Source: Oscillospiraceae bacterium
Lineage (GTDB): Bacteria > Bacillota > Clostridia > Oscillospirales > Acutalibacteraceae
Reading direction: 5' to 3'
DNA length: 64,000 nucleotides
NCBI GenBank assembly: GCA_902786285.1
Contig: CADABX010000002.1
Span: 108,308 to 172,307 of the forward strand
This document shows positions 1 through 64,000 of the stretch, in pieces (the first letter of the stretch is position 1; each line of letters begins with the position of its first letter). Position numbers and translations under genes: made by a program. The notes below the pieces were generated by a model. That model saw nothing but the letters and a program-made list of their open reading frames with translations, was not told where the DNA came from and did no database searches.

Positions 1-2
1 TG

Positions 3-309
3 ATTCTTTGCCTACACGCGCCGCTCTACGCCCCGGACATCTATGATTATACCGCCGAGGTATTCGGCAAACCGATGTGGATGATGAGCGTGCCGGATGC
101 GTTGATGGATAAAAGCGATGAGGGCGATTATCTTGCGCAAAAGGAGGACGCCGTGACCCACGAAGCGTATGGAACTGATCACCCATTGCGACGCCATCAA
201 GGCGATTCTTGCCGGCCACATACACTACGATTATGTTTCCCAGGTGACACCGACCCTCAAGCAGTATGTTGTCAATACCGAATCGTGCAACATCGTGACC
301 GTGCGGTAA
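3..309 (+). pseudogene. C-terminal part of a frameshifted calcineurin-like metallophosphoesterase
   Basis: The window opens inside this gene. The first frame gives a stretch with LCLHAPLY, resembling the late catalytic block of calcineurin-like phosphoesterases. Around positions 157-171 the homology moves by one base into another frame, which continues with AGHIHYD (the GHxH metal-binding block) and ends at a TAA at 307-309. The first frame runs on into unrelated sequence, and the second has a stop at 154-156, so neither frame alone encodes the protein. One surplus base in the run near 161-166 would explain it. It is either a true pseudogene or a sequencing/assembly error. A different phosphoesterase lies at 17236-18606. 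Confidence 0.7.
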
Positions 310-320
310 ATTGGAAAAAG

Positions 321-361
321 AAAGCACTGCGTTCCCCGTTTGAGGGCGCAGCGCTTTTTTG
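321..361 (+). terminator. Rho-independent terminator
   Basis: An 11-bp stem (AAAGCACTGCG / CGCAGCGCTTT, one mismatch) is followed by a T run. It ends the phosphoesterase transcript. The rest of the gap to 533 shows no gene. Confidence 0.75.
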
Positions 362-532
362 TTTTGGTCATCAGACGGGATGGGTTTTCCGTCCGGGAAC
401 ACCCCGAAACACCTGTTCATTCCCCTCAAAGCATCGCCAGCGCTTTTCGCTTGCAAAATGCAGCGCTCGCGTTATGCTGCAAGCAGGCAACAGCTTCGCT
501 GTATGTCATTTTGTGCTGCCGCCTCACAACAA

Positions 533-1381
533 TCAGTTTGTGGGGCGATAGCTTGTGATGCGCACTTTGGCGCCGACGTCGATGATGTGGAACAAAGAGC
601 CGTCTGCCTGCGGACAGATCGCAATGCCTTCTCCCTCGGCGTCGAGCCTGCCGGTGCAGCGGACAAAAACCGTCTCCACGTGCCCGGTCCGCAGATCGAC
701 GGCATGCATCGTTTTTTCCCGGAAACCGGAATTGGTCACAATATAGAGCGTATCGTTATAGATTTCTCCGCCCTGCACCTTGAAAAGCGTTTCGTCGATC
801 TGCAGCGCGCCGAGATAGGAGTAGTCCCGCAGATCCAGCATACGGATTTCGTCCACGTTGTTTGACTGTGAATAATACAGCACGTCGTCTTTGATCGCAC
901 ACCACGGAATGCGTCCGTTTCCCCGTCCCGCGTCGGGCAGCGTGTGAAAATCCAGCGCCTCCAGCGTGTCGGGGTCGTACACGATCACGCCAGGGTGCCG
1001 GAAGCCGAAGTCCTCGAGCGCAAGATAGAGCCTGCCTTCATACAGGCAGCCGTCGCCGAGATGCGCATAGCCCTTTCGCATCAGATCCGTCGGCAGACAC
1101 ATCTCGCGCCGCCCGATGATTTCGCCGGATTGAATATCGATTTTTGTGATCGCGTTGTAGTTCAAAAACTTGACGGCGCCGACGCCGTAAAAGGTCTTGC
1201 CGTCCGTTGCAAGCCCCTGACAAAAGCTCACGCCGTCGGCATAGCTGAACTCCAGCGTGCGGGCAATCTCCATGTTTCCCGCGCTGACAGACGGTTCTCC
1301 CGAAACGAGCCCGCCGATCCAGGCAATCAGCGCAAACAAAACACAGGAGCCTCTGCGAATAAAAGCTGCCATCTTTTCCAT
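533..1381 (-). CDS. Secreted protein of unknown function, propeller-like
   Basis: The 282-residue product starts with a hydrophobic segment at about residues 10-28 that looks like a signal peptide or anchor, so it probably acts outside the membrane. The remainder is rich in short beta-strand units of the type YxxDxxTLxxL and VDLRTGxV, with alternating aromatic and Gly/Asp turns, as in six- or seven-bladed propellers. I recognise no catalytic motif. It lies 43 bp downstream of the PI-PLC-like gene on the same strand and could share its transcript. A purine-rich ribosome-binding site lies about 10 bases before the ATG; a second ATG three codons in is possible. The function is not known. Confidence 0.7.
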   Translation of the reverse strand: MEKMAAFIRRGSCVLFALIAWIGGLVSGEPSVSAGNMEIARTLEFSYADGVSFCQGLATDGKTFYGVGAVKFLNYNAITKIDIQSGEIIGRREMCLPTDLMRKGYAHLGDGCLYEGRLYLALEDFGFRHPGVIVYDPDTLEALDFHTLPDAGRGNGRIPWCAIKDDVLYYSQSNNVDEIRMLDLRDYSYLGALQIDETLFKVQGGEIYNDTLYIVTNSGFREKTMHAVDLRTGHVETVFVRCTGRLDAEGEGIAICPQADGSLFHIIDVGAKVRITSYRPTN

Positions 1382-1424
1382 CTATCAAACGTCCTTTCCT
1401 TTATTGCCCTGACGTCTGCTGTAA

Positions 1425-2612
1425 TCAATCAAAGACAAAATAATTCGTCTGCCATATGGCGCGGCAGGCTTCTTCGGTCATGAAATCTCCCATGATCCAG
1501 CCGTAATAGCGCCCCTTTTGCAATCGGTTCTGCGCGTAAAGACAACCGTTTACCCGCATTGCAATGTCATACGGACTTTGCAGGGGAACGAAGCTCGCGT
1601 TGGTTTTCAGGACATTGGCACAGGACAGGTGCTGCTCAGGATCCTTGCTGATTTGCGTTGAAAACTTTTGAAGAAAGCGCGCCGCAAGCAGCGTTTTCAG
1701 ATGTGCCGGCACGCTCCAGTGGTTTTCATAACGGAAGGTCATGCCCATATATTCGGTGGTTCCCGCTTTGTTTTTGGCGTCCAGCATATCTCCCGCCTGC
1801 AGCTCTTCGTAAAATGGCGTCATGAGAATGATCTTTCCGCGCACCTGCGAGAGCGCAGGCATTTTTGTATAGACGCCGTTTCCGTTTTCGGTATACAGAT
1901 ACGCCTGCCGGGTTGCGGGATTGATCTCTGATTTCAGGCTTTGGATCTGCGCGTCGAAAAGCTGTAAAAACGATGCCGTGTCGCCGTTTTCCTTTTTCGC
2001 GGTAACAATCACCGTTTCGCTCGGATGGTCTTTTAAAAAGTCCTTGATCTGTGCAAAAGCACGCGCACAGGTGAGGGGTACGGTACATGCTTCGTCTTCA
2101 TACGCGTAAAACTCCGTGTCCAGCGGCGGCAGCGAGCGGTTGCAGCGCTTTGCCAGAAGCAGCACCGGATTGAGACGGCGCAAAAAACGGACAACCGCGT
2201 TCACCGCTGCAATTTTGTCGTTGTTGCCGTGGCAAAGCAGCAGTTCTCCCTGCTTCGGCGAAAAGCGCAGATCCAGATAGCGAACGCCAGCATGGAGCTG
2301 TTCGGGCAGGGTGAGCGACTGCGTTATTGCAAATTTTTCCACATGAAACGCCGGGAGCCCAAAGAGCTTTACCGTATTGTCCGTTGCGTTTTTGCAATAG
2401 GCGGTTGCGCTGTCGTGTGTGCCGGGGAGATTGATCTCGGAAATATACCGGCTGTCCGGGATGCCCGCCATCCAGTTTTGGCCGTTCAGACTGTCTGCGC
2501 CGACAGCGCCGGCAGCGTCGTTCGCCGCATAAGCGCCGCCGAAGGACAAGGCGCTTATCAATAACACTGTGATCCATCCCAGGGAACATATGCTTTTCAA
2601 AAACTGTTTCAT
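1425..2612 (-). CDS. Secreted phosphatidylinositol-specific phospholipase C-like protein
   Basis: The product has an N-terminal signal peptide ending near AYAAND and then a PI-PLC X-type TIM-barrel domain. Family hallmarks visible are LPGTHDS (first catalytic His), HAGVRYLDLRF, and LLCHG (second catalytic His). Bacterial PI-PLCs cleave phosphatidylinositol to diacylglycerol and cyclic inositol phosphate outside the cell. The start was placed at the second of two adjacent ATGs because AAAGAGG lies five bases before it; a longer frame starts upstream at 2657 without a good ribosome-binding site. The substrate is not proven, since related X-domain proteins differ in specificity. Inositol catabolism genes lie about 9 kb away. 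Confidence 0.82.
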   Translation of the reverse strand: MKQFLKSICSLGWITVLLISALSFGGAYAANDAAGAVGADSLNGQNWMAGIPDSRYISEINLPGTHDSATAYCKNATDNTVKLFGLPAFHVEKFAITQSLTLPEQLHAGVRYLDLRFSPKQGELLLCHGNNDKIAAVNAVVRFLRRLNPVLLLAKRCNRSLPPLDTEFYAYEDEACTVPLTCARAFAQIKDFLKDHPSETVIVTAKKENGDTASFLQLFDAQIQSLKSEINPATRQAYLYTENGNGVYTKMPALSQVRGKIILMTPFYEELQAGDMLDAKNKAGTTEYMGMTFRYENHWSVPAHLKTLLAARFLQKFSTQISKDPEQHLSCANVLKTNASFVPLQSPYDIAMRVNGCLYAQNRLQKGRYYGWIMGDFMTEEACRAIWQTNYFVFD

Positions 2613-2707
2613 CATATCCTCTTTCACATTTTTTTTGCTTCCCCGGCGAAGGTCCACAGGACATATGCAAAGCCGCAGTCCGTTACGGAGAAGCCTTTAT
2701 GCTGTTT

Positions 2708-2736
2708 ATTATACATCAAACAGAAGACTTTTGCAA
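2708..2736 (-). promoter_or_regulatory. Sigma-A type promoter for the PI-PLC gene
   Basis: On the minus strand TTGCAA is separated by 17 bp from a perfect TATAAT, about 95 bp before the chosen start. Confidence 0.7.
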
Positions 2737-2769
2737 GCCAAAGTCAGGCAACTCTATGCAGTCGCCCGG

Positions 2770-3429
2770 TCAAGCTTCCGTTTTGCACTGTGCTTTCCAT
2801 CTGCGGCACACCGGCACGCAGGTGACTGCGTAGCCGAGCAATACGCCGAGCATGTTGAGCAGATAATCGTCAATATCCGCCGCGCGGCCGATGAAATACT
2901 GTACGACCTCGACAAACACAATCAGTACGCTGCCCCACAAAAACACCCGTTTCCATCTGTCCGCCTTCGGCGCCGCAAACGGCAGCAAAACGCCGAACGG
3001 CACGAGGATGAGCGCGTTGCCCAGCAGGTTGACCACCCGGATCGCAAGATTGAAGCTTTGCGCCGCCGCGCCGGAAAGATAGGACCGGATCGTACGAAAC
3101 GGCACAAGGTTGCAGCGAAACAGCGGATCAAACGTCTGAAACCAGTGCAGGCCGTCTTTGCCGAGCGTGAGCGTGCCGCGAAACGGAAACAGCAGACTGA
3201 GCGTCAGCCCGCCGTTGTTGTAGTTGTACAGTTGAATCTCCGGAAAGATCGTCTGCGACAAAAAGCCGACCGTATAGCATACCAGCAGCGCCAGACACAC
3301 TTCGCGCAAAACGCTGACGGGCGTCTTCTTGCGTTTGAGATACCAAAGCCGCCCCGGCAGATAGCAAAGCAGCGCCGCCAGACACCACGCGGCAATGGCG
3401 ATGAGATAGTTTCGGATCACTTTGTCCAT
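2770..3429 (-). CDS. VanZ-like family membrane protein
   Basis: The 219-residue protein has about five hydrophobic segments and the VanZ-family layout: an N-terminal helix, the NLVPFRTI block in the middle, then NALILVPFGVLLP and a late helix containing the acidic block AADIDDYLLNMLG. VanZ-like proteins are integral membrane proteins. The founding member raises teicoplanin resistance, but most homologues have no assigned role and no van genes are present here. The gene stands alone between a hairpin and the PI-PLC promoter. A ribosome-binding site (AAGGAGATG) overlaps the region just before the ATG. Confidence 0.85.
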   Translation of the reverse strand: MDKVIRNYLIAIAAWCLAALLCYLPGRLWYLKRKKTPVSVLREVCLALLVCYTVGFLSQTIFPEIQLYNYNNGGLTLSLLFPFRGTLTLGKDGLHWFQTFDPLFRCNLVPFRTIRSYLSGAAAQSFNLAIRVVNLLGNALILVPFGVLLPFAAPKADRWKRVFLWGSVLIVFVEVVQYFIGRAADIDDYLLNMLGVLLGYAVTCVPVCRRWKAQCKTEA

Positions 3430-3494
3430 CTCCTTTCGCGTCGATTATAGCACAAAAAGCGCGCAAAAGTCCTTACGACTTTCTTACATTTTTC

Positions 3495-3527
3495 TGAAAA
3501 CAAAAGCAGCCGCCCACAGGCAGCTGC
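3495..3527 (-). terminator. Terminator of the GPH symporter gene
   Basis: On the minus strand the stem GCAGCTGCC / GGCGGCTGC with a TGTG loop is followed by TTTTGTTTT. Confidence 0.75.
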
Positions 3528-3530
3528 AAC

Positions 3531-3551
3531 TGTTGACTGTCGACTGTTGAC
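3531..3551. repeat. Heptamer tandem array (TGTTGAC x3)
   Basis: Three contiguous 7-bp units TGTTGAC, TGTCGAC, TGTTGAC lie directly between the terminator hairpin and the 3' end of the symporter gene. The same placement recurs at 6564, 37189 and 45283. Confidence 0.8.
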
Positions 3552-3561
3552 TGCGTTGTGC

Positions 3562-5100
3562 TCAGTCAATCCCGCGCTCATGCTCCTCTTCCTCCATCTC
3601 CTCGATGGCGGCTCTGCGGCGCTCCTCGAGGTCGGCGAGCATCTGCTCCTTGAATTTGCCGTGGACGTTAAACAGGAAGAACGCAAGCCCCGTCAGCGTC
3701 CGCGCGGCGGCGGGCGCCAGCGCAAAGATGATCCAAAGCCCGCGCTGCACGCCGGGGTCGGTGTTCGGAATGGCGGCGCCGTTGGCGTCCACCAGCGCCT
3801 GATAGTGGATCCACGTCAATACCATCGAGGTCAGCCACGCGTTGAAGGAGTTGCCGATCTTGAGAAAATAGTTGGAGATCGTGGTCACGATCGCCTCGTT
3901 GCGCATGCCGGTTTTCCATTCGGAATAGTCGAACACGTCGCCGGAGAGCACCGCGAGCGCCACGGCGATGACGCGGTTCGGCAGTCCGCAGACGGTCAGC
4001 GCAAATGCCATCCACACGAGGTTGAAGATCAGATGGTCGTCAAACGTCGCGCCGAACGGATGGTAACCGATTACCCACATGGCCGTGTAGGCAGCGCCGC
4101 CGAACAGTGCCGCGCCGATGATGGTGTTGCGCGCGCCGAAGCGGTGGATAAACTTAGAGGACAGCGGCGTCATGATGTAGTTCGGCAGACCCGTAAACAG
4201 ACCCACGATCGTGGCGTAAGAGTATTTGCCGGTGCAGTTGAACCAGAAAAACTTTTCGTTGCCCGCACCGATGGATTTGAACGAGTTGAAAAAGTTGCCG
4301 AGGATGAGGATGAACATCGGGCGGTTTTTCACCAGGTGTTTGAACGAATCGAGCACGCCCACTTCTTTCATCTCTTCGCGCGACTGCAGCGGAATGCGTT
4401 CGCGCATGTGGCGGAAACCGTAAAGGCACGTGGCGGCGCACAGCAGCACGATGATCCACGAAAAGCCGTGATAGATCCCGCTTTCGCCAACGCCCGCCTT
4501 GCGCCCGACGTCGAGCACGATCGGCAGCGCCGCCACAAGGAACGTGCCGAACAGGCGGGCAAATTCCACGGTCGTGATAGCGGACACGCGCTCGTTGTAG
4601 TTGGGCGTGATGTTATACTGCATCAGCGTCCACGCGCCGAAATAGCTCATGCCGAGACCCTTGAGCACGGTGGCGAACGCGACCCAAACGATCTTCATCG
4701 CCGGCGACAGGGAGGGGGAGGAAAAGAGCATCACCGTGCCGATCAGCCACAGCGGGATCGGCAAAATCAGATAGGGCTTGATCCGTCCCCAGCGTGTGCG
4801 CGTGCGGTCGATGATCAGGCCCGACAGCGTGTCGTCCACGGCGTCGTAGATGCTCGCGCCCAGACTGATGTTGGCATAGGCCTCCGGCGACAGGCCGAAG
4901 AACTGAATGATGAAAAACTGCAGATTCGCGTTGCAGAATTCGTCCAGGTTTTTCTGTCCGAACGCGACGGCGCACATGGAAAAGATCTCCTTGGGCGTCA
5001 GATACCGCCGCTTACGGTCGGCAACGGTCAGTTCGTTTTCCGCGTCTTGCACGGACGCTTCGATTGCGTCCGGCTGCACGGTGGTGGATGTCTCAGCCAA
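3562..5100 (-). CDS. GPH-family (MelB-like) sugar:cation symporter
   Basis: The 512-residue product has about twelve hydrophobic segments. After the first pair of helices it carries the family signature DxxxDxxxGxxxDxTxxRWGRxKPYL, seen from DAVDDTLSG to TRWGRIKPYL, which in MelB lines the sugar and cation site. Members import beta-galactosides, pentosides, hexuronides or related sugars with Na+ or H+. The charged C-terminal tail is rich in Glu and Arg. The substrate cannot be read from sequence; the nearby beta-galactosidase (7480) and the inositol genes are possible clients. It has its own promoter and terminator and appears monocistronic. Confidence 0.87.
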   Translation of the reverse strand: MAETSTTVQPDAIEASVQDAENELTVADRKRRYLTPKEIFSMCAVAFGQKNLDEFCNANLQFFIIQFFGLSPEAYANISLGASIYDAVDDTLSGLIIDRTRTRWGRIKPYLILPIPLWLIGTVMLFSSPSLSPAMKIVWVAFATVLKGLGMSYFGAWTLMQYNITPNYNERVSAITTVEFARLFGTFLVAALPIVLDVGRKAGVGESGIYHGFSWIIVLLCAATCLYGFRHMRERIPLQSREEMKEVGVLDSFKHLVKNRPMFILILGNFFNSFKSIGAGNEKFFWFNCTGKYSYATIVGLFTGLPNYIMTPLSSKFIHRFGARNTIIGAALFGGAAYTAMWVIGYHPFGATFDDHLIFNLVWMAFALTVCGLPNRVIAVALAVLSGDVFDYSEWKTGMRNEAIVTTISNYFLKIGNSFNAWLTSMVLTWIHYQALVDANGAAIPNTDPGVQRGLWIIFALAPAAARTLTGLAFFLFNVHGKFKEQMLADLEERRRAAIEEMEEEEHERGID

Positions 5101-5130
5101 AAGAACCCCTCCTTCGGATTGATCGGTTCC

Positions 5131-5159
5131 ATTCTAGCACAGTTCGCGCCCGAATGCAA
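5131..5159 (-). promoter_or_regulatory. Sigma-A type promoter for the GPH symporter
   Basis: Minus-strand TTGCAT, 17 bp, TAGAAT, ending about 30 bp before the ATG at 5100. Confidence 0.65.
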
Positions 5160-5243
5160 GACGAAGAGGGAAAACTGCCCAAATAAATATTTTTGCATCT
5201 TCTTAAAAATGTTAAAAACCAACAAATACTTTCCGGTCTGCCC

Positions 5244-5272
5244 TTGACAGACGCGCAAAAATCCCGTACAAT
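5244..5272 (+). promoter_or_regulatory. Sigma-A type promoter
   Basis: TTGACA, 17 bp, TACAAT, about 35 bp before the ATG at 5308. Confidence 0.75.
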
Positions 5273-5307
5273 GAATGTGTCCATATTTTGGAAGAGGAGC
5301 GATCACC

Positions 5308-6048
5308 ATGGCGCAATGTCCGAACTGCCACGCGAAGCTGCATGTCTGGAACGTGAAAGCCGAATGTCCCCACTGCCACGCCAATATTCCGAACCACAAC
5401 TGGGAACAGCGGCTCGACGCCGACGCCGACGCGCGCGAAGCGGCGTTTTACAAGATGCATACCACGCTGGCAAAGCTCAAATACGCCGTGATCGGCACGC
5501 CTTTGCACCTGATTCGTCTGATCTGCTGTGTGCTGCCGCTTTTGGGCTATCTGCTGCCGATGGCGCACGTGATCGGCAAGGACGCGGAGGGCGACTTCAG
5601 TCTGCTGTCGATGTTCACCGGCAACAAGGAGCTGTTCGCACCGGCGCATTTGCCGGAAATCTTCAAATGGGGTTCGCCCGCCCAGACGGGTCTGCTGCGT
5701 GCGCTGCTGTTGGCGGCTGCCGCGCTGGTCTGCGGCGTGGTTGCGTTTTTCCTGGTGCCGATTCTGTTCAAACATCCGAAATCCCCGGCGGTCATGATTC
5801 TGCATCTGCTCTCGTTCGGCGGCTATACGGCAGGCGTTTTTCTTGCAAAAAGCACGTTCCAATCGTTTGGCAACGGCAGTCTGCAGTTCGCCGTGTGGCT
5901 CGGCGTTGCGGCGTTTTCTCTGGTGTTTGTGCTGGATGTGATTTTGCTGATTCTGCCGGTGAACGAGGAAAAGCGCAAGTATGTGCCGAAGGATGAACTG
6001 CAGATCGAGTATGCCAAAAAGCTGGAAGCGGAAGAAATGAAAAATTGA
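5308..6048 (+). CDS. Zinc-ribbon membrane protein of unknown function
   Basis: The 246-residue protein begins with two CxxC pairs (CPNC at about residues 4-7, CPHC at about 21-24) forming a short zinc ribbon. About four hydrophobic segments follow between residues 60 and 220, then a charged tail rich in Lys and Glu. I therefore place it in the membrane with the ribbon in the cytoplasm. The start follows GAGGAGCGATCACC; an ATG 11 codons upstream is in frame but lacks a ribosome-binding site and lies against the promoter. No family name is offered. Confidence 0.75.
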   Translation: MAQCPNCHAKLHVWNVKAECPHCHANIPNHNWEQRLDADADAREAAFYKMHTTLAKLKYAVIGTPLHLIRLICCVLPLLGYLLPMAHVIGKDAEGDFSLLSMFTGNKELFAPAHLPEIFKWGSPAQTGLLRALLLAAAALVCGVVAFFLVPILFKHPKSPAVMILHLLSFGGYTAGVFLAKSTFQSFGNGSLQFAVWLGVAAFSLVFVLDVILLILPVNEEKRKYVPKDELQIEYAKKLEAEEMKN

Positions 6049-6128
6049 AAAATGATAGTTGAAAATTGCGGTCGCGGGGAAGTACGCGGCCGTTTTTATG
6101 GTGCTGCATGAAAAAGTGCAGCTGACGT

Positions 6129-6183
6129 AACTCTGCTACAACTCAGCTACAACTCAGCTACAACTCAGCTACAACTCCTCCAC
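6129..6183. repeat. 11-bp tandem array (AACTCAGCTAC)
   Basis: Five contiguous 11-bp units: AACTCTGCTAC, three identical AACTCAGCTAC, and a degenerate last copy. It sits in the 539-bp gap between 6049 and 6587, which holds only repeats. Confidence 0.85.
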
Positions 6184-6337
6184 ACACACAAACGCCCTAA
6201 CGGTGGGCTTTTTCGGGGATTTGTCACATGAGATTCTCTTTTTGACAAGTAAAAAGTCTGAAAAATAGAAAACATGAAAAAACGGAAAATGTTGGAAAAC
6301 GTCATCTACACCTGTTTCGTCTACACCGGTTTGTCGC

Positions 6338-6429
6338 GTAGGGGTCGCCCCATGTGGCGACCCGGGAATTGCCCGTGCATGAATCATTGATGGATAGGTT
6401 CCCGGGCGACCACGCGGGGTCGCCCCTAC
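6338..6429. repeat. REPIN-like element 1 with GTAG...CTAC ends
   Basis: Two inverted arms of about 30 bp (6338-6367 and 6400-6429) each contain a perfect internal 8-bp palindrome, GGGTCGCC/GGCGACCC in the left arm and GGGCGACC/GGTCGCCC in the right. The outer ends are GTAGGGG and CCCCTAC. Paired inverted REPs with a GTAG tetranucleotide at the foot are the known form of elements moved by RAYT transposases. No RAYT gene is in the window. Confidence 0.6.
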
Positions 6430-6464
6430 ACGGATGGATTGTTTTTTGCAAAAACACAGCGCCC

Positions 6465-6533
6465 GTAGTGTCGATCAGTGATCGACCGGGCGCGGATGGT
6501 ATGATACGATCGCCGATCACTGATCGGTGCTAC
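6465..6533. repeat. REPIN-like element 2 with GTAG...CTAC ends
   Basis: The left arm starts GTAGTGTCGATCAGTGATCGAC and the right arm is close to its reverse complement, ending CGGTGCTAC. Each arm holds its own palindrome (GTCGATCA/TGATCGAC and CCGATCA/TGATCGG). The sequence differs from element 1 but the architecture is the same. Confidence 0.6.
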
Positions 6534-6563
6534 AATTATCAATGATCAGTTTTCAATTTATAT

Positions 6564-6591
6564 TTCTTAATTCTTAATTCTTCCTTCTTAA
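6564..6591. repeat. Heptamer tandem array (TTCTTAA)
   Basis: Four 7-bp units, TTCTTAA three times and TTCTTCC once, overlapping the stop codon of sigG at its 3' end. Confidence 0.7.
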
Positions 6592-7376
6592 TTCTCCATC
6601 CTGTGCGCCTTCACCTTTTGCAGTGCGCCTTTTTCCAGCCTTGAGACCTGCGCTTGCGAAATGCCGATCTCCTTTGCCACCTCGGTCTGCGTCAGTCCCT
6701 GCAGATAGCGCAGCGCGAGGATCTTTTTTTCGCGCTCCGGCAGCGCACGGATCGCCTTTTTGAGCATGATCTCGTCGATCCACTGCTCGTCCGTGTGGTT
6801 GTCGCCGATCTGATCCATCACATAAATCGTGTCGCCCGCGTCGGAATAGACCGGGTCATACAGCGACACCGGGTCCACGATCGCCTCCAGCGCCAGCACA
6901 ACCTGCTGCTTTTTGAGCCCGAGCGCCGCGGCAATCTCCTCCACCGGCGGCTCGCGGCCGGTCTCGTTCTGCATCTTTTCCTTCACCTGCATCGCGTGGT
7001 ACGCCGTGTCGCGGATGGAGCGGCTGACGCGCACGGGGTTGTAATCGCGCAGATAGCGCCGCACCTCGCCGATGATCATCGGCACCGCATAGGTGGAAAA
7101 CCGCACGCCCTGCGCCACGTCAAAGTGATCGATCGCCTTCATCAGCCCGATACAGCCCACCTGAAACAGATCGTCCGGATTTTCGCCGCGCGAAGAAAAC
7201 CGGCCGATCACACTGAGCACCAGCCGCAGATTGCCGGTGATGAGCTGTTCGCGCGCCTGTTTGTCGCCGGCTGCGGCCTTTTGCAGCAGCGCCGTTTTTT
7301 CGCTTTCCGAAAGCACCTGCAGCTTCGATGTGTCAATGCCGATGATCTCCACCTTGTTGTAGTTCAACTTCTTCAC
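6588..7376 (-). CDS. sigG: RNA polymerase sporulation sigma factor SigG
   Basis: The 262-residue protein is a sigma-70 family factor lacking region 1. Its N-terminus carries YNKVEIIGIDTSKL, the stretch typical of sigma-G and absent from sigma-F. Region 2 with DLFQVGCIGLMKAIDHFD (about residues 68-85) binds the polymerase clamp and the -10 element. Region 4 ends with a helix-turn-helix in LTQTEVAKEIGISQAQVSR that reads the -35 element. In known spore formers SigG runs the late forespore programme, including gpr and SASP genes. Here it is a single gene; spoIIGA and sigE, next to it in Bacillus, are not adjacent. Confidence 0.95.
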   Translation of the reverse strand: MKKLNYNKVEIIGIDTSKLQVLSESEKTALLQKAAAGDKQAREQLITGNLRLVLSVIGRFSSRGENPDDLFQVGCIGLMKAIDHFDVAQGVRFSTYAVPMIIGEVRRYLRDYNPVRVSRSIRDTAYHAMQVKEKMQNETGREPPVEEIAAALGLKKQQVVLALEAIVDPVSLYDPVYSDAGDTIYVMDQIGDNHTDEQWIDEIMLKKAIRALPEREKKILALRYLQGLTQTEVAKEIGISQAQVSRLEKGALQKVKAHRMEN

Positions 7377-7416
7377 CTCAGCGTCAGTATTGCCCGCCCA
7401 AAAGCGTTTTATAGGG

Positions 7417-7445
7417 TTGAAAAAGAAAGAAAAATATGCTAAGAT
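7417..7445 (+). promoter_or_regulatory. Sigma-A type promoter for the beta-galactosidase
   Basis: TTGAAA, 17 bp, TAAGAT, about 35 bp before the ATG at 7480. Confidence 0.65.
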
Positions 7446-7479
7446 GAAGCGAGGATATTTCGAAGACGGAGGTTCAAAA

Positions 7480-10470
7480 ATGATCTATCGGATTCAGAAG
7501 CTGCACGCCAACGAGCTTGGCGTTTACGAAGAAAACAAGTGTGCGCCGCGCAGCTATTTCATTTCCTACGGCGACCGCGCAACGCTCGAGCGGCAGTCTG
7601 TGCTGACCGAACGGGCCAACAGCGACAAGGTGACGCTGCTGAGCGGCGAATGGAGATTCAAATATTACGAAAAGATCTCGCGTATGCCGACACATATCGA
7701 TACGGAAAAGATGATGTTCGACACGGTGCAGGTGCCCGCCACCTGGCAGCGCACCGGCTATGAGCCGCCGGTCTATCTCAACACGCGCTACGAGTTTGAC
7801 CCCCACGCGCCGCATATTCCCGAAGAGATGTCCTGCGGCGTCTATGCCAAAACGTTTGCGATCAAGGAAAGCACCGCCCATGCGACGCTGACGTTTCTGG
7901 GTGTGTGCTCGTCGCTGACGCTGTATGTCAACGGACAGTATGTCGGCTACAGCGAAGGCTCCCACAACACGGCGGAGTTTTCGCTCGACGGTGTAATGCA
8001 AACGGGTGACAACGAGCTGCTCGCGATCGTGACCAAATGGAGCACCGGCACCTATCTGGAATGCCAGGACATGTTCCGCGAAAACGGCATCTTCCGCGAC
8101 GTCTATCTCACCGAAACGGGCGATTGTGCGTTTTGGGACGTGCAGGTCAAGCCCGAAGAAAGCGAAGGCGGCTGGCACTTATATGTCAACGGCACACTGC
8201 GGGGCGAGCGCTTTTCCGGCCGGATGCTGACCGCGTCGCTGCTCGATAACGGCCTTTCGCTGCGCGAGCAAAGCTGCGGCGCGTCGCGTGAATTCAGCTT
8301 TTTCTTTGCGCTGTCCGATGTAAAGTCCTGGACGGCGGAAACGCCGTATCTTTACGATCTGTTTCTCACCCTGCAGGGGGAAGGCGACTGCGAGGTGCTG
8401 CGCTTTTGCGTGGGCTTTCGATCCGTGCGGATCGACGGCGAACGGTTTTTGTTCAACGAAACGCCGATCAAATTCAAGGGCGTCAACCACCACGATACCA
8501 ACGAAAAAACCGGCTATGTGATGACGGCGCAGGATCTGGAAAAAGACGTGAAGCTGATGAAGGAATTCAACGTCAACGCCGTGCGCACATCGCACTATCC
8601 GCCCGATCCCGTGTTCCTCTCGCTGTGCGACCAATACGGGTTGTATGTGATCGACGAAGCGGATATCGAAACCCACGGCATGTGGCAGGACAAGCTGCGG
8701 ATCAACGCGCTGAGCAACAGCAAGGATTGGACAAGCCGCTATCTCGACCGCGTCCGGCGCATGTTTTGCCGCGACAAAAACCACCCGAGCATCACGATGT
8801 GGAGCCTCGGCAACGAATCCGGCGGCTGGAAAAACCAGGACGCGTGCTATGCCTGGCTCAAAAAGCACAGCGAGCTGCCCGTCCACTATGAGGGCGTCAT
8901 CCGCACCGTTCGCGGCTCGTATGATGTGATTTCCGAAATGTATCCGCGCTTCCCGCTTTTCAACCGCATTGCCGAACACAAGCTCGGCGCGCGCTACCGC
9001 GGCAAGCCCTATTTCATGTGCGAATACTGCCACGCCATGGGCTTCGGCCCGGGCGCGCTCGAAGAATACTGGCAGCAGATCTATGCCCACGAGCAGTTGT
9101 GCGGCGGCTGTATCTGGGAATGGGCGGATCACAGCGTGTATAACAAAAACGCCAAATATACCTACACCTACGGCGGCGACCACGGCGAACGAAAGCACGA
9201 CAGCAACTTCTGCGTGGACGGGTTGTTCTATCCCAACCGCAAACCGCATACCGGCGCGTGGGCGATGAAAACAACCTACCGCCCGATCCGCGCCGTATGT
9301 TTGAGCGAAAACCTCTATCGCTTCACCAACACCAACAGCTTTTTGAATGCGAACGTCTATGACGTGACGTTCCGTCTGCTGCGCGACGGCGCTGTGATCG
9401 AAACGGGCACGGTCGATCTTGACATTCCGCCCCGCGGCACTCAAAGCGTGGTTATCGCGCATACCATGACGGACCCGCAGCACGACTACTGCATCAATTT
9501 CATCTACTGCGACAAGAGCGGCCACTGTGTGGGCGAAGAGCAGCTTGTGCTCCAGGAACACCTTGCGCCGCCGACGATCGAAGCAAAATCCGCTGTGGCG
9601 TTCCTCAAAAAGCATGATTCCATCCTTGTCGCGTTCGACCGCGGCCGCGCCGTGTTCGACAAGAGCACGGGCGTGCTTGTCAGCTATGCGGTGGGCGGCA
9701 AAGAGATGCTGGCCGACGATTTCGGCTTTGTACCCAACGTCTACCGCGCACCGCTCGACAACGACCGCAACAAGGAAAAAAGCTGGGAAAAGCTCGGACT
9801 CGACAAACTCCGCCCGGCGTCGCGCAAGCTGCTGGAATGCAGAAACGACAAACAGGGCTTCGTCTTTTTGCGCACGGCCGGCGCGCTGGAATATACCGAC
9901 AAAAAGCTGTTCCGGTTTGAGCTGTGCTACCGCGTCTATCCCGACGGCACACTGAAAGTGGACGCGAAGCTGATGCGTCCGGGTCTTGTCCGGGTGCCGA
10001 TGGAACTGTCGCGCTTCGGCGTCACGCTCCACCTGGATCAGTCGCTCAAATATGTGCGCTACTACGGCCGCGGCGAGCGGGAAAACCTGCCCGACATCAA
10101 GCACCACGCGCCGCTCGGTATCTATGAGAGTACGGCGTTCGATCTGTGCGAGGACTATATCAAGCCCCAGGAAAACGGCACCCATACCGATACGCGCTCC
10201 CTGCGCCTTTGCGACAGCGCCGGCAGCGGTGTGGAATTTGTCTGTGACGAAAAGCCGTTCACCTTCTCGGCCCGTCCGTATAAAAACAGCACGCTTATCA
10301 AGGCAAAGCACCTCGAGGACCTGCACGACGACCGGCTCGTCTGTCTCAACCTCGACGGCTTCATGCGCGGCACCGGCTCTAATTCCTGCGGCCCGGACGT
10401 GCTGCCGCAATATGACCTGAAGATCCGCGACACGCTCGCGTTCGGGTTTTATTTGAGACCGGTACAATAA
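7480..10470 (+). CDS. lacZ: Beta-galactosidase, glycoside hydrolase family 2
   Basis: The product (996 residues) follows the LacZ domain order: an N-terminal jelly roll, immunoglobulin-like domains, a central TIM barrel, and the C-terminal beta-galactosidase small-chain domain. The acid/base Glu is residue 446 in WSLGNESGGW and the nucleophile Glu is residue 515 in FMCEYCHAMG; the metal-site block ADIETHGMW is also present. It has no signal peptide, so it would hydrolyse lactose or other beta-galactosides in the cytoplasm. The start follows GACGGAGG; an in-frame ATG 30 codons upstream overlaps the promoter. Activity on beta-glucuronides or fucosides is less likely but cannot be excluded. Confidence 0.92.
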   Translation: MIYRIQKLHANELGVYEENKCAPRSYFISYGDRATLERQSVLTERANSDKVTLLSGEWRFKYYEKISRMPTHIDTEKMMFDTVQVPATWQRTGYEPPVYLNTRYEFDPHAPHIPEEMSCGVYAKTFAIKESTAHATLTFLGVCSSLTLYVNGQYVGYSEGSHNTAEFSLDGVMQTGDNELLAIVTKWSTGTYLECQDMFRENGIFRDVYLTETGDCAFWDVQVKPEESEGGWHLYVNGTLRGERFSGRMLTASLLDNGLSLREQSCGASREFSFFFALSDVKSWTAETPYLYDLFLTLQGEGDCEVLRFCVGFRSVRIDGERFLFNETPIKFKGVNHHDTNEKTGYVMTAQDLEKDVKLMKEFNVNAVRTSHYPPDPVFLSLCDQYGLYVIDEADIETHGMWQDKLRINALSNSKDWTSRYLDRVRRMFCRDKNHPSITMWSLGNESGGWKNQDACYAWLKKHSELPVHYEGVIRTVRGSYDVISEMYPRFPLFNRIAEHKLGARYRGKPYFMCEYCHAMGFGPGALEEYWQQIYAHEQLCGGCIWEWADHSVYNKNAKYTYTYGGDHGERKHDSNFCVDGLFYPNRKPHTGAWAMKTTYRPIRAVCLSENLYRFTNTNSFLNANVYDVTFRLLRDGAVIETGTVDLDIPPRGTQSVVIAHTMTDPQHDYCINFIYCDKSGHCVGEEQLVLQEHLAPPTIEAKSAVAFLKKHDSILVAFDRGRAVFDKSTGVLVSYAVGGKEMLADDFGFVPNVYRAPLDNDRNKEKSWEKLGLDKLRPASRKLLECRNDKQGFVFLRTAGALEYTDKKLFRFELCYRVYPDGTLKVDAKLMRPGLVRVPMELSRFGVTLHLDQSLKYVRYYGRGERENLPDIKHHAPLGIYESTAFDLCEDYIKPQENGTHTDTRSLRLCDSAGSGVEFVCDEKPFTFSARPYKNSTLIKAKHLEDLHDDRLVCLNLDGFMRGTGSNSCGPDVLPQYDLKIRDTLAFGFYLRPVQ

Positions 10471-10485
10471 CAAGTATAACAAAAG

Positions 10486-10522
10486 GGCAGGCTGCGTTGA
10501 TGCAGCCTGCCGCTTCGTTTTT
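10486..10522. terminator. Convergent-gene terminator
   Basis: A perfect 10-bp stem GGCAGGCTGC / GCAGCCTGCC with a six-base loop, T-rich on the right, lies between the convergent beta-galactosidase and acyltransferase genes. Confidence 0.85.
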
Positions 10523-10524
10523 AT

Positions 10525-11541
10525 TCAGCTGTTTAAAAAATTCAAATGCCGGTTGTTCAATTTTGTCAGCAATGCAGAAAGCACCGTTGTAGTGATACAA
10601 ACGGCAAAAAAGACCGGAATGCTTGCTTTGAAAAAATGCCGGAATAAAAAGATAAACAAAGGATGGATATAGTAGATGAACGAGGCGGCGTTACGCGCAT
10701 ACTTAGCGCCGACGGCAAACTGCTGCAGCGGGTGCTGCAGCAGCATCACAAAAATGGCAAGCATCAGCGGGAACAGCATGAAAGTGTAAAGCAAGCCTTC
10801 CTGCAACTCGAATGCCGTTACGGCAACCTTTTCGCATTCAAACAGCACGAGGAAGGCAACTGTTGCGGTGGTGACCAATGCTTTTGGTGTGGCGGTCAAC
10901 GTTTCTCTGTGGCGGTAGGTGGCGTTGCCCAGTGCCACAAAGCTGATGCCGAACACGCAAAGACGGTGCACATAACGTAGCTTGTCGTCAATGAACAGTT
11001 TGTCCAACACCGGAATGTTGCTGCACGCAACATAATAATAGGACATGCCAAAGCAGGCAAGGAAGAACAGCAAAATGCCAATGCAAAGCAGCAGCTTTTC
11101 TTTTTTCAGCCTGTGTGCTAGTGTCAGCACGGCAACAGCAACCATCAGCGAGGGGAAGAACCAAAGATGCTCCGAAACGCCTTTATACAGATAGCCTTTC
11201 AGGATGATGATAACCGTGTCTTTTGTAAACGTGTGCTGCTGCAGATTGACAACAATTAGCCGCACGGCATAGATCGTGCTCCAGAACAGATAGACTTTGA
11301 GGAGCTTGCGTTCATACCCCTTGAAGGGCCTTTCGCCGCTGTGGAGCTTTTGCGAATAAAAATGGCCGGCAACCAAAAAGAAGAACGGCACGGCGATCCG
11401 CGATACATATTCCACCGCGATTGTGTCCGCAAATTCGCTGATGTCAAGGAACGGATTGGCATGGATGTTCACAACCAGAAGCGCGCAGAAATAGCGGAAC
11501 AGATCGATCGAACAATTCCGGCTGCTGCTTCTCAAAGCCAT
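10525..11541 (-). CDS. Acyltransferase family 3 membrane protein
   Basis: The 338-residue protein has about ten hydrophobic segments and the acyltransferase-3 pattern: an early DLFRYFCALLVVNIH block with the conserved His, then RIAVPFFFLVAGHF, and a late IYYIHPLFIF block. Family members (OafA, WecH, NRG-4 type) transfer acetyl or other acyl groups to cell-surface sugars, peptidoglycan or antibiotics. The acceptor cannot be deduced. The start was set at the second ATG of a close pair because AGGAGG lies seven bases before it. It appears monocistronic. Confidence 0.85.
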   Translation of the reverse strand: MALRSSSRNCSIDLFRYFCALLVVNIHANPFLDISEFADTIAVEYVSRIAVPFFFLVAGHFYSQKLHSGERPFKGYERKLLKVYLFWSTIYAVRLIVVNLQQHTFTKDTVIIILKGYLYKGVSEHLWFFPSLMVAVAVLTLAHRLKKEKLLLCIGILLFFLACFGMSYYYVACSNIPVLDKLFIDDKLRYVHRLCVFGISFVALGNATYRHRETLTATPKALVTTATVAFLVLFECEKVAVTAFELQEGLLYTFMLFPLMLAIFVMLLQHPLQQFAVGAKYARNAASFIYYIHPLFIFLFRHFFKASIPVFFAVCITTTVLSALLTKLNNRHLNFLNS

Positions 11542-11570
11542 ACGCATTCCTCCTTGCTTTGCATTGAGGC

Positions 11571-11599
11571 ATTATAGCATACGATGCATAGATTTGCAA
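11571..11599 (-). promoter_or_regulatory. Sigma-A type promoter for the acyltransferase
   Basis: Minus-strand TTGCAA, 17 bp, TATAAT. Confidence 0.75.
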
Positions 11600-11642
11600 G
11601 TGAAAAGCAGGAAATAATCTGATACAATGTGCCCGATACATC

Positions 11643-11671
11643 TTGCAATGCGCGTTTTTTTTTGCTATACT
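11643..11671 (+). promoter_or_regulatory. Sigma-A type promoter of the iol cluster
   Basis: TTGCAA, 17 bp, TATACT, about 70 bp before iolG. No clear IolR-type operator was seen. Confidence 0.65.
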
Positions 11672-11739
11672 AAACAATGTATGAGCAGGTCCGCGTTTCG
11701 GCCTGTCCACCGCAGAATTTTCATAATGGAGGCAATCAA

Positions 11740-12756
11740 ATGAAACAGCTCAACATCGGCATCATCGGTGCCGGCCGTATCGGCAAAGTCCACATGAAAT
11801 CCATCACCTATTCCGTGCCCGGAGCCAAAGTGCTCGGTATCACCGACGTGTTCCAGGATGCGCTGCCGGCGCTCGCTGCAGAGTACGGCATTGAAAAGAT
11901 TTATCCCGACTACAAGGCGATGCTCGCCGATCCCGCAATCGACGCCGTGCTCGTCTGCTCGTCCACCGATACCCACGCCGACATCTCCATCGAAGCGGCC
12001 AGGGCAGGCAAGCATGTGTTCTGCGAAAAGCCGGTCGACCTGACCCCGGAAAAGGTCCTTGCCGTGATCCAGGCCGTCAAGGAAGCCGGCGTCAAGCTGC
12101 AGGTCGGTTTCAACCGCCGCTTTGACCACAACTTTGCCCATATCCGTGAGCTGATCAACGAAGGCAAAATCGGCAAGCTCGAGCTTGTCAAAATCACCTC
12201 CCGCGACCCCGAGCCGCCACCGGCCGAATATGCTGCTGTTTCCGGCGGTATCTTCCTGGATATGACGATCCATGATTTCGATATGGCGTGCTTCATCGCC
12301 GGCAGTGAAGTGGAAGAGGTCTATGTTAACGCAACCTGCCTTGTCGACCCGGCCATCGGCGAAGCCGGCGACGTGGACACCGCGATTGTCTCGCTCAAAT
12401 TCAAAAACGGCGCCATCGGCGTGATCGACAACTCCCGCCGCGCCGCCTACGGCTATGACCAGCGCGTGGAAGCGTTCGGCTCCCTCGGCGCAGCCGTTGC
12501 CGCCAACGACACCCCGACCAACGTCACTTTGATGACTGCCGACGGCGTGATGACGGACAAGCCGCTCTACTTCTTCCTCGAAAGATACATGCAGTCCTTC
12601 CGCGACGAAATGCTGCAGTTTGTGGACGCTGTCCAAAACGACAAGCCGACCCCGACCACCGGCGAAGACGGCCTTGCCGCCATTTTGATCGCCCTTGCCG
12701 CCAAGAAAAGCGTCAAGGAAGGCCGCCCGGTCAAGATCGCCGAGATCCTCGGCTAA
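11740..12756 (+). CDS. iolG: Inositol 2-dehydrogenase
   Basis: The 338-residue protein has a Rossmann domain with GAGRIG at residues 10-15 and a Gfo/Idh/MocA C-terminal domain. The catalytic triad fits the IolG family: Lys97 in CEKPVD, and Asp174 with His178 in LDMTIHDFD. It oxidises myo-inositol to scyllo-inosose with NAD+, the first step of inositol catabolism. The start is the ATG behind AATGGAGG; an upstream in-frame ATG has no ribosome-binding site. It is 12 bp before iolB and starts the iolG-iolB-iolD-iolE set. A related inositol or sugar oxidoreductase is the alternative, but the neighbours favour IolG. Confidence 0.93.
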   Translation: MKQLNIGIIGAGRIGKVHMKSITYSVPGAKVLGITDVFQDALPALAAEYGIEKIYPDYKAMLADPAIDAVLVCSSTDTHADISIEAARAGKHVFCEKPVDLTPEKVLAVIQAVKEAGVKLQVGFNRRFDHNFAHIRELINEGKIGKLELVKITSRDPEPPPAEYAAVSGGIFLDMTIHDFDMACFIAGSEVEEVYVNATCLVDPAIGEAGDVDTAIVSLKFKNGAIGVIDNSRRAAYGYDQRVEAFGSLGAAVAANDTPTNVTLMTADGVMTDKPLYFFLERYMQSFRDEMLQFVDAVQNDKPTPTTGEDGLAAILIALAAKKSVKEGRPVKIAEILG

Positions 12757-12768
12757 GGAGGCGTCACC

Positions 12769-13566
12769 ATGGATAAACGACTGATTCCCGGGCCCAAGGA
12801 ATGGCCCTACGGCTACAACGCCATCAATAGCTGGAAAGACGAAGACCCCAAAACGATGATGGACTTCGGCATCCTGCGCCAGAAGGCGGGCGATGTGTTT
12901 ACCGATGAAGAGCATCTCGAGCGCGCCTATCTGCTCGTTTACGGCAAAGCGAAGGTCGAATTCGACGGTCAGTGCTTCGAAATCGAACGCGAGAACTGCT
13001 TCGACTTTGATCCGTGGGTGCTCTCCGTGCCCAACGATATTAAGGTGACCATCACCGCTTTGGCCGAAAGCGAATGGACCGTCCACCGCACCGACAACGA
13101 AAAGACCTTCCCCTGCAAGCTTTATACGCCCGAAGAGTGCGCCAGCGAGCAGCGCGGCAAGGGCACCATGCGCGAAGCGTCCACCCGCATCGTGCGCACC
13201 GTGTTCGATTACAGCAACGCGCCGTGGTCGAATCTGGTCGTCGGCGAAGTGATCGGCTTCCCCGGCAAATGGTCCAGCTATCCGCCGCACACCCATCCGC
13301 AGCCGGAGATTTACTATTACAAGTTCAACCCCGAACAGGGCTACGGCTTTGCGGAGTTGAGCGAAGACGTTGTCAAGACCCACAACAATTCCACCGTGCT
13401 CATTTTGAACGAAGAGACCCATCCGCAGACGACCGCACCGGGCTACGCCATGTGGTATCTGTGGGTCATCCGCCACCTCGACGGCAACCCGTACATCACC
13501 CCGTACTTCCTGCCGGAGCACCGCTGGGTGACCGATCCGGCAAATGAAAGCAAAATGTGGCCGAAA

Positions 13567-13572
<6 letters not shown>
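12769..13572 (+). CDS. iolB: 5-deoxy-glucuronate isomerase
   Basis: The 267-residue protein is a bicupin of the IolB/KduI type. The C-terminal cupin carries the metal block SSYPPHTHPQPEIYYYKF with its two His and one Glu, and a later His in the FLPEHRW stretch. IolB isomerises 5-deoxy-D-glucuronate to 2-deoxy-5-keto-gluconate after IolD. GGAGG lies before the ATG, and the gene follows iolG by 12 bp. Its last codons lie inside a perfect hairpin (13567-13587) that begins the inserted heptamer-array element. Confidence 0.92.
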
Positions 13573-14132
<560 letters not shown>

Positions 14133-14177
14133 ATTTTTGCCCCGACCAAAAATAAAACGAAAGAGCGTGATGAAAAA

Positions 14178-16022
14178 ATGAAGCTCACCATGGCGCAAGC
14201 CCTTGTCAAATTCCTCGACAACCAGTATGTCAGCTTTGACGGTGTGGAAACCAAGTTCGTCAAAGGCATTTTCGGCATCTTCGGCCACGGCTGCGTGGTC
14301 GGCATCGGCCAGGCGCTCGAACAGGGCGGCCACAACCTGACTTACTACCAGGGCCATAACGAGCAGGGTATGGCGCACGCCGCCATCGCCTATGCCAAGC
14401 AAAAGCACCGCCGCGAGATCATCGCCTGCACCTCGTCCATCGGACCGGGCGCGCTGAACATGGTCACCGCCTGCGGCACGGCTACCGCCAACCGCATCCC
14501 GCTGCTGGTGCTGCCCGGCGACACCTTCGCCTGCCGTCAGCCCGACCCGGTGCTGCAGCAGATCGAACAGTTCGACGCCGTTTCCACCACAGCCAACGAC
14601 GCGTTCCGCGCGGTGTGCAAATACTGGGACCGCATCGAGCGTCCCGAACAGCTCATGACCGCGTGCATCAACGCGATGCGTGTTTTGACAAGCCCCGCCG
14701 ACACCGGCGCGGTCTGCATCGCCATGCCGCAGGACGTGGAGGCCGAAGCGTTCGACTATCCCGACCATTTCCTGAAAAAGCGCGTGTGGTACATCGACCG
14801 TCAGCTTCCTTCCGCGCGTGAAGCGCAGGCGGCTGCCGACCTGATCAAAGAAGCAAAGAAGCCGATGATGATCGTCGGCGGCGGCGTGACCTATTCCGAA
14901 AGCTGGAAAAGCGCGCTCGCGTTTGCTGAAAAATACAACATCCCCATCGGCGAAACCCAGGCGGGCAAGGGCCAGATCCCGTGGAACCATCCGCTCAATA
15001 TGGGCGGCTGCGGCGTGACCGGCACCGGTTCGGCCAACGCGATCGCCAAGCAAACCGACCTTGTGATCGCCGTCGGTACCCGTCTGACCGACTTTACCAC
15101 CTGCTCCAAATGGGGCTTCCAGAACCCGGACGTCAAGATGCTTTCCATCAACGTCTGCCCGTTCGACGCGTTTAAGATGGATTCCGTCGCTGTGCTTGCC
15201 GACGCGAAGGAAGGCCTCGACGCCATCTCCGCGCTGCTCGGCGATTACAAGAGCGCGTGGACAACCGAATACAAAGACGCCCAGGCGAAATTTTTCGCGG
15301 AGATCGACCGCATGTATAACATTCAGCTCGAAGACGGTTTCTCCCAAACGCGCGCCCTCGGCATCATCAACGACTTCGTAGCGAACGATGCCGTGGCCAT
15401 CGGCTCGTCCGGCTCGCTGCCCGGCTGTCTGCAAAGACTTTGGAAATCCAAGGGCGAAAACACCTACCACGTTGAATACGGCTTCTCGTGCATGGGCTAC
15501 GAGATCTGCGGCGCGCTCGGTGCAAAGCTTGCCGTGGGCGACCGCGACGTTTACACCTTCGTCGGTGACGGCAGCTTCCTCATGCTGCACTCCGAGCTGT
15601 ATACCGCCGTGCAGGAAAAGGCGAAGATCAATGTCATGCTCTTCGATAACGAGGGCTGGGGCTGCATCGAAAACCTGCAAAACAACCAGGGCACCGACAC
15701 GTTCGGCACGCGCTTTACGCGCCGCACCGAAAGCGGTTTTCTCGACGGCGACGTGATTATGACCGACTATGCCAAAATCGCCGAGGGCTACGGCTGCAAA
15801 TCGTATCGCGTCACGAACGAGGACGAGCTCAAGGCCGCGCTGGAGGATTCCAAAAACTACGACATCCCCGTTCTCTTCGACATCAAGGTGGCCCACAAGT
15901 CCATGTCCGACGGTTACGATTCCTGGTGGCGCGTGGGCGTTGCCGAAGTTTCGACCAGCGAAACCGTGCAGAAGGCGTATGAAGAGATGAAAGCCGAGAT
16001 CAAGAAGGCGAGACTGTATTAA
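14178..16022 (+). CDS. iolD: 3D-(3,5/4)-trihydroxycyclohexane-1,2-dione hydrolase
   Basis: The 614-residue protein has the three-domain fold of thiamine-diphosphate enzymes. The N-terminal Pyr domain contains the conserved Glu region YYQGHNEQGMAHAA. The C-terminal PP domain has VGDGSFLML leading to LFDNEGWGC, the GDG-to-N cofactor motif. IolD hydrolytically opens the ring of the diketone made by IolE, giving 5-deoxy-glucuronate. The start was set at MKLTMAQ; the frame is open upstream through the CCGAATT array, but that part is not homologous. The gene is 12 bp before iolE. Confidence 0.94.
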   Translation: MKLTMAQALVKFLDNQYVSFDGVETKFVKGIFGIFGHGCVVGIGQALEQGGHNLTYYQGHNEQGMAHAAIAYAKQKHRREIIACTSSIGPGALNMVTACGTATANRIPLLVLPGDTFACRQPDPVLQQIEQFDAVSTTANDAFRAVCKYWDRIERPEQLMTACINAMRVLTSPADTGAVCIAMPQDVEAEAFDYPDHFLKKRVWYIDRQLPSAREAQAAADLIKEAKKPMMIVGGGVTYSESWKSALAFAEKYNIPIGETQAGKGQIPWNHPLNMGGCGVTGTGSANAIAKQTDLVIAVGTRLTDFTTCSKWGFQNPDVKMLSINVCPFDAFKMDSVAVLADAKEGLDAISALLGDYKSAWTTEYKDAQAKFFAEIDRMYNIQLEDGFSQTRALGIINDFVANDAVAIGSSGSLPGCLQRLWKSKGENTYHVEYGFSCMGYEICGALGAKLAVGDRDVYTFVGDGSFLMLHSELYTAVQEKAKINVMLFDNEGWGCIENLQNNQGTDTFGTRFTRRTESGFLDGDVIMTDYAKIAEGYGCKSYRVTNEDELKAALEDSKNYDIPVLFDIKVAHKSMSDGYDSWWRVGVAEVSTSETVQKAYEEMKAEIKKARLY

Positions 16023-16034
16023 GGAGGCAAACCG

Positions 16035-16928
16035 ATGTTAAATAAAGACAAAGTACAACTTGCGATCGCTCCGATCGCGTGGACCAACGACGACCTGCCC
16101 GACCTCGGCGCGGAAAACACCTTTGAGCAGTGCATCAGCGAAATGGCGCTGGCAGGCTTCACCGGCAGCGAGATCGGCAACAAATATCCGAAAGATGTGG
16201 CAACCCTTAAGCACAAGCTCGACGTGCGCGGCATGCGCATCTGCAACGCGTGGTTCTCCTCGCTGCTTTTGAGCGAGGGCTACGACGCCACGATCGAAGC
16301 GTTTATCAAGCACCGCGATTTCCTGCACGCGCTGGGCGCCAAGGTCATCGGCGCTTCCGAGCAGGGCAACTCCATCCAGGGCAAGCCCGTTTCCATCTTC
16401 GGCGAAAAGCCGGTCTATACCGACGAGCAATGGGAACTGATCCGCAAGGGCTTCAACGAGATGGGCCGCCTTGCGAAAGAAAAGGGCATGTACTTCACGA
16501 TCCATCACCACATGGGTACCGGCGTGCAGACAGCAGAAGAAATTGACAAGCTGATGGAGATCACCGATCCGAACCTTGTCTATCTGCTGTACGATACCGG
16601 CCATCTGGCGTTCAGCGGCGAAGACGCGATCGGCGTGTTGAAAAAGTATGTTCACCGCATCAAGCACGTCCACCTCAAGAGCATCCGCCAGTCTGTGATT
16701 GACGACGCAAAAGCCAAGGGCTACAGCTTCCTCGACGCGGTGCGTGCCGGCTCGTTTACTGTGCCCGGCGACGGCGACTTCGATTTCACCCCAGTGTTCG
16801 ACATCCTCAGTGACGCCGACTATGAGGGCTGGGTCGTGGTTGAAGCCGAACAGGATCCCGCAATTGCCAACCCGTATGAATACGCTGTGCTCGCGCGCAA
16901 CTATATCCGCGAGAAGACGGGACTGTAA
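16035..16928 (+). CDS. iolE: Myo-inosose-2 dehydratase
   Basis: The 297-residue protein belongs to the xylose-isomerase-like TIM barrel group (AP endonuclease family 2). Blocks visible are [12 protein letters not shown] near the N-terminus, [38 protein letters not shown] and IKHVHLKSI, which contain the metal-binding His, Asp and Glu residues. IolE dehydrates scyllo-inosose to the diketone used by IolD. A strong AAGGAGG lies before the ATG. It is the last iol gene here; iolC, iolJ and iolA do not follow, and element B lies directly downstream. Confidence 0.93.
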
Positions 16929-16929
16929 G

Positions 16930-17201
16930 CGCTTGTGCCGCAAGGCACAAGCTGCAATTCGGAATTCGGAATGCGGAATTCGGAATTGCGGTCGCAAGAA
17001 ACAGACGGATGCTCTGAAAGCGCTTGCCGCGGCATGAACCGTGTGTGCAGCCGGAATGTCCGTCAATGAAAGAATAGAAACCAAGGAGTTTGAAGCAAAA
17101 AACTTCGGTTGACCCCGGCGTTTGGATTCGGCAGTTGTTTGACGCATCGCGCGCAGCGCGGCGTCCATTCATTCCGAATTCCGAATTCCGAATTCCGCAT
17201 T
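16930..17201. mobile_element. Element B: inverted heptamer-array element without a gene
   Basis: A perfect hairpin GCTTGTGCC/GGCACAAGC is followed by four AATTCGG units (16956-16983, the third being AATGCGG). The right end repeats element A's end: a GACGCATC..GGCGTC hairpin (about 17140-17165) and four CCGAATT units (17174-17201, the last CCGCATT). The 190 bp between codes for nothing convincing. It fills the 307-bp gap between iolE and the next gene. Confidence 0.5.
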
Positions 17202-17235
17202 TTTTTGCTCCAGCAAAAAGAGAGAGGCGACGAAC

Positions 17236-18606
17236 GTGAAAAATCCGACCTTTTACCAGATCACCGACCTGCACCTGTATGCAGACGAGGCGATCGGCTC
17301 CTACGGCAAAGGCTATGACCGCAAGGCGCAGATGGATCAGAAGTGCATGAAGGAATCGTGCGCCATCATCGACGCTGCGTTTGAGGAAATGATTGCCGAC
17401 AAAGAGACCGACGTCATCATCATCTCGGGCGATCTGACCTTTGACGGCGAAAAGGCAAGCCACGATCTGCTTTTGACAAAACTGCAAAAGCTCAAGGACG
17501 CCGGCAAACGCGTCTATCTGACCACCGCGACGCACGACTACAATAAGACCGCCTGCGGCTATACCGAGCAGGGCGCGTTCAAGGTGGAGCAGTATACGCG
17601 CGAGCAATTGCGCGAGCTCTATGCCGACTACGGCTGGCAGGAGGCGATCGCGGAGCACAAGCCGTCGTTTTCCTATGTGGTGCCGGTCTTTCCGGGCTGG
17701 CGCTTCCTGATGCTCAACGACGACGGCGACGGCGAAGCGTTTTGCGGCTTTAACGACGATCAGCTCGCGTGGATCAAAGCGCAGGTGCGCGACGCGGACG
17801 CGGCAGGCGACAGGGTCATTGCCGTGACACACCACCCGATGCTGCCGCCCACGAAGATCTATCCGATCTTCTCCCACCGCGATATGCTCGGCGGCTATGA
17901 GACCACCGCGCCGATGTTTGCCGACCTCGGCATCAAATACGTCTTTACGGGTCACACGCACATGCAGTCGATCAAACACATCGACACGGTGCGCGGCAAC
18001 CGGATGTATCATATCAACACTGCCTCCATCACCGGCCATCCGGCGCCGTACCGCCTTGTCACGATCGAGCCCGACGGTCTGGATATCAAAACGAAGAACC
18101 TGCAGTCGTTCGACTGGGATCTCGGCGGCAAAACGGTTGATCAGTACATGAAGGACCACTTCCTGTTTATGCTCGAGGATATCTTCGATTCCATGGAAAA
18201 CGACATCGAGCATTTCAAACAGCTTGCTAAGACCTTTTCGATGGACGAAAAAACCGTCGACCGTCTGCGCCCGCTGCTCAAAATTTTGGGCAAAATGGTC
18301 AACGGCGTCACGTTCAAGGGCCTTGCGCGCATGTTCTTTACGGCCAACAAGGTCGACCCATCCGTGGCGGACAAAAAGGTGCGCGACTTTATGCTGGAAC
18401 TGATCTCCGACATGTATTCCGGCGTCCGGCAGTTCCCGCCGGAATCGAAGGAATATCAGTCCTTCATGCCGGTCGTCCGGCGTATCGGCAGGGTCGTCCG
18501 CCTGACGGATTATTACGGCGTCAAGGTGGAGCTCAGCGATCTGTTTGACGATCTGCTCTATAACGTCGGCCCGTTCGACAACAACAACGCATTTTTACCG
18601 TTTTGA
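17236..18606 (+). CDS. Calcineurin-like metallophosphoesterase
   Basis: The 456-residue protein carries the metallophosphoesterase blocks in order: QITDLHLY, ISGDLTFDGE, TTATHDYN, VTHHPML and FTGHTHMQ. The usual GNHD block reads ATHD, so the Asn-to-Thr change at a metal/phosphate contact is notable. About 170 residues after the catalytic domain form a helical extension of unknown role. No signal peptide is visible, so it is probably cytoplasmic. The substrate is unknown: cyclic nucleotides, glycerophosphodiesters or sugar phosphates are possible. Placement behind iolE, and a GDPD further on, suggest but do not prove phospholipid headgroup processing. Confidence 0.85.
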   Translation: MKNPTFYQITDLHLYADEAIGSYGKGYDRKAQMDQKCMKESCAIIDAAFEEMIADKETDVIIISGDLTFDGEKASHDLLLTKLQKLKDAGKRVYLTTATHDYNKTACGYTEQGAFKVEQYTREQLRELYADYGWQEAIAEHKPSFSYVVPVFPGWRFLMLNDDGDGEAFCGFNDDQLAWIKAQVRDADAAGDRVIAVTHHPMLPPTKIYPIFSHRDMLGGYETTAPMFADLGIKYVFTGHTHMQSIKHIDTVRGNRMYHINTASITGHPAPYRLVTIEPDGLDIKTKNLQSFDWDLGGKTVDQYMKDHFLFMLEDIFDSMENDIEHFKQLAKTFSMDEKTVDRLRPLLKILGKMVNGVTFKGLARMFFTANKVDPSVADKKVRDFMLELISDMYSGVRQFPPESKEYQSFMPVVRRIGRVVRLTDYYGVKVELSDLFDDLLYNVGPFDNNNAFLPF

Positions 18607-18617
18607 ACAAACATCCG

Positions 18618-18642
18618 CAGCCGCCTTCCCGGCGGCTGTTTT
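18618..18642 (+). terminator. Rho-independent terminator
   Basis: A perfect 8-bp stem CAGCCGCC / GGCGGCTG with loop TTCC, then TTTT, lies between the phosphoesterase and the GH16-like gene. Confidence 0.8.
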
Positions 18643-18658
18643 GACAGGAGGATGCTCT

Positions 18659-19624
18659 ATGCTGAACAAGATCCCCAAACGCGCCGTCGCCGCCTGGACG
18701 GCCATGCTGCCGGCGCTTTTCGCCGCGTGCAAAGCGCTGTTTTTGCTGCAGGGCAAACGCTTCGTCGCGCTGATCGTCGCGTCTTTCCAACTGTTCGGCG
18801 CCGCGCTGTTCGATCTGCCGGTCAAGCCTTATCTCGACGAGATCGACATGTCCCGGTTTGTGCTGACGTTCGAGGACAACTTTGACCGCGGCTTTGACGA
18901 CACCGTCTGGCAGGGGCACTATGTCTACGGCGACGACGACACCCAAAGACGCGACACCGCCTGGTGGAACCGCGATCAGGTCAGCTTCACCGACGACGGC
19001 TGTCTGTGTATCACGGCGCAGTATCGGGAGGACGGCCCTGCCGGCGCGCAGTATTATTCCTACGGTATGGAGACCAATCCCAACAAAAACTACAACGGCC
19101 GCCACACGGGATTCGAGCAGCTTTACGGCTATTTTGAGGTACGCTGCATTTTGCCCAAGGGCGCAGGCCTCAACCCGGCGTTCTGGCTGCTGACCGACGG
19201 CATGTGGGACGACGACACCGACGGCGGCGTCACGGGGTGCGAAATCGACGTGTTGGAAACCGGCACCGATTTTGATCAAAAAAGCAAATATTTCGGCTCC
19301 ATTTTGCAAACCGTGCATGTGGACGCCTACGGCGACGCGCACAAACAGGAAATCCAGGGCTGGTACTACGCCGACGATCCCTACAATAAATTCAACACCT
19401 ACGGCGTGGAATGGAACAAAGACGGCTACATCTTTTATGTCAACGGCCGCGAAACGGCGCGCACGGACTTCGGCGGCGTGTGTCAGGTGCCGCTGTATCT
19501 GATCCTCTCGCTCGGCGTGAACGAAAAGGTGGCGGATAACGAGTATCTCCCGTCGGCCTTTGTTGTGGACTATGTGCGGGCGTATCAGTATAAGAATGAA
19601 GGGATTCAGGGATTGAGGGGTTAA
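18659..19624 (+). CDS. Glycoside hydrolase family 16-like protein with N-terminal membrane segments
   Basis: The 321-residue protein starts with a hydrophobic region (about residues 10-50, one or two membrane segments), then a GH16 beta-jelly-roll. The catalytic signature ExDxxE is Glu195, Asp197, Glu200 in GCEIDVLETG. FEVRCILPKGAGLNPAFWLL and the late YGVEWNKDGYIFYVNG block are also typical. GH16 enzymes retain configuration on beta-1,3/1,4-glucans, agars or related polymers. The substrate is not deducible. The start follows AGGAGG. Its last residues (EGIQGLRG) are encoded by the octamer array of element C, so the C-terminus was probably extended by repeat insertion. Confidence 0.85.
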   Translation: MLNKIPKRAVAAWTAMLPALFAACKALFLLQGKRFVALIVASFQLFGAALFDLPVKPYLDEIDMSRFVLTFEDNFDRGFDDTVWQGHYVYGDDDTQRRDTAWWNRDQVSFTDDGCLCITAQYREDGPAGAQYYSYGMETNPNKNYNGRHTGFEQLYGYFEVRCILPKGAGLNPAFWLLTDGMWDDDTDGGVTGCEIDVLETGTDFDQKSKYFGSILQTVHVDAYGDAHKQEIQGWYYADDPYNKFNTYGVEWNKDGYIFYVNGRETARTDFGGVCQVPLYLILSLGVNEKVADNEYLPSAFVVDYVRAYQYKNEGIQGLRG

Positions 19625-19738
19625 GGGATTGAGTGAAAAAGGGCGCAGCAGTCATTCTTTTCGCGGATGCAGCGTGATGACCGGAGCTTCCGGCCGTCGC
19701 GTCACGTAGTCCCTCAGTCCCTTCGCCCCTCCATCCCT
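19600..19738. mobile_element. Element C: inverted octamer-array element
   Basis: Four 8-bp units of the type AGGGATTG (19600-19631) face four inverted units of the type CAGTCCCT (19707-19738). A hairpin-rich stretch with CCGGA..TCCGG lies before the right array, as in elements A and B. The left array contains the stop codon of the GH16-like gene. Confidence 0.5.
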
Positions 19739-19749
19739 TACCGCAAGCC

Positions 19750-19778
19750 TTGACAACCTCCCCGCACGGTGCTATAAT
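19750..19778 (+). promoter_or_regulatory. Consensus sigma-A promoter for the GDPD gene
   Basis: TTGACA, 17 bp, TATAAT: both hexamers are perfect. Confidence 0.9.
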
Positions 19779-19810
19779 CAGTGTACTTGTTACAGGAAGG
19801 TGAAAAAACC

Positions 19811-20578
19811 ATGGCTCAGATCCATGTGATCGCACACAGAGGCGCAAACATCTATGCGCCGCAAAACACAATACCCGCCTTTCAGCGCGGTCTGGAAATC
19901 GGCGTGGACGGCTTTGAAACCGACGTCCATCTGACGCAGGACGGCAAGCTCGTGCTATGCCACAACTATACCATCGACAAAACGTCAAACGGCAAGGGCA
20001 GCATTTCGCAGATGACGCTCGGCAAGCTGAAAACCTTCGATTTCGGCTCGTACTTTTCGCCGAAGTTCGCCGGCACGCAAATTCCGGCGCTGCGGGAGCT
20101 GCTGGAGCTGGTGGCCGACGATCCGCAGATCAAGGTGCTCAACATCGAACTGAAAAGTCCGCGCACCAACGAAACGTCCATCGTGCACGACACGATTGCC
20201 ATGGTCAAAGAATACGGCCTGTTCGACAAAATGCTGATGTCCTCGTTCGACCCCAAGCTGCTGCTTGAAGCCAAGCGGATCGACCCGAAAACGAAGACCG
20301 GCTTTCTTTACAGCCCGAACAGCAAATTCCAGTTCCGCATCTACCGCAATCCGCTGGAGTTCGCAAAAAGCATCGGAGCCGATGCGCTGCATCCGTTTTC
20401 GATGTATGTCAACGCCGATCTGGTCAAAAAGGCCCACAACGCCGGCATGCAGATCAACGTCTGGACGGTCAACAGTCCGCGCTCCATCCTGCGGCTGGCG
20501 CAGCTTGGCGTGGACGGTATCATCACCGACTATCCCGATGTGGTCAAGGGCGTGCTGGAGGCGCACAACTACCGATAA
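19811..20578 (+). CDS. Glycerophosphodiester phosphodiesterase
   Basis: The 255-residue TIM barrel has the GDPD signature HR..ExD..H: AHRGA near residue 9, FETDVHLTQDG, then LVLCHN. Substrate-side blocks KVLNIELKSP and the late INVWTVNSP are also typical. The usual PENT motif reads PQNT, a substitution at a conserved acidic position. GDPDs hydrolyse glycerophosphodiesters (for example glycerophosphocholine or glycerophosphoinositol) to glycerol-3-phosphate and an alcohol. No signal peptide is seen, so it is cytoplasmic. It has its own consensus promoter and a strong terminator. Confidence 0.9.
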   Translation: MAQIHVIAHRGANIYAPQNTIPAFQRGLEIGVDGFETDVHLTQDGKLVLCHNYTIDKTSNGKGSISQMTLGKLKTFDFGSYFSPKFAGTQIPALRELLELVADDPQIKVLNIELKSPRTNETSIVHDTIAMVKEYGLFDKMLMSSFDPKLLLEAKRIDPKTKTGFLYSPNSKFQFRIYRNPLEFAKSIGADALHPFSMYVNADLVKKAHNAGMQINVWTVNSPRSILRLAQLGVDGIITDYPDVVKGVLEAHNYR

Positions 20579-20586
20579 CCAGGCGC

Positions 20587-20617
20587 GGAGAGACCGAAAA
20601 GTCTCTCCACTTTTTTT
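20587..20617 (+). terminator. Rho-independent terminator
   Basis: GGAGAGAC / GTCTCTCC stem, six-base loop, then seven T after AC. Confidence 0.9.
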
Positions 20618-20627
20618 GCGGGAACTA

Positions 20628-20656
20628 TTGACAATTGAGAAAAAATAGTGTAGAAT
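20628..20656 (+). promoter_or_regulatory. Promoter of tRNA-Val
   Basis: TTGACA, 17 bp, TAGAAT, 20 bp before the tRNA. Confidence 0.8.
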
Positions 20657-20675
20657 ACCTTTCGCAGCAGCAAAC

Positions 20676-20752
<77 letters not shown>

Positions 20753-20754
20753 AA

Positions 20755-20787
20755 ATGTCGATGCTATCCAGCATCGGCATTTTTTTG
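20755..20787 (+). terminator. Terminator of tRNA-Val
   Basis: ATGTCGATGCT / AGCATCGGCAT stem with one G-T pair, then seven T. Confidence 0.85.
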
Positions 20788-20837
20788 CGGGTTTGCCGCT
20801 GCAAAACAAAATCCAATCTCAAATGGAGGCTATCAGT

Positions 20838-21701
20838 ATGAATACGAAAAAAATCATCTGCCTTGTGCTGTCGCTGGTTCTTTGCACCGCGCTGTTCGCG
20901 GCCTGCGGCAAAACCGAAACACCGGCAGAAAACGGCCAGAACCCGGTTATGAACATTGTCGGTACGTACATGAACGACCGCTGCACCGCGACCATCGAGG
21001 CGCAGGGCGAAAACGGCGCCAAGGTTTCCGCCTATTGGGGCGAGACCGCCAAAGACGGTTTCCAATGGGAACTGACCGGTACATTCAACGCCGAAACCAA
21101 CCGCATCAACTACACCGACGCCAAAAAGATGAGCGTGACCTATACCGACGTGGACGTCTATGATGTCAACGAGGTGGTGTTTGAAAACGGCGCGGGCTAC
21201 ATTCAGGTGAACGAAGACGGCACCCTGACATGGGAGGACGACCAGGACAGCAACATGTCCTTTGAACCGCTCGAATTTGTCACGCCGGACGATGCCGAAG
21301 AGGCTGATGCCGCATCGGATAGCGCCGAACCGGCAGAAGAAGTGTCCCACGACTTTGCCGACTATACCGGCATCTACGGCGCCGGCCGCTGCTCGATCGA
21401 GATCGGCGGCGACAAGGACAACGCAACCATCAGCGTGACCTGGGGCAGCTCTGCCGCAGAAGCCAGCGTGTGGACCATGAGCGGCTCGTTCGATCCCGAT
21501 ACGCTGCGCATCAACTATTCCGACAGCGTGAAGGCGAACCGTGTCTATGACGAAAACGGCGAAGTCGCCTCCGAAACGGTGGAATACGAAAACGGCGTTG
21601 GCCGCATCCAGTTCTTCGGCGACGGCACCCTTGCATGGCAGGACGAGCAGGAAGCCGACCAGCTGATCGATATGACCTTCGAAAAAACGCTTGTCGATTG
21701 A
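20838..21701 (+). CDS. Lipoprotein with two tandem copies of one beta-domain
   Basis: The 287-residue product starts with a lipoprotein signal ending in the lipobox LFAAC, so it should be anchored to the outer face of the membrane. Two homologous domains of about 110 residues follow. Each opens with GTY or GIY, an RCT/RCS block, a W-G turn, WELTGTF or WTMSGSF, RINYTD or RINYSD, and ends with GTLTWEDDQ or GTLAWQDEQ. An acidic linker (PDDAEEADAASDS) joins them. I do not recognise the family. GGAGG precedes the ATG. The tRNA terminator lies just upstream, so a promoter is hard to place. Confidence 0.8.
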   Translation: MNTKKIICLVLSLVLCTALFAACGKTETPAENGQNPVMNIVGTYMNDRCTATIEAQGENGAKVSAYWGETAKDGFQWELTGTFNAETNRINYTDAKKMSVTYTDVDVYDVNEVVFENGAGYIQVNEDGTLTWEDDQDSNMSFEPLEFVTPDDAEEADAASDSAEPAEEVSHDFADYTGIYGAGRCSIEIGGDKDNATISVTWGSSAAEASVWTMSGSFDPDTLRINYSDSVKANRVYDENGEVASETVEYENGVGRIQFFGDGTLAWQDEQEADQLIDMTFEKTLVD

Positions 21702-21713
21702 TCCGATTCTTCA

Positions 21714-21741
21714 AACAGCGCGCAGACGGCGCGCTGTTTTT
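21714..21741 (+). terminator. Rho-independent terminator
   Basis: AACAGCGCGC / GCGCGCTGTT stem, then T run. Confidence 0.85.
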
Positions 21742-21764
21742 CTATCCGGCGGTCCGGTTCACCC

Positions 21765-21793
21765 TTGCCTTTTTCTGCAATATCCTGTATAAT
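21765..21793 (+). promoter_or_regulatory. Sigma-A type promoter
   Basis: TTGCCT, 17 bp, TATAAT, about 50 bp before the DUF1643 gene. Confidence 0.55.
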
Positions 21794-21845
21794 CATGGAC
21801 AGCAGCACGCCCGGCACACCTTGCCGTCGGCGGAAAGGAGAAGCT

Positions 21846-22469
21846 ATGCATATTCCCACCGCAGAAAGCACAACGCTTTCCATCGAACCGTTTGAACAGG
21901 CGCTAAAGGAAGCAAAGCAGCAGTCGCATATCCGCTATAACGTCAACGACTGGCTCTATGTGCCGAATCATTATACCGAATACCGGTACATCCTCGGCAC
22001 CACGGGCAAGCACCCGCTGATCTGCATCGGCATCAATCCGTCCACGGCGGCGCCGAACGATCTGGATCCCACGCTCAAATCCGTGGAGCGCATCGCACTG
22101 CATAACGGCTTCGACAGCTTTATCATGTTCAATGTCTATGCCCAGCGTGCCACCCGTCCGGACGACATGGACCGCACGATGAGTGAAACGCTCCACCGCG
22201 AAAACATGCGTGCGTTCGATTATATCCTGTCGCTCTGTGAAGACGGGCAGCCCGCCGTCTGGGCGGCCTGGGGCAACATTGTGGAAATGCGGCCCTATCT
22301 CAAAGACTGCCTGCGCGATATGGTGCGGCTCGGCAAACAGCACGGCGCGCGCTGGTATTCCTGCGGCGCGATCAGCAAAAAGGGCCATCCGCACCACCCG
22401 CTCTATCTCAAAAAAGACAGTCCGCTCGACCCGTTCGACATGGAAACGTATTTGGAAACGAGCCTGTAA
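21846..22469 (+). CDS. DUF1643 domain protein
   Basis: The 207-residue protein carries the DUF1643 core: CIGINPSTAAPNDLDPT, then GFDSFIMFNVYAQRATRP, a WAAWGN block and the C-terminal GHPHHPLYL. The domain is widespread in bacteria and phages without an agreed function; its fold resembles uracil-DNA-glycosylase-like nucleotide-binding proteins, which is family inference rather than something visible here. The start follows AAAGGAGAAGCT. spoIIID follows closely but has a sporulation-type promoter of its own. Confidence 0.83.
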   Translation: MHIPTAESTTLSIEPFEQALKEAKQQSHIRYNVNDWLYVPNHYTEYRYILGTTGKHPLICIGINPSTAAPNDLDPTLKSVERIALHNGFDSFIMFNVYAQRATRPDDMDRTMSETLHRENMRAFDYILSLCEDGQPAVWAAWGNIVEMRPYLKDCLRDMVRLGKQHGARWYSCGAISKKGHPHHPLYLKKDSPLDPFDMETYLETSL

Positions 22470-22472
22470 GGT

Positions 22473-22500
22473 ATAACCCGTCGCCGTCCCTCATACCTAT
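22473..22500 (+). promoter_or_regulatory. Candidate sigma-E promoter of spoIIID
   Basis: ATA and CATACCTAT are separated by 16 bp, close to the mother-cell sigma-E consensus ATA-N16-18-CATACAnT. spoIIID is a sigma-E gene in Bacillus. Confidence 0.5.
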
Positions 22501-22519
22501 TGGATGAGGAGAGATGGCG

Positions 22520-22774
22520 ATGGGTCTTTTTACGGAAGCACGGGCAAAGCAGCTCGGCGCCTATATTGTGGAAACCGGAGCAACGGTGCGGCAGGCGGCG
22601 CAAAAATTTGCCGTGAGCAAATCGACGGTCCATGTGGATGTGACGCGCCGGCTGCGAACGCTCGACCCCGATTTGTACGACCGCGTGCGGCAGGTGCTCG
22701 ACGAAAACAAACGCGAACGGCATCTGCGCGGCGGGCTGGCAACCAAGCGAAAGTTTGCATCAACTGACTGTTGA
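22520..22774 (+). CDS. spoIIID: Sporulation transcriptional regulator SpoIIID
   Basis: The 84-residue protein matches SpoIIID throughout: YIVETGATVRQAAQKFAVSKSTVH forms the helix-turn-helix (about residues 15-40), and the basic C-terminal block VLDENKRERHLRGGLATKRK is the second DNA-contacting region. SpoIIID acts in the mother cell, repressing or activating many sigma-E genes and helping switch to sigma-K. The second of two nearby ATGs was chosen because GAGGAG is eight bases before it; the first, at 22514, is only two bases away. Confidence 0.94.
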   Translation: MGLFTEARAKQLGAYIVETGATVRQAAQKFAVSKSTVHVDVTRRLRTLDPDLYDRVRQVLDENKRERHLRGGLATKRKFASTDC

Positions 22775-22799
22775 CTTTTCAATTCAAATATGCTATACT
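22771..22799 (+). promoter_or_regulatory. Sigma-A type promoter of the hyd operon
   Basis: TTGACT, 17 bp, TATACT. The -35 overlaps the stop codon of spoIIID. Confidence 0.7.
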
Positions 22800-22804
22800 A
22801 CGCA

Positions 22805-22899
22805 CGTTACCTGACACAAAGAGCCATCTGCGTGAAAGGTGCGGCATAATCGTTGTAACGCGGGATCGCTGCGCCTTGTCGGGTGCGGCGATCTTTTTA
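22805..22899 (+). promoter_or_regulatory. Structured leader with terminator before the hyd operon (candidate attenuator or riboswitch)
   Basis: CGTTAC (22805-22810) pairs with GTAACG (22855-22860), enclosing a small hairpin CATCT/AGGTG. Right after it is a 12-bp terminator GATCGCTGCGCC / GGTGCGGCGATC with TTTTT (22864-22898). GGTGCGGC occurs twice, at 22838-22845 and in the terminator's 3' strand, so the first copy can pair with the terminator's 5' strand as an antiterminator. No known riboswitch class was recognised. Confidence 0.6.
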
Positions 22900-22924
22900 T
22901 TATTTATTGTATGGAGGACTATTT

Positions 22925-23173
22925 ATGGAAACCAGAGTTGCAGTGATGAGTATCATTGTGGAACAGACCGAAACTGTGGACGCGCTCAACGCGCTGCTGC
23001 ATGACTACGGCGATTACATTATCGGACGCATGGGCATTCCCTATCGTCAGAAGGGTATCAACATCATCTCCATCGCGCTCGACGCGCCGCAGGACACGCT
23101 CTCTGCGCTTGCGGGCAAGATCGGCAACCTGTCCGGCATCAGCGTCAAAACGGCGCTTGCGAATCTTTCGTGA
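22925..23173 (+). CDS. TM1266-type iron-only hydrogenase system regulator
   Basis: The 82-residue protein is an ACT/NikR-C-like ferredoxin-fold domain of the TM1266 family: RVAVMSIIVEQ, then LHDYGDYIIGRMGIPY, GINIISIALDAP and LAGKIGNLSGISVKTAL. The family is named for its frequent place beside hydrogenase maturation genes and is thought to sense a small ligand or act as a regulator; its role is unproven. GGAGG precedes the ATG. Its TGA overlaps the GTG start of hydE, indicating translational coupling. Confidence 0.88.
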   Translation: METRVAVMSIIVEQTETVDALNALLHDYGDYIIGRMGIPYRQKGINIISIALDAPQDTLSALAGKIGNLSGISVKTALANLS

Positions 23174-24240
23174 CCGCGCTTTCTTTGGCACGCGCCCTGT
23201 GTGCCGGCGAACCGTTGGACGCCGCCGCCTTTGAAACGCTGCTTGCGGAAAGCACCGAAGAAACCGACGCGCTGCTGAAGGGCGCCGCCGTGCGCGTGCG
23301 CAAAGAGATCTACGGCAACAGCGTTTTTGTGCGCGGCCTGATCGAGATCAGCAACGTTTGCAAAAACGACTGCTACTACTGCGGGATCCGCCGCAGCAAC
23401 CGCTGCGCCGACCGCTACCGGCTGACGAAGCAGCAGATTCTCGACTGCGCCGACGAGGGCTATCGCCTCGGCTTTCGCACCTTCGTTTTGCAATCGGGCG
23501 AGGACGGCGCGCTGACCGACGACTTTTTGTGCGATCTGATCGAAAAGATCAAAACTTCACACCTGGATTGCGCCGTCACACTTTCGCTCGGCGAACGCAG
23601 CAAAAAAAGCTATCAGATGCTCTTTGACGCAGGCGCGGACCGCTATCTGCTGCGGCATGAGACCGCAACGAAGGCGCACTACGAAAAGCTGCATCCGCCG
23701 GCGCTCTCGTTCGACAACCGGATACAGTGCCTGTATACACTGCGCGAGATCGGCTATCAGGTCGGCGCCGGCTTTATGGTCGGCTCGCCCTTTCAGACCA
23801 AAGCCGACCTTGCGCGCGATCTGTGCTTCATCCGCGACTTTGCGCCCGATATGTGCGGCATCGGTCCGTTCATTCCCCATAAGGATACGCCCTTTGCGCA
23901 GTATCCGCAAGGCGCGCTCAGCGAAACGTTGCGGCTGCTGTCTATCATCCGGCTGCTGAAACCGAACATCCTGCTGCCGGCAACCACCGCGCTCGGCACG
24001 ATCCATCCGCTGGGGCGCGAACTGGGGATCGAAGCCGGCGCAAACGTCGTGATGCCGAACCTGTCGCCGGTGGACGTGCGCAAGAAATATGCGCTCTACG
24101 ACAACAAGATCTGCACCGGCGAGGAATCCGCCCAATGTAAGGACTGCCTGTCGCGCCGGATAGAAAGTATCGGCTACGAAGTGGTCGTCGACCGCGGCGA
24201 TATCAAAAAAGAACCAGTATCATCTCACGCCGAAGAGTGA
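23170..24240 (+). CDS. hydE: [FeFe]-hydrogenase H-cluster radical SAM maturase HydE
   Basis: The 356-residue protein is a radical SAM TIM barrel with Cys64, Cys68 and Cys71 in CKNDCYYCGI binding the [4Fe-4S] cluster. Other HydE/PylB/BioB-group blocks are LQSGEDGAL, LSLGERSKKSYQML, YLLRHETA and VGSPFQTKADL. HydE acts on the HydG product in building the dithiomethylamine-bearing subcluster of the hydrogenase active site. It begins with GTG in a 4-base overlap with the preceding stop. The operon order is regulator, hydE, hydG, hydF. No hydA structural gene is in the window. Confidence 0.95.
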   Translation: MTALSLARALCAGEPLDAAAFETLLAESTEETDALLKGAAVRVRKEIYGNSVFVRGLIEISNVCKNDCYYCGIRRSNRCADRYRLTKQQILDCADEGYRLGFRTFVLQSGEDGALTDDFLCDLIEKIKTSHLDCAVTLSLGERSKKSYQMLFDAGADRYLLRHETATKAHYEKLHPPALSFDNRIQCLYTLREIGYQVGAGFMVGSPFQTKADLARDLCFIRDFAPDMCGIGPFIPHKDTPFAQYPQGALSETLRLLSIIRLLKPNILLPATTALGTIHPLGRELGIEAGANVVMPNLSPVDVRKKYALYDNKICTGEESAQCKDCLSRRIESIGYEVVVDRGDIKKEPVSSHAEE

Positions 24241-24268
24241 TCTGAGGCGAAAGAAAGGAATAAACAAT

Positions 24269-25717
24269 ATGGCAATCTACAACCCGTCCTCGCTCAAAGC
24301 CGAGGAATTCATCAACCACGAAGAAATTCTCGAAACCCTCGCCTATGCCGACGCGCACAAAAACGACCGTGCGCTGATCGATGAGATCTTGGAAAAAGCA
24401 AGACCGCAAAAGACCGCCACCGGCTACGTCTGCAAGGGCTTGTCGCACCGCGAAGCGTCCGTGCTGCTGGCAAACGACGATCCCGAAGTGCGCGAGGAGA
24501 TCTACAAAATCGCCGAAGAAATCAAGCTGGCGTTTTACGGCAACCGCATCGTCATCTTTGCGCCGCTGTATCTGTCCAACTACTGCGTCAACGGCTGCCT
24601 GTACTGCCCGTACCACCTCAAAAACAAGCATATCCCGCGCAAAAAGCTGACGCAGGAGGAGGTCAAGGCGGAGGTCATTGCGCTGCAGGACATGGGCCAC
24701 AAGCGTCTGGCGATCGAAGCAGGCGAGGACCCGAAAAACAACCCGATCGAATACATCCTCGACTGTATCAAAACCATCTACAGCGTGCACCACAAAAACG
24801 GCGACATCCGTCGCGTCAACGTCAATATTGCGGCTACGACCGTCGAAAACTACCGCAAGCTCAAGGACGCCGGCATCGGCACCTATATCCTGTTCCAGGA
24901 GACGTACAACAAGGAAAGCTATCTCTATCTCCATCCGACCGGCCCGAAGCACGACTACGACTACCACACCGAAGCGATGGACCGCGCCATGGCGGGCGGC
25001 ATCGACGACGTGGGTCTTGGCGTGCTGTTCGGTCTCGAGGGCTACCGCTACGAGTTCGCCGGTCTGCTGATGCACGCCGAGCATCTCGAAGCTGTCCACG
25101 GCGTCGGACCCCACACGATCAGCGTGCCGCGAGTGAAGAAAGCGGACGACATCGATCCCGACGCGTTTGACAACGGCATCGACGACGAAACCTTCGCCAA
25201 AATCACCGCCTGCATCCGTCTGGCGGTGCCCTATACCGGCATGATCATTTCCACGCGCGAGAGCGAACAGGTGCGCTCCAAGCTGCTGCGTCTCGGCATC
25301 TCGCAGGTCTCCGGCGGCTCACGCACGTCGGTCGGCGGCTATACGCAGGAAGAACGTCCCCACGACACTGAACAGTTTGACGTCTCCGACCAGCGGTCGC
25401 TGGACGAAGTGGTGCGTTGGCTGATGGAAAACGGCCACATTCCCTCGTTCTGCACGGCGTGCTACCGCGAGGGCCGCACCGGCGACCGGTTCATGTCGCT
25501 GTGCAAGAGCGGCCAGATCCTCAACTGCTGCCACCCGAACGCGCTGATGACGCTGACGGAATACCTCGAAGACTATGCGTCACCCGCCACGAAAGCTATC
25601 GGCTACGAAATGGTAGAGCGCGAGCTGCAGCGCATCCCGAAGGAAAAGGTGCGCGCAATCGCAAAAGATCACATCGAAGCGATCAAAAACTCCAACCGCC
25701 GCGACTTCCGCTTTTAA
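24269..25717 (+). CDS. hydG: [FeFe]-hydrogenase H-cluster radical SAM maturase HydG
   Basis: The 482-residue protein is a tyrosine lyase of the ThiH/HydG group. The radical SAM cluster is bound by Cys106, Cys110 and Cys113 in YCVNGCLYC. The C-terminal region has CTACYREGRTGDRFM and a later CC pair, the extra cluster site that separates HydG from ThiH. HydG splits tyrosine to p-cresol, CO and cyanide and delivers an Fe(CO)2(CN) unit. It follows hydE by 28 bp with AAAGGAA before the ATG, and hydF follows 10 bp later. Confidence 0.96.
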   Translation: MAIYNPSSLKAEEFINHEEILETLAYADAHKNDRALIDEILEKARPQKTATGYVCKGLSHREASVLLANDDPEVREEIYKIAEEIKLAFYGNRIVIFAPLYLSNYCVNGCLYCPYHLKNKHIPRKKLTQEEVKAEVIALQDMGHKRLAIEAGEDPKNNPIEYILDCIKTIYSVHHKNGDIRRVNVNIAATTVENYRKLKDAGIGTYILFQETYNKESYLYLHPTGPKHDYDYHTEAMDRAMAGGIDDVGLGVLFGLEGYRYEFAGLLMHAEHLEAVHGVGPHTISVPRVKKADDIDPDAFDNGIDDETFAKITACIRLAVPYTGMIISTRESEQVRSKLLRLGISQVSGGSRTSVGGYTQEERPHDTEQFDVSDQRSLDEVVRWLMENGHIPSFCTACYREGRTGDRFMSLCKSGQILNCCHPNALMTLTEYLEDYASPATKAIGYEMVERELQRIPKEKVRAIAKDHIEAIKNSNRRDFRF

Positions 25718-25727
25718 GGAGAACGCC

Positions 25728-26912
25728 ATGTCACTCAACGAAACCGTATCCGCCGAGCGCGTGCACATCAGCCTGTTCGGTTTGCGCAACGCGGGTAAAT
25801 CGAGCCTTGTCAACGCGCTGACCGGCCAAAGTCTCGCCGTGGTCTCGCCTGTCAAAGGCACCACGACCGACCCGGTCAAAAAGGCAATGGAGCTGCTGCC
25901 GCTCGGGCCGGTGCTGCTGACCGACACGCCGGGTCTCGACGACGCGGGCGACCTCGGCGCGCTGCGGGTGGAAAAGGCAAAAGAAACCCTCGCCCACACC
26001 GACATCGCGCTGCACGTGGTCGACGCGTTGGCCGGCCTGACCGCCCTCGACGAAGCGATGCTCGCGCAATACAAGTTACGCAAGCTGCCGTATCTGCTGG
26101 TAATGAACAAGGCCGACCTGCTGCCGGCCGTACCGCCCGACAGCGGCGACACTGTTTACGTCTCCGCCGCAACAGGGCAGGGGATCGACAAACTCAAGGA
26201 ACGCCTCGGCGCCTTCGCCAAAACGCTGCACAATGAAAAGCGGCTGATTGCCGATTTGGTCGACCCCGGCGACACGGTTGTGCTCGTGATCCCGATCGAC
26301 CGCTCTGCGCCGAAGGGACGGATCATTCTGCCGCAGCAGCAGGTGTTGCGCGAACTGCTCGACTGCCACTGCACGGCGCTGTGCTGCCAGCCGGAGGAAT
26401 TGCCCGGCGTACTCCACAATCTGCGCGTACCGCCGCGGCTGGTCGTGACCGATTCGCAGGCGTTCGCCCGCGTCGCACCGACGGTGCCCGACGCGGTTGC
26501 GCTCACGTCGTTTTCGATCCTCTTTGCGCGCTACAAAGGCAACCTCCAAGCCCAGCTGCAGGGCGCGGCCGCGCTGCCCGCCTTGCGCGACGGCGACACG
26601 GTGCTGATCGCCGAGGGCTGCACCCACCACCGCCAGTGCGGCGACATCGGCACGGAAAAGCTGCCAAACTGGATCCGGGCGTTCAGCGGCGCCGAGCCGC
26701 AGTTTCGCTTCACGTCCGGCGGCGAGTTTCCGGCTGATCTGTCCGGCGTCCGGCTCGTCGTCCACTGCGGCGGCTGCATGCTCAACGAACAGGTGATGCG
26801 CCACCGCCTCGCCCTTGCCGCGTCGCAGGGCGTGCCCGTGGTCAATTACGGCATGGCAATCGCCCACATGAACGGCATTTTAGCGCGCGCCGTGCGACCG
26901 CTGGAAGAATAA
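25728..26912 (+). CDS. hydF: [FeFe]-hydrogenase maturation GTPase HydF
   Basis: The 394-residue scaffold starts with a GTPase domain: P-loop GLRNAGKSS (about residues 18-26), KGTTTDPV, DTPGLDD and NKAD. After a dimerisation domain, the cluster-binding C-terminus has EGCTHHRQCGD and later VVHCGGCML, which supply the Cys and His ligands. HydF assembles the diiron subcluster from HydE and HydG products and transfers it to HydA. AAGGAG precedes the ATG. A strong terminator directly downstream closes the operon. Confidence 0.96.
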   Translation: MSLNETVSAERVHISLFGLRNAGKSSLVNALTGQSLAVVSPVKGTTTDPVKKAMELLPLGPVLLTDTPGLDDAGDLGALRVEKAKETLAHTDIALHVVDALAGLTALDEAMLAQYKLRKLPYLLVMNKADLLPAVPPDSGDTVYVSAATGQGIDKLKERLGAFAKTLHNEKRLIADLVDPGDTVVLVIPIDRSAPKGRIILPQQQVLRELLDCHCTALCCQPEELPGVLHNLRVPPRLVVTDSQAFARVAPTVPDAVALTSFSILFARYKGNLQAQLQGAAALPALRDGDTVLIAEGCTHHRQCGDIGTEKLPNWIRAFSGAEPQFRFTSGGEFPADLSGVRLVVHCGGCMLNEQVMRHRLALAASQGVPVVNYGMAIAHMNGILARAVRPLEE

Positions 26913-26926
26913 CGCAACACAATAAA

Positions 26927-26967
26927 TTCACCCCGCCGAGGATGCGATCCCGGCGGGGTGAACTTTT
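26927..26967 (+). terminator. Terminator of the hyd operon
   Basis: A perfect 12-bp stem TTCACCCCGCCG / CGGCGGGGTGAA, then CTTTTA. Confidence 0.9.
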
Positions 26968-26973
26968 ATAGAC

Positions 26974-27002
26974 TTGACTTTCCGGCTATCTTATGATAAA
27001 CT
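26974..27002 (+). promoter_or_regulatory. Sigma-A type promoter
   Basis: TTGACT, 17 bp, TAAACT, about 24 bp before the ATG at 27026. Confidence 0.65.
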
Positions 27003-27025
27003 CAAGCAAACGAGGAGGGTTGCTT

Positions 27026-27475
27026 ATGCAGGAAAAAAAGAAGTATATCACACTCCATTATTTGTCCTATCTATGCTTGGTCTTTGCGCTGCTTTGCTTT
27101 TTTAGGTACTGCGTGCATCGTTGGTATGTGGAGCTGATTTTTTTCATCGCTTTTCTGGTCGGTTATTTCATTTTGTTCCGCGTGTGCGGTAAAGCGCTGC
27201 AATGCGAAGACGGTTATTCCCTGATTCAGGCTGTTGACTATTACCGGGCATGTGAACGTGCGAATTACAGGGGATCAAACAAAGCCAAGGATGTTGCAAT
27301 TTTGAAGCAGGCAGCGGAGCATCGGGACTTTTTCGAAGAGGTTGAACCGGAAGCTTTGAAACGCTGCTATGTTACCGGCAAACAAGCAGACAAGATGGTC
27401 ACCAATCCGTTGGTTCGGGGATTATGGAATTTGCGAGATAAAACAGCGAAACGAGGAGGAAAGAAACATGTTTGA
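27026..27475 (+). CDS. Small membrane protein of unknown function
   Basis: The 149-residue protein has two hydrophobic segments in the first 55 residues (around LCLVFALLCFFRYC and LIFFIAFLVGYFILF), then a soluble tail rich in Lys and Glu. The membrane part suggests a hairpin with the tail in the cytoplasm. The start follows GAGGAGG. It overlaps the Lgt-like gene by eight bases, so the two are probably made together. No family is recognised; it may assist the Lgt-like enzyme, which is inference from position. Confidence 0.7.
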   Translation: MQEKKKYITLHYLSYLCLVFALLCFFRYCVHRWYVELIFFIAFLVGYFILFRVCGKALQCEDGYSLIQAVDYYRACERANYRGSNKAKDVAILKQAAEHRDFFEEVEPEALKRCYVTGKQADKMVTNPLVRGLWNLRDKTAKRGGKKHV

Positions 27476-28202
27476 AAAGAGCGGTATTTTTTATGATGCC
27501 ATGTATTTGGTTGGGTTTGCACTGATGATGGTGTGGAACCTTGCGGATCATAAGCGCTACGGAATCAAAAAACGCGACGCAGTTTTGACAACGCTGTACA
27601 CCTACGTTTGCGGTGTCATCGGTGCGCTGATGATGGGCTTCATCTATACGAAGGTCAACGCTGCCTTTGGCTTTGAAGAAAATAGTAACGTCGCCATCTT
27701 CGGTGCGGTGGTGTTTACACCGTTTTTGCTTCTGATCTTCCCGATCAAGCACCGCCAATGGAAATCCATTATGGATATGCTGGCACCCGGCATTTTGCTG
27801 ATTCTGACCTGCGCAAAGTTCGGCTGCTTTATAAATGGCTGCTGTGTCGGCTTTGTGTGCGATTGGGGTGTGCATTACAAGAATTCCGACGTTACGAATT
27901 TCCCGGTGCAGATTTTTGAAGTTGCAACCATGCTGCTCGTGCTTTTGTTGACACAGTTGTATGTCCGCAAAGCGAAACGCTTTGTTGCCGGCACAGCTTA
28001 TCCCATTACCTTTGCTGTTTACAGTGTGACCCGCTTTTGCTGGGAGCTCTTCCGCTTCTATCCGGAAGAGGGGATGCGCCATCTGATCTGCGGCCTGACG
28101 TTTTGGCAGTGTGTCTGCTGCGTCACGTTTGTGGTGTGTGTAACCATTATAGCGGTGCTCACTGTGAAGGCGCGAAAGCAGCCGGAGATACAAGAGCAAT
28201 AA
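27468..28202 (+). CDS. Divergent prolipoprotein diacylglyceryl transferase (Lgt)-like protein
   Basis: The 244-residue membrane protein has about seven hydrophobic segments and an Lgt-like core, but the usual G-R-x-G-N-F-x-N-G-E block appears as CAKFGCFINGCCVGF with extra cysteines, followed by CDWGVHY and later FPVQIFEV. Lgt attaches diacylglycerol to the lipobox Cys of prelipoproteins. The changed motif means the substrate or even the reaction may differ. It overlaps the preceding gene by eight bases. It faces a second Lgt-like gene at 28309 with similar features; a canonical lgt is not in the window. Confidence 0.75.
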   Translation: MFEKSGIFYDAMYLVGFALMMVWNLADHKRYGIKKRDAVLTTLYTYVCGVIGALMMGFIYTKVNAAFGFEENSNVAIFGAVVFTPFLLLIFPIKHRQWKSIMDMLAPGILLILTCAKFGCFINGCCVGFVCDWGVHYKNSDVTNFPVQIFEVATMLLVLLLTQLYVRKAKRFVAGTAYPITFAVYSVTRFCWELFRFYPEEGMRHLICGLTFWQCVCCVTFVVCVTIIAVLTVKARKQPEIQEQ

Positions 28203-28221
28203 TAATAGTAGTTAAAGTTTA

Positions 28222-28254
28222 CCCGCCGAGGTTTTCCACGGCGGGCGTTTTGTT
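28222..28254 (+). terminator. Rho-independent terminator
   Basis: CCCGCCG / CGGCGGG stem then CGTTTTGTTT, after the first Lgt-like gene. Confidence 0.8.
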
Positions 28255-28308
28255 TACTTTTTCTTTTTGTACTTCTTTTTGTGAATTCTCGCTGTGCGCT
28301 TTATGTAA

Positions 28309-29094
28309 TTATAAGTTGATTACTGGCAACGGCTCGCTCGGCTTTGTTTTATATAGCCAGACGATGGAAATAACGGAGCAGACAAAAACAAGAATACACG
28401 CCCATTGCCAAAAAGTAAGGCCGAGACAGAAATTTCGAACCTCCGGTTCATAGTATCGTGCAAACTCCCAACCAAATCTGGCTGTACAATAGAATGCCGC
28501 TGTCAGCGGATATGCCATACCGCGGCGGAAGAATGAGGATTCTTTAACCTTAAAGCAGATAAGTAAAACTATAAGTGTAGTTGCTGCTTCAAACAACTGC
28601 ACCGGGAAGACAGCGCTGTCCTTTACAAACGGTGAATGAATGCCCCAACTGCAGGGGAAACCAAAACAGCATCCTGCCCATGTGCATCGCAGTTTACCAA
28701 ACAGCAGAATCAAAAAAATGTTCGGCGTCAGCATATCCAGTGTGTCACGAATGCTGATAAGCGGTTTATTTCTACCTCTTTTTCTTGCAACTAAATTACG
28801 AATTGCTTTTTCAACAGCAACGGTTGCAATTTCCAAGACGGGCGTAAATAGCACCGCGCCGAAAATCGAAGATGTACTGCCTCCGCGCATACCGCGCAAT
28901 TGCAATGCAAGCGTGAAAATCTTGCCGCCTATCATTGCACACAAAAAGCCATAAGTAATTGTCAGAGAATAGAGAATCACGCGCGCTCTACTCATATGAT
29001 ATTTTTGCCTGAACAAAATACTGATAAAAAGCGCGACAATATAGCCGAGAACATACATACTTAATGACAATTGTTGCGGCGATAGATTCTTCAA
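28309..29094 (-). CDS. Second divergent Lgt-like membrane protein
   Basis: About 261 residues with seven hydrophobic segments. The core motif reads GKLRCTWAGCCFGFPCSWGIH, close in pattern to the facing paralogue (Cys-rich GCC block followed by C-W-G), and FPVQLFEAAT matches FPVQIFEV there. So this is a paralogous pair outside classical Lgt. The start is placed at a TTG behind AGAGGTGA with good spacing; a GTG three codons earlier (29103) overlaps that ribosome-binding site. The gene is visibly more A+T-rich than its neighbours, which may point to later arrival. Confidence 0.72.
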   Translation of the reverse strand: MKNLSPQQLSLSMYVLGYIVALFISILFRQKYHMSRARVILYSLTITYGFLCAMIGGKIFTLALQLRGMRGGSTSSIFGAVLFTPVLEIATVAVEKAIRNLVARKRGRNKPLISIRDTLDMLTPNIFLILLFGKLRCTWAGCCFGFPCSWGIHSPFVKDSAVFPVQLFEAATTLIVLLICFKVKESSFFRRGMAYPLTAAFYCTARFGWEFARYYEPEVRNFCLGLTFWQWACILVFVCSVISIVWLYKTKPSEPLPVINL

Positions 29095-29128
29095 GGAAGT
29101 CACCTCTGTTTTTCGTTGATCTGATAAT

Positions 29129-29158
29129 ATTATATACTAGATGCAACCGGCAAGTCAA
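29129..29158 (-). promoter_or_regulatory. Sigma-A type promoter for the second Lgt-like gene
   Basis: Minus-strand TTGACT, 18 bp, TATAAT. Confidence 0.65.
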
Positions 29159-29217
29159 TGAAAACAAATTATTAAATTATATTCATGTTACGATAATAAT
29201 TCTTAATCGGAATAACA

Positions 29218-29246
29218 TTGTTTTTACCACAGTTTTTTAGTAAAAT
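29218..29246 (+). promoter_or_regulatory. Sigma-A type promoter for the giant secreted protein
   Basis: TTGTTT, 17 bp, TAAAAT, about 65 bp before the ATG. Confidence 0.5.
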
Positions 29247-29260
29247 GATAATGATCATAA
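29246..29260. promoter_or_regulatory. Fur-box-like palindrome
   Basis: TGATAATGATCATAA matches the 7-1-7 Fur core TGATAATnATTATCA at most positions and lies directly on the downstream edge of the -10. Iron control is only a possibility. Confidence 0.25.
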
Positions 29261-29312
29261 GGTCGTATTGTACCTTTTTGTGCAATGTGTCCAAATAGAA
29301 AGGAGATCAATC

Positions 29313-32300
29313 ATGAAAAAGTACCAAGCAAGAAAAGCACTCAGTGTTTTGCTGACTGTGCTGATGCTGCTGAGTTCCGTTTATCTGGGACTCGGCGTCA
29401 TCGCGTCTGCGCTGACGTCGGCTAATTTGCCGGCCAGCACGACGTCGTTGGCAGACGGCACCGTTTACCTTGTGACGGGGAACCAGACGATTGACCCGAG
29501 CAAGGTGCTGACGATTCCTGCGAATGCAACTGTTTTCATCCAGATTGCGGCTGGCGCATCGCTGACCGTGACCGGCAGCGATGCAAACGGGACAACCGCA
29601 GGCAAAGCGGCAATCAAGATGAACCAGAACAGTAAGCTGATCTTCATCGGCAGCGGAGCCTTGACCGTGAAAGGCGGAAAAGGCGCTAACGGCGGCAACG
29701 GCAGCAATAACAGTGGCACCAGCGGCGGCAACGGCGGCGCAGGAGGCGCAGGCGGCGGCGCTGGTATCGGTACCGACGGTGGCAACGTCGGCACAGCAGC
29801 TGGTGCCTGGCCAACAGGTGCTTCCGTTATAATTGCGGACACCGTTGGAGCGTTTATAACGAACGGGGACAACGGCACCGCAGGTAGCAACGGTACCCAG
29901 AGCAATTCCAGCTCAGCGGGTGGTTACGGCGGCGGCGGCGGTTACGGCGCAGGCGGTGCGGCGATCGGCACCGGCGGCGGCGGCGGCAGCAACGGCACCA
30001 AAGGTAGTAACGGTTCAACCGCTTGCGGCGGTTCAAAAGGGAACAACGGCACCGAAGGTAGTGACGGCTCTCGAACGGCAGAGGATAAATATTCAGAAAC
30101 AACAGCGTTCAGCGTTATGCAGGCGACGCTTGCAAGTAACGCAGCCACTCTAGCCCTCTCGCAGGGTGAGCAGCTGGAACTTGGCTATGACGCACTTAAT
30201 GCTGCATATACCCCAATCAACAATGCCAGGGATGCCGTCAATAACCTTGCGTCCGGCAGCGGTGTTTTTGCCTTCTTCTTCGGCTCCTACAGCGACGCGA
30301 TTGCGCAGCTGGAATCCTCCATGCTGATTGTACAGTATAAGCCGATCGTGGATAACATCAACGCCTATATCACCACGGATTATTCCGAGTATACAAAAGA
30401 TCAACTGGTAGCTTTGTATGAAAACCTTAATACGAGCTATACCAGCTATAAAGCACTTAACAATCCAACTGTTTACAACTACTTTGAAGTCGGCAATCCT
30501 CCGATTCTTAACCGCGCGGTGGTTGACGAAGAACTTGACAAGATCTTGAACGCACAGGAAATCGCCGTTCTGCGCGATGAGGTCAAACCTGCCATCGAAG
30601 CAGAGCTTGCAACGATTGCCGACTACGATCAGGACTGGGTGCTCGCCACCGATAACGCAGATGTGACGCTGAACGCTGCCAAAACTGCACTTACCGGTTA
30701 TGAAACTGCGCTCGGTACCTATAAGGCAACAAATGTTACGGCGGTTTTCGGTGAAAACTATGTTGCAACGGTTTTTGGCCCGGTGCGCGAAAAACTGAAT
30801 AAATTGTTGATTGACAACGATTATAAAGTTCAGTTTGCACAGTATAAGAGTGTCTATTCACAGGCGTTTGAGAATATTTCGCTGTCAACCTCAACGGATG
30901 ATCTCTATGCGGTTTTGAGCGCGCGTGACGGTTGGTATACGGATCTTCAGAATTATATTGCGTCAATCGAAGCATATGATCCTGCGCTTGCAGAAAAGAT
31001 TATGGCAACCACCGGAACAGCAATGCAGAATAAAATAGATACTGTCTACGCAATGCTGAATACCCGTGTGGAAGCGCAGATCAACAACGCTTACGATCAG
31101 TATATGGCTTTTGTAGCGGAATACGGCTATACAATCAATACTTCTGATGATGTCAATGTTAGAAACTATAACGACCTGCGTACAACGTTTGGTCAACTGA
31201 AACCCCAGCATTATGAATTCTTGCTGAATACAACGCACTTTGACGTTTCGGAAGAAACGGTTGCGAAGTACGACGCTATCAAAAATGCACTCTTCGCGTT
31301 CGATAATTACGACGCGACAAAAGGTCTTTCTGCGTATGCGTTTAATGCAGAAAAGGTAACCGATATTTTGCGCGAAGTTTCGGTGTATGATCGGGTTCGC
31401 AACCAGAATTATACAGTAGACGAAGTAAAGCGTGCAACTGCTTACAGCAATGTCAAAAAGTTGCTTGACAGCGATCTTGTAAAAGAGTCGCTTGGGTTCG
31501 ATTTAAATAAAACGATTTCTGATTTGATCAATGGGTTGCCTGAAAAGATTTATACGGACGAGTTTTTAAACACTTTGATTAAATTTGTCTATCCGGTGGT
31601 AGCAAAGGAATTTGCTAAAGTTTGGGCAGATTTGCCGTCGACGTATCCTCTTACAGATCCTGTTGAGACAACTTTGACACTGAAAATTGACGATTTACAT
31701 ACTGCGCTCGGCAGTGGAAAAATAGATTTGCCGCTGTTGCCCGATCTTCTTGCACTTAAACTCGGAGATAGTTTTCCGGAAGCAAAGGCAGCGTTGGCCA
31801 GAGTGCCGGCTACGGTCAGTTTTGATAAGCCGAACGATGAATGGATTGTTAACCCGTGGGAAAACGCAAACATTTATGACAGTGAGACAAAAAAGTTAAC
31901 ACTCGTCTGGGGAATTACAGATAAAGACAGTTTTCTGGATGCTGCTTCTGTTGCGCTCAAAGGTGTTGAACCGCTGTTACTTGCGCTTCTTTCCAATAAA
32001 ACACATGCTGTAACCGATAAAAAAGTCGGCACCGGTTCAGGTAGCTATGCTTGTGTTGATATTAAGGTCGACCCGATCAATCTGAATATGACATTCACTG
32101 GTAATCCCGGTTATAACAATGCGATCGCGCCGGTCCTGAGTGCGTTGGGCGCGAATGGTTTGCCGGACGGAAGCGCTTCTGCGATGCAGAATACCAAAGA
32201 TCTTTTGGAAAGCGGCTTGATAAATCCGATTCATAATGTTCTGGAGACAATTAAAGCGAATCCTTTGGATGCTATCCTTGATCTATTGCCGTCGCTGGCA

Positions 32301-35300
32301 TTTGCCTTGAATCATGGGTTATTAAATAACGCTCTGGGTGAACTCAAGACTAAGATTGAGTATAAAGCTATTGCAAAATACGATGCTGGTATCGGTGGAA
32401 GTGGCGAAAAAGAGGCTTTGTCGGACAGTATCGATATCAACCTTCTTAATATGCTTGATCTTACGAGCATGGGTATTGACATCACCTCCCCGGCTGCGCT
32501 TGTTAACTCCCTGATCGGTCTGCTGAGCAAGAGCGATGAAGCCGAGACAACGAATCAGGAAGAGCCAACAGAACCCTCCGGTCTTGCTGCAATTCTCGCT
32601 AAGCTTGATATTGACGAAATGTTCAAAAAGATTGCTTATCTTGGAACAGGTGTAGATTGGCAGGATGGTTATAGAACGGTATCGCCGTTCAACTGGCCCG
32701 GACATGAAGACGACTTCCCGCGCATTATTGCAAATCGCCCAGAGATCTTTGCTTATCTGGTGCAAAATATTCTTTCCATACTGGATAAAGATCTTGTGAA
32801 TGAATTGATGATTGCACTTGCTGGAAAAGATGATCAAGGCAATCCGAACCCGCCGCAGGAACTGCCCGAAATCGTTGATACGATTATTGATGATATTGCA
32901 AATAATCCTGACGATGCGATTGCAGCCATCGTGGAACTCATGGTCCCGCAGACCTATGACAACTATGCGAAACTCGAAACCCCGGCATCCTCCTTCACCT
33001 ATGACGATGAAACAATCACCGCGGCCGACGTGGCCTACCTGAAGTATGCGAACGACTGGGATAAGGACACCGCGTCTGCGGTTGCGACCAACGTTGATGC
33101 CCTGATTCCGGCCATCACCGGTCTGCTCGGCAAAGAAGTTGCGCTCAACACAATGCTGCAGAATGCGCTGAATGGCGTGTTCACCGGCGAAAACCTGACC
33201 AAGATCAACAACCTGATTGCAGGTGCTGTTGCCGGTCTTGCCGGCGGTGACGACGCAGGCGACGGCGACGAAGAAGAAGCCGGCGGCCTCGACATCCTCG
33301 GCCTGCTGAAGGATGAACTCGGCATTGATCTTAGCGAGTTCGCGGAAGTTGCCGAAGATTACGACTGGGGCATCACTGACGGCGACAAGGCGGCGTTTGT
33401 GAACAAGCTTTGCGGCATTCTCAATCCTCTGGCGCCCGTTCTGAAGCTCCTTGCGCCGGGTCAGGATCTTACCATGCTTGATGGCGTGATCACCGTCAAG
33501 GGCTACGACGTCTATCCGAAGTCCATCGGCCTGATCTTCGATGCCCTCGGCATCCCGCAGATCACCGGCTATCAGAACATGTCTGCAACAGAAGAACTCG
33601 AAGCGATTCTCAACGCGCTGCTTGCAAAGGTCGACGCACTGACCGCCGAAGGCAACAGCATGATCAAGGATGTGCTTGAACTTCTGCCGGACCTTGTCTA
33701 CTTCATTGAGAGCAATGGTCTGAGCGTTGCGATCAAGAACCTGATCTATCCGATCCAGATTCTCCTTGACACCATCTATCCGATCTATCCGATCGACTTG
33801 ATGGAACTCATCAGCGGCCTTGCTGCCGGCGATGAAGACACACCCGAACCGGGTACCGAACCGGCAGAGCCCACCGGTATTGCGGCGATTCTTGCAAACC
33901 TGGATCTTGACAACCTCAAGATGTCCACGATCCTCCCGATCGTTGACAATATGCTCGGCACCGAGCTGGTCCGCAGCCCGCTTGCGACCTATGCGATTCC
34001 GGCGCTGACCATCAAGCACGGCGACCTCGATGCGGCTGACGTTTTGACCATCCTGCTTTGCGGCGTGATCGAAGCGTTTGAAGCGGAAATCCTTGACGGC
34101 GACAACGCCGGCAAGACCAACGGCGACGTGATCCTTGCCATGATCGACAACGAGCAGGTCACCGATATCTACACGAAGATTGTTCCGCTGATTACCGGCG
34201 GTGAATCCGCGATTGATGAATCCAAGATCACCCCGATCAACTGGACGTATATGATGGGCGATGATTACGAGATTCAGCTTGCTGATTTCGAAATGCCCGC
34301 ATACTCAAACGAAGCGGTCATCAACTATCTGTCCACCTATGAAAAGAACCAGTGGACCGCAGAGCTTGCGGATTACCTGAACGACAACCTTGATTCCATC
34401 GTCAAAGACGTGCTGAAGGTTGCGGGCCAGAATGAAAATATGCTTGCAACGCTCATCAGCGGTCTGATCAACGACAAGCTTTACACGGCTGACGTTGTCA
34501 ACGCGGCCGGCAACGCGATCTACGGCCTGCTCGGCAACCTCGAAGACCAGCTGAAGGTTGTTGTCGACGCCCTGCTCGGCACCGAAATTGCCGGCAAGAC
34601 CTTTACGCCGGTTGAATCCGTGAACGGCAAGGCGGACTTCATCGCGAAGATGAAGGATATCCTCAATCCGTTCAACCGCATCCTCGGCTTCGTCCTCTTC
34701 GGCGGCAGCTACAAGTTCTTCAACGGCACGACCAGAGAAGATCTGCTGGTCCTGACCGGCGGCGACGCCTACAACGCTGCGCTGGTTCCGGTGCTCGAAG
34801 CTCTCGGTGTGAAAGCGCCTGTCTATGACAGCGAAACCGACAGCACCGGCGGCATGATCGACAAGATCCTGACGGCTGTGACCGACAGACTTGACGAAAT
34901 CGCCAACGATCCGATCAACAAGATCCTTGACTTGCTGCCGAACGTGCTCTACTTCCTGAACGCGGACGGTGTCAAGGCCATCATCAACAACGCGGTGCTG
35001 CCGTTTGACGCACTGGTTGAAGCTGTGACCGGCAACGATGCCGCGACCCTGCTTGCAGGTGTGGAAGTCAAGGGCGTCGCATTGAACGACCTGAACACCG
35101 AAAACATCCTTGACCTGATCGGCGGTCTGGCGAACATCCAGATTCCGGCGGGTGTGAAGAGCGCAGTCAGCTCCTTCTACATCGGCAAGGCTGTGTACTT
35201 CGAATCCGCCAACGGCAAACCGGCATTCAAGCTTGTCTATGACGGTGACCGCAAGGATATGATTACGATCCTCGCTTCTGTTCTGATCGAAGTGCTTGCC

Positions 35301-37067
35301 TATGAAGACAACGCCTCGATCCTGAAGGGCGTCAGCGAAGAAGCCTATCAGGTGGTTCTGAACATCCTCGGCAAGTCCGACGAAGAAATCAGCGTCCCGA
35401 TGAAGGTGCCCGAATGGCTGTATCCCGAAGCGGCCAACACCGGCAAGACCTTCTCCGCAATCAATACCAGCACAGAATTCGGCGCCTATGGCCCGCTGTT
35501 CACGCAGGAAATGGCGATCTATCTGGCTGATAACCTCGATGACTTCATCGACAACCTGATCTATCTGCTTGGTATTCCGGCCGACGCACTCGAAGGCCTC
35601 GGCATCCACAGCAGCACCGATGAATACATCACCTCCCTCAAGGATCTGCTCAACACCGTGATCGGCGATACGGTTTACACAACCGACATCGCAGATATGC
35701 TGCTGAACCTTGTGGAAGAAAAACTCGTCAAGACTGTCAACGAACTGACGATCAAAGGCGTGAATATGTCCGGCATCGTGAAGAACGTGCTCAAGACGGC
35801 GCTCAAGGTTGACCTTGACCGCTACACCGACGGCACTGAATTCACAAAGGACGGCGACGGCAAGTATCATGTCCAGCCGTTCGCAAAGGGCAGCAAGGAA
35901 GGCTTCCTGAACGCACTCACGCAGATTCTTGACCCGGTCTATCCGGTGCTCAACTGGCTGCTTTGCGAAGAAGATCTCCACTTCTTCACCGACAGCAACG
36001 GCGATCATCAGATCACGCTCAAGGGCGGTCAGGGCTACAAGTACGGTATCATCCCGATTCTTGAAACCTTCGACTGCACCAACCTGCCGACACAGGCAGA
36101 TGTCAGCGCAACGACCGACACAGCTTCGTTGGTCAACACCATTGCGACTCCGCTGCTGAGCCGGATCGACAAGCTCCTTGAAAACCCGGTTGACGAAATC
36201 TTTGAACTGCTGCCGAACGTGGCATACTTCATCAACTCCAAGGGCCTCGACGCCTGCGTGCGCAACATGACCAACGCGATCAATGTGGTCCTGAAGGAAC
36301 TGCAGCCGTTGGTCGGCGACGTTGACCTGTTCGCGGCGCTCGGTATCGACCTGAGCACGCTCGACATGCAGTACATCCTGAACGCCATCACCGACAAGAT
36401 CGGCGAAGGCTCCACGCAGGATCTGGTTCCGCTGGTTGTTGACGCACTGGCTGAACTGACCACCGGTAAGATCGTCACCAGCAGCTCCCAGTCTGAACTG
36501 ACGCCGTGGTACAAGATGGAATACGCTGGCGAAGCCTCCAAGGCTGACACCATCACCACACTGCTGCGCTTCGCGCTCAGATGGGTTGCCCTCAACAAGG
36601 ATCAGCTCAAGACCCTTGTCCGCGAAAAGATCGAAATGAGCGATGAAGGCTACGCCTATATCGACAAGCTCATCGACATCGTCGGCGCCTATGCAGGCAC
36701 CAACAGCGGTATGGATTCCATCCTGCACATGCTGTATTACATCTTCTATGGTGTGCATACCGGCACCACCAAGGTTGCGAACTGGCAGAGAGACTACAAC
36801 ACCAGACTGCAGCTTGTGGCGGAAGGTGAACAAAAGGCTTCTGCCCGCGACGAAAACCTCGGCAAGGTCGCCGAACTGCTCGACTTCCTGTTCACCGAGT
36901 ATGTCGGCGGCGACAAGGATGACACAGGCAACGTGTATCACAACTATCCGGACAGCGAATATGGCAACAACAGCAAGCCCGGCTTTGCGTCCAACGGCTT
37001 CATCGCCTTCTTCCAGCAGATCATCAACTGGATCAAGACGATCATCAACAAGGTGTTCCATCGCTGA
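29313..37067 (+). CDS. Giant secreted surface protein with Gly-rich region and four tandem helical modules
   Basis: About 2,584 residues. A signal peptide (residues 1 to about 35) is followed by a short beta region, a Gly/Asn/Ser-rich stretch (about 120-255), a helical stretch, and four tandem modules of about 410-490 residues. Each module has a block like LNPLAPVLKLL or LDPVYPVLNWLL, then a G-x-G-Y/D-x-Y..P-I/V-L-E-A-L-G block, then ILDLLPNVLYFLNADG followed by an amphipathic helix; the blocks begin near residues 878, 1370, 1784 and 2206. The C-terminus is FFQQIINWIKTIINKVFHR, with no LPxTG, SLH or choline-binding motif. The ATG follows AAAGGAGATC. The function is unknown; adhesion or a surface layer is a guess. 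Confidence 0.85.
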   Translation: MKKYQARKALSVLLTVLMLLSSVYLGLGVIASALTSANLPASTTSLADGTVYLVTGNQTIDPSKVLTIPANATVFIQIAAGASLTVTGSDANGTTAGKAAIKMNQNSKLIFIGSGALTVKGGKGANGGNGSNNSGTSGGNGGAGGAGGGAGIGTDGGNVGTAAGAWPTGASVIIADTVGAFITNGDNGTAGSNGTQSNSSSAGGYGGGGGYGAGGAAIGTGGGGGSNGTKGSNGSTACGGSKGNNGTEGSDGSRTAEDKYSETTAFSVMQATLASNAATLALSQGEQLELGYDALNAAYTPINNARDAVNNLASGSGVFAFFFGSYSDAIAQLESSMLIVQYKPIVDNINAYITTDYSEYTKDQLVALYENLNTSYTSYKALNNPTVYNYFEVGNPPILNRAVVDEELDKILNAQEIAVLRDEVKPAIEAELATIADYDQDWVLATDNADVTLNAAKTALTGYETALGTYKATNVTAVFGENYVATVFGPVREKLNKLLIDNDYKVQFAQYKSVYSQAFENISLSTSTDDLYAVLSARDGWYTDLQNYIASIEAYDPALAEKIMATTGTAMQNKIDTVYAMLNTRVEAQINNAYDQYMAFVAEYGYTINTSDDVNVRNYNDLRTTFGQLKPQHYEFLLNTTHFDVSEETVAKYDAIKNALFAFDNYDATKGLSAYAFNAEKVTDILREVSVYDRVRNQNYTVDEVKRATAYSNVKKLLDSDLVKESLGFDLNKTISDLINGLPEKIYTDEFLNTLIKFVYPVVAKEFAKVWADLPSTYPLTDPVETTLTLKIDDLHTALGSGKIDLPLLPDLLALKLGDSFPEAKAALARVPATVSFDKPNDEWIVNPWENANIYDSETKKLTLVWGITDKDSFLDAASVALKGVEPLLLALLSNKTHAVTDKKVGTGSGSYACVDIKVDPINLNMTFTGNPGYNNAIAPVLSALGANGLPDGSASAMQNTKDLLESGLINPIHNVLETIKANPLDAILDLLPSLAFALNHGLLNNALGELKTKIEYKAIAKYDAGIGGSGEKEALSDSIDINLLNMLDLTSMGIDITSPAALVNSLIGLLSKSDEAETTNQEEPTEPSGLAAILAKLDIDEMFKKIAYLGTGVDWQDGYRTVSPFNWPGHEDDFPRIIANRPEIFAYLVQNILSILDKDLVNELMIALAGKDDQGNPNPPQELPEIVDTIIDDIANNPDDAIAAIVELMVPQTYDNYAKLETPASSFTYDDETITAADVAYLKYANDWDKDTASAVATNVDALIPAITGLLGKEVALNTMLQNALNGVFTGENLTKINNLIAGAVAGLAGGDDAGDGDEEEAGGLDILGLLKDELGIDLSEFAEVAEDYDWGITDGDKAAFVNKLCGILNPLAPVLKLLAPGQDLTMLDGVITVKGYDVYPKSIGLIFDALGIPQITGYQNMSATEELEAILNALLAKVDALTAEGNSMIKDVLELLPDLVYFIESNGLSVAIKNLIYPIQILLDTIYPIYPIDLMELISGLAAGDEDTPEPGTEPAEPTGIAAILANLDLDNLKMSTILPIVDNMLGTELVRSPLATYAIPALTIKHGDLDAADVLTILLCGVIEAFEAEILDGDNAGKTNGDVILAMIDNEQVTDIYTKIVPLITGGESAIDESKITPINWTYMMGDDYEIQLADFEMPAYSNEAVINYLSTYEKNQWTAELADYLNDNLDSIVKDVLKVAGQNENMLATLISGLINDKLYTADVVNAAGNAIYGLLGNLEDQLKVVVDALLGTEIAGKTFTPVESVNGKADFIAKMKDILNPFNRILGFVLFGGSYKFFNGTTREDLLVLTGGDAYNAALVPVLEALGVKAPVYDSETDSTGGMIDKILTAVTDRLDEIANDPINKILDLLPNVLYFLNADGVKAIINNAVLPFDALVEAVTGNDAATLLAGVEVKGVALNDLNTENILDLIGGLANIQIPAGVKSAVSSFYIGKAVYFESANGKPAFKLVYDGDRKDMITILASVLIEVLAYEDNASILKGVSEEAYQVVLNILGKSDEEISVPMKVPEWLYPEAANTGKTFSAINTSTEFGAYGPLFTQEMAIYLADNLDDFIDNLIYLLGIPADALEGLGIHSSTDEYITSLKDLLNTVIGDTVYTTDIADMLLNLVEEKLVKTVNELTIKGVNMSGIVKNVLKTALKVDLDRYTDGTEFTKDGDGKYHVQPFAKGSKEGFLNALTQILDPVYPVLNWLLCEEDLHFFTDSNGDHQITLKGGQGYKYGIIPILETFDCTNLPTQADVSATTDTASLVNTIATPLLSRIDKLLENPVDEIFELLPNVAYFINSKGLDACVRNMTNAINVVLKELQPLVGDVDLFAALGIDLSTLDMQYILNAITDKIGEGSTQDLVPLVVDALAELTTGKIVTSSSQSELTPWYKMEYAGEASKADTITTLLRFALRWVALNKDQLKTLVREKIEMSDEGYAYIDKLIDIVGAYAGTNSGMDSILHMLYYIFYGVHTGTTKVANWQRDYNTRLQLVAEGEQKASARDENLGKVAELLDFLFTEYVGGDKDDTGNVYHNYPDSEYGNNSKPGFASNGFIAFFQQIINWIKTIINKVFHR

Positions 37068-37100
37068 TTGACGGATAGCAGTCAACCGCATAAACCCAAC

Positions 37101-37129
37101 AGCCGCCCCGGTTTTCCGGGGCGGCTTTC
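37101..37129 (+). terminator. Terminator of the giant gene
   Basis: A perfect stem AGCCGCCCCGG / CCGGGGCGGCT then TTCTTTG. Confidence 0.85.
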
Positions 37130-37147
37130 TTTGTTTCCATCCTGCAA

Positions 37148-37188
37148 CAAAAAAAGCGGCATAGGATATCCGGAGATATCCTATGCCG
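37148..37188 (-). terminator. Terminator of argG
   Basis: A perfect 14-bp inverted repeat CGGCATAGGATATC / GATATCCTATGCCG; on the minus strand it is followed by CTTTTTTTG. Confidence 0.88.
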
Positions 37189-37228
37189 TTCTTGCTTTCT
37201 TGCAATCTTGTTTCTTGCCGTCTTATTT
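37189..37228. repeat. Octamer tandem array (TCTTGCNN type)
   Basis: Five degenerate 8-bp units (TTCTTGCT, TTCTTGCA, ATCTTGTT, TCTTGCCG, TCTTATTT) run from the terminator hairpin into the stop codon of argG. A sister array with the same core is at 45283. Confidence 0.6.
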
Positions 37229-38443
37229 CTTTTTGCTGTCCACGATCGCCTGCACCTTGATCGGCAGACCGTACAGGTTGATGAAGCCTGCGGAATCGGT
37301 CTGGTCGTAGTCGCTTTCGCCGAAGGAGGCGAGGTCTTCGCTGTAAAGGGAGTTTGGGCTCCACACGCCGGCGTTGATCATGTTGCCCTTATAGAGCTTC
37401 AACTTGACTTTGCCGGTCACAGTCTCCTGCGTTTTGTCAACAAACGCGGAGAGCGCTTCCCGCAGCGGAGTGAACCACTGGCCGTTGTAAACGAGCTCTG
37501 CAAAGGTGATGGCGAGCTTTTGCTTTTCGTGCATCGTCAGCTTGTCGAGGCAGATCGTTTCAAGCACGCTGTGCGCTTTATAGAGGATCGCGCCGCCCGG
37601 GGTTTCATACACGCCGCGGCTCTTCATGCCGACCAGACGGTTTTCCACAATGTCCAGCAGGCCGATGCCGTTTTTGCCGCCCAGCTCGTTGAGCTTGAGG
37701 ATGATGTTCTTTGCGCTCATCTTTTCGCCGTCGAGCGCGACGGGCACGCCCTGTTCAAAGTCAAGCGTCACATAGGTCGGTACATCCGGCGCCTGCAGGG
37801 GAGAGACGCTCATTTCGAGGAAGCCCGGCTTTTCATACTGCGGCTCGTTGCCCGGATTTTCAAGATCCAGTCCTTCGTGCGACAGATGCCACAGGTTCTT
37901 GTCCTTGGAATAGTTCGTTTCGCGGTTGATTTTCAACGGAATGTTGTGTGCTTCCGCATAGTCGATCTCTTCTTCTCTGGATTTGATATCCCATTCCCGC
38001 CACGGCGCGATGATCGGCATATTCGGCGCGAAGTGCTTGATGGCGAGCTCAAAGCGCACCTGATCGTTGCCCTTGCCGGTGCAGCCGTGGCAGATGGCGT
38101 CGGCGCCTTCCTTGAGCGCGATGTCAACCAGACCCTTTGCAATGCACGGACGCGCGGTGCTGGTGCCGAGCAGATACTCTTCATAGATCGCGCCGGCCTT
38201 CATGGTCGGGATGATGTATTCGTCCACATATTCGTCCGTCAGATCCAGTACATACAGCTTGCTCGCGCCGGTCTTGATGGCCTTTTCCTCCAGACCTTCC
38301 AGCTCGTCCGCCTGGCCGACGTTGCCGGACACGGCGATGACTTCGCAGTTGTTGTAGTTCTCCTTCAGCCACGGGATGATGATGGATGTATCCAGACCGC
38401 CGGAATAGGCGAGAACGACTTTTTTGATATTTTCCTTATTCAT
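37223..38443 (-). CDS. argG: Argininosuccinate synthase
   Basis: The 406-residue protein has the N-type ATP pyrophosphatase loop AYSGGLDTS near the N-terminus, the citrulline/aspartate-binding block [34 protein letters not shown], and the C-terminal multimerisation tail. It joins citrulline and aspartate with ATP in the penultimate step of arginine synthesis. The start is the ATG behind AAAAGAGAGG; upstream in-frame sequence lies in the promoter. argH is not adjacent, so argG is transcribed alone here. Confidence 0.96.
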
Positions 38444-38476
38444 AGCAATAACCTCTCTTTTGAAATTCTGTTCGGT

Positions 38477-38505
38477 ATTATACACGCAGCTTGTGTATTT
38501 GTCAA
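38477..38505 (-). promoter_or_regulatory. Sigma-A type promoter of argG
   Basis: Minus-strand TTGACA, 17 bp, TATAAT, a perfect consensus pair. Confidence 0.9.
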
Positions 38506-38611
38506 GCCTAAAATGAATATTCTTTCTAAAAATCCATAAATTTTTGCATATCAAAGGATGATTATCAAAAAATTATGAATAATCAATGCATAAAACAAGC
38601 TTTATACATTT

Positions 38612-38881
38612 CTAAAGCAGCACATACAGCAGCGCCAGTACCAGCTTGTCGTCGGCGCCTTCTCGCATCAGCAGTAAGATCAGCGGCAAAATCAGCAGCG
38701 CGTCGGAATCCAGATGCAAAAACTGCAGCAGTCCGGACGCCGGATGGCTCTCTTGCTGCTGCGGCAGCGCCGGCGGCGACGTTTGCGGCGGTTCCTCTGC
38801 CTCGCTTTGCGGTGCATGTGCGTGCATCTGCTGCATCTGCCACACAGCGTCCAGTATTTGTTCCTCCTGCGGTTCGCCCAT
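38612..38881 (-). CDS. Small protein with acidic/Gln-rich N-part and hydrophobic C-end
   Basis: An 89-residue product. The first half is rich in Gln, Glu and Pro with a QMQQMHAHAPQ stretch; the second half, DALLILPLILLLMREGADDKLVLALLYVLL, forms two short hydrophobic helices broken by a charged REGADDK turn. This pattern recurs in small uncharacterised clostridial proteins. GGAGATGCACC lies before the ATG. It is the last of three small genes on this strand. The function is unknown. Confidence 0.6.
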   Translation of the reverse strand: MGEPQEEQILDAVWQMQQMHAHAPQSEAEEPPQTSPPALPQQQESHPASGLLQFLHLDSDALLILPLILLLMREGADDKLVLALLYVLL

Positions 38882-38902
38882 GGTGCATCTCCTTTCTTTC
38901 GT

Positions 38903-39256
38903 CTACAACCCGAGTTCCCGAAGCTGCGGCAAAATCTGCAATAGCTGCAGCATCCGCGCCGCTGTGTCGATGCGCTGCTGCTTTTCCGGGCGCACCAGCG
39001 GCCGCAGCGCCAAAAGCAGATCGGTACGCGGATCGTGTTCGCGGCTTGACAGCAACGAAAACAGCTGTGTCAGCTTGTGCAGCAGCGCCGGGTCGGGCAT
39101 CGAAAACGCGGCGGCGTCCTGCGTCGGCGGCTCCGGTTGCGGCGCGTCCGTCGCCGAATCGCCAAGCAGTGCGCCGGCAGTCTCCAAAAGGGCGGACAGA
39201 TCCTGTCCCTGCAGCGACTGCAGCAGCCCCGACAGATCAAAGCTTTCCGTCGCCAT
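38903..39256 (-). CDS. Small helical protein of unknown function
   Basis: A 117-residue helical protein. The Pro-containing middle is followed by a C-terminal block DLLLALRPLVRPEKQQRIDTAARMLQLLQILPQLRELGL, which resembles a conserved C-terminus of unnamed clostridial proteins next to the hydrophobic protein downstream. The start overlaps the end of the preceding gene by 20 bases and has no strong ribosome-binding site, so coupling is likely. An in-frame ATG nine codons upstream is possible. Confidence 0.6.
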   Translation of the reverse strand: MATESFDLSGLLQSLQGQDLSALLETAGALLGDSATDAPQPEPPTQDAAAFSMPDPALLHKLTQLFSLLSSREHDPRTDLLLALRPLVRPEKQQRIDTAARMLQLLQILPQLRELGL

Positions 39257-39488
39257 GACCGTCTGCGCTCTTTTGCAGCGCACGCAGAATGGACTGCACC
39301 TGTGGATGCTGCAGCAGATTCTGCAGCTTTTGCGGATCGTTGAGCATCTGCTTTGCTGCCGCCTGTTGTTCGGGTTTCAGCGCGCCGAGCAGCGCTTCCG
39401 GCTGCGGGTCGGCGCCGCCTGTCTGCGATTTCCATAGCTTCAGCAGTGCCGAAAGCAGCTTCGGGGAAAGTTTTGTTGTGTCATCCAT
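39237..39488 (-). CDS. Small helical protein of unknown function
   Basis: An 83-residue product with SPKLLSALLKLWKSQ near the start, a Gln-rich middle and LLQHPQVQSILRALQ near the end, all predicted helical. GGAGG sits eight bases before the ATG. It heads a three-gene set transcribed away from the YfcE-like gene. It is read as a real gene because of its clean ribosome-binding site and overlap with the next gene; no family is recognised. Confidence 0.6.
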   Translation of the reverse strand: MDDTTKLSPKLLSALLKLWKSQTGGADPQPEALLGALKPEQQAAAKQMLNDPQKLQNLLQHPQVQSILRALQKSADGHGDGKL

Positions 39489-39566
39489 TGCAATACCTCC
39501 GAATTTATGGTAAAATTCAACTTGTATCCATATACTATGCCTATGACGCAAAAGGGGGAATGATGC

Positions 39567-40040
39567 ATGCGTGTGTTGCTGCTTTCGGATTCCCACGGCG
39601 CTGTGCGGCGGATGCAGGCGACGATCGAACGGGAGGCGGATTGCAAAACCGTCTTTTTCCTCGGCGACGGGCTGTCCGATCTGGAACAGGTCCGCAACAG
39701 CTTTCCCGACCGCAGTTTTGTTGCTGTTTGCGGCAACATGGACCTGAAAAGCGCATATACATCCTATGATGATTTCGCCTACAAGTATCTCGAAGACCAC
39801 ACGATTATTGCGACCCACGGGCACCGCGTCTCGGTGCGCAGCACTTTGACCGATTACCTCGCAAAGGCGCAGGGCGTGCTGGCCGATATCGCACTGTACG
39901 GCCATACCCACCGGCAGGATCAGCAGATGCGTGCGGGCGTGCTGTTTGTCAATCCCGGCGCACTGTGCGACGGTAAATACGCCGTGCTGACGCTGACGAA
40001 AACGCAGGCGGACGTGACGTTTTGCACCTGCGCATTCTGA
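39567..40040 (+). CDS. YfcE/MJ0936-type metallophosphodiesterase
   Basis: The 157-residue single-domain phosphoesterase has all family blocks: LLSDSHG, FLGDGLSD, CGNMD, ATHGHR and GHTHRQD. YfcE-type enzymes hydrolyse phosphodiesters with Mn2+ or similar metals in vitro; the cellular substrate is not known. The DNA start is divergent from the three small genes. It lies 12 bp before the first TrkA-type gene and appears to open a long operon through the TSCPD gene at 42460. Confidence 0.9.
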   Translation: MRVLLLSDSHGAVRRMQATIEREADCKTVFFLGDGLSDLEQVRNSFPDRSFVAVCGNMDLKSAYTSYDDFAYKYLEDHTIIATHGHRVSVRSTLTDYLAKAQGVLADIALYGHTHRQDQQMRAGVLFVNPGALCDGKYAVLTLTKTQADVTFCTCAF

Positions 40041-40052
40041 AAGGAGAAACGT

Positions 40053-40667
40053 ATGAATGTTTTGATCATCGGCTGCGGCAAGACCGGTGCGCGCCTTGCC
40101 ACACAGCTCGACGAATACGGCTATGACGTGGCCGTGGTGGACGCGGACGAGCGCGCGTTTCAATCGCTCGGCGAACGGTTTTCGGGGCTGCCGGTCTGCG
40201 GCGTCGTCACCGATATGGACGTTTTGCGCAACGCCGGCGCGGACAACGCGGATCTGGCTGTTGTTGTTACCGATAACGACAACGTCAACGTCATGGCGGC
40301 GCAGACGCTCGAGCTCGAGTTTGACGTGAAAAACACCTTTGTGCGCGTCAGCGATCCGTCGCGTGAGGCGGTGTTCCGCAAATTCGGCCTTCGCACGATC
40401 TGCCCGACCCGGCTCGAAAGCGATCTGCTGTTCAGCCTTGTCAGCCAGGACAGCGAGAATATCGATTCCATCTCCATGGGCGGCACGGCGGTGCATTTTT
40501 CCATGGAAAAAGCCGACAAAAAAGAGATCGGCCGTATGGCACACGAGATTGCGACAAAGCCGAACACCATGCTCTTTGCCGTGCGGCGCAAAACGGGCAA
40601 GCTCCTGTTTTATCAGGACGATTTAGAAATCGAAGACGGCGACATGCTGATTTTTGCAAAGGAGTGA
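40053..40667 (+). CDS. TrkA-type potassium uptake regulatory subunit (first copy)
   Basis: The 204-residue RCK protein has a Rossmann TrkA-N domain with GCGKTG and an acidic residue after the second strand (VVDADE), plus a TrkA-C domain ending in DGDMLIFAKE. Such proteins bind NAD(H), ATP/ADP or cyclic-di-AMP and gate Trk/Ktr K+ channels. The membrane subunit (TrkH/KtrB) is not in the window. AAAGGAGAAACGT precedes the ATG. The second copy starts four bases after its stop. Confidence 0.88.
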   Translation: MNVLIIGCGKTGARLATQLDEYGYDVAVVDADERAFQSLGERFSGLPVCGVVTDMDVLRNAGADNADLAVVVTDNDNVNVMAAQTLELEFDVKNTFVRVSDPSREAVFRKFGLRTICPTRLESDLLFSLVSQDSENIDSISMGGTAVHFSMEKADKKEIGRMAHEIATKPNTMLFAVRRKTGKLLFYQDDLEIEDGDMLIFAKE

Positions 40668-40671
40668 TCGT

Positions 40672-41328
40672 ATGCGAATCCTCATCATCGGCGCGGGACA
40701 GCACGGCTATTATTTGTCCAAACACCTCAAGGAAGCCGGCCACGACATCCGTGTGATCGACCGCAATGAGCAAAACTGTGCGCGGCTGGCCAACGCCGTG
40801 GATGTGCGTGTGTTTTTCGGCGACGGCACCCGGGTGGAAACGCTTGCGTCCGCCGGCGCCGGCAAATGCGACGTGATGATCGCCGTGACCAACCACGACG
40901 AAAACAACCTGATCGCCTGCGAGATCGGCAAAAAGCAGTTCGGCATCCGCCGCACGATCTCCAAGATCAACAATACGAAAAATATCTCCCTGATGAAACG
41001 GCTCGGCGTCGATCTGGTGCTGGATTCCACCCAGATCATCTCCCAGCTCATTGAGCGCGAAATCGACAACTCCGACGTCAAGCTGATCGCCGACATCTCC
41101 AACTCCGACGCGATCATCAGCGAATATACCATCCCTGCCTCGTGGAGCCACGCCGGGAAACGCGTGATGGATCTGAAAATTCCCGAAAACTGCGTGCTGA
41201 TCTATATCATCCGCAGCGGCTCGCTTCTGATTCCGCGCGGCAACACCCTTTTGATGCCGGGCGACGATGTGGTCGCGCTGGCGGTCGGCGCCGCCGGCAA
41301 GGCGCTTAAAAAATTGTTTGAACTCTGA
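40672..41328 (+). CDS. TrkA-type potassium uptake regulatory subunit (second copy)
   Basis: The 218-residue protein has the same TrkA-N plus TrkA-C layout, with GAGQHG and VIDRNEQN in the nucleotide-binding fold and LLMPGDDVVALA at the end of TrkA-C. It diverges strongly from the first copy, so the two are not a recent duplication and may form a hetero-ring. The start was placed behind AAAGGAGTGATCGT, whose bases overlap the end of the preceding gene. Confidence 0.88.
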   Translation: MRILIIGAGQHGYYLSKHLKEAGHDIRVIDRNEQNCARLANAVDVRVFFGDGTRVETLASAGAGKCDVMIAVTNHDENNLIACEIGKKQFGIRRTISKINNTKNISLMKRLGVDLVLDSTQIISQLIEREIDNSDVKLIADISNSDAIISEYTIPASWSHAGKRVMDLKIPENCVLIYIIRSGSLLIPRGNTLLMPGDDVVALAVGAAGKALKKLFEL

Positions 41329-41348
41329 TTCCATAGAAAGGCGATGCT

Positions 41349-41984
41349 ATGCAACCGTTATTTGATCCGTTTTTATCGTTTGACCTCGCGGTCTTCTCGT
41401 GGATCCAATCGATCCAGAACCCGGTTCTCACACCGATCCTCTCGGTCGTGTCGCTGCTGGGCACAAAAGGCGCGGTCTTCTTTCTGCTCGGCTTTGTGCT
41501 GCTGGTGTTTCGCAAAACGCGCAAACTCGGTGTTTGCGTGCTCGGCGCGCTGGCAATTACGACCGTGTGCAACTCCGTGATCGTCAAAGAGCTTCTGGCG
41601 CGGCCGCGGCCGTTTCAACTCGACTACGACTGGTGGCAGGCGGTCTACCGCTATCCGGGCTTTGTCGATCAGCCGGATTCCTTCTCGTTTCCGTCCGGCC
41701 ACACGGCGGCGGCCTTTGCCGCGGCCACGGCAGTCTTTTTCAAAAGCCGCAAGGGCGGCGTGCTGCTGACCTTGTTTGCGTTTGTCATGGGCTTTTCGCG
41801 CGTCTATCTTGAGGTGCACTACTGCACCGATGTGCTGTTCGGTGCGTTGTTCGGCGTTGTCTATGCGCTGATCGCCGTGGCGATCGTCCGTCATTTTTAC
41901 CCGATTGTGTACCCGGTGGTTGAAGAAAAAGCCAAAGCGGTCATGCACCGGATTTTCCCGGCAAAGGAAGGGACCGACGCATGA
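41349..41984 (+). CDS. PAP2-family membrane phosphatase
   Basis: The 211-residue protein has about five or six hydrophobic segments and the three PAP2 motifs: KELLARPRP, PSGHT, and SRVYLEVHYCTDVLFG with the catalytic His. Family members dephosphorylate undecaprenyl pyrophosphate, phosphatidic acid or phosphatidylglycerophosphate at the membrane. UppP/BcrC-type recycling of the undecaprenyl carrier would fit with the following GtrA gene. Its stop overlaps the GtrA start by four bases. Confidence 0.92.
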   Translation: MQPLFDPFLSFDLAVFSWIQSIQNPVLTPILSVVSLLGTKGAVFFLLGFVLLVFRKTRKLGVCVLGALAITTVCNSVIVKELLARPRPFQLDYDWWQAVYRYPGFVDQPDSFSFPSGHTAAAFAAATAVFFKSRKGGVLLTLFAFVMGFSRVYLEVHYCTDVLFGALFGVVYALIAVAIVRHFYPIVYPVVEEKAKAVMHRIFPAKEGTDA

Positions 41985-42460
41985 AAAAGCTACTGCACGC
42001 TGTGCTCAACAAAGAGACGGTGACCTACGTCTTTTTCGGCGGGCTGACAACACTTGTGAACCTTGTGGTGTTCAAGGTGTTCGACCTGTTCTTTGCCGGC
42101 AAATGGTATCTGCTGACCAACACCATCGCGTGGATCGCGGCGGTTGCGTTCGCGTATGTGACAAACAAGCTGTTTGTGTTTGAAAGCAAAGAATGGACGT
42201 TCGCCGTTCTCAAAAAAGAGATCCCTGGCTTTCTCTCTGCCCGCATCGGCTCTTATTTCGTCGAGCAGGGCGGTCTGTGGTGCTTTGTTGAACTGCTGCA
42301 TTTTGACGAAAAGGTCTTCGATTTCAGGCTGTTGCAGCTGAGCGGCAAGATCGTCGCGAAGCTCATCATCGGCGTGGTCGTTGTGGTGCTCAATTATCTG
42401 TTCAGCAAGTTTGTCATATTCAAAAAGAAGGAAGAAACCAACGGAAAGGAAGATGCATAA
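41981..42460 (+). CDS. GtrA family membrane protein
   Basis: The 159-residue protein has four hydrophobic segments, beginning with TYVFFGGLTTLVNLVVF and including AFAYVTNKLFVF, both GtrA hallmarks. GtrA-like proteins are thought to flip or handle undecaprenyl-linked sugars for surface glycosylation. It is translationally coupled on both sides (ATGA with the PAP2 gene, TAATG with the TSCPD gene). No glycosyltransferase is adjacent. Confidence 0.9.
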   Translation: MKKLLHAVLNKETVTYVFFGGLTTLVNLVVFKVFDLFFAGKWYLLTNTIAWIAAVAFAYVTNKLFVFESKEWTFAVLKKEIPGFLSARIGSYFVEQGGLWCFVELLHFDEKVFDFRLLQLSGKIVAKLIIGVVVVVLNYLFSKFVIFKKKEETNGKEDA

Positions 42461-42714
42461 TGGAATACGCCTACCGTCCGAACGGCGTCTGCAGCCGCAA
42501 TATCACGTTTGAACTGCAAAACGGCAAGCTGCACAACGTCCGCTTCCACGGCGGCTGCCCGGGCAACACGCTCGGCATCGCGGCGCTGGTGGAGGGGATG
42601 GACGCCAAAGAGGCGGCCGAAAAGCTCGCCGGCATTCGCTGCGGCTTCAAGCCCACGTCGTGCCCCGACCAGCTGGCAAGAGCATTGCAGGAAGCGATCA
42701 GTCAGGCAAAATAA
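42460..42714 (+). CDS. TSCPD-domain protein (TIGR03905 family)
   Basis: The 84-residue protein matches the TIGR03905 family: the GVCSRNITFEL start, VRFHGGCPGNTLGI, and the C-terminal GFKPTSCPDQLARAL that gives the domain its name. Three conserved Cys could bind metal. The same domain is found at the end of vitamin B12-dependent ribonucleotide reductases, but the role of the stand-alone form is unknown. Its ATG shares one base with the stop of the GtrA gene. Confidence 0.88.
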   Translation: MEYAYRPNGVCSRNITFELQNGKLHNVRFHGGCPGNTLGIAALVEGMDAKEAAEKLAGIRCGFKPTSCPDQLARALQEAISQAK

Positions 42715-42730
42715 CAACAGGAGCAGCGGT

Positions 42731-43013
42731 GGGGACACCCTTCGCAAGGAAGTGTCGGTTTTTGAAGGTAAAATTTCCCAAATGCTTAGCCGTCATCCTT
42801 GAAAACCGTCAGGTTTCCTGCGGATTCCGGCTTTGCCTTTGAAATAATTTTGCTCTTCAAAAACTGCTTTGCACCCTGAAGCCAGACGATTTTTCGTTAG
42901 AACAAAGCATAAAATCCGCGCAAGGCTGACGCCTTGTGCGGATTTTTCATGCAGTACTTCACGGAAAAGCGGCGGTTTCAGGGCGGCACATCCTTGCGGA
43001 GGGTGCCCCTGTC
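42731..43013. repeat. Element D: candidate MITE-like inverted-repeat element
   Basis: GGGACACCCTTCGCAAGG and the following bases (about 42732-42757) recur inverted near 42988-43013 with a few changes. The space between has only a terminator. No target duplication was found. Confidence 0.35.
42912..42947 (+). terminator. Rho-independent terminator
   Basis: AAATCCGCGCAAGG / CCTTGTGCGGATTT stem with a six-base loop, then T run. It closes the yfcE-like to TSCPD operon. Confidence 0.85.
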
Positions 43014-43078
43014 TGCTCTTTTTCTTTTGGATCCGTCTGTCTTTCGTTCATAAAAATACATATTTTTTCCCAAAGTGA

Positions 43079-43106
43079 TTGATTTTTGTGTATAATCTGT
43101 TATAAT
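43079..43106 (+). promoter_or_regulatory. Sigma-A type promoter of the L-box transcript
   Basis: TTGATT, 16 bp, TATAAT. Confidence 0.65.
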
Positions 43107-43132
43107 AGCACGGTAAGCTCCTTTTTGAGCTT

Positions 43133-43298
43133 TCGATAGAGGCGCAAGTGCGATCAGTACCGGTTTCCCGCTTTGCAACAGGCGATGGGGCACCGCGAAA
43201 GGCGCAGTTGCCGAAGGAAGCGCCGGTTGCACGGCCGTTTCCTGGGCGGTACGGAAAACATCCTGCCGACTGTCGCACCACCCTGCGGAGAGCTATCA
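43133..43298 (+). ncRNA. Lysine riboswitch (L-box)
   Basis: Conserved L-box blocks are visible in order: GATAGAGGCGC at the 5' end, GATCAGTA, GCGAAAGGCGCAGTTGCCGAAGG in the middle, CGGCCG, and GCGGAGAGCTATC at the 3' end, which pairs with GATAG to form P1. L-boxes bind lysine and usually switch off lysine synthesis or import genes. Confidence 0.88.
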
Positions 43299-43324
43299 CA
43301 AGACAACAAGTATGCTTTGTTTGC

Positions 43325-43359
43325 TGTGTGAACCTTTCTGCAGGTCCACACATTTTTTT
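43325..43359 (+). terminator. Expression-platform terminator of the lysine riboswitch
   Basis: TGTGTG-ACCT / AGGT-CACACA stem followed by seven T. An AACAA/TTGTT hairpin just upstream that includes part of its 5' strand could be the antiterminator. Confidence 0.75.
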
Positions 43360-43376
43360 ATTGGGAGGAAAAAACC

Positions 43377-45215
43377 ATGAAAAACCGAACCTTTGCAAGA
43401 CTCCTGCTTGCGCTGCTGCTTGTGCTGACGCTGGCTGTGCCCGCAGCCGTCACAGCGTTTGCCGAAGAAGACGCGGCGCTGCTTGCCGCTGAAGTCGGCG
43501 AAGCGGTGGAAGCCGCAGCCGAAGAGGCGGCGGAAGACGCCGAACTGCTCGTTGACACAGCCGCCGAAGACGCCGCCGCGGCCGCCGACGATGCCGCCTT
43601 TGACGCGGCCATGGAATATGTGGACGCCTATGCGGACAATCTGGAAAGCGATCCGGATTTCACCGAAAATGTTGCGTCCGCCATCGAAACCGTGCGCACG
43701 CGCATCCCGGCCTATGCCAAATGGCTTTCGCTCTTGCCGCCGATCATTGCGATCGTGCTGGCGCTGATCACCAAGGAAGTCTATTCTTCCCTGATCCTCG
43801 GTATCCTTGCCGGCGGCATCATTTATGCAGGCTTCAACTTTGAGGGTATCATGAACCATGTGGTGCAGGACGGCTTTATCGGCAACCTTGCGGATTCGTG
43901 GAACATCGGTATCATCATCTTCCTTGTTATCCTCGGCGCGCTCGTCGCCATGATGAACAAGGCGGGCGGCTCCGCGGCGTTCGGTCGCTGGGCGGTCAAG
44001 CACATCAAATCGCGCATCGGTGCGCAGCTCGCCACCATTGCGCTCGGCGTACTGATCTTCATCGACGACTATTTCAACTGCCTGACCGTCGGCTCCGTCA
44101 TGCGTCCCGTGACCGACAGCCACAAGGTCTCGCGTGCCAAGCTCGCCTACCTCATTGACGCCACGGCCGCGCCGGTTTGCATCATTGCGCCGATCTCCTC
44201 GTGGGCGGCAGCGGTTGCCGGCTTTGCAAAGGACGCCGGCGCCAGCAGCGGTATCAGCCTGTTTGTGCGTGCCATCCCGTTCAACTTCTACGCGATTCTG
44301 ACCATCGTTATGATGATCTTCCTCGCCGTTGCCAAGTTTGACTACGGCCCGATGAAGAAGCACGAACGCAACGCGATTGAAAACGACGACATCTTTACCA
44401 CCGGCACCAAGCAGGCGGTCGAAGAGATGAAAGTCAACCCGAAGGGCCGCGTGATCGACCTGATCCTGCCGGTGGTCGTTCTCATCGCCTCCTGCGTGGT
44501 CGGCATGATCTATACCGGCGGCTTCTTCAGCGGCGCTTCGTTCATCGACGCGTTCTCCGATTCCGACGCTTCGGTCGGTCTTGCCCTCGGCGGCGCGTTC
44601 ACGCTGGTCGTCACGGTGATCTACTTCATCTGCCGCCGTGTGCTCAAGTTCAAAGACATCATGGAATCCCTGCCCGACGGCTTCAAAGCCATGGTGCCCG
44701 CCATTCTGATCCTTGCCTGCGCATGGACGCTCAATTCCATGACCGGCTCGCTCGGCGCAAAGATCTTCATCTCGCAGATGATCGGCGGTTCCGCAAGTTC
44801 CCTGCAGGCGCTCCTGCCGGCCATCATCTTTGCCATCGCCGTGGGTCTGTCGTTTGCCACCGGTACCTCCTGGGGTACGTTCGGCATCCTCATCCCGATC
44901 GTGCTGTCCGTGTTCTCCGCGGGTGAACCGATCACCATCGTTGCCGTTTCCGCCTGCATGGCCGGTGCTGTTTGCGGCGACCACTGCTCGCCGATCTCCG
45001 ACACCACGATCATGGCGTCCGCCGGCGCCCAGTGCGACCACATCAACCACGTTTCCACCCAGTTGCCCTATGCATTGACTGTTGCCGGCGTCTCGTTTGT
45101 CAGCTACATCCTTGCCGGCTTCGTGTCCAACTGGATGATCGTGCTCCCGGTTGCCATCGTTCTGATGATCGGCACGCTGTTCATCATCAAGCTTGCGACC
45201 GCGAAAAAAGCGTAA
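43377..45215 (+). CDS. NhaC-family transporter under lysine riboswitch control
   Basis: The 612-residue protein has an N-terminal signal-like helix, then an unusual stretch rich in Ala, Glu and Asp (about residues 28-90), and then an NhaC/YuiF-type transporter with about eleven hydrophobic segments. Landmarks are LGVLIFIDDYFNCLTVG, LIDATAAPVCIIAPISSW, SFATGTSWGTFGI and CGDHCSPISDTTI. L-box-regulated NhaC-type proteins have been predicted as lysine transporters (LysW), so lysine uptake rather than Na+/H+ exchange is the favoured role. GGGAGG precedes the ATG. The acidic N-terminal region is not part of the usual family. Confidence 0.87.
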   Translation: MKNRTFARLLLALLLVLTLAVPAAVTAFAEEDAALLAAEVGEAVEAAAEEAAEDAELLVDTAAEDAAAAADDAAFDAAMEYVDAYADNLESDPDFTENVASAIETVRTRIPAYAKWLSLLPPIIAIVLALITKEVYSSLILGILAGGIIYAGFNFEGIMNHVVQDGFIGNLADSWNIGIIIFLVILGALVAMMNKAGGSAAFGRWAVKHIKSRIGAQLATIALGVLIFIDDYFNCLTVGSVMRPVTDSHKVSRAKLAYLIDATAAPVCIIAPISSWAAAVAGFAKDAGASSGISLFVRAIPFNFYAILTIVMMIFLAVAKFDYGPMKKHERNAIENDDIFTTGTKQAVEEMKVNPKGRVIDLILPVVVLIASCVVGMIYTGGFFSGASFIDAFSDSDASVGLALGGAFTLVVTVIYFICRRVLKFKDIMESLPDGFKAMVPAILILACAWTLNSMTGSLGAKIFISQMIGGSASSLQALLPAIIFAIAVGLSFATGTSWGTFGILIPIVLSVFSAGEPITIVAVSACMAGAVCGDHCSPISDTTIMASAGAQCDHINHVSTQLPYALTVAGVSFVSYILAGFVSNWMIVLPVAIVLMIGTLFIIKLATAKKA

Positions 45216-45250
45216 ACCTAAAAAAGGTCGCCCAAGAGCTTCTGAAAATC

Positions 45251-45282
45251 AACAAGCACCTGTCAAACGGCAGGTGCTTGTT
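45251..45282 (+). terminator. Rho-independent terminator
   Basis: A perfect 12-bp stem AACAAGCACCTG / CAGGTGCTTGTT with a T-rich tail. Confidence 0.85.
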
Positions 45283-45322
45283 TCTTGTCATCTTGCTATC
45301 TTGTCATCTTGCAATCTTGCTT
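45283..45322. repeat. Octamer tandem array (TCTTGNNA type)
   Basis: Five contiguous 8-bp units: TCTTGTCA, TCTTGCTA, TCTTGTCA, TCTTGCAA, TCTTGCTT. They abut a terminator hairpin and encode the last residues of the MFS protein on the minus strand. Confidence 0.85.
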
Positions 45323-46468
45323 TCTGTTCAGCATCTCCGTCAGCACAAAGCCGGTCAGCGTGAACAAAAGCAGTGCAAACGGGAATAAGCCAATGCCGAA
45401 CGCGTCCGCAACCCGGCCGAACAGCGGCGGCATCAGCGTGGAGCCTGTATAGGCAAACGCCATCTGCACGCCGACCACGGCCTGTGAATTTTCTTTGCCG
45501 AACACGTCCGGCGTCGCATGGATGATCGACGGATAGATCGGGCCGCAGCCGAAGCCCGCGACCGCAAGACCGACAAGACACGGCAGGGGAGAGGCAACCG
45601 GCAACACCGTCAAAAGCAATCCCGCAAAGCAGACGTAATAGCCGAGACGGATCATCCGCTTGTCGCCGAGCCGGTCCGCAATAAAGCCGCTCAAAAACCG
45701 GCTGAGCGTCATCCCGATGTAAAACAGCGAGGCAAACCGTGCGGCGTCCTCCGGCGGCATCGCCCGCTCGCGTACCAAATAGCTGCTTGTCCACGCGAAC
45801 GCCGTCGCCTCCACAGCACAGTAAAAAAGAAACGCGAACAACACATAAAAAATGCCCGGCAGCCGGAAGATCTCACGCAGCGTTTTCGGCGCGGTGCGCA
45901 GTTCGTCCGTGTGGTGCTGCGATTGCGCCTGTTTCCACAGCGGCAAACTCAAAAACAGCACCGCCGACAGCGCAAACTGCACAATCGACACGGTCAGATA
46001 GCCGCGATCCCAGCGCGCGTCCCGCGCGATCCAGAAGCCCATGATATACGGGCTGATGCTCGCCCCGAGCCCCCAAAAGCAGTGCAGCCAGCTCATGTGA
46101 CGCGACGAAAAGTGCAGCGCCACAAAATTGTTGAGCGCCGCGTCCACGGCGCCGGCGCCGAGCCCGAGCGGCACGGCAAACAACAGCAGCATCCAGAAGC
46201 GTGTGGCATGGGAAAAGCCAAACAGCGCCAGCGCGGTCGTGACAACGCTGACCGCCGTCACCTTTGCCGCGCCGAAGCGGAACGTCAGCCGGTCGGACAA
46301 AAGGCTGGCAAGAATCGTGCCGCCGGAGATGATCATCGTGACAAATCCGGCCCAAGAAAGCGGTACGTTCAGCTGCGTCTGCAAAATCGGCCACGCCGCG
46401 CCGAACAGCGAATCCGGCAGTCCGAGCGCCACAAAGCCGAGATAGATCACACAAAGGAGCAGTGTCAT
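45296..46468 (-). CDS. MFS transporter
   Basis: The 390-residue protein has twelve hydrophobic segments and the general MFS shape, with a loop 2-3 motif ISGGTILASLLSDRLTFRFG and the matching half-repeat SRFLSGFIADRLGDKR. It resembles the FucP/YfkF-like sugar or unknown-substrate branch. The final residues (KQDCKMTR) are encoded by the octamer array, suggesting that repeat expansion changed the stop. It starts in an ATGA overlap with the upstream threonine aldolase. The substrate is unknown; amino acid or sugar export is possible. Confidence 0.85.
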   Translation of the reverse strand: MTLLLCVIYLGFVALGLPDSLFGAAWPILQTQLNVPLSWAGFVTMIISGGTILASLLSDRLTFRFGAAKVTAVSVVTTALALFGFSHATRFWMLLLFAVPLGLGAGAVDAALNNFVALHFSSRHMSWLHCFWGLGASISPYIMGFWIARDARWDRGYLTVSIVQFALSAVLFLSLPLWKQAQSQHHTDELRTAPKTLREIFRLPGIFYVLFAFLFYCAVEATAFAWTSSYLVRERAMPPEDAARFASLFYIGMTLSRFLSGFIADRLGDKRMIRLGYYVCFAGLLLTVLPVASPLPCLVGLAVAGFGCGPIYPSIIHATPDVFGKENSQAVVGVQMAFAYTGSTLMPPLFGRVADAFGIGLFPFALLLFTLTGFVLTEMLNRKQDCKMTR

Positions 46469-47505
46469 TTTGCCGCTCCCTCAAACAGCGCCAGCAGCGC
46501 GTCCACGTCCTCCTGCGTCGTTGCCCAATCGGTGGCGATGCGCACGACTGTATGACCGGCGTCCGCCTTTTCCCAAAAACTGACGCGCACCTGCTGCTTT
46601 AGCGCTTCCAGCTCTGCGTCGGGCAGGGTGAGAAAGATCTGGTTTGTTTCGGAAAGGAGCGGCTGGTTGTAGCCTTTTTCGGTCAGCGCCCGGCGGATCT
46701 GCGACGCGAACGCGACGGCGCTTTGCCCAACCGAAAGATACAGCCCGCCGGCAAACAGCGCGTCAAACTGCAGCCCGAGCAGCGCGCCCTTGGCCAGCAG
46801 CGCACCGTGCTGCTTGATCACGGTAAAAAGCTGCGGCGTGCGCGTCGGGTCGGGTACCACCAGCGCTTCGCCGAACAATGCGCCGCATTTGGTGCCGCCG
46901 ATATAAAACGCGTCGCACACGGCGGCGAGATCGGCAAGCGAAACATCGTTTTCCTTTGCGCCGAGCGCATAGGCGAGCCGTGCGCCGTCCACATAGAGCC
47001 GCAGCGAATACCGGTCGCAGACCCTGCGCAGCGCACGCAGCTCTTCGCGAAAATAAAGCGTGCCGTATTCCGTCGGCTGCGACAGATAGACCATGCCGGG
47101 AAACACCATGTGCGTGTGGTTTTCGTCAGCATAAAAAGCCTCGCAGTAATTCGCCACCGCGTCGGCGGTCAGTTTGCCGTTTTGGTGCGGGATGGTCAAA
47201 ACCTTGTGGCCGCCGTGCTCAATCGCGCCGGCTTCGTGGGCGCTGACGTGGCCTGTGTCGGCGGCGATCACGCCTTCAAACGAGCGCAAAAGCGCGTCGA
47301 TGGTGAGCTGGTTGGTCTGTGTGCCGCCCAACAGGAAATGCACGCCGGCCTTCGGTGCCCGGCACGCTTCGCGGATCCGTGCTTTGGCGCGGCTCGACAC
47401 AGGGTCGGTGCCATAGGGCAAAAACTGCGTACCCTGGTTTTTGGCAATCGCATCTACCAGCAGCGGATGCCCCGGACGCGTATAGTCGGAAGAAAAATCG
47501 AGCAT
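46465..47505 (-). CDS. Low-specificity L-threonine aldolase
   Basis: The 346-residue protein is a fold-type I PLP enzyme: SSDYTRPGHP at the start, FLLGGTQTNQL, HVSAHEAGAIEHGGHKV, LYVDGARL, and YIGGTKCGALFGE with the PLP-binding Lys. It would split L-threonine or L-allo-threonine into glycine and acetaldehyde. The start lies behind AAAGGAGCTG; an in-frame ATG ten codons upstream lacks a site. Its stop overlaps the MFS start by four bases. Confidence 0.9.
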   Translation of the reverse strand: MLDFSSDYTRPGHPLLVDAIAKNQGTQFLPYGTDPVSSRAKARIREACRAPKAGVHFLLGGTQTNQLTIDALLRSFEGVIAADTGHVSAHEAGAIEHGGHKVLTIPHQNGKLTADAVANYCEAFYADENHTHMVFPGMVYLSQPTEYGTLYFREELRALRRVCDRYSLRLYVDGARLAYALGAKENDVSLADLAAVCDAFYIGGTKCGALFGEALVVPDPTRTPQLFTVIKQHGALLAKGALLGLQFDALFAGGLYLSVGQSAVAFASQIRRALTEKGYNQPLLSETNQIFLTLPDAELEALKQQVRVSFWEKADAGHTVVRIATDWATTQEDVDALLALFEGAAK

Positions 47506-47549
47506 AAAAACAGCTCCTTTCGTTGCCTGATGCAATATCTCTGTCCTTC

Positions 47550-47577
47550 ATTATACGAATATCTGCGGCTGTGTCAA
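47550..47577 (-). promoter_or_regulatory. Sigma-A type promoter of the aldolase/MFS pair
   Basis: Minus-strand TTGACA, 16 bp, TATAAT. Confidence 0.8.
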
Positions 47578-47607
47578 GCAAAGGGCCAGTTCCCGAAAAA
47601 AAAGAAT

Positions 47608-47636
47608 TTGACGCTTTTTGCCTTTTGTGTTAAACT
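47608..47636 (+). promoter_or_regulatory. Sigma-A type promoter
   Basis: TTGACG, 17 bp, TAAACT, divergent from the aldolase promoter. Confidence 0.65.
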
Positions 47637-47661
47637 GAATATAAGAAAAAGGAGTGATGAT

Positions 47662-48186
47662 ATGGAAACGCTCAAAAAACTGTTTTCCAACATTGTGTTC
47701 ACCTCGGTGCTGCTGCTGGTGCTCGGCGGCCTGTTGGTGTTTGCCCCGGCGGAAACGCTGCAAACCTATGTGCGCGTCATCGGCGTCGTTTTGCTCGTCG
47801 GCGCGGCGCTCGGGCTGCTGCTCGAATTCGTGATCAAAAACGGGACGCGCTCGGTTTGGGCGGTTGTCGGCTGCTGTGTCGCCGCGGTGTGCGGGCTGGT
47901 GTTTTTGCTGGCGCCGGCGTTCGTCACGGGAATTTTGCCATTTTTGTTCGGCGTGGTGCTGATCGTGCTGTCGGCGTTTGATCTGCTGTCGGCGCTGCAG
48001 CTCCCGTTTGGCAGGCTGCTGTCGATCCTGCTGTCGGCGGTGGGGCTTGTTCTCGGCATCCTGATCGTGTCAAACCCGAACGCGCTGTCGACGTTCATTA
48101 CCCGGCTGATCGGCATTGCGCTGCTCTATGAAGCTGTGGTCGGGTTTATCACCGCCGCGTTTGTGAAGTCGGCGGAAAAACGCTGA
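47662..48186 (+). CDS. DUF308-like membrane protein
   Basis: The 174-residue protein has six hydrophobic segments as three hairpins, the HdeD/DUF308 pattern of repeated short helices. HdeD in E. coli is tied to acid resistance, but most relatives are uncharacterised. GGAGTGATGAT precedes the ATG. The frame is open far upstream without homology, so the start was set at this site. It has its own promoter and terminator. Confidence 0.78.
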   Translation: METLKKLFSNIVFTSVLLLVLGGLLVFAPAETLQTYVRVIGVVLLVGAALGLLLEFVIKNGTRSVWAVVGCCVAAVCGLVFLLAPAFVTGILPFLFGVVLIVLSAFDLLSALQLPFGRLLSILLSAVGLVLGILIVSNPNALSTFITRLIGIALLYEAVVGFITAAFVKSAEKR

Positions 48187-48202
48187 TCCTTCCGCTCGTT
48201 CT

Positions 48203-48225
48203 GCCGCCGTTCGGCGGCTTTTTTT
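48203..48225 (+). terminator. Rho-independent terminator
   Basis: GCCGCC / GGCGGC stem with GTTC loop, then seven T. Confidence 0.85.
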
Positions 48226-48287
48226 CGTAGTGGGAAAATAAAGCAGGCGTACTGACAAAAATTGCAAAAGTGTCGCCTTGGCAAATC

Positions 48288-48316
48288 TTTAAAAAATATT
48301 AAATGCATGATAAAAT
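48288..48316 (+). promoter_or_regulatory. Possible promoter of the TetR pair
   Basis: TTTAAA, 17 bp, TAAAAT in an A+T-rich stretch; the -35 is weak. Confidence 0.4.
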
Positions 48317-48353
48317 ATAAAAGAATATAAGCTTTTCCAAAGGAGGTGCTGCT

Positions 48354-49487
48354 ATGCCGGATACTGTTGCCGGATCCGCCGAAACCCGCATCATCGACGC
48401 GTTTTATACGCTGCTGCGGGAAAAGCCGTACAGCGCGATCAAGGTCACCGAGATCATCCGGCTGGCCGACGTCAATCGCAGCACGTTCTATAAAAAGTAT
48501 ACCAGTGCGCCCGATCTGTTTCAGGCGCTGCAGCGGGAGACCGCCGATGCGGTGATGGCCGTTCCGGCCGATCCGCCGCACACACCGCAGGAGTTGGAAT
48601 CTTTTGCCCAAATGATTTTCACTCGTTTTTGGAACGCGCACAGTGAAGAAGTTGCGCTGCTCGGCGGCGACCACGGCGACGTGCGCACCCTTTGGTATAT
48701 CGGCGAAAAGATACAGCAGCGGCTGACGCAGGTGGCCGACGCCGGCGGTATCACGGACGAAAAGGTGCGCAAAAACATTCAGGCTGCGCCCGGCTTTGCG
48801 GCGTCAACGCTGTGTTACCGGATCTATCAGACGAAGCTCCGCGCCATCTGGGACAGCGCGCCGGACGTGACGTATGACGAAACGAAGAGCTTTTTTGAAA
48901 ACGTGGCGGAGCAGTTGCAAAAGCGGCGCGGCGGCACGCTGCAGTTCCACTATGATCTGCTGCTCTCCTATGTGAAGTTTTTCGACCGCTTGCAGCCGCG
49001 CGTGACGGTGACACAGCTGTTGCAGACCGCCGGGATCGGCCGCACGGAGTTTTACCAGTATTACAAGAACATCGAGGATTTCCACCGCCTGTATTACAGC
49101 ATGGTCCGCAACTGCGCCACGCTGTATGTGGTCAAGGTCTGCCGCAGCGACGCCGACACGGGCGCAGGTATGTTGACGGCCTTTTTCGAAATCAACTACA
49201 ATTTTGTGCAAAAGACGCTTTGGGGCGTCATGGAGCGCGGCGACATCATCTATTATATTACCACGCTGATCGGTGCTGCATTCGGTGTGCTTGCGCCGCA
49301 GACCCCGGAACATGGTGGTCCGGTGAAAAAACGGGAATACGATCTGCTGTATTATGTCGGCAGCTATGTGAGCTATGCGCTGGCCTATTACAGCGGGCAA
49401 CTGCCGCTTGACGCGCTGCGCGAACGGCTGCACGCGCTTGACGGTTTACGAAAAAAGCTGGGCTTCGGAGGTGCTGCCAATGGCTGA
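48354..49487 (+). CDS. TetR-like regulator with two HTH units in one chain (first copy)
   Basis: The 377-residue protein contains two TetR-type DNA-binding units. The first is near residues 12-52 (KVTEIIRLADVNRSTFYKKY) and the second near 220-250 (TVTQLLQTAGIGRTEFYQYYK), each followed by a helical part. Normal TetR proteins are about 190-220 residues with a single HTH and dimerise; this chain may act as a built-in dimer. AAAGGAGGTG precedes the ATG. It overlaps the next, homologous gene by eight bases. The targets are unknown; the giant secreted protein downstream is a natural candidate. Confidence 0.8.
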   Translation: MPDTVAGSAETRIIDAFYTLLREKPYSAIKVTEIIRLADVNRSTFYKKYTSAPDLFQALQRETADAVMAVPADPPHTPQELESFAQMIFTRFWNAHSEEVALLGGDHGDVRTLWYIGEKIQQRLTQVADAGGITDEKVRKNIQAAPGFAASTLCYRIYQTKLRAIWDSAPDVTYDETKSFFENVAEQLQKRRGGTLQFHYDLLLSYVKFFDRLQPRVTVTQLLQTAGIGRTEFYQYYKNIEDFHRLYYSMVRNCATLYVVKVCRSDADTGAGMLTAFFEINYNFVQKTLWGVMERGDIIYYITTLIGAAFGVLAPQTPEHGGPVKKREYDLLYYVGSYVSYALAYYSGQLPLDALRERLHALDGLRKKLGFGGAANG

Positions 49488-50613
49488 CACAACAAAACAA
49501 TCCGCCGAAGAAAAGATCCACGCCGCCTATGTGGCGCTGTGCGAAACCAAACCGTATAACAAGATCAAGGTCAGCGAGATCATCGAAATTGCCGGCATCA
49601 ACCGCACCACGTTTTATAAGCACTACGCCGGCATGCCCGACCTGATCCTTTCCATGTACCGCCGCTATATCAAGCTGATGCTGGCCGTGCCGGACGACAT
49701 GACAATCAAAACAGCGCAGGATCTGGAGGCCTATACCAATCTCATCTGGAACCGGCTGGTGTCGCGCAAAACGGATATTTTGCGTATGCTCAGCCAGCCC
49801 GGCGTGCTGCGCATGATTCTGATGTGCGGTCTCGCGTTGCGCAAACGACTGCAGCACCTTGCCAAAAAAGCAAAGCTGACCGACCCCGCGGTCTATCGCA
49901 ATATCCGCTATGTGCCGTATATGTTTGTTGTGCGGCTGTTTATCGAGATGAAGGGCGCCGACGTGCTCAAGCCCGCGCTTGCGGCGCAGCAGCAAGTTTT
50001 CGATTTCACCCACTCCATCCCCGACAACCTTTCCCATTACATGGAAGTCAACCTCGGCGGGAGCAGCGATTTCCATTACGCCCTGTTCGGCGCGTACATC
50101 AAGCTGACGACGCTTGACGACGAAGAGAACATCACCGTCACCAAGCTGCTCGACACCGCCGGCATCAGCCGCACGCAGTTTTATCTCTATTACAAAAACA
50201 TGGACGACTTCCGCGAAAAGTTCTATTACACCTGCTTCGAGCTGGTGATCGAACTGCTGCTCTATGTCTTCCGCCGGCCCGACCCGGTGCCGGAAGCCGA
50301 AGTGTCCTCCATGCGCGAAACAATCTACGCGTCCTACAACCGCAAGGCGACCAACCGTCTGCTCGCCACAGGCAAAATCGTGGAATACGGCGCCTATATC
50401 GTGGCGAATCTCTATGTGCGCTACAAGGAACAGCTCGAACGCGAGCGCGGCACGCTGACAGCCCAGGAAGACAGTGCGCTGATCTATTACATCGGCGTGA
50501 TGGCCACGGTGTCGCTGTGGTACTACCTGCGCCGGATCGATTACGAAACCTATTGCCGCAATGTGGCGGATGTCAAAAAAATCACCGCAAAAGCGCTCAA
50601 AATCCCGCTGTGA
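49480..50613 (+). CDS. TetR-like regulator with two HTH units in one chain (second copy)
   Basis: The 377-residue paralogue of the upstream gene has the same layout: an N-terminal TetR HTH (KVSEIIEIAGINRTTFYKHY, about residues 28-47) and a second one near the middle (TVTKLLDTAGISRTQFYLYYK). Helical ligand- or dimer-type regions follow each. The two genes have equal length and overlap, so they are probably a tandem duplication kept as a pair, perhaps forming a heterodimer. GGAGGTGCTGCCA precedes the ATG. Confidence 0.8.
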   Translation: MADTTKQSAEEKIHAAYVALCETKPYNKIKVSEIIEIAGINRTTFYKHYAGMPDLILSMYRRYIKLMLAVPDDMTIKTAQDLEAYTNLIWNRLVSRKTDILRMLSQPGVLRMILMCGLALRKRLQHLAKKAKLTDPAVYRNIRYVPYMFVVRLFIEMKGADVLKPALAAQQQVFDFTHSIPDNLSHYMEVNLGGSSDFHYALFGAYIKLTTLDDEENITVTKLLDTAGISRTQFYLYYKNMDDFREKFYYTCFELVIELLLYVFRRPDPVPEAEVSSMRETIYASYNRKATNRLLATGKIVEYGAYIVANLYVRYKEQLERERGTLTAQEDSALIYYIGVMATVSLWYYLRRIDYETYCRNVADVKKITAKALKIPL

Positions 50614-50663
50614 CACTGCGTTCACGGTTCGTTCAGAATTTGTGCAATGTTCATAACTAAATT

Positions 50664-50702
50664 CACGGATGTGTTGTATTGATTGACAAATCCGTGTTTT
50701 TT
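50664..50702 (+). terminator. Rho-independent terminator
   Basis: CACGGAT / ATCCGTG stem with a 19-base loop, then six T, after the TetR pair. Confidence 0.6.
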
Positions 50703-50707
50703 GTTGC

Positions 50708-50736
50708 TTGAAAAACGATTTGCAACGGCATAAAAT
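50708..50736 (+). promoter_or_regulatory. Sigma-A type promoter for the second giant protein
   Basis: TTGAAA, 17 bp, TAAAAT, about 95 bp before the ATG. The leader between contains GGGAGATC..GATCCTCCC, a palindrome that could be an operator. Confidence 0.5.
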
Positions 50737-50831
50737 GGGAAACGAGCTAAGGGAGATCGGGAGATCCTCCCGGCCACGGAATACGGTCGCTGTACCGCAA
50801 AACAGCAAAAAAAAATAAGGAGGCAATACTC

Positions 50832-53800
50832 ATGAAAAAACTATCCGCAGTGTTGTTGGCAGTCCTCATGGCGCTCACTTGCTTTGTACCGATGGCGTCT
50901 GCTTACAATGCAACCGAAACTGCGTCCACAGCCAAGACGCTGCTTGACTGGGTTGACGCAAAGATCGCCGATGCGATGGCTGATTTCAACGCATTCAAAA
51001 ACAGCGTTGGCATTGACCTCGGCATCGAAGACATCGACTCTCTCGACGATCTGCTGGCATATAAAGATCATGCGAAAGACCTCGAAGGCGACTTCGCAAA
51101 CCTGGATACCTCCGCACTGAAGACCCGCGCCGACGGCGATCTGGAATTCATCAACAGCGTGATCGACTTCATGGCTGCGAACAAGAACATTTTCAAAAAG
51201 GTCTTCACATGGACGCCGGACGGCACACCGTTTAAATACGGCAAAGTCGGCGAATATATCAAGACGCTTCCGGAAGACGACAAAATCAGAACCTTCTATG
51301 AAAAGTATCTTGAAAACGGTTTCAACATTCAAGAAAAATTCGTCGCTGAAATCGCCCGAGAAATGGGCTACACCATTCCCGAAGGCGAAATATTTGACGA
51401 AACCCTGAACAACGGCATCAAAAAGGCGCTGGCACCGGTGCTCAAGGATATCCTGAAAACGGAAGAATCCAAAGCTGCTTACGATGCATTCAATCTCAAG
51501 ACAACAGACGTCTATGCGCTTGTGAAAGCTTATGTCGGCCTGCTGCAGAACGATTATAAAGATCAGTTCGACAGCATGCTCGCGTCCTTCCTGTCCGCGC
51601 TGCAGGGCATGGTGAAGGTTGTGAAGTCCGGCGTGAATGTCACACCGCCTGAACTGACGATCGGCTATACCGGCAATGATCCCTATGCAACCTACCATCC
51701 GGCAGATCCCGACTTCAACGCGTATATGCCGACCATCTATGTCAACGACAAAGCGTATGACACGATGAAGGATTATGCGAACGAAGACCTCGGCATCGCT
51801 GTGATCAAGAACGGCGAAATGACCGAAGCCGACGCGGCGCTTGTTGCCGGTACAGGCGAAGTCTGGGGCAAAAATGTGATCATCAATGCAACAGGTGCGG
51901 ACGACTTCCTGCCGGAAGGCATCGCGCTTCCGATCAACATCAAGCTTGACGATATCGAAAATGCAGTCAAGACTGCAATCATTGACGAACTCAACGGCAA
52001 AGGCTCTTCGATCACAATTCCGGAAGGCACGCCGATGTTTGGCGGCCAGACGATTGCGTTCAATATTTCCGACGCACAGGCAACCTTCTCCTACAAGGCA
52101 TATAAGGACGTTGATTCCTTTGCTGTTCAGGTTAAGGTTGAAAGCGCAACTGCAAAAGTGAACGTAACTTCTCCCATTACCGCAACTGCTGATGTTGACC
52201 TCATGAATCCCGATGCGACTGTCGTTGATTGGGGCAGTGCTGCAACCCTCGTTTCCATGGCCAAGAGCTTTGGCATTGATGCTGATGCGATGGTTATCAA
52301 CGCGATTAAGAGCGTTGTTGTGGATGAAAACGGTCAAAACTTCTTTGCTGATCCGGCTTTCGCAACCGTCGTTGTGAATAACCTTGACGGCAAAATCGAA
52401 GAACTCGAACAGATCAAAACCCTGCTCAGCTACATCGACACCGATGCTGTTTATAATTCCGACCTGCTTGACGTCTCCGCAAACTACGACGCTTACAAGG
52501 GCGTTGTGGGTCAGGTTAACCACATCCTCTACGGTCTCGTTGATATGATCTGCTCCGACGCAGGCATGACTGACCTCGCGCTTGTCGACGGCGGCAACGA
52601 AAACCTCTATGGCAACCTGCAGAAGATCTGCAACAAGGTTTCCGGTCTGCTCAACACCATGAAGAAGTACATCGACCGCGATACCTTCATTGAACTCGCA
52701 AAAGCTGCTGATATCAGCGCTGCGTTCGCGTCCGAACACGGCTTCAACGCCGGCATCATCTATGACATGGACTTCTCCTCCGTCGAGAACGCCCTTGACT
52801 GCGGCATCCGCGTCGCCTGCGACCTGCTTGCCGAAGACGATCCGAAGAGCATCTTCTATGAATTCCACATGCGTGTGGAAGACCTTGACACCCTTGACGC
52901 CATTGCGGCAACAACGGTTGACATGATTCTGAGCAAGCTGCTCGCCAAGGTTGACATCGAAGGCTGGGATTACACCTACACCGCCATCGACGCAGAAGCT
53001 GTTGACAACCGTACTGTCACCGCGAAAGACGCTGTGATGGATAAGTTCGTTGACATTCTTTACTCCGCTGCCTCCTTCGCAGTGCCGAAGATCAACGAAG
53101 AAGCCAACAAACTCCTTGCCGACCTTGAGATCGGCGAAGTCAACTTCCAGCTCGGCGTTGAAAAGGGCGCCAACTGGGAAGCAACGCTCAACGCGCTGCT
53201 TGACCGCTTCATCGACCTGACTGACGGTCTGTTTATCAAGAAGTTTGATAAGAGCAAGAACGCGATTGCAAAGCTGAGCGACATCGCAGGCGAAGTGCTG
53301 CCGATGACCTCCATGTTCTCCAACTACGCCGGCCTTGAAAAGATGAACGAAGACTTCTTCGTGAAGGCTGCCGACGGCGACCTTGGCAACTTCCTTGCAT
53401 ACTTCGAAGTGAAAGAAGACGCCATTGCCGGCAACACCCCGGTCACCAAGGCGCTCATCAACGCGTCTGACAAGATCGTCTCCGCGTTCTTCCCGACTAC
53501 CGTTTCCGCTTCCACCTATGAAGCTTCCGAAACCGTTCAGGACTACTTCACCGGCTATCAGAACGATCCCGAAATCGCTGCACGCAATATGCAGGATATC
53601 GCAAACCGCAAGGCTGACCTTGTTCCGTGCGCACTGAATCTCCTGAGAGAATCCGGCCTTGAACTTGCCATGAAGCAGGAGGCCTGCCCGCATAACGGCA
53701 CAACGACCGAAACGGTGATCACCGCTTCCACCTGCAAGACCGCAGGTAAAGCGTCCGTCGTCTGCGACCTTTGCGGCAAGAAACTGTCCGACAAAGAGCT

Positions 53801-54272
53801 TCCGCTTGACCCGGCCAACCACGAAGGCGGCACCGAGGTCCGCGATGTCAAGGCTGCAACCTGCAAAGAAGCCGGCTACACGGGCGACACCTACTGTCTG
53901 GGCTGCGGTGAAAAGATTGCAACCGGTTCCGCCACCGCGAAGACCACGAACCACACTTGGAATGCCGGCACTGTCACAAAGGCTGCCGACTGCACCAACG
54001 CCGGTGTGAAGACCTACACCTGCACGGTCTGCGGTGAAACCAAGACCGAATCCATCCCGGCTGCCGGCCACAAGTTCGGCGACTGGAAGACCACCAAGGA
54101 AGCCACCGAAGATGAAGAAGGCTCCCAGACCCGTACCTGCTCCGTCTGCGGCGCAACCGAAACCCAGACGATCGGCAAGAAGAGCGTGAACTTCTTCCAG
54201 CGCATCATCCGCACGATCCGCGGCTTCTTCGACCGCATCGTGAGCTGGTTCCGCGGCATCTTCAGCAGATAA
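50832..54272 (+). CDS. Giant secreted surface protein with CxxC repeats and amphipathic tail
   Basis: The 1,146-residue protein has a signal peptide ending near ASAYN, a long helical region with repeated VxxILxxLL-type helices, a beta stretch (about residues 340-460), and more helices. About residues 950-1115 hold three or four Cys-pair repeats of the type YTCTVCGETKTE followed by a His (for example AAGHKFG), seen in many clostridial surface proteins. It ends in NFFQRIIRTIRGFFDRIVSWFRGIFSR-like sequence, a basic aromatic tail similar to that of the protein at 29313. No sortase or S-layer motif is present. AAGGAGG precedes the ATG. The function is unknown. Confidence 0.85.
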   Translation: MKKLSAVLLAVLMALTCFVPMASAYNATETASTAKTLLDWVDAKIADAMADFNAFKNSVGIDLGIEDIDSLDDLLAYKDHAKDLEGDFANLDTSALKTRADGDLEFINSVIDFMAANKNIFKKVFTWTPDGTPFKYGKVGEYIKTLPEDDKIRTFYEKYLENGFNIQEKFVAEIAREMGYTIPEGEIFDETLNNGIKKALAPVLKDILKTEESKAAYDAFNLKTTDVYALVKAYVGLLQNDYKDQFDSMLASFLSALQGMVKVVKSGVNVTPPELTIGYTGNDPYATYHPADPDFNAYMPTIYVNDKAYDTMKDYANEDLGIAVIKNGEMTEADAALVAGTGEVWGKNVIINATGADDFLPEGIALPINIKLDDIENAVKTAIIDELNGKGSSITIPEGTPMFGGQTIAFNISDAQATFSYKAYKDVDSFAVQVKVESATAKVNVTSPITATADVDLMNPDATVVDWGSAATLVSMAKSFGIDADAMVINAIKSVVVDENGQNFFADPAFATVVVNNLDGKIEELEQIKTLLSYIDTDAVYNSDLLDVSANYDAYKGVVGQVNHILYGLVDMICSDAGMTDLALVDGGNENLYGNLQKICNKVSGLLNTMKKYIDRDTFIELAKAADISAAFASEHGFNAGIIYDMDFSSVENALDCGIRVACDLLAEDDPKSIFYEFHMRVEDLDTLDAIAATTVDMILSKLLAKVDIEGWDYTYTAIDAEAVDNRTVTAKDAVMDKFVDILYSAASFAVPKINEEANKLLADLEIGEVNFQLGVEKGANWEATLNALLDRFIDLTDGLFIKKFDKSKNAIAKLSDIAGEVLPMTSMFSNYAGLEKMNEDFFVKAADGDLGNFLAYFEVKEDAIAGNTPVTKALINASDKIVSAFFPTTVSASTYEASETVQDYFTGYQNDPEIAARNMQDIANRKADLVPCALNLLRESGLELAMKQEACPHNGTTTETVITASTCKTAGKASVVCDLCGKKLSDKELPLDPANHEGGTEVRDVKAATCKEAGYTGDTYCLGCGEKIATGSATAKTTNHTWNAGTVTKAADCTNAGVKTYTCTVCGETKTESIPAAGHKFGDWKTTKEATEDEEGSQTRTCSVCGATETQTIGKKSVNFFQRIIRTIRGFFDRIVSWFRGIFSR

Positions 54273-54308
54273 CTCAGACGTTCCTCATTTCAATCTCCTC
54301 TTGTTTCT

Positions 54309-54566
54309 CCCTCCGGCAACAGCCGGGGGGAGATCCCCTTTCTTGCCGCATTTTGCGGCATTTCGCATTTTGCGAAGCGAAATATATCGAATCGCCGGAA
54401 GCGATCTATCGAATTGCGCAAAGCGCAATAGATCGACAGCATTGCGAAAAAGTCGGGTTGTTATGCGCGTGCCGCGCTCGATATCGCTGCGCGTCGAAAT
54501 GCGGCGCCGGGCGTCGCGTGATATGTCGCTGCGCGACAAGGCAATCGCCGGGGGGAGATCCCCTTT
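54309..54566. repeat. Hairpin array between direct repeats
   Basis: GCCGGGGGGAGATCCCCTTT occurs at 54322 and 54547 in the same orientation. Between them lie many short palindromes: TGCCGC/GCGGCA, TTCGCA/TGCGAA, ATTGCGC/GCGCAAT and TGTCGC/GCGACA. No gene is convincing in the 395-bp gap 54273-54667. Confidence 0.6.
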
Positions 54567-54593
54567 TTCCGAGCTTTTTTGTATGCAATCCTC

Positions 54594-54622
54594 TTGCAAA
54601 ATGCAAAAAGATATGGTATAGT
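54594..54622 (+). promoter_or_regulatory. Sigma-A type promoter of the GH3 gene
   Basis: TTGCAA, 17 bp, TATAGT, about 45 bp before the ATG. Confidence 0.65.
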
Positions 54623-54667
54623 ATAAAAAGCAAAGATTCATAAATTTTTCATACACGGAGGTCACTT

Positions 54668-56380
54668 ATGTCATTCACAACAGATTACGGCGTATTTCTT
54701 GGCAATATCGTCTACAAAGGCTTCAACCATTTCACGACCGAAGCGATGCCGACGCAGGAAAAAACGCTGCAAAAGATCATGAAGAAAAACGCGGACTGCG
54801 AGCTCGGCAAAAAGTATCATTTCGAAGATATCCATTCCCTGCGCGAGTATCAGGACAAAGTGCCCATTTCCACGTTTGAAGACTATCTGCCCATGATCGG
54901 CCGCATGCTCGAGGGCGACAACGGCAAGATCATCACCTCGCAGAAGATCCACCGCTACTGCTCCTCCTCCGGCTCCGTCGGCATCCCCAAGCTGCAGCCG
55001 AAGACCGCGCGCGATCTGTGGAACATGCAGTGCATGGGCTTTGCCGCCACACCGGCGTGCGCCAACAACTGGCTCAAAAAGAACACAAACCTTAAAAAGC
55101 TGCCCACCGCGATGGGTCCGCTTGTGCTCTCGCTCAACGGTGTCAAGATGAAAAACGGCTTTATGGCCAACGGCGCGGCGCAGATTCCGTTCTACTACAT
55201 CAAGCCGATCCTGAAGCACATCACCACCACGCCGATGGATATCCTCTTCCCCGAAGATGAGGAGCATACCGATACCGCTTATTTCCAGCTTCGTTTCGCG
55301 CTGGTGAATACCGAAGTGACCTACCTCGGCTCGCTGGTCATCACACTTTTGACCAATATGTTCGAATATCTCGAAGACAACTGGGAAATGATCTGCGACG
55401 ATATCGAAAAGGGCACCATCGACCCGCGTGTGCGCGCCACGGATAATCTGCGCAAGCACTACGGCCAGATGAAGCCCAACCCGGCCCGCGCCGCCGAACT
55501 GCGCAAAATTTTCCAAGGCGGCTTCGACGGTCCTGTGCCCGTCGGCAGACAAATCTGGCCGAAGCTCGTCTGGGGCTACGGCATGATCGGCTCCACGCTG
55601 GCTGTCTATGTGGAAAAGCTGCGCCGCTATGTGGGCGACATTCCGCTGCACAACATGGGCTACGCCGCCTCCGAAGGTTATATGGCGATGCCGGTGGAGC
55701 TCAACGCCAACGACTCCGTGCTGCTGCCGCGTTCGCTGGTCTATGAATTTTTGCCCGAGGATGCGCCGGAAGGTATGCGTCCGCTGCTGCTCGACGAAGT
55801 GGAGGTCGGCAAGAATTACGAGATCATCATCACCAACTTCTCGGGTCTTTACCGCTACCGCATCATGGACATCGTGAAGATCACCGGCAAGCACAACAAC
55901 ACCCCGAAGATCGAATTCCTGTATCGGTCCAACATGGGTCTGAACCTTGCCAACGAAAAGACCACGACCCAGATGCTCGACTGGGTGGCCGAAAAGATGC
56001 AGCAGAAGTTTGACCTGAACTTCCGCGGCTACAGCTTCTATTCCGAAACCAACGTCGGTATGCCGCACTACGTCATGGTAGCCGAGCCCGACAAGGCGCT
56101 CACACCCGAGCTGCGCAAGGAGCTGAGCCTTGCGGTGGATGAATTCTTCCGCGAGTGCAACGAAAAGTATGAGAAATACCGCCGCTGGAACATGATCGGC
56201 GATTCAGTGTTCTTTGAACTGGAGGAGGGCGCCTATGCCGCCTATCGTGAGCTGCTGCTTTCGCAGGGCCGCGTGCTCAACCAGATCAAGCCCGTCATCG
56301 TGCTCAACACACCGGAGCGCAAAGACTTCTTCTATGGCAAGATCACGGCGGAATCCGCTGCCGAAAACGCCGCAGAATAA
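54668..56380 (+). CDS. GH3-family adenylate-forming acid-amido synthetase
   Basis: The 570-residue protein matches the GH3 (auxin-responsive promoter) family: motif I CSSSGSVGIPKLQP for ATP phosphate binding, motif II MGYAASEGYMA, and motif III GLYRYRIMDIVKITG, followed by the C-terminal hinge domain. Plant GH3 enzymes couple amino acids to jasmonate, auxin or benzoates through an acyl-adenylate. Bacterial members occur in gut Clostridia and Bacteroidetes with unknown acid and amine substrates. AGGTC lies before the ATG. The gene stands alone between two palindrome arrays, with its own promoter and terminator. Confidence 0.88.
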   Translation: MSFTTDYGVFLGNIVYKGFNHFTTEAMPTQEKTLQKIMKKNADCELGKKYHFEDIHSLREYQDKVPISTFEDYLPMIGRMLEGDNGKIITSQKIHRYCSSSGSVGIPKLQPKTARDLWNMQCMGFAATPACANNWLKKNTNLKKLPTAMGPLVLSLNGVKMKNGFMANGAAQIPFYYIKPILKHITTTPMDILFPEDEEHTDTAYFQLRFALVNTEVTYLGSLVITLLTNMFEYLEDNWEMICDDIEKGTIDPRVRATDNLRKHYGQMKPNPARAAELRKIFQGGFDGPVPVGRQIWPKLVWGYGMIGSTLAVYVEKLRRYVGDIPLHNMGYAASEGYMAMPVELNANDSVLLPRSLVYEFLPEDAPEGMRPLLLDEVEVGKNYEIIITNFSGLYRYRIMDIVKITGKHNNTPKIEFLYRSNMGLNLANEKTTTQMLDWVAEKMQQKFDLNFRGYSFYSETNVGMPHYVMVAEPDKALTPELRKELSLAVDEFFRECNEKYEKYRRWNMIGDSVFFELEEGAYAAYRELLLSQGRVLNQIKPVIVLNTPERKDFFYGKITAESAAENAAE

Positions 56381-56390
56381 ATGAAAAAAT

Positions 56391-56412
56391 GCCGCCTTCG
56401 GGCGGCTTTTTT
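56391..56412 (+). terminator. Terminator of the GH3 gene
   Basis: GCCGCC / GGCGGC stem, TTCG loop, six T. Confidence 0.88.
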
Positions 56413-56428
56413 CAGTTTACAGTTTTGG

Positions 56429-56596
56429 TGCAGCTTCGCTGCAGTTTAGATGCGGCATTGCCGCAGTTATGAGATCGGCGCCTGACGGCTGCCGATCGTT
56501 TTCTTTTCATTCCACAACGACTGCGCAGCAGTCTCATCACTTGCCGCTTGCGGCAATCATAACTTGCGAAGCAATTATCACTGCAGCGAAGCTGCA
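56429..56596. repeat. Mirrored hairpin element
   Basis: TGCAGCTTCGCTGCA at the left end (56429-56443) recurs as its reverse complement at the right end (56582-56596). Inside are TGCGGC/GCCGCA, GATCGGC/GCCGATC, TTGCCG/CGGCAA and TTGCGAAGCAA. No coding sequence was found. Confidence 0.6.
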
Positions 56597-56621
56597 TCAT
56601 CACTGCAGCAACGCCGCACCT

Positions 56622-56735
56622 TCATCCCCATATCTGCGCCGTGCGGTAGGCCGCCAGCGCGCTGCCGTAAACAATCAGCAGCAGGCAAAGCAGTACCGTG
56701 GCGATGAGCAGAAAACGTCTGAGATTTTGATTCAT
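56622..56735 (-). CDS. 37-residue single-pass membrane protein coupled to spoIIP
   Basis: The short frame encodes one hydrophobic helix (FLLIATVLLCLLLIVYG) after a basic start, ending AAYRTAQIWG. Its ATG overlaps the stop of spoIIP as ATGA, and GGAGGAACC at the end of spoIIP serves as ribosome-binding site. In Bacillus the gene after spoIIP is yqxA, also a membrane protein, so this may be a positional counterpart; no sequence similarity is claimed. Confidence 0.55.
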   Translation of the reverse strand: MNQNLRRFLLIATVLLCLLLIVYGSALAAYRTAQIWG

Positions 56736-57892
56736 GGTTCCTCCGAAAGGTAGTCCTCCAGCAGCAGCCCGAGCGCACGGCCGATCAGCCGCCCGCTGTA
56801 GCACGCCTCCTCCAGCGTGTTGGAATCACTGCCGACCTCCAGCAGCAGCGAGCAGTGCGACAGATGCATGTTGTAGCGCCGCGGCGAAAAGAACACCGGC
56901 CGCGTCAGTCCGGGAAAGGTCTGCTCCATCTTTTGCTGCAGCAGCAGCGAAAAGACAAGGTTTTGCTTCCAGTCGGGAAAGTCCGTCACGCCGTTGCCGT
57001 CCTCCTGACAGCCGCTGATGATCATGACCTGCGCGGCTTTTTTGCCGCCGATGGTTGCCACGGGCTTGAGCTTGGTGCCGTCCGACTGCTGAATGGCGTC
57101 GCGGTGGATATCCAGCAGCACCTGCAGCGACGGATACTGCTTCTGATAGCTTTGGATCGCCGCGCGCGAACGCTCATAGGCGCCGGTGTAGCGCGCGTCG
57201 TGGATGGCGGTGTCGTGGATCACCGCAAAGCCCATTTCCTCGAGCTGTGCGCAGATCTCGTCGCCGACGCGGATCATATTGCGGCCGGGGTCGCTGTCGC
57301 GGGTGGGAAAGCCGGCGGTGTAAAATGTGCGGTCCAGGTACTGATACGACTCCGTGGTGTGCGTGTGAAAGATCAGCACGCACGGGTCTTGTCTGCTGAC
57401 CGACAGATCCGCTTTTTGTCCCAGCAGCTTTGCCACATCGATTTTGGTTTTGTTGATATTCTTGACCCTGACAACGCCGCTTTTGTCGGTCACGCCCTCG
57501 TTCGTATAGGTTACTTCGTGGATCGTGCCGGCCTTTTTGTCTTTGGCGGCGCTCGCTTGCGCTTTCTGTATGAGGGCCAGGATATCCTGCGGTGTTTCGG
57601 TCAGCGAATCGGCGCCGTCCGTTGTCGGCGCTGTTGTCGCTTCGGCTTTTCGGGTCGTTTCCGTCGGCGCGGCTTCGGTCGACCGCTGCGGCTTTGCGGC
57701 TGCTTCTGTGCTGTTTGTCGTTGGAGGTTCGCTTTGCAAAATTGCTGTTGGCAGCAAAACCGAAACTTCGCGGACCGTCAGTGCACAAAAGAGCGAAAGC
57801 GCCGCCTGATGCTGCCAAAAAAGCAGCGCGCACACCGCCGCGCCCGCCGCCAGAATGGCGATCACCCGTGCCACTTTTCTCTGCCGTTTCAT
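56732..57892 (-). CDS. spoIIP: Stage II sporulation protein P
   Basis: The 386-residue protein has an N-terminal membrane anchor, a Thr/Ala/Glu-rich linker (about residues 50-100), and a C-terminal SpoIIP amidase/endopeptidase domain. Catalytic-region blocks are LIFHTHTTESY, LDIHRDA, and LLLEVGSDSNTLEEA. With SpoIID and SpoIIM it degrades septal peptidoglycan to drive forespore engulfment. The start was set at the third in-frame ATG, seven bases after GGGG; ATGs at 57898 and 57913 are alternatives. It follows gpr by 63 bp, the order seen in Bacillus. Confidence 0.93.
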   Translation of the reverse strand: MKRQRKVARVIAILAAGAAVCALLFWQHQAALSLFCALTVREVSVLLPTAILQSEPPTTNSTEAAAKPQRSTEAAPTETTRKAEATTAPTTDGADSLTETPQDILALIQKAQASAAKDKKAGTIHEVTYTNEGVTDKSGVVRVKNINKTKIDVAKLLGQKADLSVSRQDPCVLIFHTHTTESYQYLDRTFYTAGFPTRDSDPGRNMIRVGDEICAQLEEMGFAVIHDTAIHDARYTGAYERSRAAIQSYQKQYPSLQVLLDIHRDAIQQSDGTKLKPVATIGGKKAAQVMIISGCQEDGNGVTDFPDWKQNLVFSLLLQQKMEQTFPGLTRPVFFSPRRYNMHLSHCSLLLEVGSDSNTLEEACYSGRLIGRALGLLLEDYLSEEP

Positions 57893-57955
57893 TGCCATAC
57901 CCCGTTTCCGCAAATCTATGAAAGTCTATGACGCGCGGGACAAGGTTATGCCGCG

Positions 57956-58837
57956 TTATTTCACCAGCTCCAGCAGCTCCTGCTCGCTGAGCGTCGGCTG
58001 CAGCGCACAGTTGATCCCCATCGCCACAACAAACGCCGCACGGTCGATCAGAAGATCGACCTCCTTGGGCGTGACCATCATAAAGCTTTCGCGCGAAAAC
58101 TGCGGCTCCATACGCGGATCGATCCCGTAGCTGTCGAGCCAGTCGGCAATGAGCGTGGCGCCGTCCACCACAGTGGGCACACCGATGGCGATCACGGGCA
58201 CGCCGAGCGTCCGCAGACTGATTTCGGCGCGCTTGTTGCCAACGCCGGATCCGGGCGACAGACCCGTGTCGGTCAGCTGCACCGTGGTGCCCAGCCGCGA
58301 CAGCCGCCGCGAAGACAGCGCGTCGATCACGATGACGGCGGCAGGGGAGATGCCGCGCACGACGGATTCCAATATCTCCGCCGTCTCGATCCCGGTCTGT
58401 CCCAATACGCCCGGCGCCAGCGCCGCCACCGGCCGCAGATTGTCAAACCCCGACACGCGCGCAATCTCGCCGTTGATATGCCGCGTGGCAAACAGATGCT
58501 TTGCTGCCCGCGGCCCGAGCGCGTCGGGCGTGATGCTCTCGTTGCCCAATCCCGCAACGAGCACGGCGCCGGACTGCGGCAGCAGCTTGCAAAGCTCCGC
58601 CGACAGCGCACGCCGCAAGGACGACAGCAGCATCTTGTCGCTGAGCGGCGTCGGCGTCTCCAACGTGACATAGGTGCCCTTTGGCTTGCCGAGCGCCTGT
58701 TCGCCCTTTTCGTTGCGGATACAGATGGTGGTTACCCGCACGCCGTTTTCATCCTTTACCGCGTGCAGTACGCCGCGCGGCGACGCGTCCTCCAGCGCCT
58801 CCTGTTTTTCCAGCGCAAGATCTGTACGAAAAATCAT
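57956..58837 (-). CDS. gpr: Germination protease GPR
   Basis: The 293-residue protein begins with IFRTDLALE, the GPR N-terminus that in other species is the autoprocessing region, and contains the family blocks VAGLGNESITPDALGPR, VIDALSSRRLSRLG, GVGNKR and GVPTVVDGAT. GPR is an unusual aspartic-type protease made in the forespore as a zymogen; after germination it degrades small acid-soluble spore proteins. The start follows GGGAGAG. Transcribed away from rpsT and ahead of spoIIP. Confidence 0.95.
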   Translation of the reverse strand: MIFRTDLALEKQEALEDASPRGVLHAVKDENGVRVTTICIRNEKGEQALGKPKGTYVTLETPTPLSDKMLLSSLRRALSAELCKLLPQSGAVLVAGLGNESITPDALGPRAAKHLFATRHINGEIARVSGFDNLRPVAALAPGVLGQTGIETAEILESVVRGISPAAVIVIDALSSRRLSRLGTTVQLTDTGLSPGSGVGNKRAEISLRTLGVPVIAIGVPTVVDGATLIADWLDSYGIDPRMEPQFSRESFMMVTPKEVDLLIDRAAFVVAMGINCALQPTLSEQELLELVK

Positions 58838-58867
58838 TTTTTCTCTCCCAAACTCTTGAAAAATAAA

Positions 58868-58898
58868 CAAAAATGTAGTATCATTATGCTCGCATTTC
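58868..58898 (-). promoter_or_regulatory. Candidate sigma-F/G promoter of gpr
   Basis: Minus-strand TGAAAT, 18 bp, CATTTTT, resembling the forespore consensus TGAATA-N17-18-CATACTA. Confidence 0.35.
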
Positions 58899-58928
58899 AA
58901 AAAGTATATCCAAATATGCAAAAAAACC

Positions 58929-58957
58929 TTGCATTTTTCTTTGAAAAGTGTTATGAT
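58929..58957 (+). promoter_or_regulatory. Sigma-A type promoter of rpsT
   Basis: TTGCAT, 17 bp, TATGAT, about 45 bp before the ATG. Confidence 0.65.
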
Positions 58958-59002
58958 TCATTGACGCAAGTTACCATTGCTTTTAAGGGAGGTGTATCAC
59001 GG

Positions 59003-59257
59003 ATGCCGAATATCAAGTCTGCGAAGAAACGTGTGCTCGTCAGCGCAACGAAACAGGCTCGCAACAAGTCGAACAATTCTGCGCTGAAAACCGCAATCAA
59101 AAAAGCGAACGCTGCGATCGAAGCGAACGCGGAAGACAAGGACGTGCTTGTGAAAGCTGCGATCAAAAAGATCGATCAGGCCGCTGCAAAGGGTCTGCTG
59201 CACAAGAACAACGCTGCGCGTAAAAAATCTGCGCTGATGCTCAAAGCTGCGAAATAA
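59003..59257 (+). CDS. rpsT: 30S ribosomal protein S20
   Basis: The 84-residue basic helical protein starts with PNIKSAKKRV and includes AKGLLHKNNAARKKS, both S20 hallmarks. It binds 16S rRNA at the base of the small subunit. AAGGGAGGTG precedes the ATG. The rpsT / gpr divergent arrangement is conserved in many Firmicutes. Confidence 0.97.
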   Translation: MPNIKSAKKRVLVSATKQARNKSNNSALKTAIKKANAAIEANAEDKDVLVKAAIKKIDQAAAKGLLHKNNAARKKSALMLKAAK

Positions 59258-59272
59258 AACGCTGCGGATGAT

Positions 59273-59297
59273 GAGATGGGATTTCCCGTCTCTTTTT
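59273..59297 (+). terminator. Terminator of rpsT
   Basis: GAGATGGGA / TCCCGTCTC stem with a two-base loop region and one G-T pair, then TTTTTC. Confidence 0.8.
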
Positions 59298-59353
59298 CTT
59301 TTTGTGGCGCTTTCGTGATTGTTTTGTAAATAATCTGCAAAACCGATTGCTTT

Positions 59354-59382
59354 TTGACACTGCGGCATGGTATGATTATCAT
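59354..59382 (+). promoter_or_regulatory. Sigma-A type promoter
   Basis: TTGACA, 17 bp, TATCAT, 40 bp before the Fn3 protein. Confidence 0.6.
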
Positions 59383-59421
59383 GTCTATTTTTGTAATCCT
59401 TTCGACAGGGAGGCCATTTCG

Positions 59422-62400
59422 ATGAAAAAACAACGCAACGTCATCCTTTCGCTGCTGCTTTGCGTGCTGCTGGTCGCAACAACCGTGCTGCCCGCGTTTG
59501 CGGCGCCGGCGGCTGTCAAAAGCCTGAAGGTCAGCGCCGTCACAGCGAATTCCGTTTCGCTCAAATGGGCGAAGGTCACCGGCGCAACGGGCTACGAGGT
59601 CCAGCAGACCACGGGCAGCGTGTGGCAAAGCGCCGCTGTCACCTCCAAAACAAGCGCCAAAATCACCGGATTGCGGCTCGGCACAACCTACCGGTTCCGT
59701 GTGCGCGCCTATCAGTCGACCAAGCGCGGCGTGACCTATGGCGCCGTGTCATCTGCAGTGTCGGCCACAGCCGCGCCGACGGTCAGAACGCTCAAGGTTT
59801 CCGCCAAAAAGTCAAATGCGCTCACGCTCAAATGGACCAATGTGTCCGGCGCCGCCGGCTACCGGCTGCAGCAGTATGTGAACAAGCAGTGGGTGAATGT
59901 GCTCAAATCGACGAAAAAAACGAGCTATACCGTCAAAAAGCTCGCGCCCAACACCGCATACCGCTTCCGCGTCTGCGCCTATACAGGTACGGTTTTCGGC
60001 GCCTACAAAGAGCTTAAAACCCGCACCGACCTGCTGCCGAAGCCCGACGGACTGAAGGCGGTGAAGGTCGCGGGCACCTCGCTGACGCTCCAATGGAACA
60101 AGGTCGCGACCGCCAAGACCTATTTCATCTACCGGGTCGGCACCAACACCCAGAAAAAGATCGGTCAGACAACAAAGACTTCCTTTGCGCTCAAGGGCCT
60201 CAAGGCCGCCACGGATTATATCTATTCCGTGCGCGCGCGCACCGTTGTCAACGACCGCAACTACTATTCCCAGTTCTCCTCCAATCTTTCCGTGCGGACC
60301 GCGCCGAAGCAGGCCGGCGGGCTGATCGTTTCCGGCACAACCGACAGCGCCGCAAATCTGCGCTTTTCCGCGGTTGCCGGCGCAGAAGGGTATGAGATCT
60401 GGCAATATGACAACGCCAAGCTCAAGTGGATCTATGTCGGCGCGTCGGAAACGACCGCCTATACCGTCGGCGGTCTGTCGCCGCAGTCGACCTACCGCTT
60501 CAAGATCCGCGCCTACCACACTGTCAACGGCGCGAAGCTGTGCGGCGTGTTTTCCGCCGAGGCCACAGCGCAGACGCTGATGGCGCCGGTCTCCGGCCTG
60601 CGGTTTGATTCCGCCACGGGCACCACACTGGTCTTTTCGTGGAATCCGATCTCCACCGCCAGCGGCTACCGCGTGGAAAAGCGCGAGCTCGACGAAACAG
60701 CCGCGCAGACCGTTTCCGCTGTCCAGACGGTTGTCGGCGGCCGGGTACAGGCGACGCTTTCGTCCCTCAAAGAAAACACGGCTTATGTCGTTTCGGTCCG
60801 TCCGCTCTACGGCAGTGCCATCGGTACCGAACAGACGCTGCTGATGAAAACCGCGCCGGCAAAGCCGCAGGGCGTCAAAGCCGCCAAAGCCACCGGCGGG
60901 ATCTCGCTTTCCTGGCCGGCCGTTGCGGGTGCCGAAGGGTATGAGGTGAGCAAATATGTTTCCGGCAACAACTGGAAAACGCTCGGCCATACCACGGAGT
61001 GCTCCTTCGCCGACAGCGATGTGCTGACCGATACATCTTACAGCTACCGCGTCCGCGCCTACTATCAGATCGGCGACGCCAGATGCTACAGCGAGCCCTC
61101 CGATCCCGTGTCCGAAAAACCGATGCCGGGCGCCGTGTCCGGTCTGACAGCGGCCAACGTTTCCGAAACCTCGTTCCTGCTGAGCTGGAACGCGCCGCAA
61201 ACCACAACGAAATACCAGATCACCTGCAGCGAAGACGGCGCGGCGGAAAAAACGCTGCCCGATTATACCACGGTCTCCGGCGGCAGAGTTTCGCTTCTGG
61301 TCGACCAGCTGAACGCGGGCGCAACATATACCGTCCGCATCTACAACACCGTCAACGATACCCAAAGCCTGCCCGCTTCCATCACTGTGACCACCCGTCC
61401 CGCGAAGGTCACCGGACTGAGCGCAACGGCCAACGGCGCGGGCGCCGTGACCTTGATCTGGACGCCTGTCCGCGGCGCCCAGCGCTATGAAGTGCAGCGT
61501 GGCAACGCAAACGGCGGCGACTTCGTTTCGGTCACACCCAACGCCGCGTCGCCCTATACGGTCACCGGCCTTGCGGCCTCCACGGAATATACCTTCCGCG
61601 TGCGCGCCGTCAACAGCAACGACGGCGTCGCCCAAAACGGCGAATTTTCCGATGCGGTCAAGGGCAAAACCAATGCCGGCTCCGTGACCCCGGACGGCCC
61701 GGTCGCGCCGACCAATCTGAAAGCGGAGGATGTTTCGTCCGGCAGTGCATACAGCGTCAGACTGACCTGGAGCGGCGTCAACGGCGCCTCCGGCTACAGC
61801 GTTTCGATCAACGACGGCAGCTGGCACGAGCTTGCAAGTGTGACAACAACCGCCTACACTGCGTCGAATCTCAAAGCTGGCACGACCTACAGCTTCTATG
61901 TCCGGTCCTTCACCGGCTCCGGCAGCACCGCCGTCTATTCCAATCCGTCCGGCACGGTGCAGATCACCACGGGCGGCTCCGCGCCGTCCACGCCGACCGA
62001 CCCATCGGCGCCGGCGTCGGATCTGCCGACCTCCAATACGCCGATCCGCAATATCACGGTGAAATCCTCCAACGACGGCCGCAACTATACGCTGCGCTGG
62101 GAGGAAGTCTCCGGCGGCTTCTATACCGTGCAGATGCTCGACAGCAAGACGAACCGGTGGGTCACCGTGCGTGAACGGCTGACGAACGCCCGTGTGTCGC
62201 CCGATGCGGTCGATACCGATCTGTCCGTTCGCTGCACAGACGGCACGGATTATGCCACGAATGTCAGCTGGTCCGCGGTTTCCGGCGCAACGCGCTATGA
62301 AGTGCGCAATGAGGTTTCGCTCAACACCAACGACTGGATCGGCATGGTGAGCGTCACAGGCACATCTGCCGCTTTGCGTTTGCCGCCGAACAGCGAGCAG

Positions 62401-63234
62401 CGCATCCGCGTGAGCGCGATCGGCAACGTCCGGTTCCGCATCTACGCGCTCAACAGCGCCGGCACGAGCTGCCTTGCCTATTCCGAATACACCGCACAGA
62501 ACGTCTGCCTGACTTCCTGCGACTTCACCTACCGCACCCCGGCGGCGCCGGCCTATTCCTCCGGCGCGTCCGCAGGCGTCAAGGAGGCATACGTGCTGAT
62601 GCTGACCCAGGCGGTCAACAACACGCGCATGGAAACCGGGACGGTCCATATGACGGCTGTGATGGAAAACTCTGCAACCGCTTCGATGATGGGCATTTCG
62701 GAGAGTATGAATTCTGTCAAGACCATTACCTGCACCTATCAGGGCGGCTCCGGTCAGGCAACCGTTGTGACAAAGGAAGACGGCAAAGCCGATGTGACCG
62801 GCAAGAGCTTTTCGCTGCTGCAAACGATTCTGGTGCCGTCCGACGGCGCAACCTATCTGTATGACCAGCACACGCTGTCTACATTCCAGAATTATGTCTC
62901 CGATGTTGCTGTGACAACGAGCGGCGGCAAGACCGTCGTCACGCTGAAGCTCAAGCCAGAAACGGTGACAACGAGCAAAGACATGGTCTACCATCCGTCG
63001 CTGGTCGGCTCCGCGGTTACGGCGGAAGGGCTGCAAAGCGAAATCGACAAGAGCAGCGCAATCAGCGCCGCGACTGCCACCGTCGGCGCGTCCACAATCA
63101 AGGCGACGATCAACGGCAATTATACGCTCGATGCGCTGGAAATCAGCAATCCGTATTCGATGAATGTTCGCAGCACGTTCGGCAACACCAACTTCCCGGT
63201 GGAGCTGACCTACAAATACACCTTTACCCGCTGA
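59422..63234 (+). CDS. Secreted multi-fibronectin type III protein
   Basis: The 1,270-residue protein has a signal peptide (to about residue 27, PAFAAP), then at least nine Fn3 domains of about 90 residues. Each shows the pattern V/L-x-L-x-W near the start, GYxV or YEVxxY in the middle, and YxFRVRAY or TYxFxVRS near the end. One or two degenerate Fn3-like units follow, then a C-terminal domain of about 220 residues (from KEAYVLMLTQAVNNT to the end) that resembles the start of the next gene's product. No sortase motif is seen. GGGAGG precedes the ATG. Fn3 arrays often space surface enzymes or bind carbohydrate; the role here is unknown. Confidence 0.88.
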   Translation: MKKQRNVILSLLLCVLLVATTVLPAFAAPAAVKSLKVSAVTANSVSLKWAKVTGATGYEVQQTTGSVWQSAAVTSKTSAKITGLRLGTTYRFRVRAYQSTKRGVTYGAVSSAVSATAAPTVRTLKVSAKKSNALTLKWTNVSGAAGYRLQQYVNKQWVNVLKSTKKTSYTVKKLAPNTAYRFRVCAYTGTVFGAYKELKTRTDLLPKPDGLKAVKVAGTSLTLQWNKVATAKTYFIYRVGTNTQKKIGQTTKTSFALKGLKAATDYIYSVRARTVVNDRNYYSQFSSNLSVRTAPKQAGGLIVSGTTDSAANLRFSAVAGAEGYEIWQYDNAKLKWIYVGASETTAYTVGGLSPQSTYRFKIRAYHTVNGAKLCGVFSAEATAQTLMAPVSGLRFDSATGTTLVFSWNPISTASGYRVEKRELDETAAQTVSAVQTVVGGRVQATLSSLKENTAYVVSVRPLYGSAIGTEQTLLMKTAPAKPQGVKAAKATGGISLSWPAVAGAEGYEVSKYVSGNNWKTLGHTTECSFADSDVLTDTSYSYRVRAYYQIGDARCYSEPSDPVSEKPMPGAVSGLTAANVSETSFLLSWNAPQTTTKYQITCSEDGAAEKTLPDYTTVSGGRVSLLVDQLNAGATYTVRIYNTVNDTQSLPASITVTTRPAKVTGLSATANGAGAVTLIWTPVRGAQRYEVQRGNANGGDFVSVTPNAASPYTVTGLAASTEYTFRVRAVNSNDGVAQNGEFSDAVKGKTNAGSVTPDGPVAPTNLKAEDVSSGSAYSVRLTWSGVNGASGYSVSINDGSWHELASVTTTAYTASNLKAGTTYSFYVRSFTGSGSTAVYSNPSGTVQITTGGSAPSTPTDPSAPASDLPTSNTPIRNITVKSSNDGRNYTLRWEEVSGGFYTVQMLDSKTNRWVTVRERLTNARVSPDAVDTDLSVRCTDGTDYATNVSWSAVSGATRYEVRNEVSLNTNDWIGMVSVTGTSAALRLPPNSEQRIRVSAIGNVRFRIYALNSAGTSCLAYSEYTAQNVCLTSCDFTYRTPAAPAYSSGASAGVKEAYVLMLTQAVNNTRMETGTVHMTAVMENSATASMMGISESMNSVKTITCTYQGGSGQATVVTKEDGKADVTGKSFSLLQTILVPSDGATYLYDQHTLSTFQNYVSDVAVTTSGGKTVVTLKLKPETVTTSKDMVYHPSLVGSAVTAEGLQSEIDKSSAISAATATVGASTIKATINGNYTLDALEISNPYSMNVRSTFGNTNFPVELTYKYTFTR

Positions 63235-63250
63235 GCGAAAGGAAACCCTT

Positions 63251-64000
63251 ATGACCAACAAAAAGCTGCTGCAGCTCGTTGCGATCGTTGTGGTCGCGGC
63301 GGCAATCTTCACCACGATCCTGCTCGTCGGGCTGCAGAGAATCAAACCGCAGACAGCGCCGTCGGACAACCCGGCGCTGTCAACCGAACCGGCAACCACA
63401 ACGGCGCCGACAACAGCCGATACCCTGCCTGCCGTCACCATCGACGGAAACGTGATTGCCGGCGACACCAATCCCACCTTCCCGACAAGCACCACCGAAA
63501 CAACAACCGCAGCGCCGACCTCGGCGGGGTTCACGGTGCCGCAGGACAAAAGCGGCGTAATCCGCACCTATGTCAATGCGGTCAACGCACTGAAGGAGAC
63601 GCCGGCGTTCACTTTGCAAAAGAGCCAGACGCTCAATGTCGTGATCGATGAAATGACGCCGTCGTCGATGCGCTCGCTTGCCAACAAGATCATTGCCGGC
63701 AACCAGAAAGCGCCCGAAACCTTCACCTTTTCCGGCGGCTCCGACGCTGCCAGCGGCAAATCGGCAACCTTTGTGATCGCGCCGGCCGGCAAAAACGCCT
63801 CGCTCGATCCCACGCTCGTAACCAACGCCACGGCGACGCCGGCGTCGGACGGCGGCTGCACGCTGAACCTGACGCTCGGCGGCGATACCCAGACGCTCAC
63901 ATCGCCGCCGGCAAAGCTCGGCGCGGTGATGGATGTGCTGACAGTCGACGCCATGGGTCTGCCCTCGGCGGCCAAAATCGAAGAGATGCAGGTGCAGTAC
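63251..64000 (+). CDS. Membrane-anchored Thr-rich surface protein (cut by window end)
   Basis: The visible 250 residues start with a short basic end and one membrane helix (LVAIVVVAAAIFTTILLVG), then a Thr/Pro/Ala-rich linker to about residue 90, then a folded domain with VIRTYVNAVNALKE and CTLNLTLGGD. The domain resembles the C-terminal domain of the Fn3 protein 16 bp upstream, so the two probably work together at the surface. No stop is reached before 64000. AGGAAACC lies before the ATG. Confidence 0.75.
   Translation, partial: MTNKKLLQLVAIVVVAAAIFTTILLVGLQRIKPQTAPSDNPALSTEPATTTAPTTADTLPAVTIDGNVIAGDTNPTFPTSTTETTTAAPTSAGFTVPQDKSGVIRTYVNAVNALKETPAFTLQKSQTLNVVIDEMTPSSMRSLANKIIAGNQKAPETFTFSGGSDAASGKSATFVIAPAGKNASLDPTLVTNATATPASDGGCTLNLTLGGDTQTLTSPPAKLGAVMDVLTVDAMGLPSAAKIEEMQVQY

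Follow-up and report, generated by a model that had tools for sequence, protein, structure and literature searches.

A conserved leader hairpin ahead of [FeFe]-hydrogenase maturation genes is a candidate OFF-type attenuator of H-cluster supply

In the window (the whole stretch of 64,000 nucleotides that was analysed), a TM1266-hydE-hydG-hydF operon is preceded by a leader in which a conserved hairpin, a predicted antiterminator and an intrinsic terminator follow one another (Table 1). This leader is proposed to be a regulated attenuator that would switch off H-cluster supply to the [FeFe]-hydrogenase, a reading to which a probability of roughly 0.6 is assigned on the basis of predicted folding and comparison among genomes. 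A first-pass annotation had described an attenuator-like leader before a hydrogenase maturation operon, and conservation, covariation and alternative pairing support that description. With its sensor corrected, the observation holds, and the riboswitch-like reading has good support as regards form.

The order of promoter and operon is as previously annotated, and the products of all four genes exceed their NCBIfam cut-offs. Transcription would start near 22806. In 70 of 95 leaders, compared with 17.3 in shuffled sequences, a box with at most one mismatch to TATAAT precedes the motif by 6–16 nt. The terminator is also present, with TTTTT directly after the stem-loop, but its stem measures 13 bp rather than the 12 bp first reported; it has a 4-nt loop and a predicted energy of −22.4 kcal/mol. 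The repeat that had been noted, GGTGCGGC, occurs at 22838–22845 and again at 22882–22889. The stretch from 22760 to 22960 has a folding z of −2.5, and 2 of 200 shuffles fold as well. Elsewhere in the window, the gene upstream of the promoter is SpoIIID-like (97 bits, under the cut-off of 111.5), a lysine riboswitch (RF00168, 80.6 bits) is found at 43129–43303 of the plus strand, and a single very long plus-strand open reading frame at 29268–37067 encodes 2599 amino acids from its first start and looks, by eye, repetitive and secreted.

Table 1. Positions of the leader elements and operon genes within the window.
Feature	Position	Strand	Basis
Promoter: TTGACT 22771–22776, 17-nt spacer, TATACT 22794–22799	22771–22799	+	sequence; sigma-70-like
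Sensor hairpin, conserved, 30 nt	22810–22839	+	R2 match, pair counts, RNAalifold, column conservation
Antiterminator 5′ strand AAGGTGCGGC, overlaps hairpin base	22836–22845	+	sequential folding (predicted)
Antiterminator 3′ strand GCTGCGCCTT, common to terminator 5′ arm	22868–22877	+	sequential folding (predicted)
Intrinsic terminator: stem-loop 22864–22893 and U tract 22894–22898	22864–22898	+	folding
GGAGG, likely Shine-Dalgarno of TM1266	22913–22917	+	sequence
TM1266-family gene (PF21699, TIGR03959), first regulated gene, ATG 22925	22925–23173	+	profile match
hydE	23170–24240	+	TIGR03956, 551.8 bits
hydG	24269–25717	+	TIGR03955, 909.7 bits
hydF	25728–26912	+	TIGR03918, 524.3 bits

TM1266 was placed in 94 of the 200 genomes of the family, and the best 30 places were taken as loci and their upstream sequence read. 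A model, R1, was prepared from 19 leaders picked by eye (17 of these best-30 loci together with L002 and L003), excluding the divergent-looking L042, L045, L058 and L060. Searching 100 loci with R1 gave 97 matches, with L045, L058 and L060 unmatched, and a second model, R2, was built from them. The R1 leaders share the consensus YCUGACAC-AAAG-variable-CUGM-GUGAAAG, give or take a few letters. In the window, R2 matches 22806–22844 (47.1 bits, E 8.6e-12; the next match has E 1.4), and the conserved domain comprises the hairpin plus a tail to 22845. The family structure consists of a CCU/AGG helix, a 2x2 internal loop (GA/AA), 3–4 bp, another 2x2 loop rich in purines, and a hairpin that varies; its version in the window is CCU/AGG, GA/AA, CAC/GUG, AA/GC and AGA.../UCU with a variable apex. 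The middle helix of 3–4 bp is mostly CAC/GUG or CAU/GUG, and CCG/CGG, CAAA/UUUG and CACC/GGUG are also seen by eye. The first loop is near-invariant: among 96 distinct rows its G is kept in 95 and its three A's in all 96.

The pairing is borne out by covariation. In A1, a MAFFT alignment of the 19 leaders, 92.3% of cells are paired, six pairs show changes on both sides, and 11 double-change cells are counted relative to 1.8 in shuffles. In the 96 distinct rows, 95.0% of cells are paired and 71 cells carry double changes, relative to a shuffled mean of 14.9, with none of 500 shuffles reaching the observed count; shifting the pairing partners abolishes the signal, and RNAalifold recovers seven of nine pairs from this same alignment, which is model-fitted and to that extent biased towards the model, as A1 is not. 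For 19 author-chosen loci, 16 of them outside the model's alignment (the matches at L097, L210 and L211 were already inside), 92.4% of cells are paired, with 25 double-change cells relative to 6.5 in shuffles. The count of additional pair types does not stand out, being reached by 70, 17 and 45 of 500 shuffles for A1, the 96 rows and the 19 chosen loci, respectively. The first-pass annotation had proposed that leaders of relatives be compared for covariation and that a lack of conservation would count against the idea; the covariation is present and the leader is widely conserved. A conserved folded domain whose pairs covary and whose unpaired bases hardly change, as expected of a riboswitch, is seen.

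The sensor originally suggested was a different one, a folded domain closed by CGTTAC/GTAACG (22805–22810 with 22855–22860). This outer helix was rejected, as it does not appear in the 22760–22960 fold and an equivalent exists in 4 of 96 leaders relative to 5.4 expected from shuffles; it is likewise absent from the growing-transcript folds described below, which start at 22806 and so leave out its first base. A K-turn, considered by eye, was discarded: the loop is symmetric (2x2) and has no 3-nt bulge.

The 3′ strand of the hairpin and its tail (AAAGGUGCGGC in the window) are complementary to the 5′ arm of the terminator. When the growing transcript of the window is folded, the hairpin is predicted to form first, 22836–22845 then pairs with 22868–22877 and leaves the hairpin base open, and finally the terminator is completed and stands alongside the hairpin. 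The mutual exclusion envisaged in the first-pass annotation is in this form predicted. Among the 97 leaders, a simple scan finds terminators in 82, of which 72 (70 distinct) pass a filter for energy (≤ −10) and start (15–100 nt downstream). The antiterminator is part of the minimum-energy fold of the prefix in 62 of these 72 leaders, relative to 169 of 720 shuffled-linker controls. The hairpin base is closed in 2 of 72 prefixes versus 46 of 72 full leaders, and the terminator is predicted to form in 64, with the complete swap seen as minimum-energy structures in only 41. For the 70 distinct leaders, the native pairing of tail and arm has a mean of −10.2 kcal/mol versus −8.3 kcal/mol after swapping, a value reached in none of 1000 swaps; the effect per leader is modest, as only 14 of the 70 native tails outperform 90% of the foreign ones. 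Computationally, the parts of a transcription attenuator are therefore all present: a sensor, an antiterminator, a terminator and exclusive pairing among them, kept in relatives.

These results bear on the simplest alternative, a constitutive terminator that dampens read-through and is surrounded by chance similarity. Such a terminator would agree with the 82 hits of the simple scan, but the near-invariant loops, the covariation, the coevolution of tail and arm and the Shine-Dalgarno version of the leader described next all speak against it. Based on the tail-arm fit and the antiterminator counts, this alternative was rejected as highly improbable.

In three leaders (L079, L083 and L089) from three genomes of one genus, GAAAGGTGG lies 6–8 nt before the ATG of a gene likened by eye to hydG, and the 3′ strand of the hairpin is the Shine-Dalgarno of that gene. 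The helix that holds AAAG is part of the minimum-energy fold of L079 and L089; it is not in that of L083. Since the 3′ strand is itself the Shine-Dalgarno, binding to the hairpin would in these leaders block translation instead. Both layouts imply an OFF switch, with the closed hairpin as the putative OFF state in the terminator and Shine-Dalgarno versions alike.

The motif occurs mostly before H-cluster genes. A plain DNA pattern that is blind to genes found at least 119 stretches in the species-genome collection, 80 of which were examined as loci. Downstream of 76 lies a tblastn match to TM1266, HydE or HydG, at 63–264 nt in 75 and at 912 nt in L125; TM1266 is the first such match in 72. Three of the remaining four have 74–135 nt left, and the fourth, L097, leads an ECF-type gene 101 nt downstream. 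An order-wide census of 394 genomes with R2 (E ≤ 0.001, filtered at the cost of weak matches) yielded 39 matches in 38 genomes, and 35 of these, comprising 32 of the 36 fetched loci, the window, G031 and G095, precede H-cluster genes or importer operons. The exceptions are L336, L338 and L340, near none of 12 query proteins, and L337, which has 234 nt left before the contig end. Among the best 30 TM1266 loci of the family, an R2 match (E ≤ 0.001) is present in 20, just upstream in 18 and farther away at L039 (approximately 0.5 kb) and L059 (approximately 1.2 kb, of doubtful relevance); no such match is found in the fetched stretch of the other 10, and the RNA is therefore not needed by every such operon.

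Wider searches were noisier. A class-wide scan with R1 at E ≤ 1 hit 157 of 391 genomes, and much of this is probably chance; among the 30 loci read, L061 is the window, L063 is the same place as L057, and L080, L084, L085, L086, L087 and L090 were set aside as unrelated. Class-wide matches also lead, by eye, aspA followed by hydF (L066, L074), hydE (L068) and hydG (L076, L081). At L212 and L213 (G669 and G473), the motif leads an aspartate ammonia-lyase-like gene, assigned by eye, and then a hydF-like gene. At L106, it stands before TM1266 in a metagenome-assembled genome labelled Abditibacteriota, which could be contamination. A DNA similarity search with the whole leader (E ≤ 10) is mostly noise, because some match is obtained in 195 of 197 genomes; among the 30 loci given, L001 is the window, L002, L003, L004 and L010 are leaders, and L007 and L016 are not.

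A riboswitch for a general metabolite of the pathway, namely tyrosine, SAM, cysteine, iron or a redox signal, would suit an operon in which HydE and HydG are radical SAM enzymes and HydG uses tyrosine. With the three census exceptions, however, the copies that have enough downstream sequence lead H-cluster genes or linked transporters, and no copy among them was observed upstream of a tyrosine, SAM or general iron gene. Copies before importer-like genes in 14 genomes with no detectable HydE or HydG argue in the same direction, and the earlier suggestion of tyrosine or SAM as the ligand is made less likely by them. A general metabolite is accordingly considered an unlikely effector.

In these 14 importer-type genomes (G758–G763, G766–G772 and G778), the motif leads an importer-like gene (L097, L092, L094, L122, L139, L146, L096, L123, L124, L149, L150, L151, L168 and L132). 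In 13, an ECF-type substrate-binding gene follows, with TM1266 in between in 12 and without it in G758 (L097), where TM1266 adjoins the hydA operon; in G759, the genes after the motif are TM1266 and those of an NMT1-like binding protein and a permease. The ECF assignment is based on PF12822, which matched three of four proteins tested, with the others likened by eye. As 13 of the 14 are of this one kind, they perhaps reflect one event. Two further motif genomes, G765 and G773 (Lachnospiraceae records), have the order motif-TM1266-hydF. At L219 (G744), a genome with HydG, a second TM1266 gene is followed by SsuA/NMT1-type ABC transporter genes, and no R1 match is among those listed on that contig.

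No HydG-family match at E ≤ 0.001 was found in these 16 motif genomes (the 14 importer-type genomes with G765 and G773), for which completeness is not given and the pattern is consistent. In seven HydG-bearing control genomes, the HydG-family search returns a second match of 55–90 bits, and HydE proteins score 55–65 bits there; because a HydE-sized second match is seen in these controls, HydE is probably absent from the 16 genomes as well, as judged by the same search. HydA (PF02906) is nonetheless kept in all 15 HydG-less genomes tested (the 16 minus G778). HydF exceeds its cut-off in only two of the 15, G765 and G773, and in none of the 13 importer-type genomes tested, all of which have HydA. 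When HydA was compared with three H-cluster patterns, 9 of the 15 genomes had all three in a HydA. The third pattern is missing in G765, G769 and G773, and likewise in four of six HydG-bearing controls, and G761, G763 and G767 have only a second HydA type with no match to the middle pattern. The seven controls all carry HydG, six have HydA (not G680) and six have HydF over the cut-off (not G776). In G680 (L353), a 93% complete genome of 1.2 Mb, HydG, HydF, TM1266 and a HydE-like gene are present with no HydA match.

A third type of operon consists of the motif, TM1266, FecCD, an ABC ATPase fused to a TM1266 domain, and NifH-like and NifD/E-like proteins. It is found in G031 (L210), G095 (L211) and G148 (L331), which belong to one genus, as well as in G929 (L333) and G884 (L341, 1624–10623); in G884, TM1266 is not seen as a separate gene. 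A binding protein follows in G031 and G884, the two scanned, and the operon includes HydE in G929 and both HydE and HydF in G884. G031 and G095 have HydA, HydE and HydF, and no HydG over the cut-off was found in either, the best match scoring 172 bits against a cut-off of 312 and being ThiH-like by eye. This gene content suggests that the FecBCD plus NifH/NifDE-like module may stand in for HydG.

The protein encoded directly behind most copies of the motif is itself a candidate effector. TM1266 belongs to PF21699, annotated as "iron-only hydrogenase system regulator, putative", and its AlphaFold model is closest to PDB 2nzc and to NikR C-terminal domains, with ACT domains further down the list. 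Based on this comparison, the protein would be a NikR-C-like domain only, without the DNA-binding part. An alternative that overlaps with the proposed attenuator is that TM1266, bare or carrying a metal or an H-cluster intermediate, attaches to the hairpin and directs its own operon towards termination, much as proteins of the LicT or PyrR type read their leaders. The predicted lack of a DNA-binding part and the rank of TM1266 as first match in the pattern loci favour it, as does the presence of TM1266 in all 30 motif genomes tested (22/22 and 8/8); this last count is trivial where the gene is in the motif's operon but holds also for five genomes with TM1266 elsewhere (G680, G424, G669, G473 and G758). 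GRMGxPY is also retained in both aligned copies fused to an ABC ATPase. The occurrence of TM1266 as a fusion with a transporter ATPase, however, points to substrate sensing more than to RNA binding, and no TM1266 was found in the motif's operon at L311, L312, L316 and L330. TM1266 as the effector is therefore a plausible alternative, held at somewhat under an even chance. TM1266 may be what the hairpin binds, and it may sense the same compound as the RNA.

For the attenuator proposed here, a bound effector would hold the hairpin, block the antiterminator and stop transcription; without effector, the antiterminator would form first and the genes would be read. The putative effector is a compound made during H-cluster assembly, either an intermediate or a product (an Fe-CO-CN synthon or the 2Fe precursor), and the RNA would detect it directly or through bound TM1266. 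This is suggested by the placement of one RNA before both the synthesis operon and, in HydA-keeping genomes without detectable maturases, importer-like genes. A shared RNA that precedes synthesis genes in some genomes, and putative importers in genomes where those genes are missing, usually points to end-product sensing. Small-molecule aptamers seldom consist of one imperfect hairpin, a form typical of protein-binding RNA. Import of a finished H-cluster precursor is chemically plausible, since two reports describe that apo-HydA can become active in vitro when given a synthetic di-iron complex, also in the absence of any auxiliary protein (PMC7460606, PMC12933642). The boldest extension of these observations, in which this leader exemplifies a new class of RNA that detects an organometallic H-cluster intermediate by itself or together with TM1266, Clostridia with an [FeFe]-hydrogenase and without HydG, HydE and mostly HydF import that intermediate through RNA-controlled ECF or ABC importers, and the FecBCD plus NifH/NifDE-like module replaces HydG elsewhere, is regarded as speculative and, taken as a whole, doubtful.

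If the attenuator reading is true, [FeFe]-hydrogenase maturation would have an RNA regulator, the first that we are aware of, and two questions could be approached through it: the signal sensed by TM1266, and the way in which the enzyme matures in bacteria that have HydA but lack detectable HydE, HydF and HydG. If the importers carry the 2Fe precursor, bacteria would share an organometallic cofactor as a common good, and a natural transporter could serve to activate hydrogenase inside cells.

Consistent with the earlier remark that the leader belongs to no described class, no Rfam 15 family reaches its gathering score in the leader (whole-window scan) or in 20 related loci. At E up to 10, only three matches appear, all under their own gathering scores, and the Rfam T-box model matches neither the leader nor the 20 loci. 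Titles and abstract openings among the matches listed name no RNA of this kind, and within the openly licensed literature none of the matches listed deals with an RNA upstream of hyd genes or with how an H-cluster precursor is transported. The first gene of the operon is a member of TM1266/PF21699, but PF21699 is a protein family. Terminator-type riboswitches share with this leader a 5′ sensor, mutually exclusive helices, OFF logic and the placement of synthesis and import genes under one RNA; unlike them, the leader has a single hairpin of approximately 30 nt, a ligand that is a candidate only, and no Rfam match. The RAT elements of LicT/SacY and the RNAs of PyrR and HutP are protein-read attenuator hairpins. 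Those of them that Rfam includes do not match the leader, which resembles this group as an imperfect hairpin that has internal loops and may be read by a protein encoded in its own operon, but differs in that its hairpin would favour the terminator and its candidate protein is a NikR-C-like domain.
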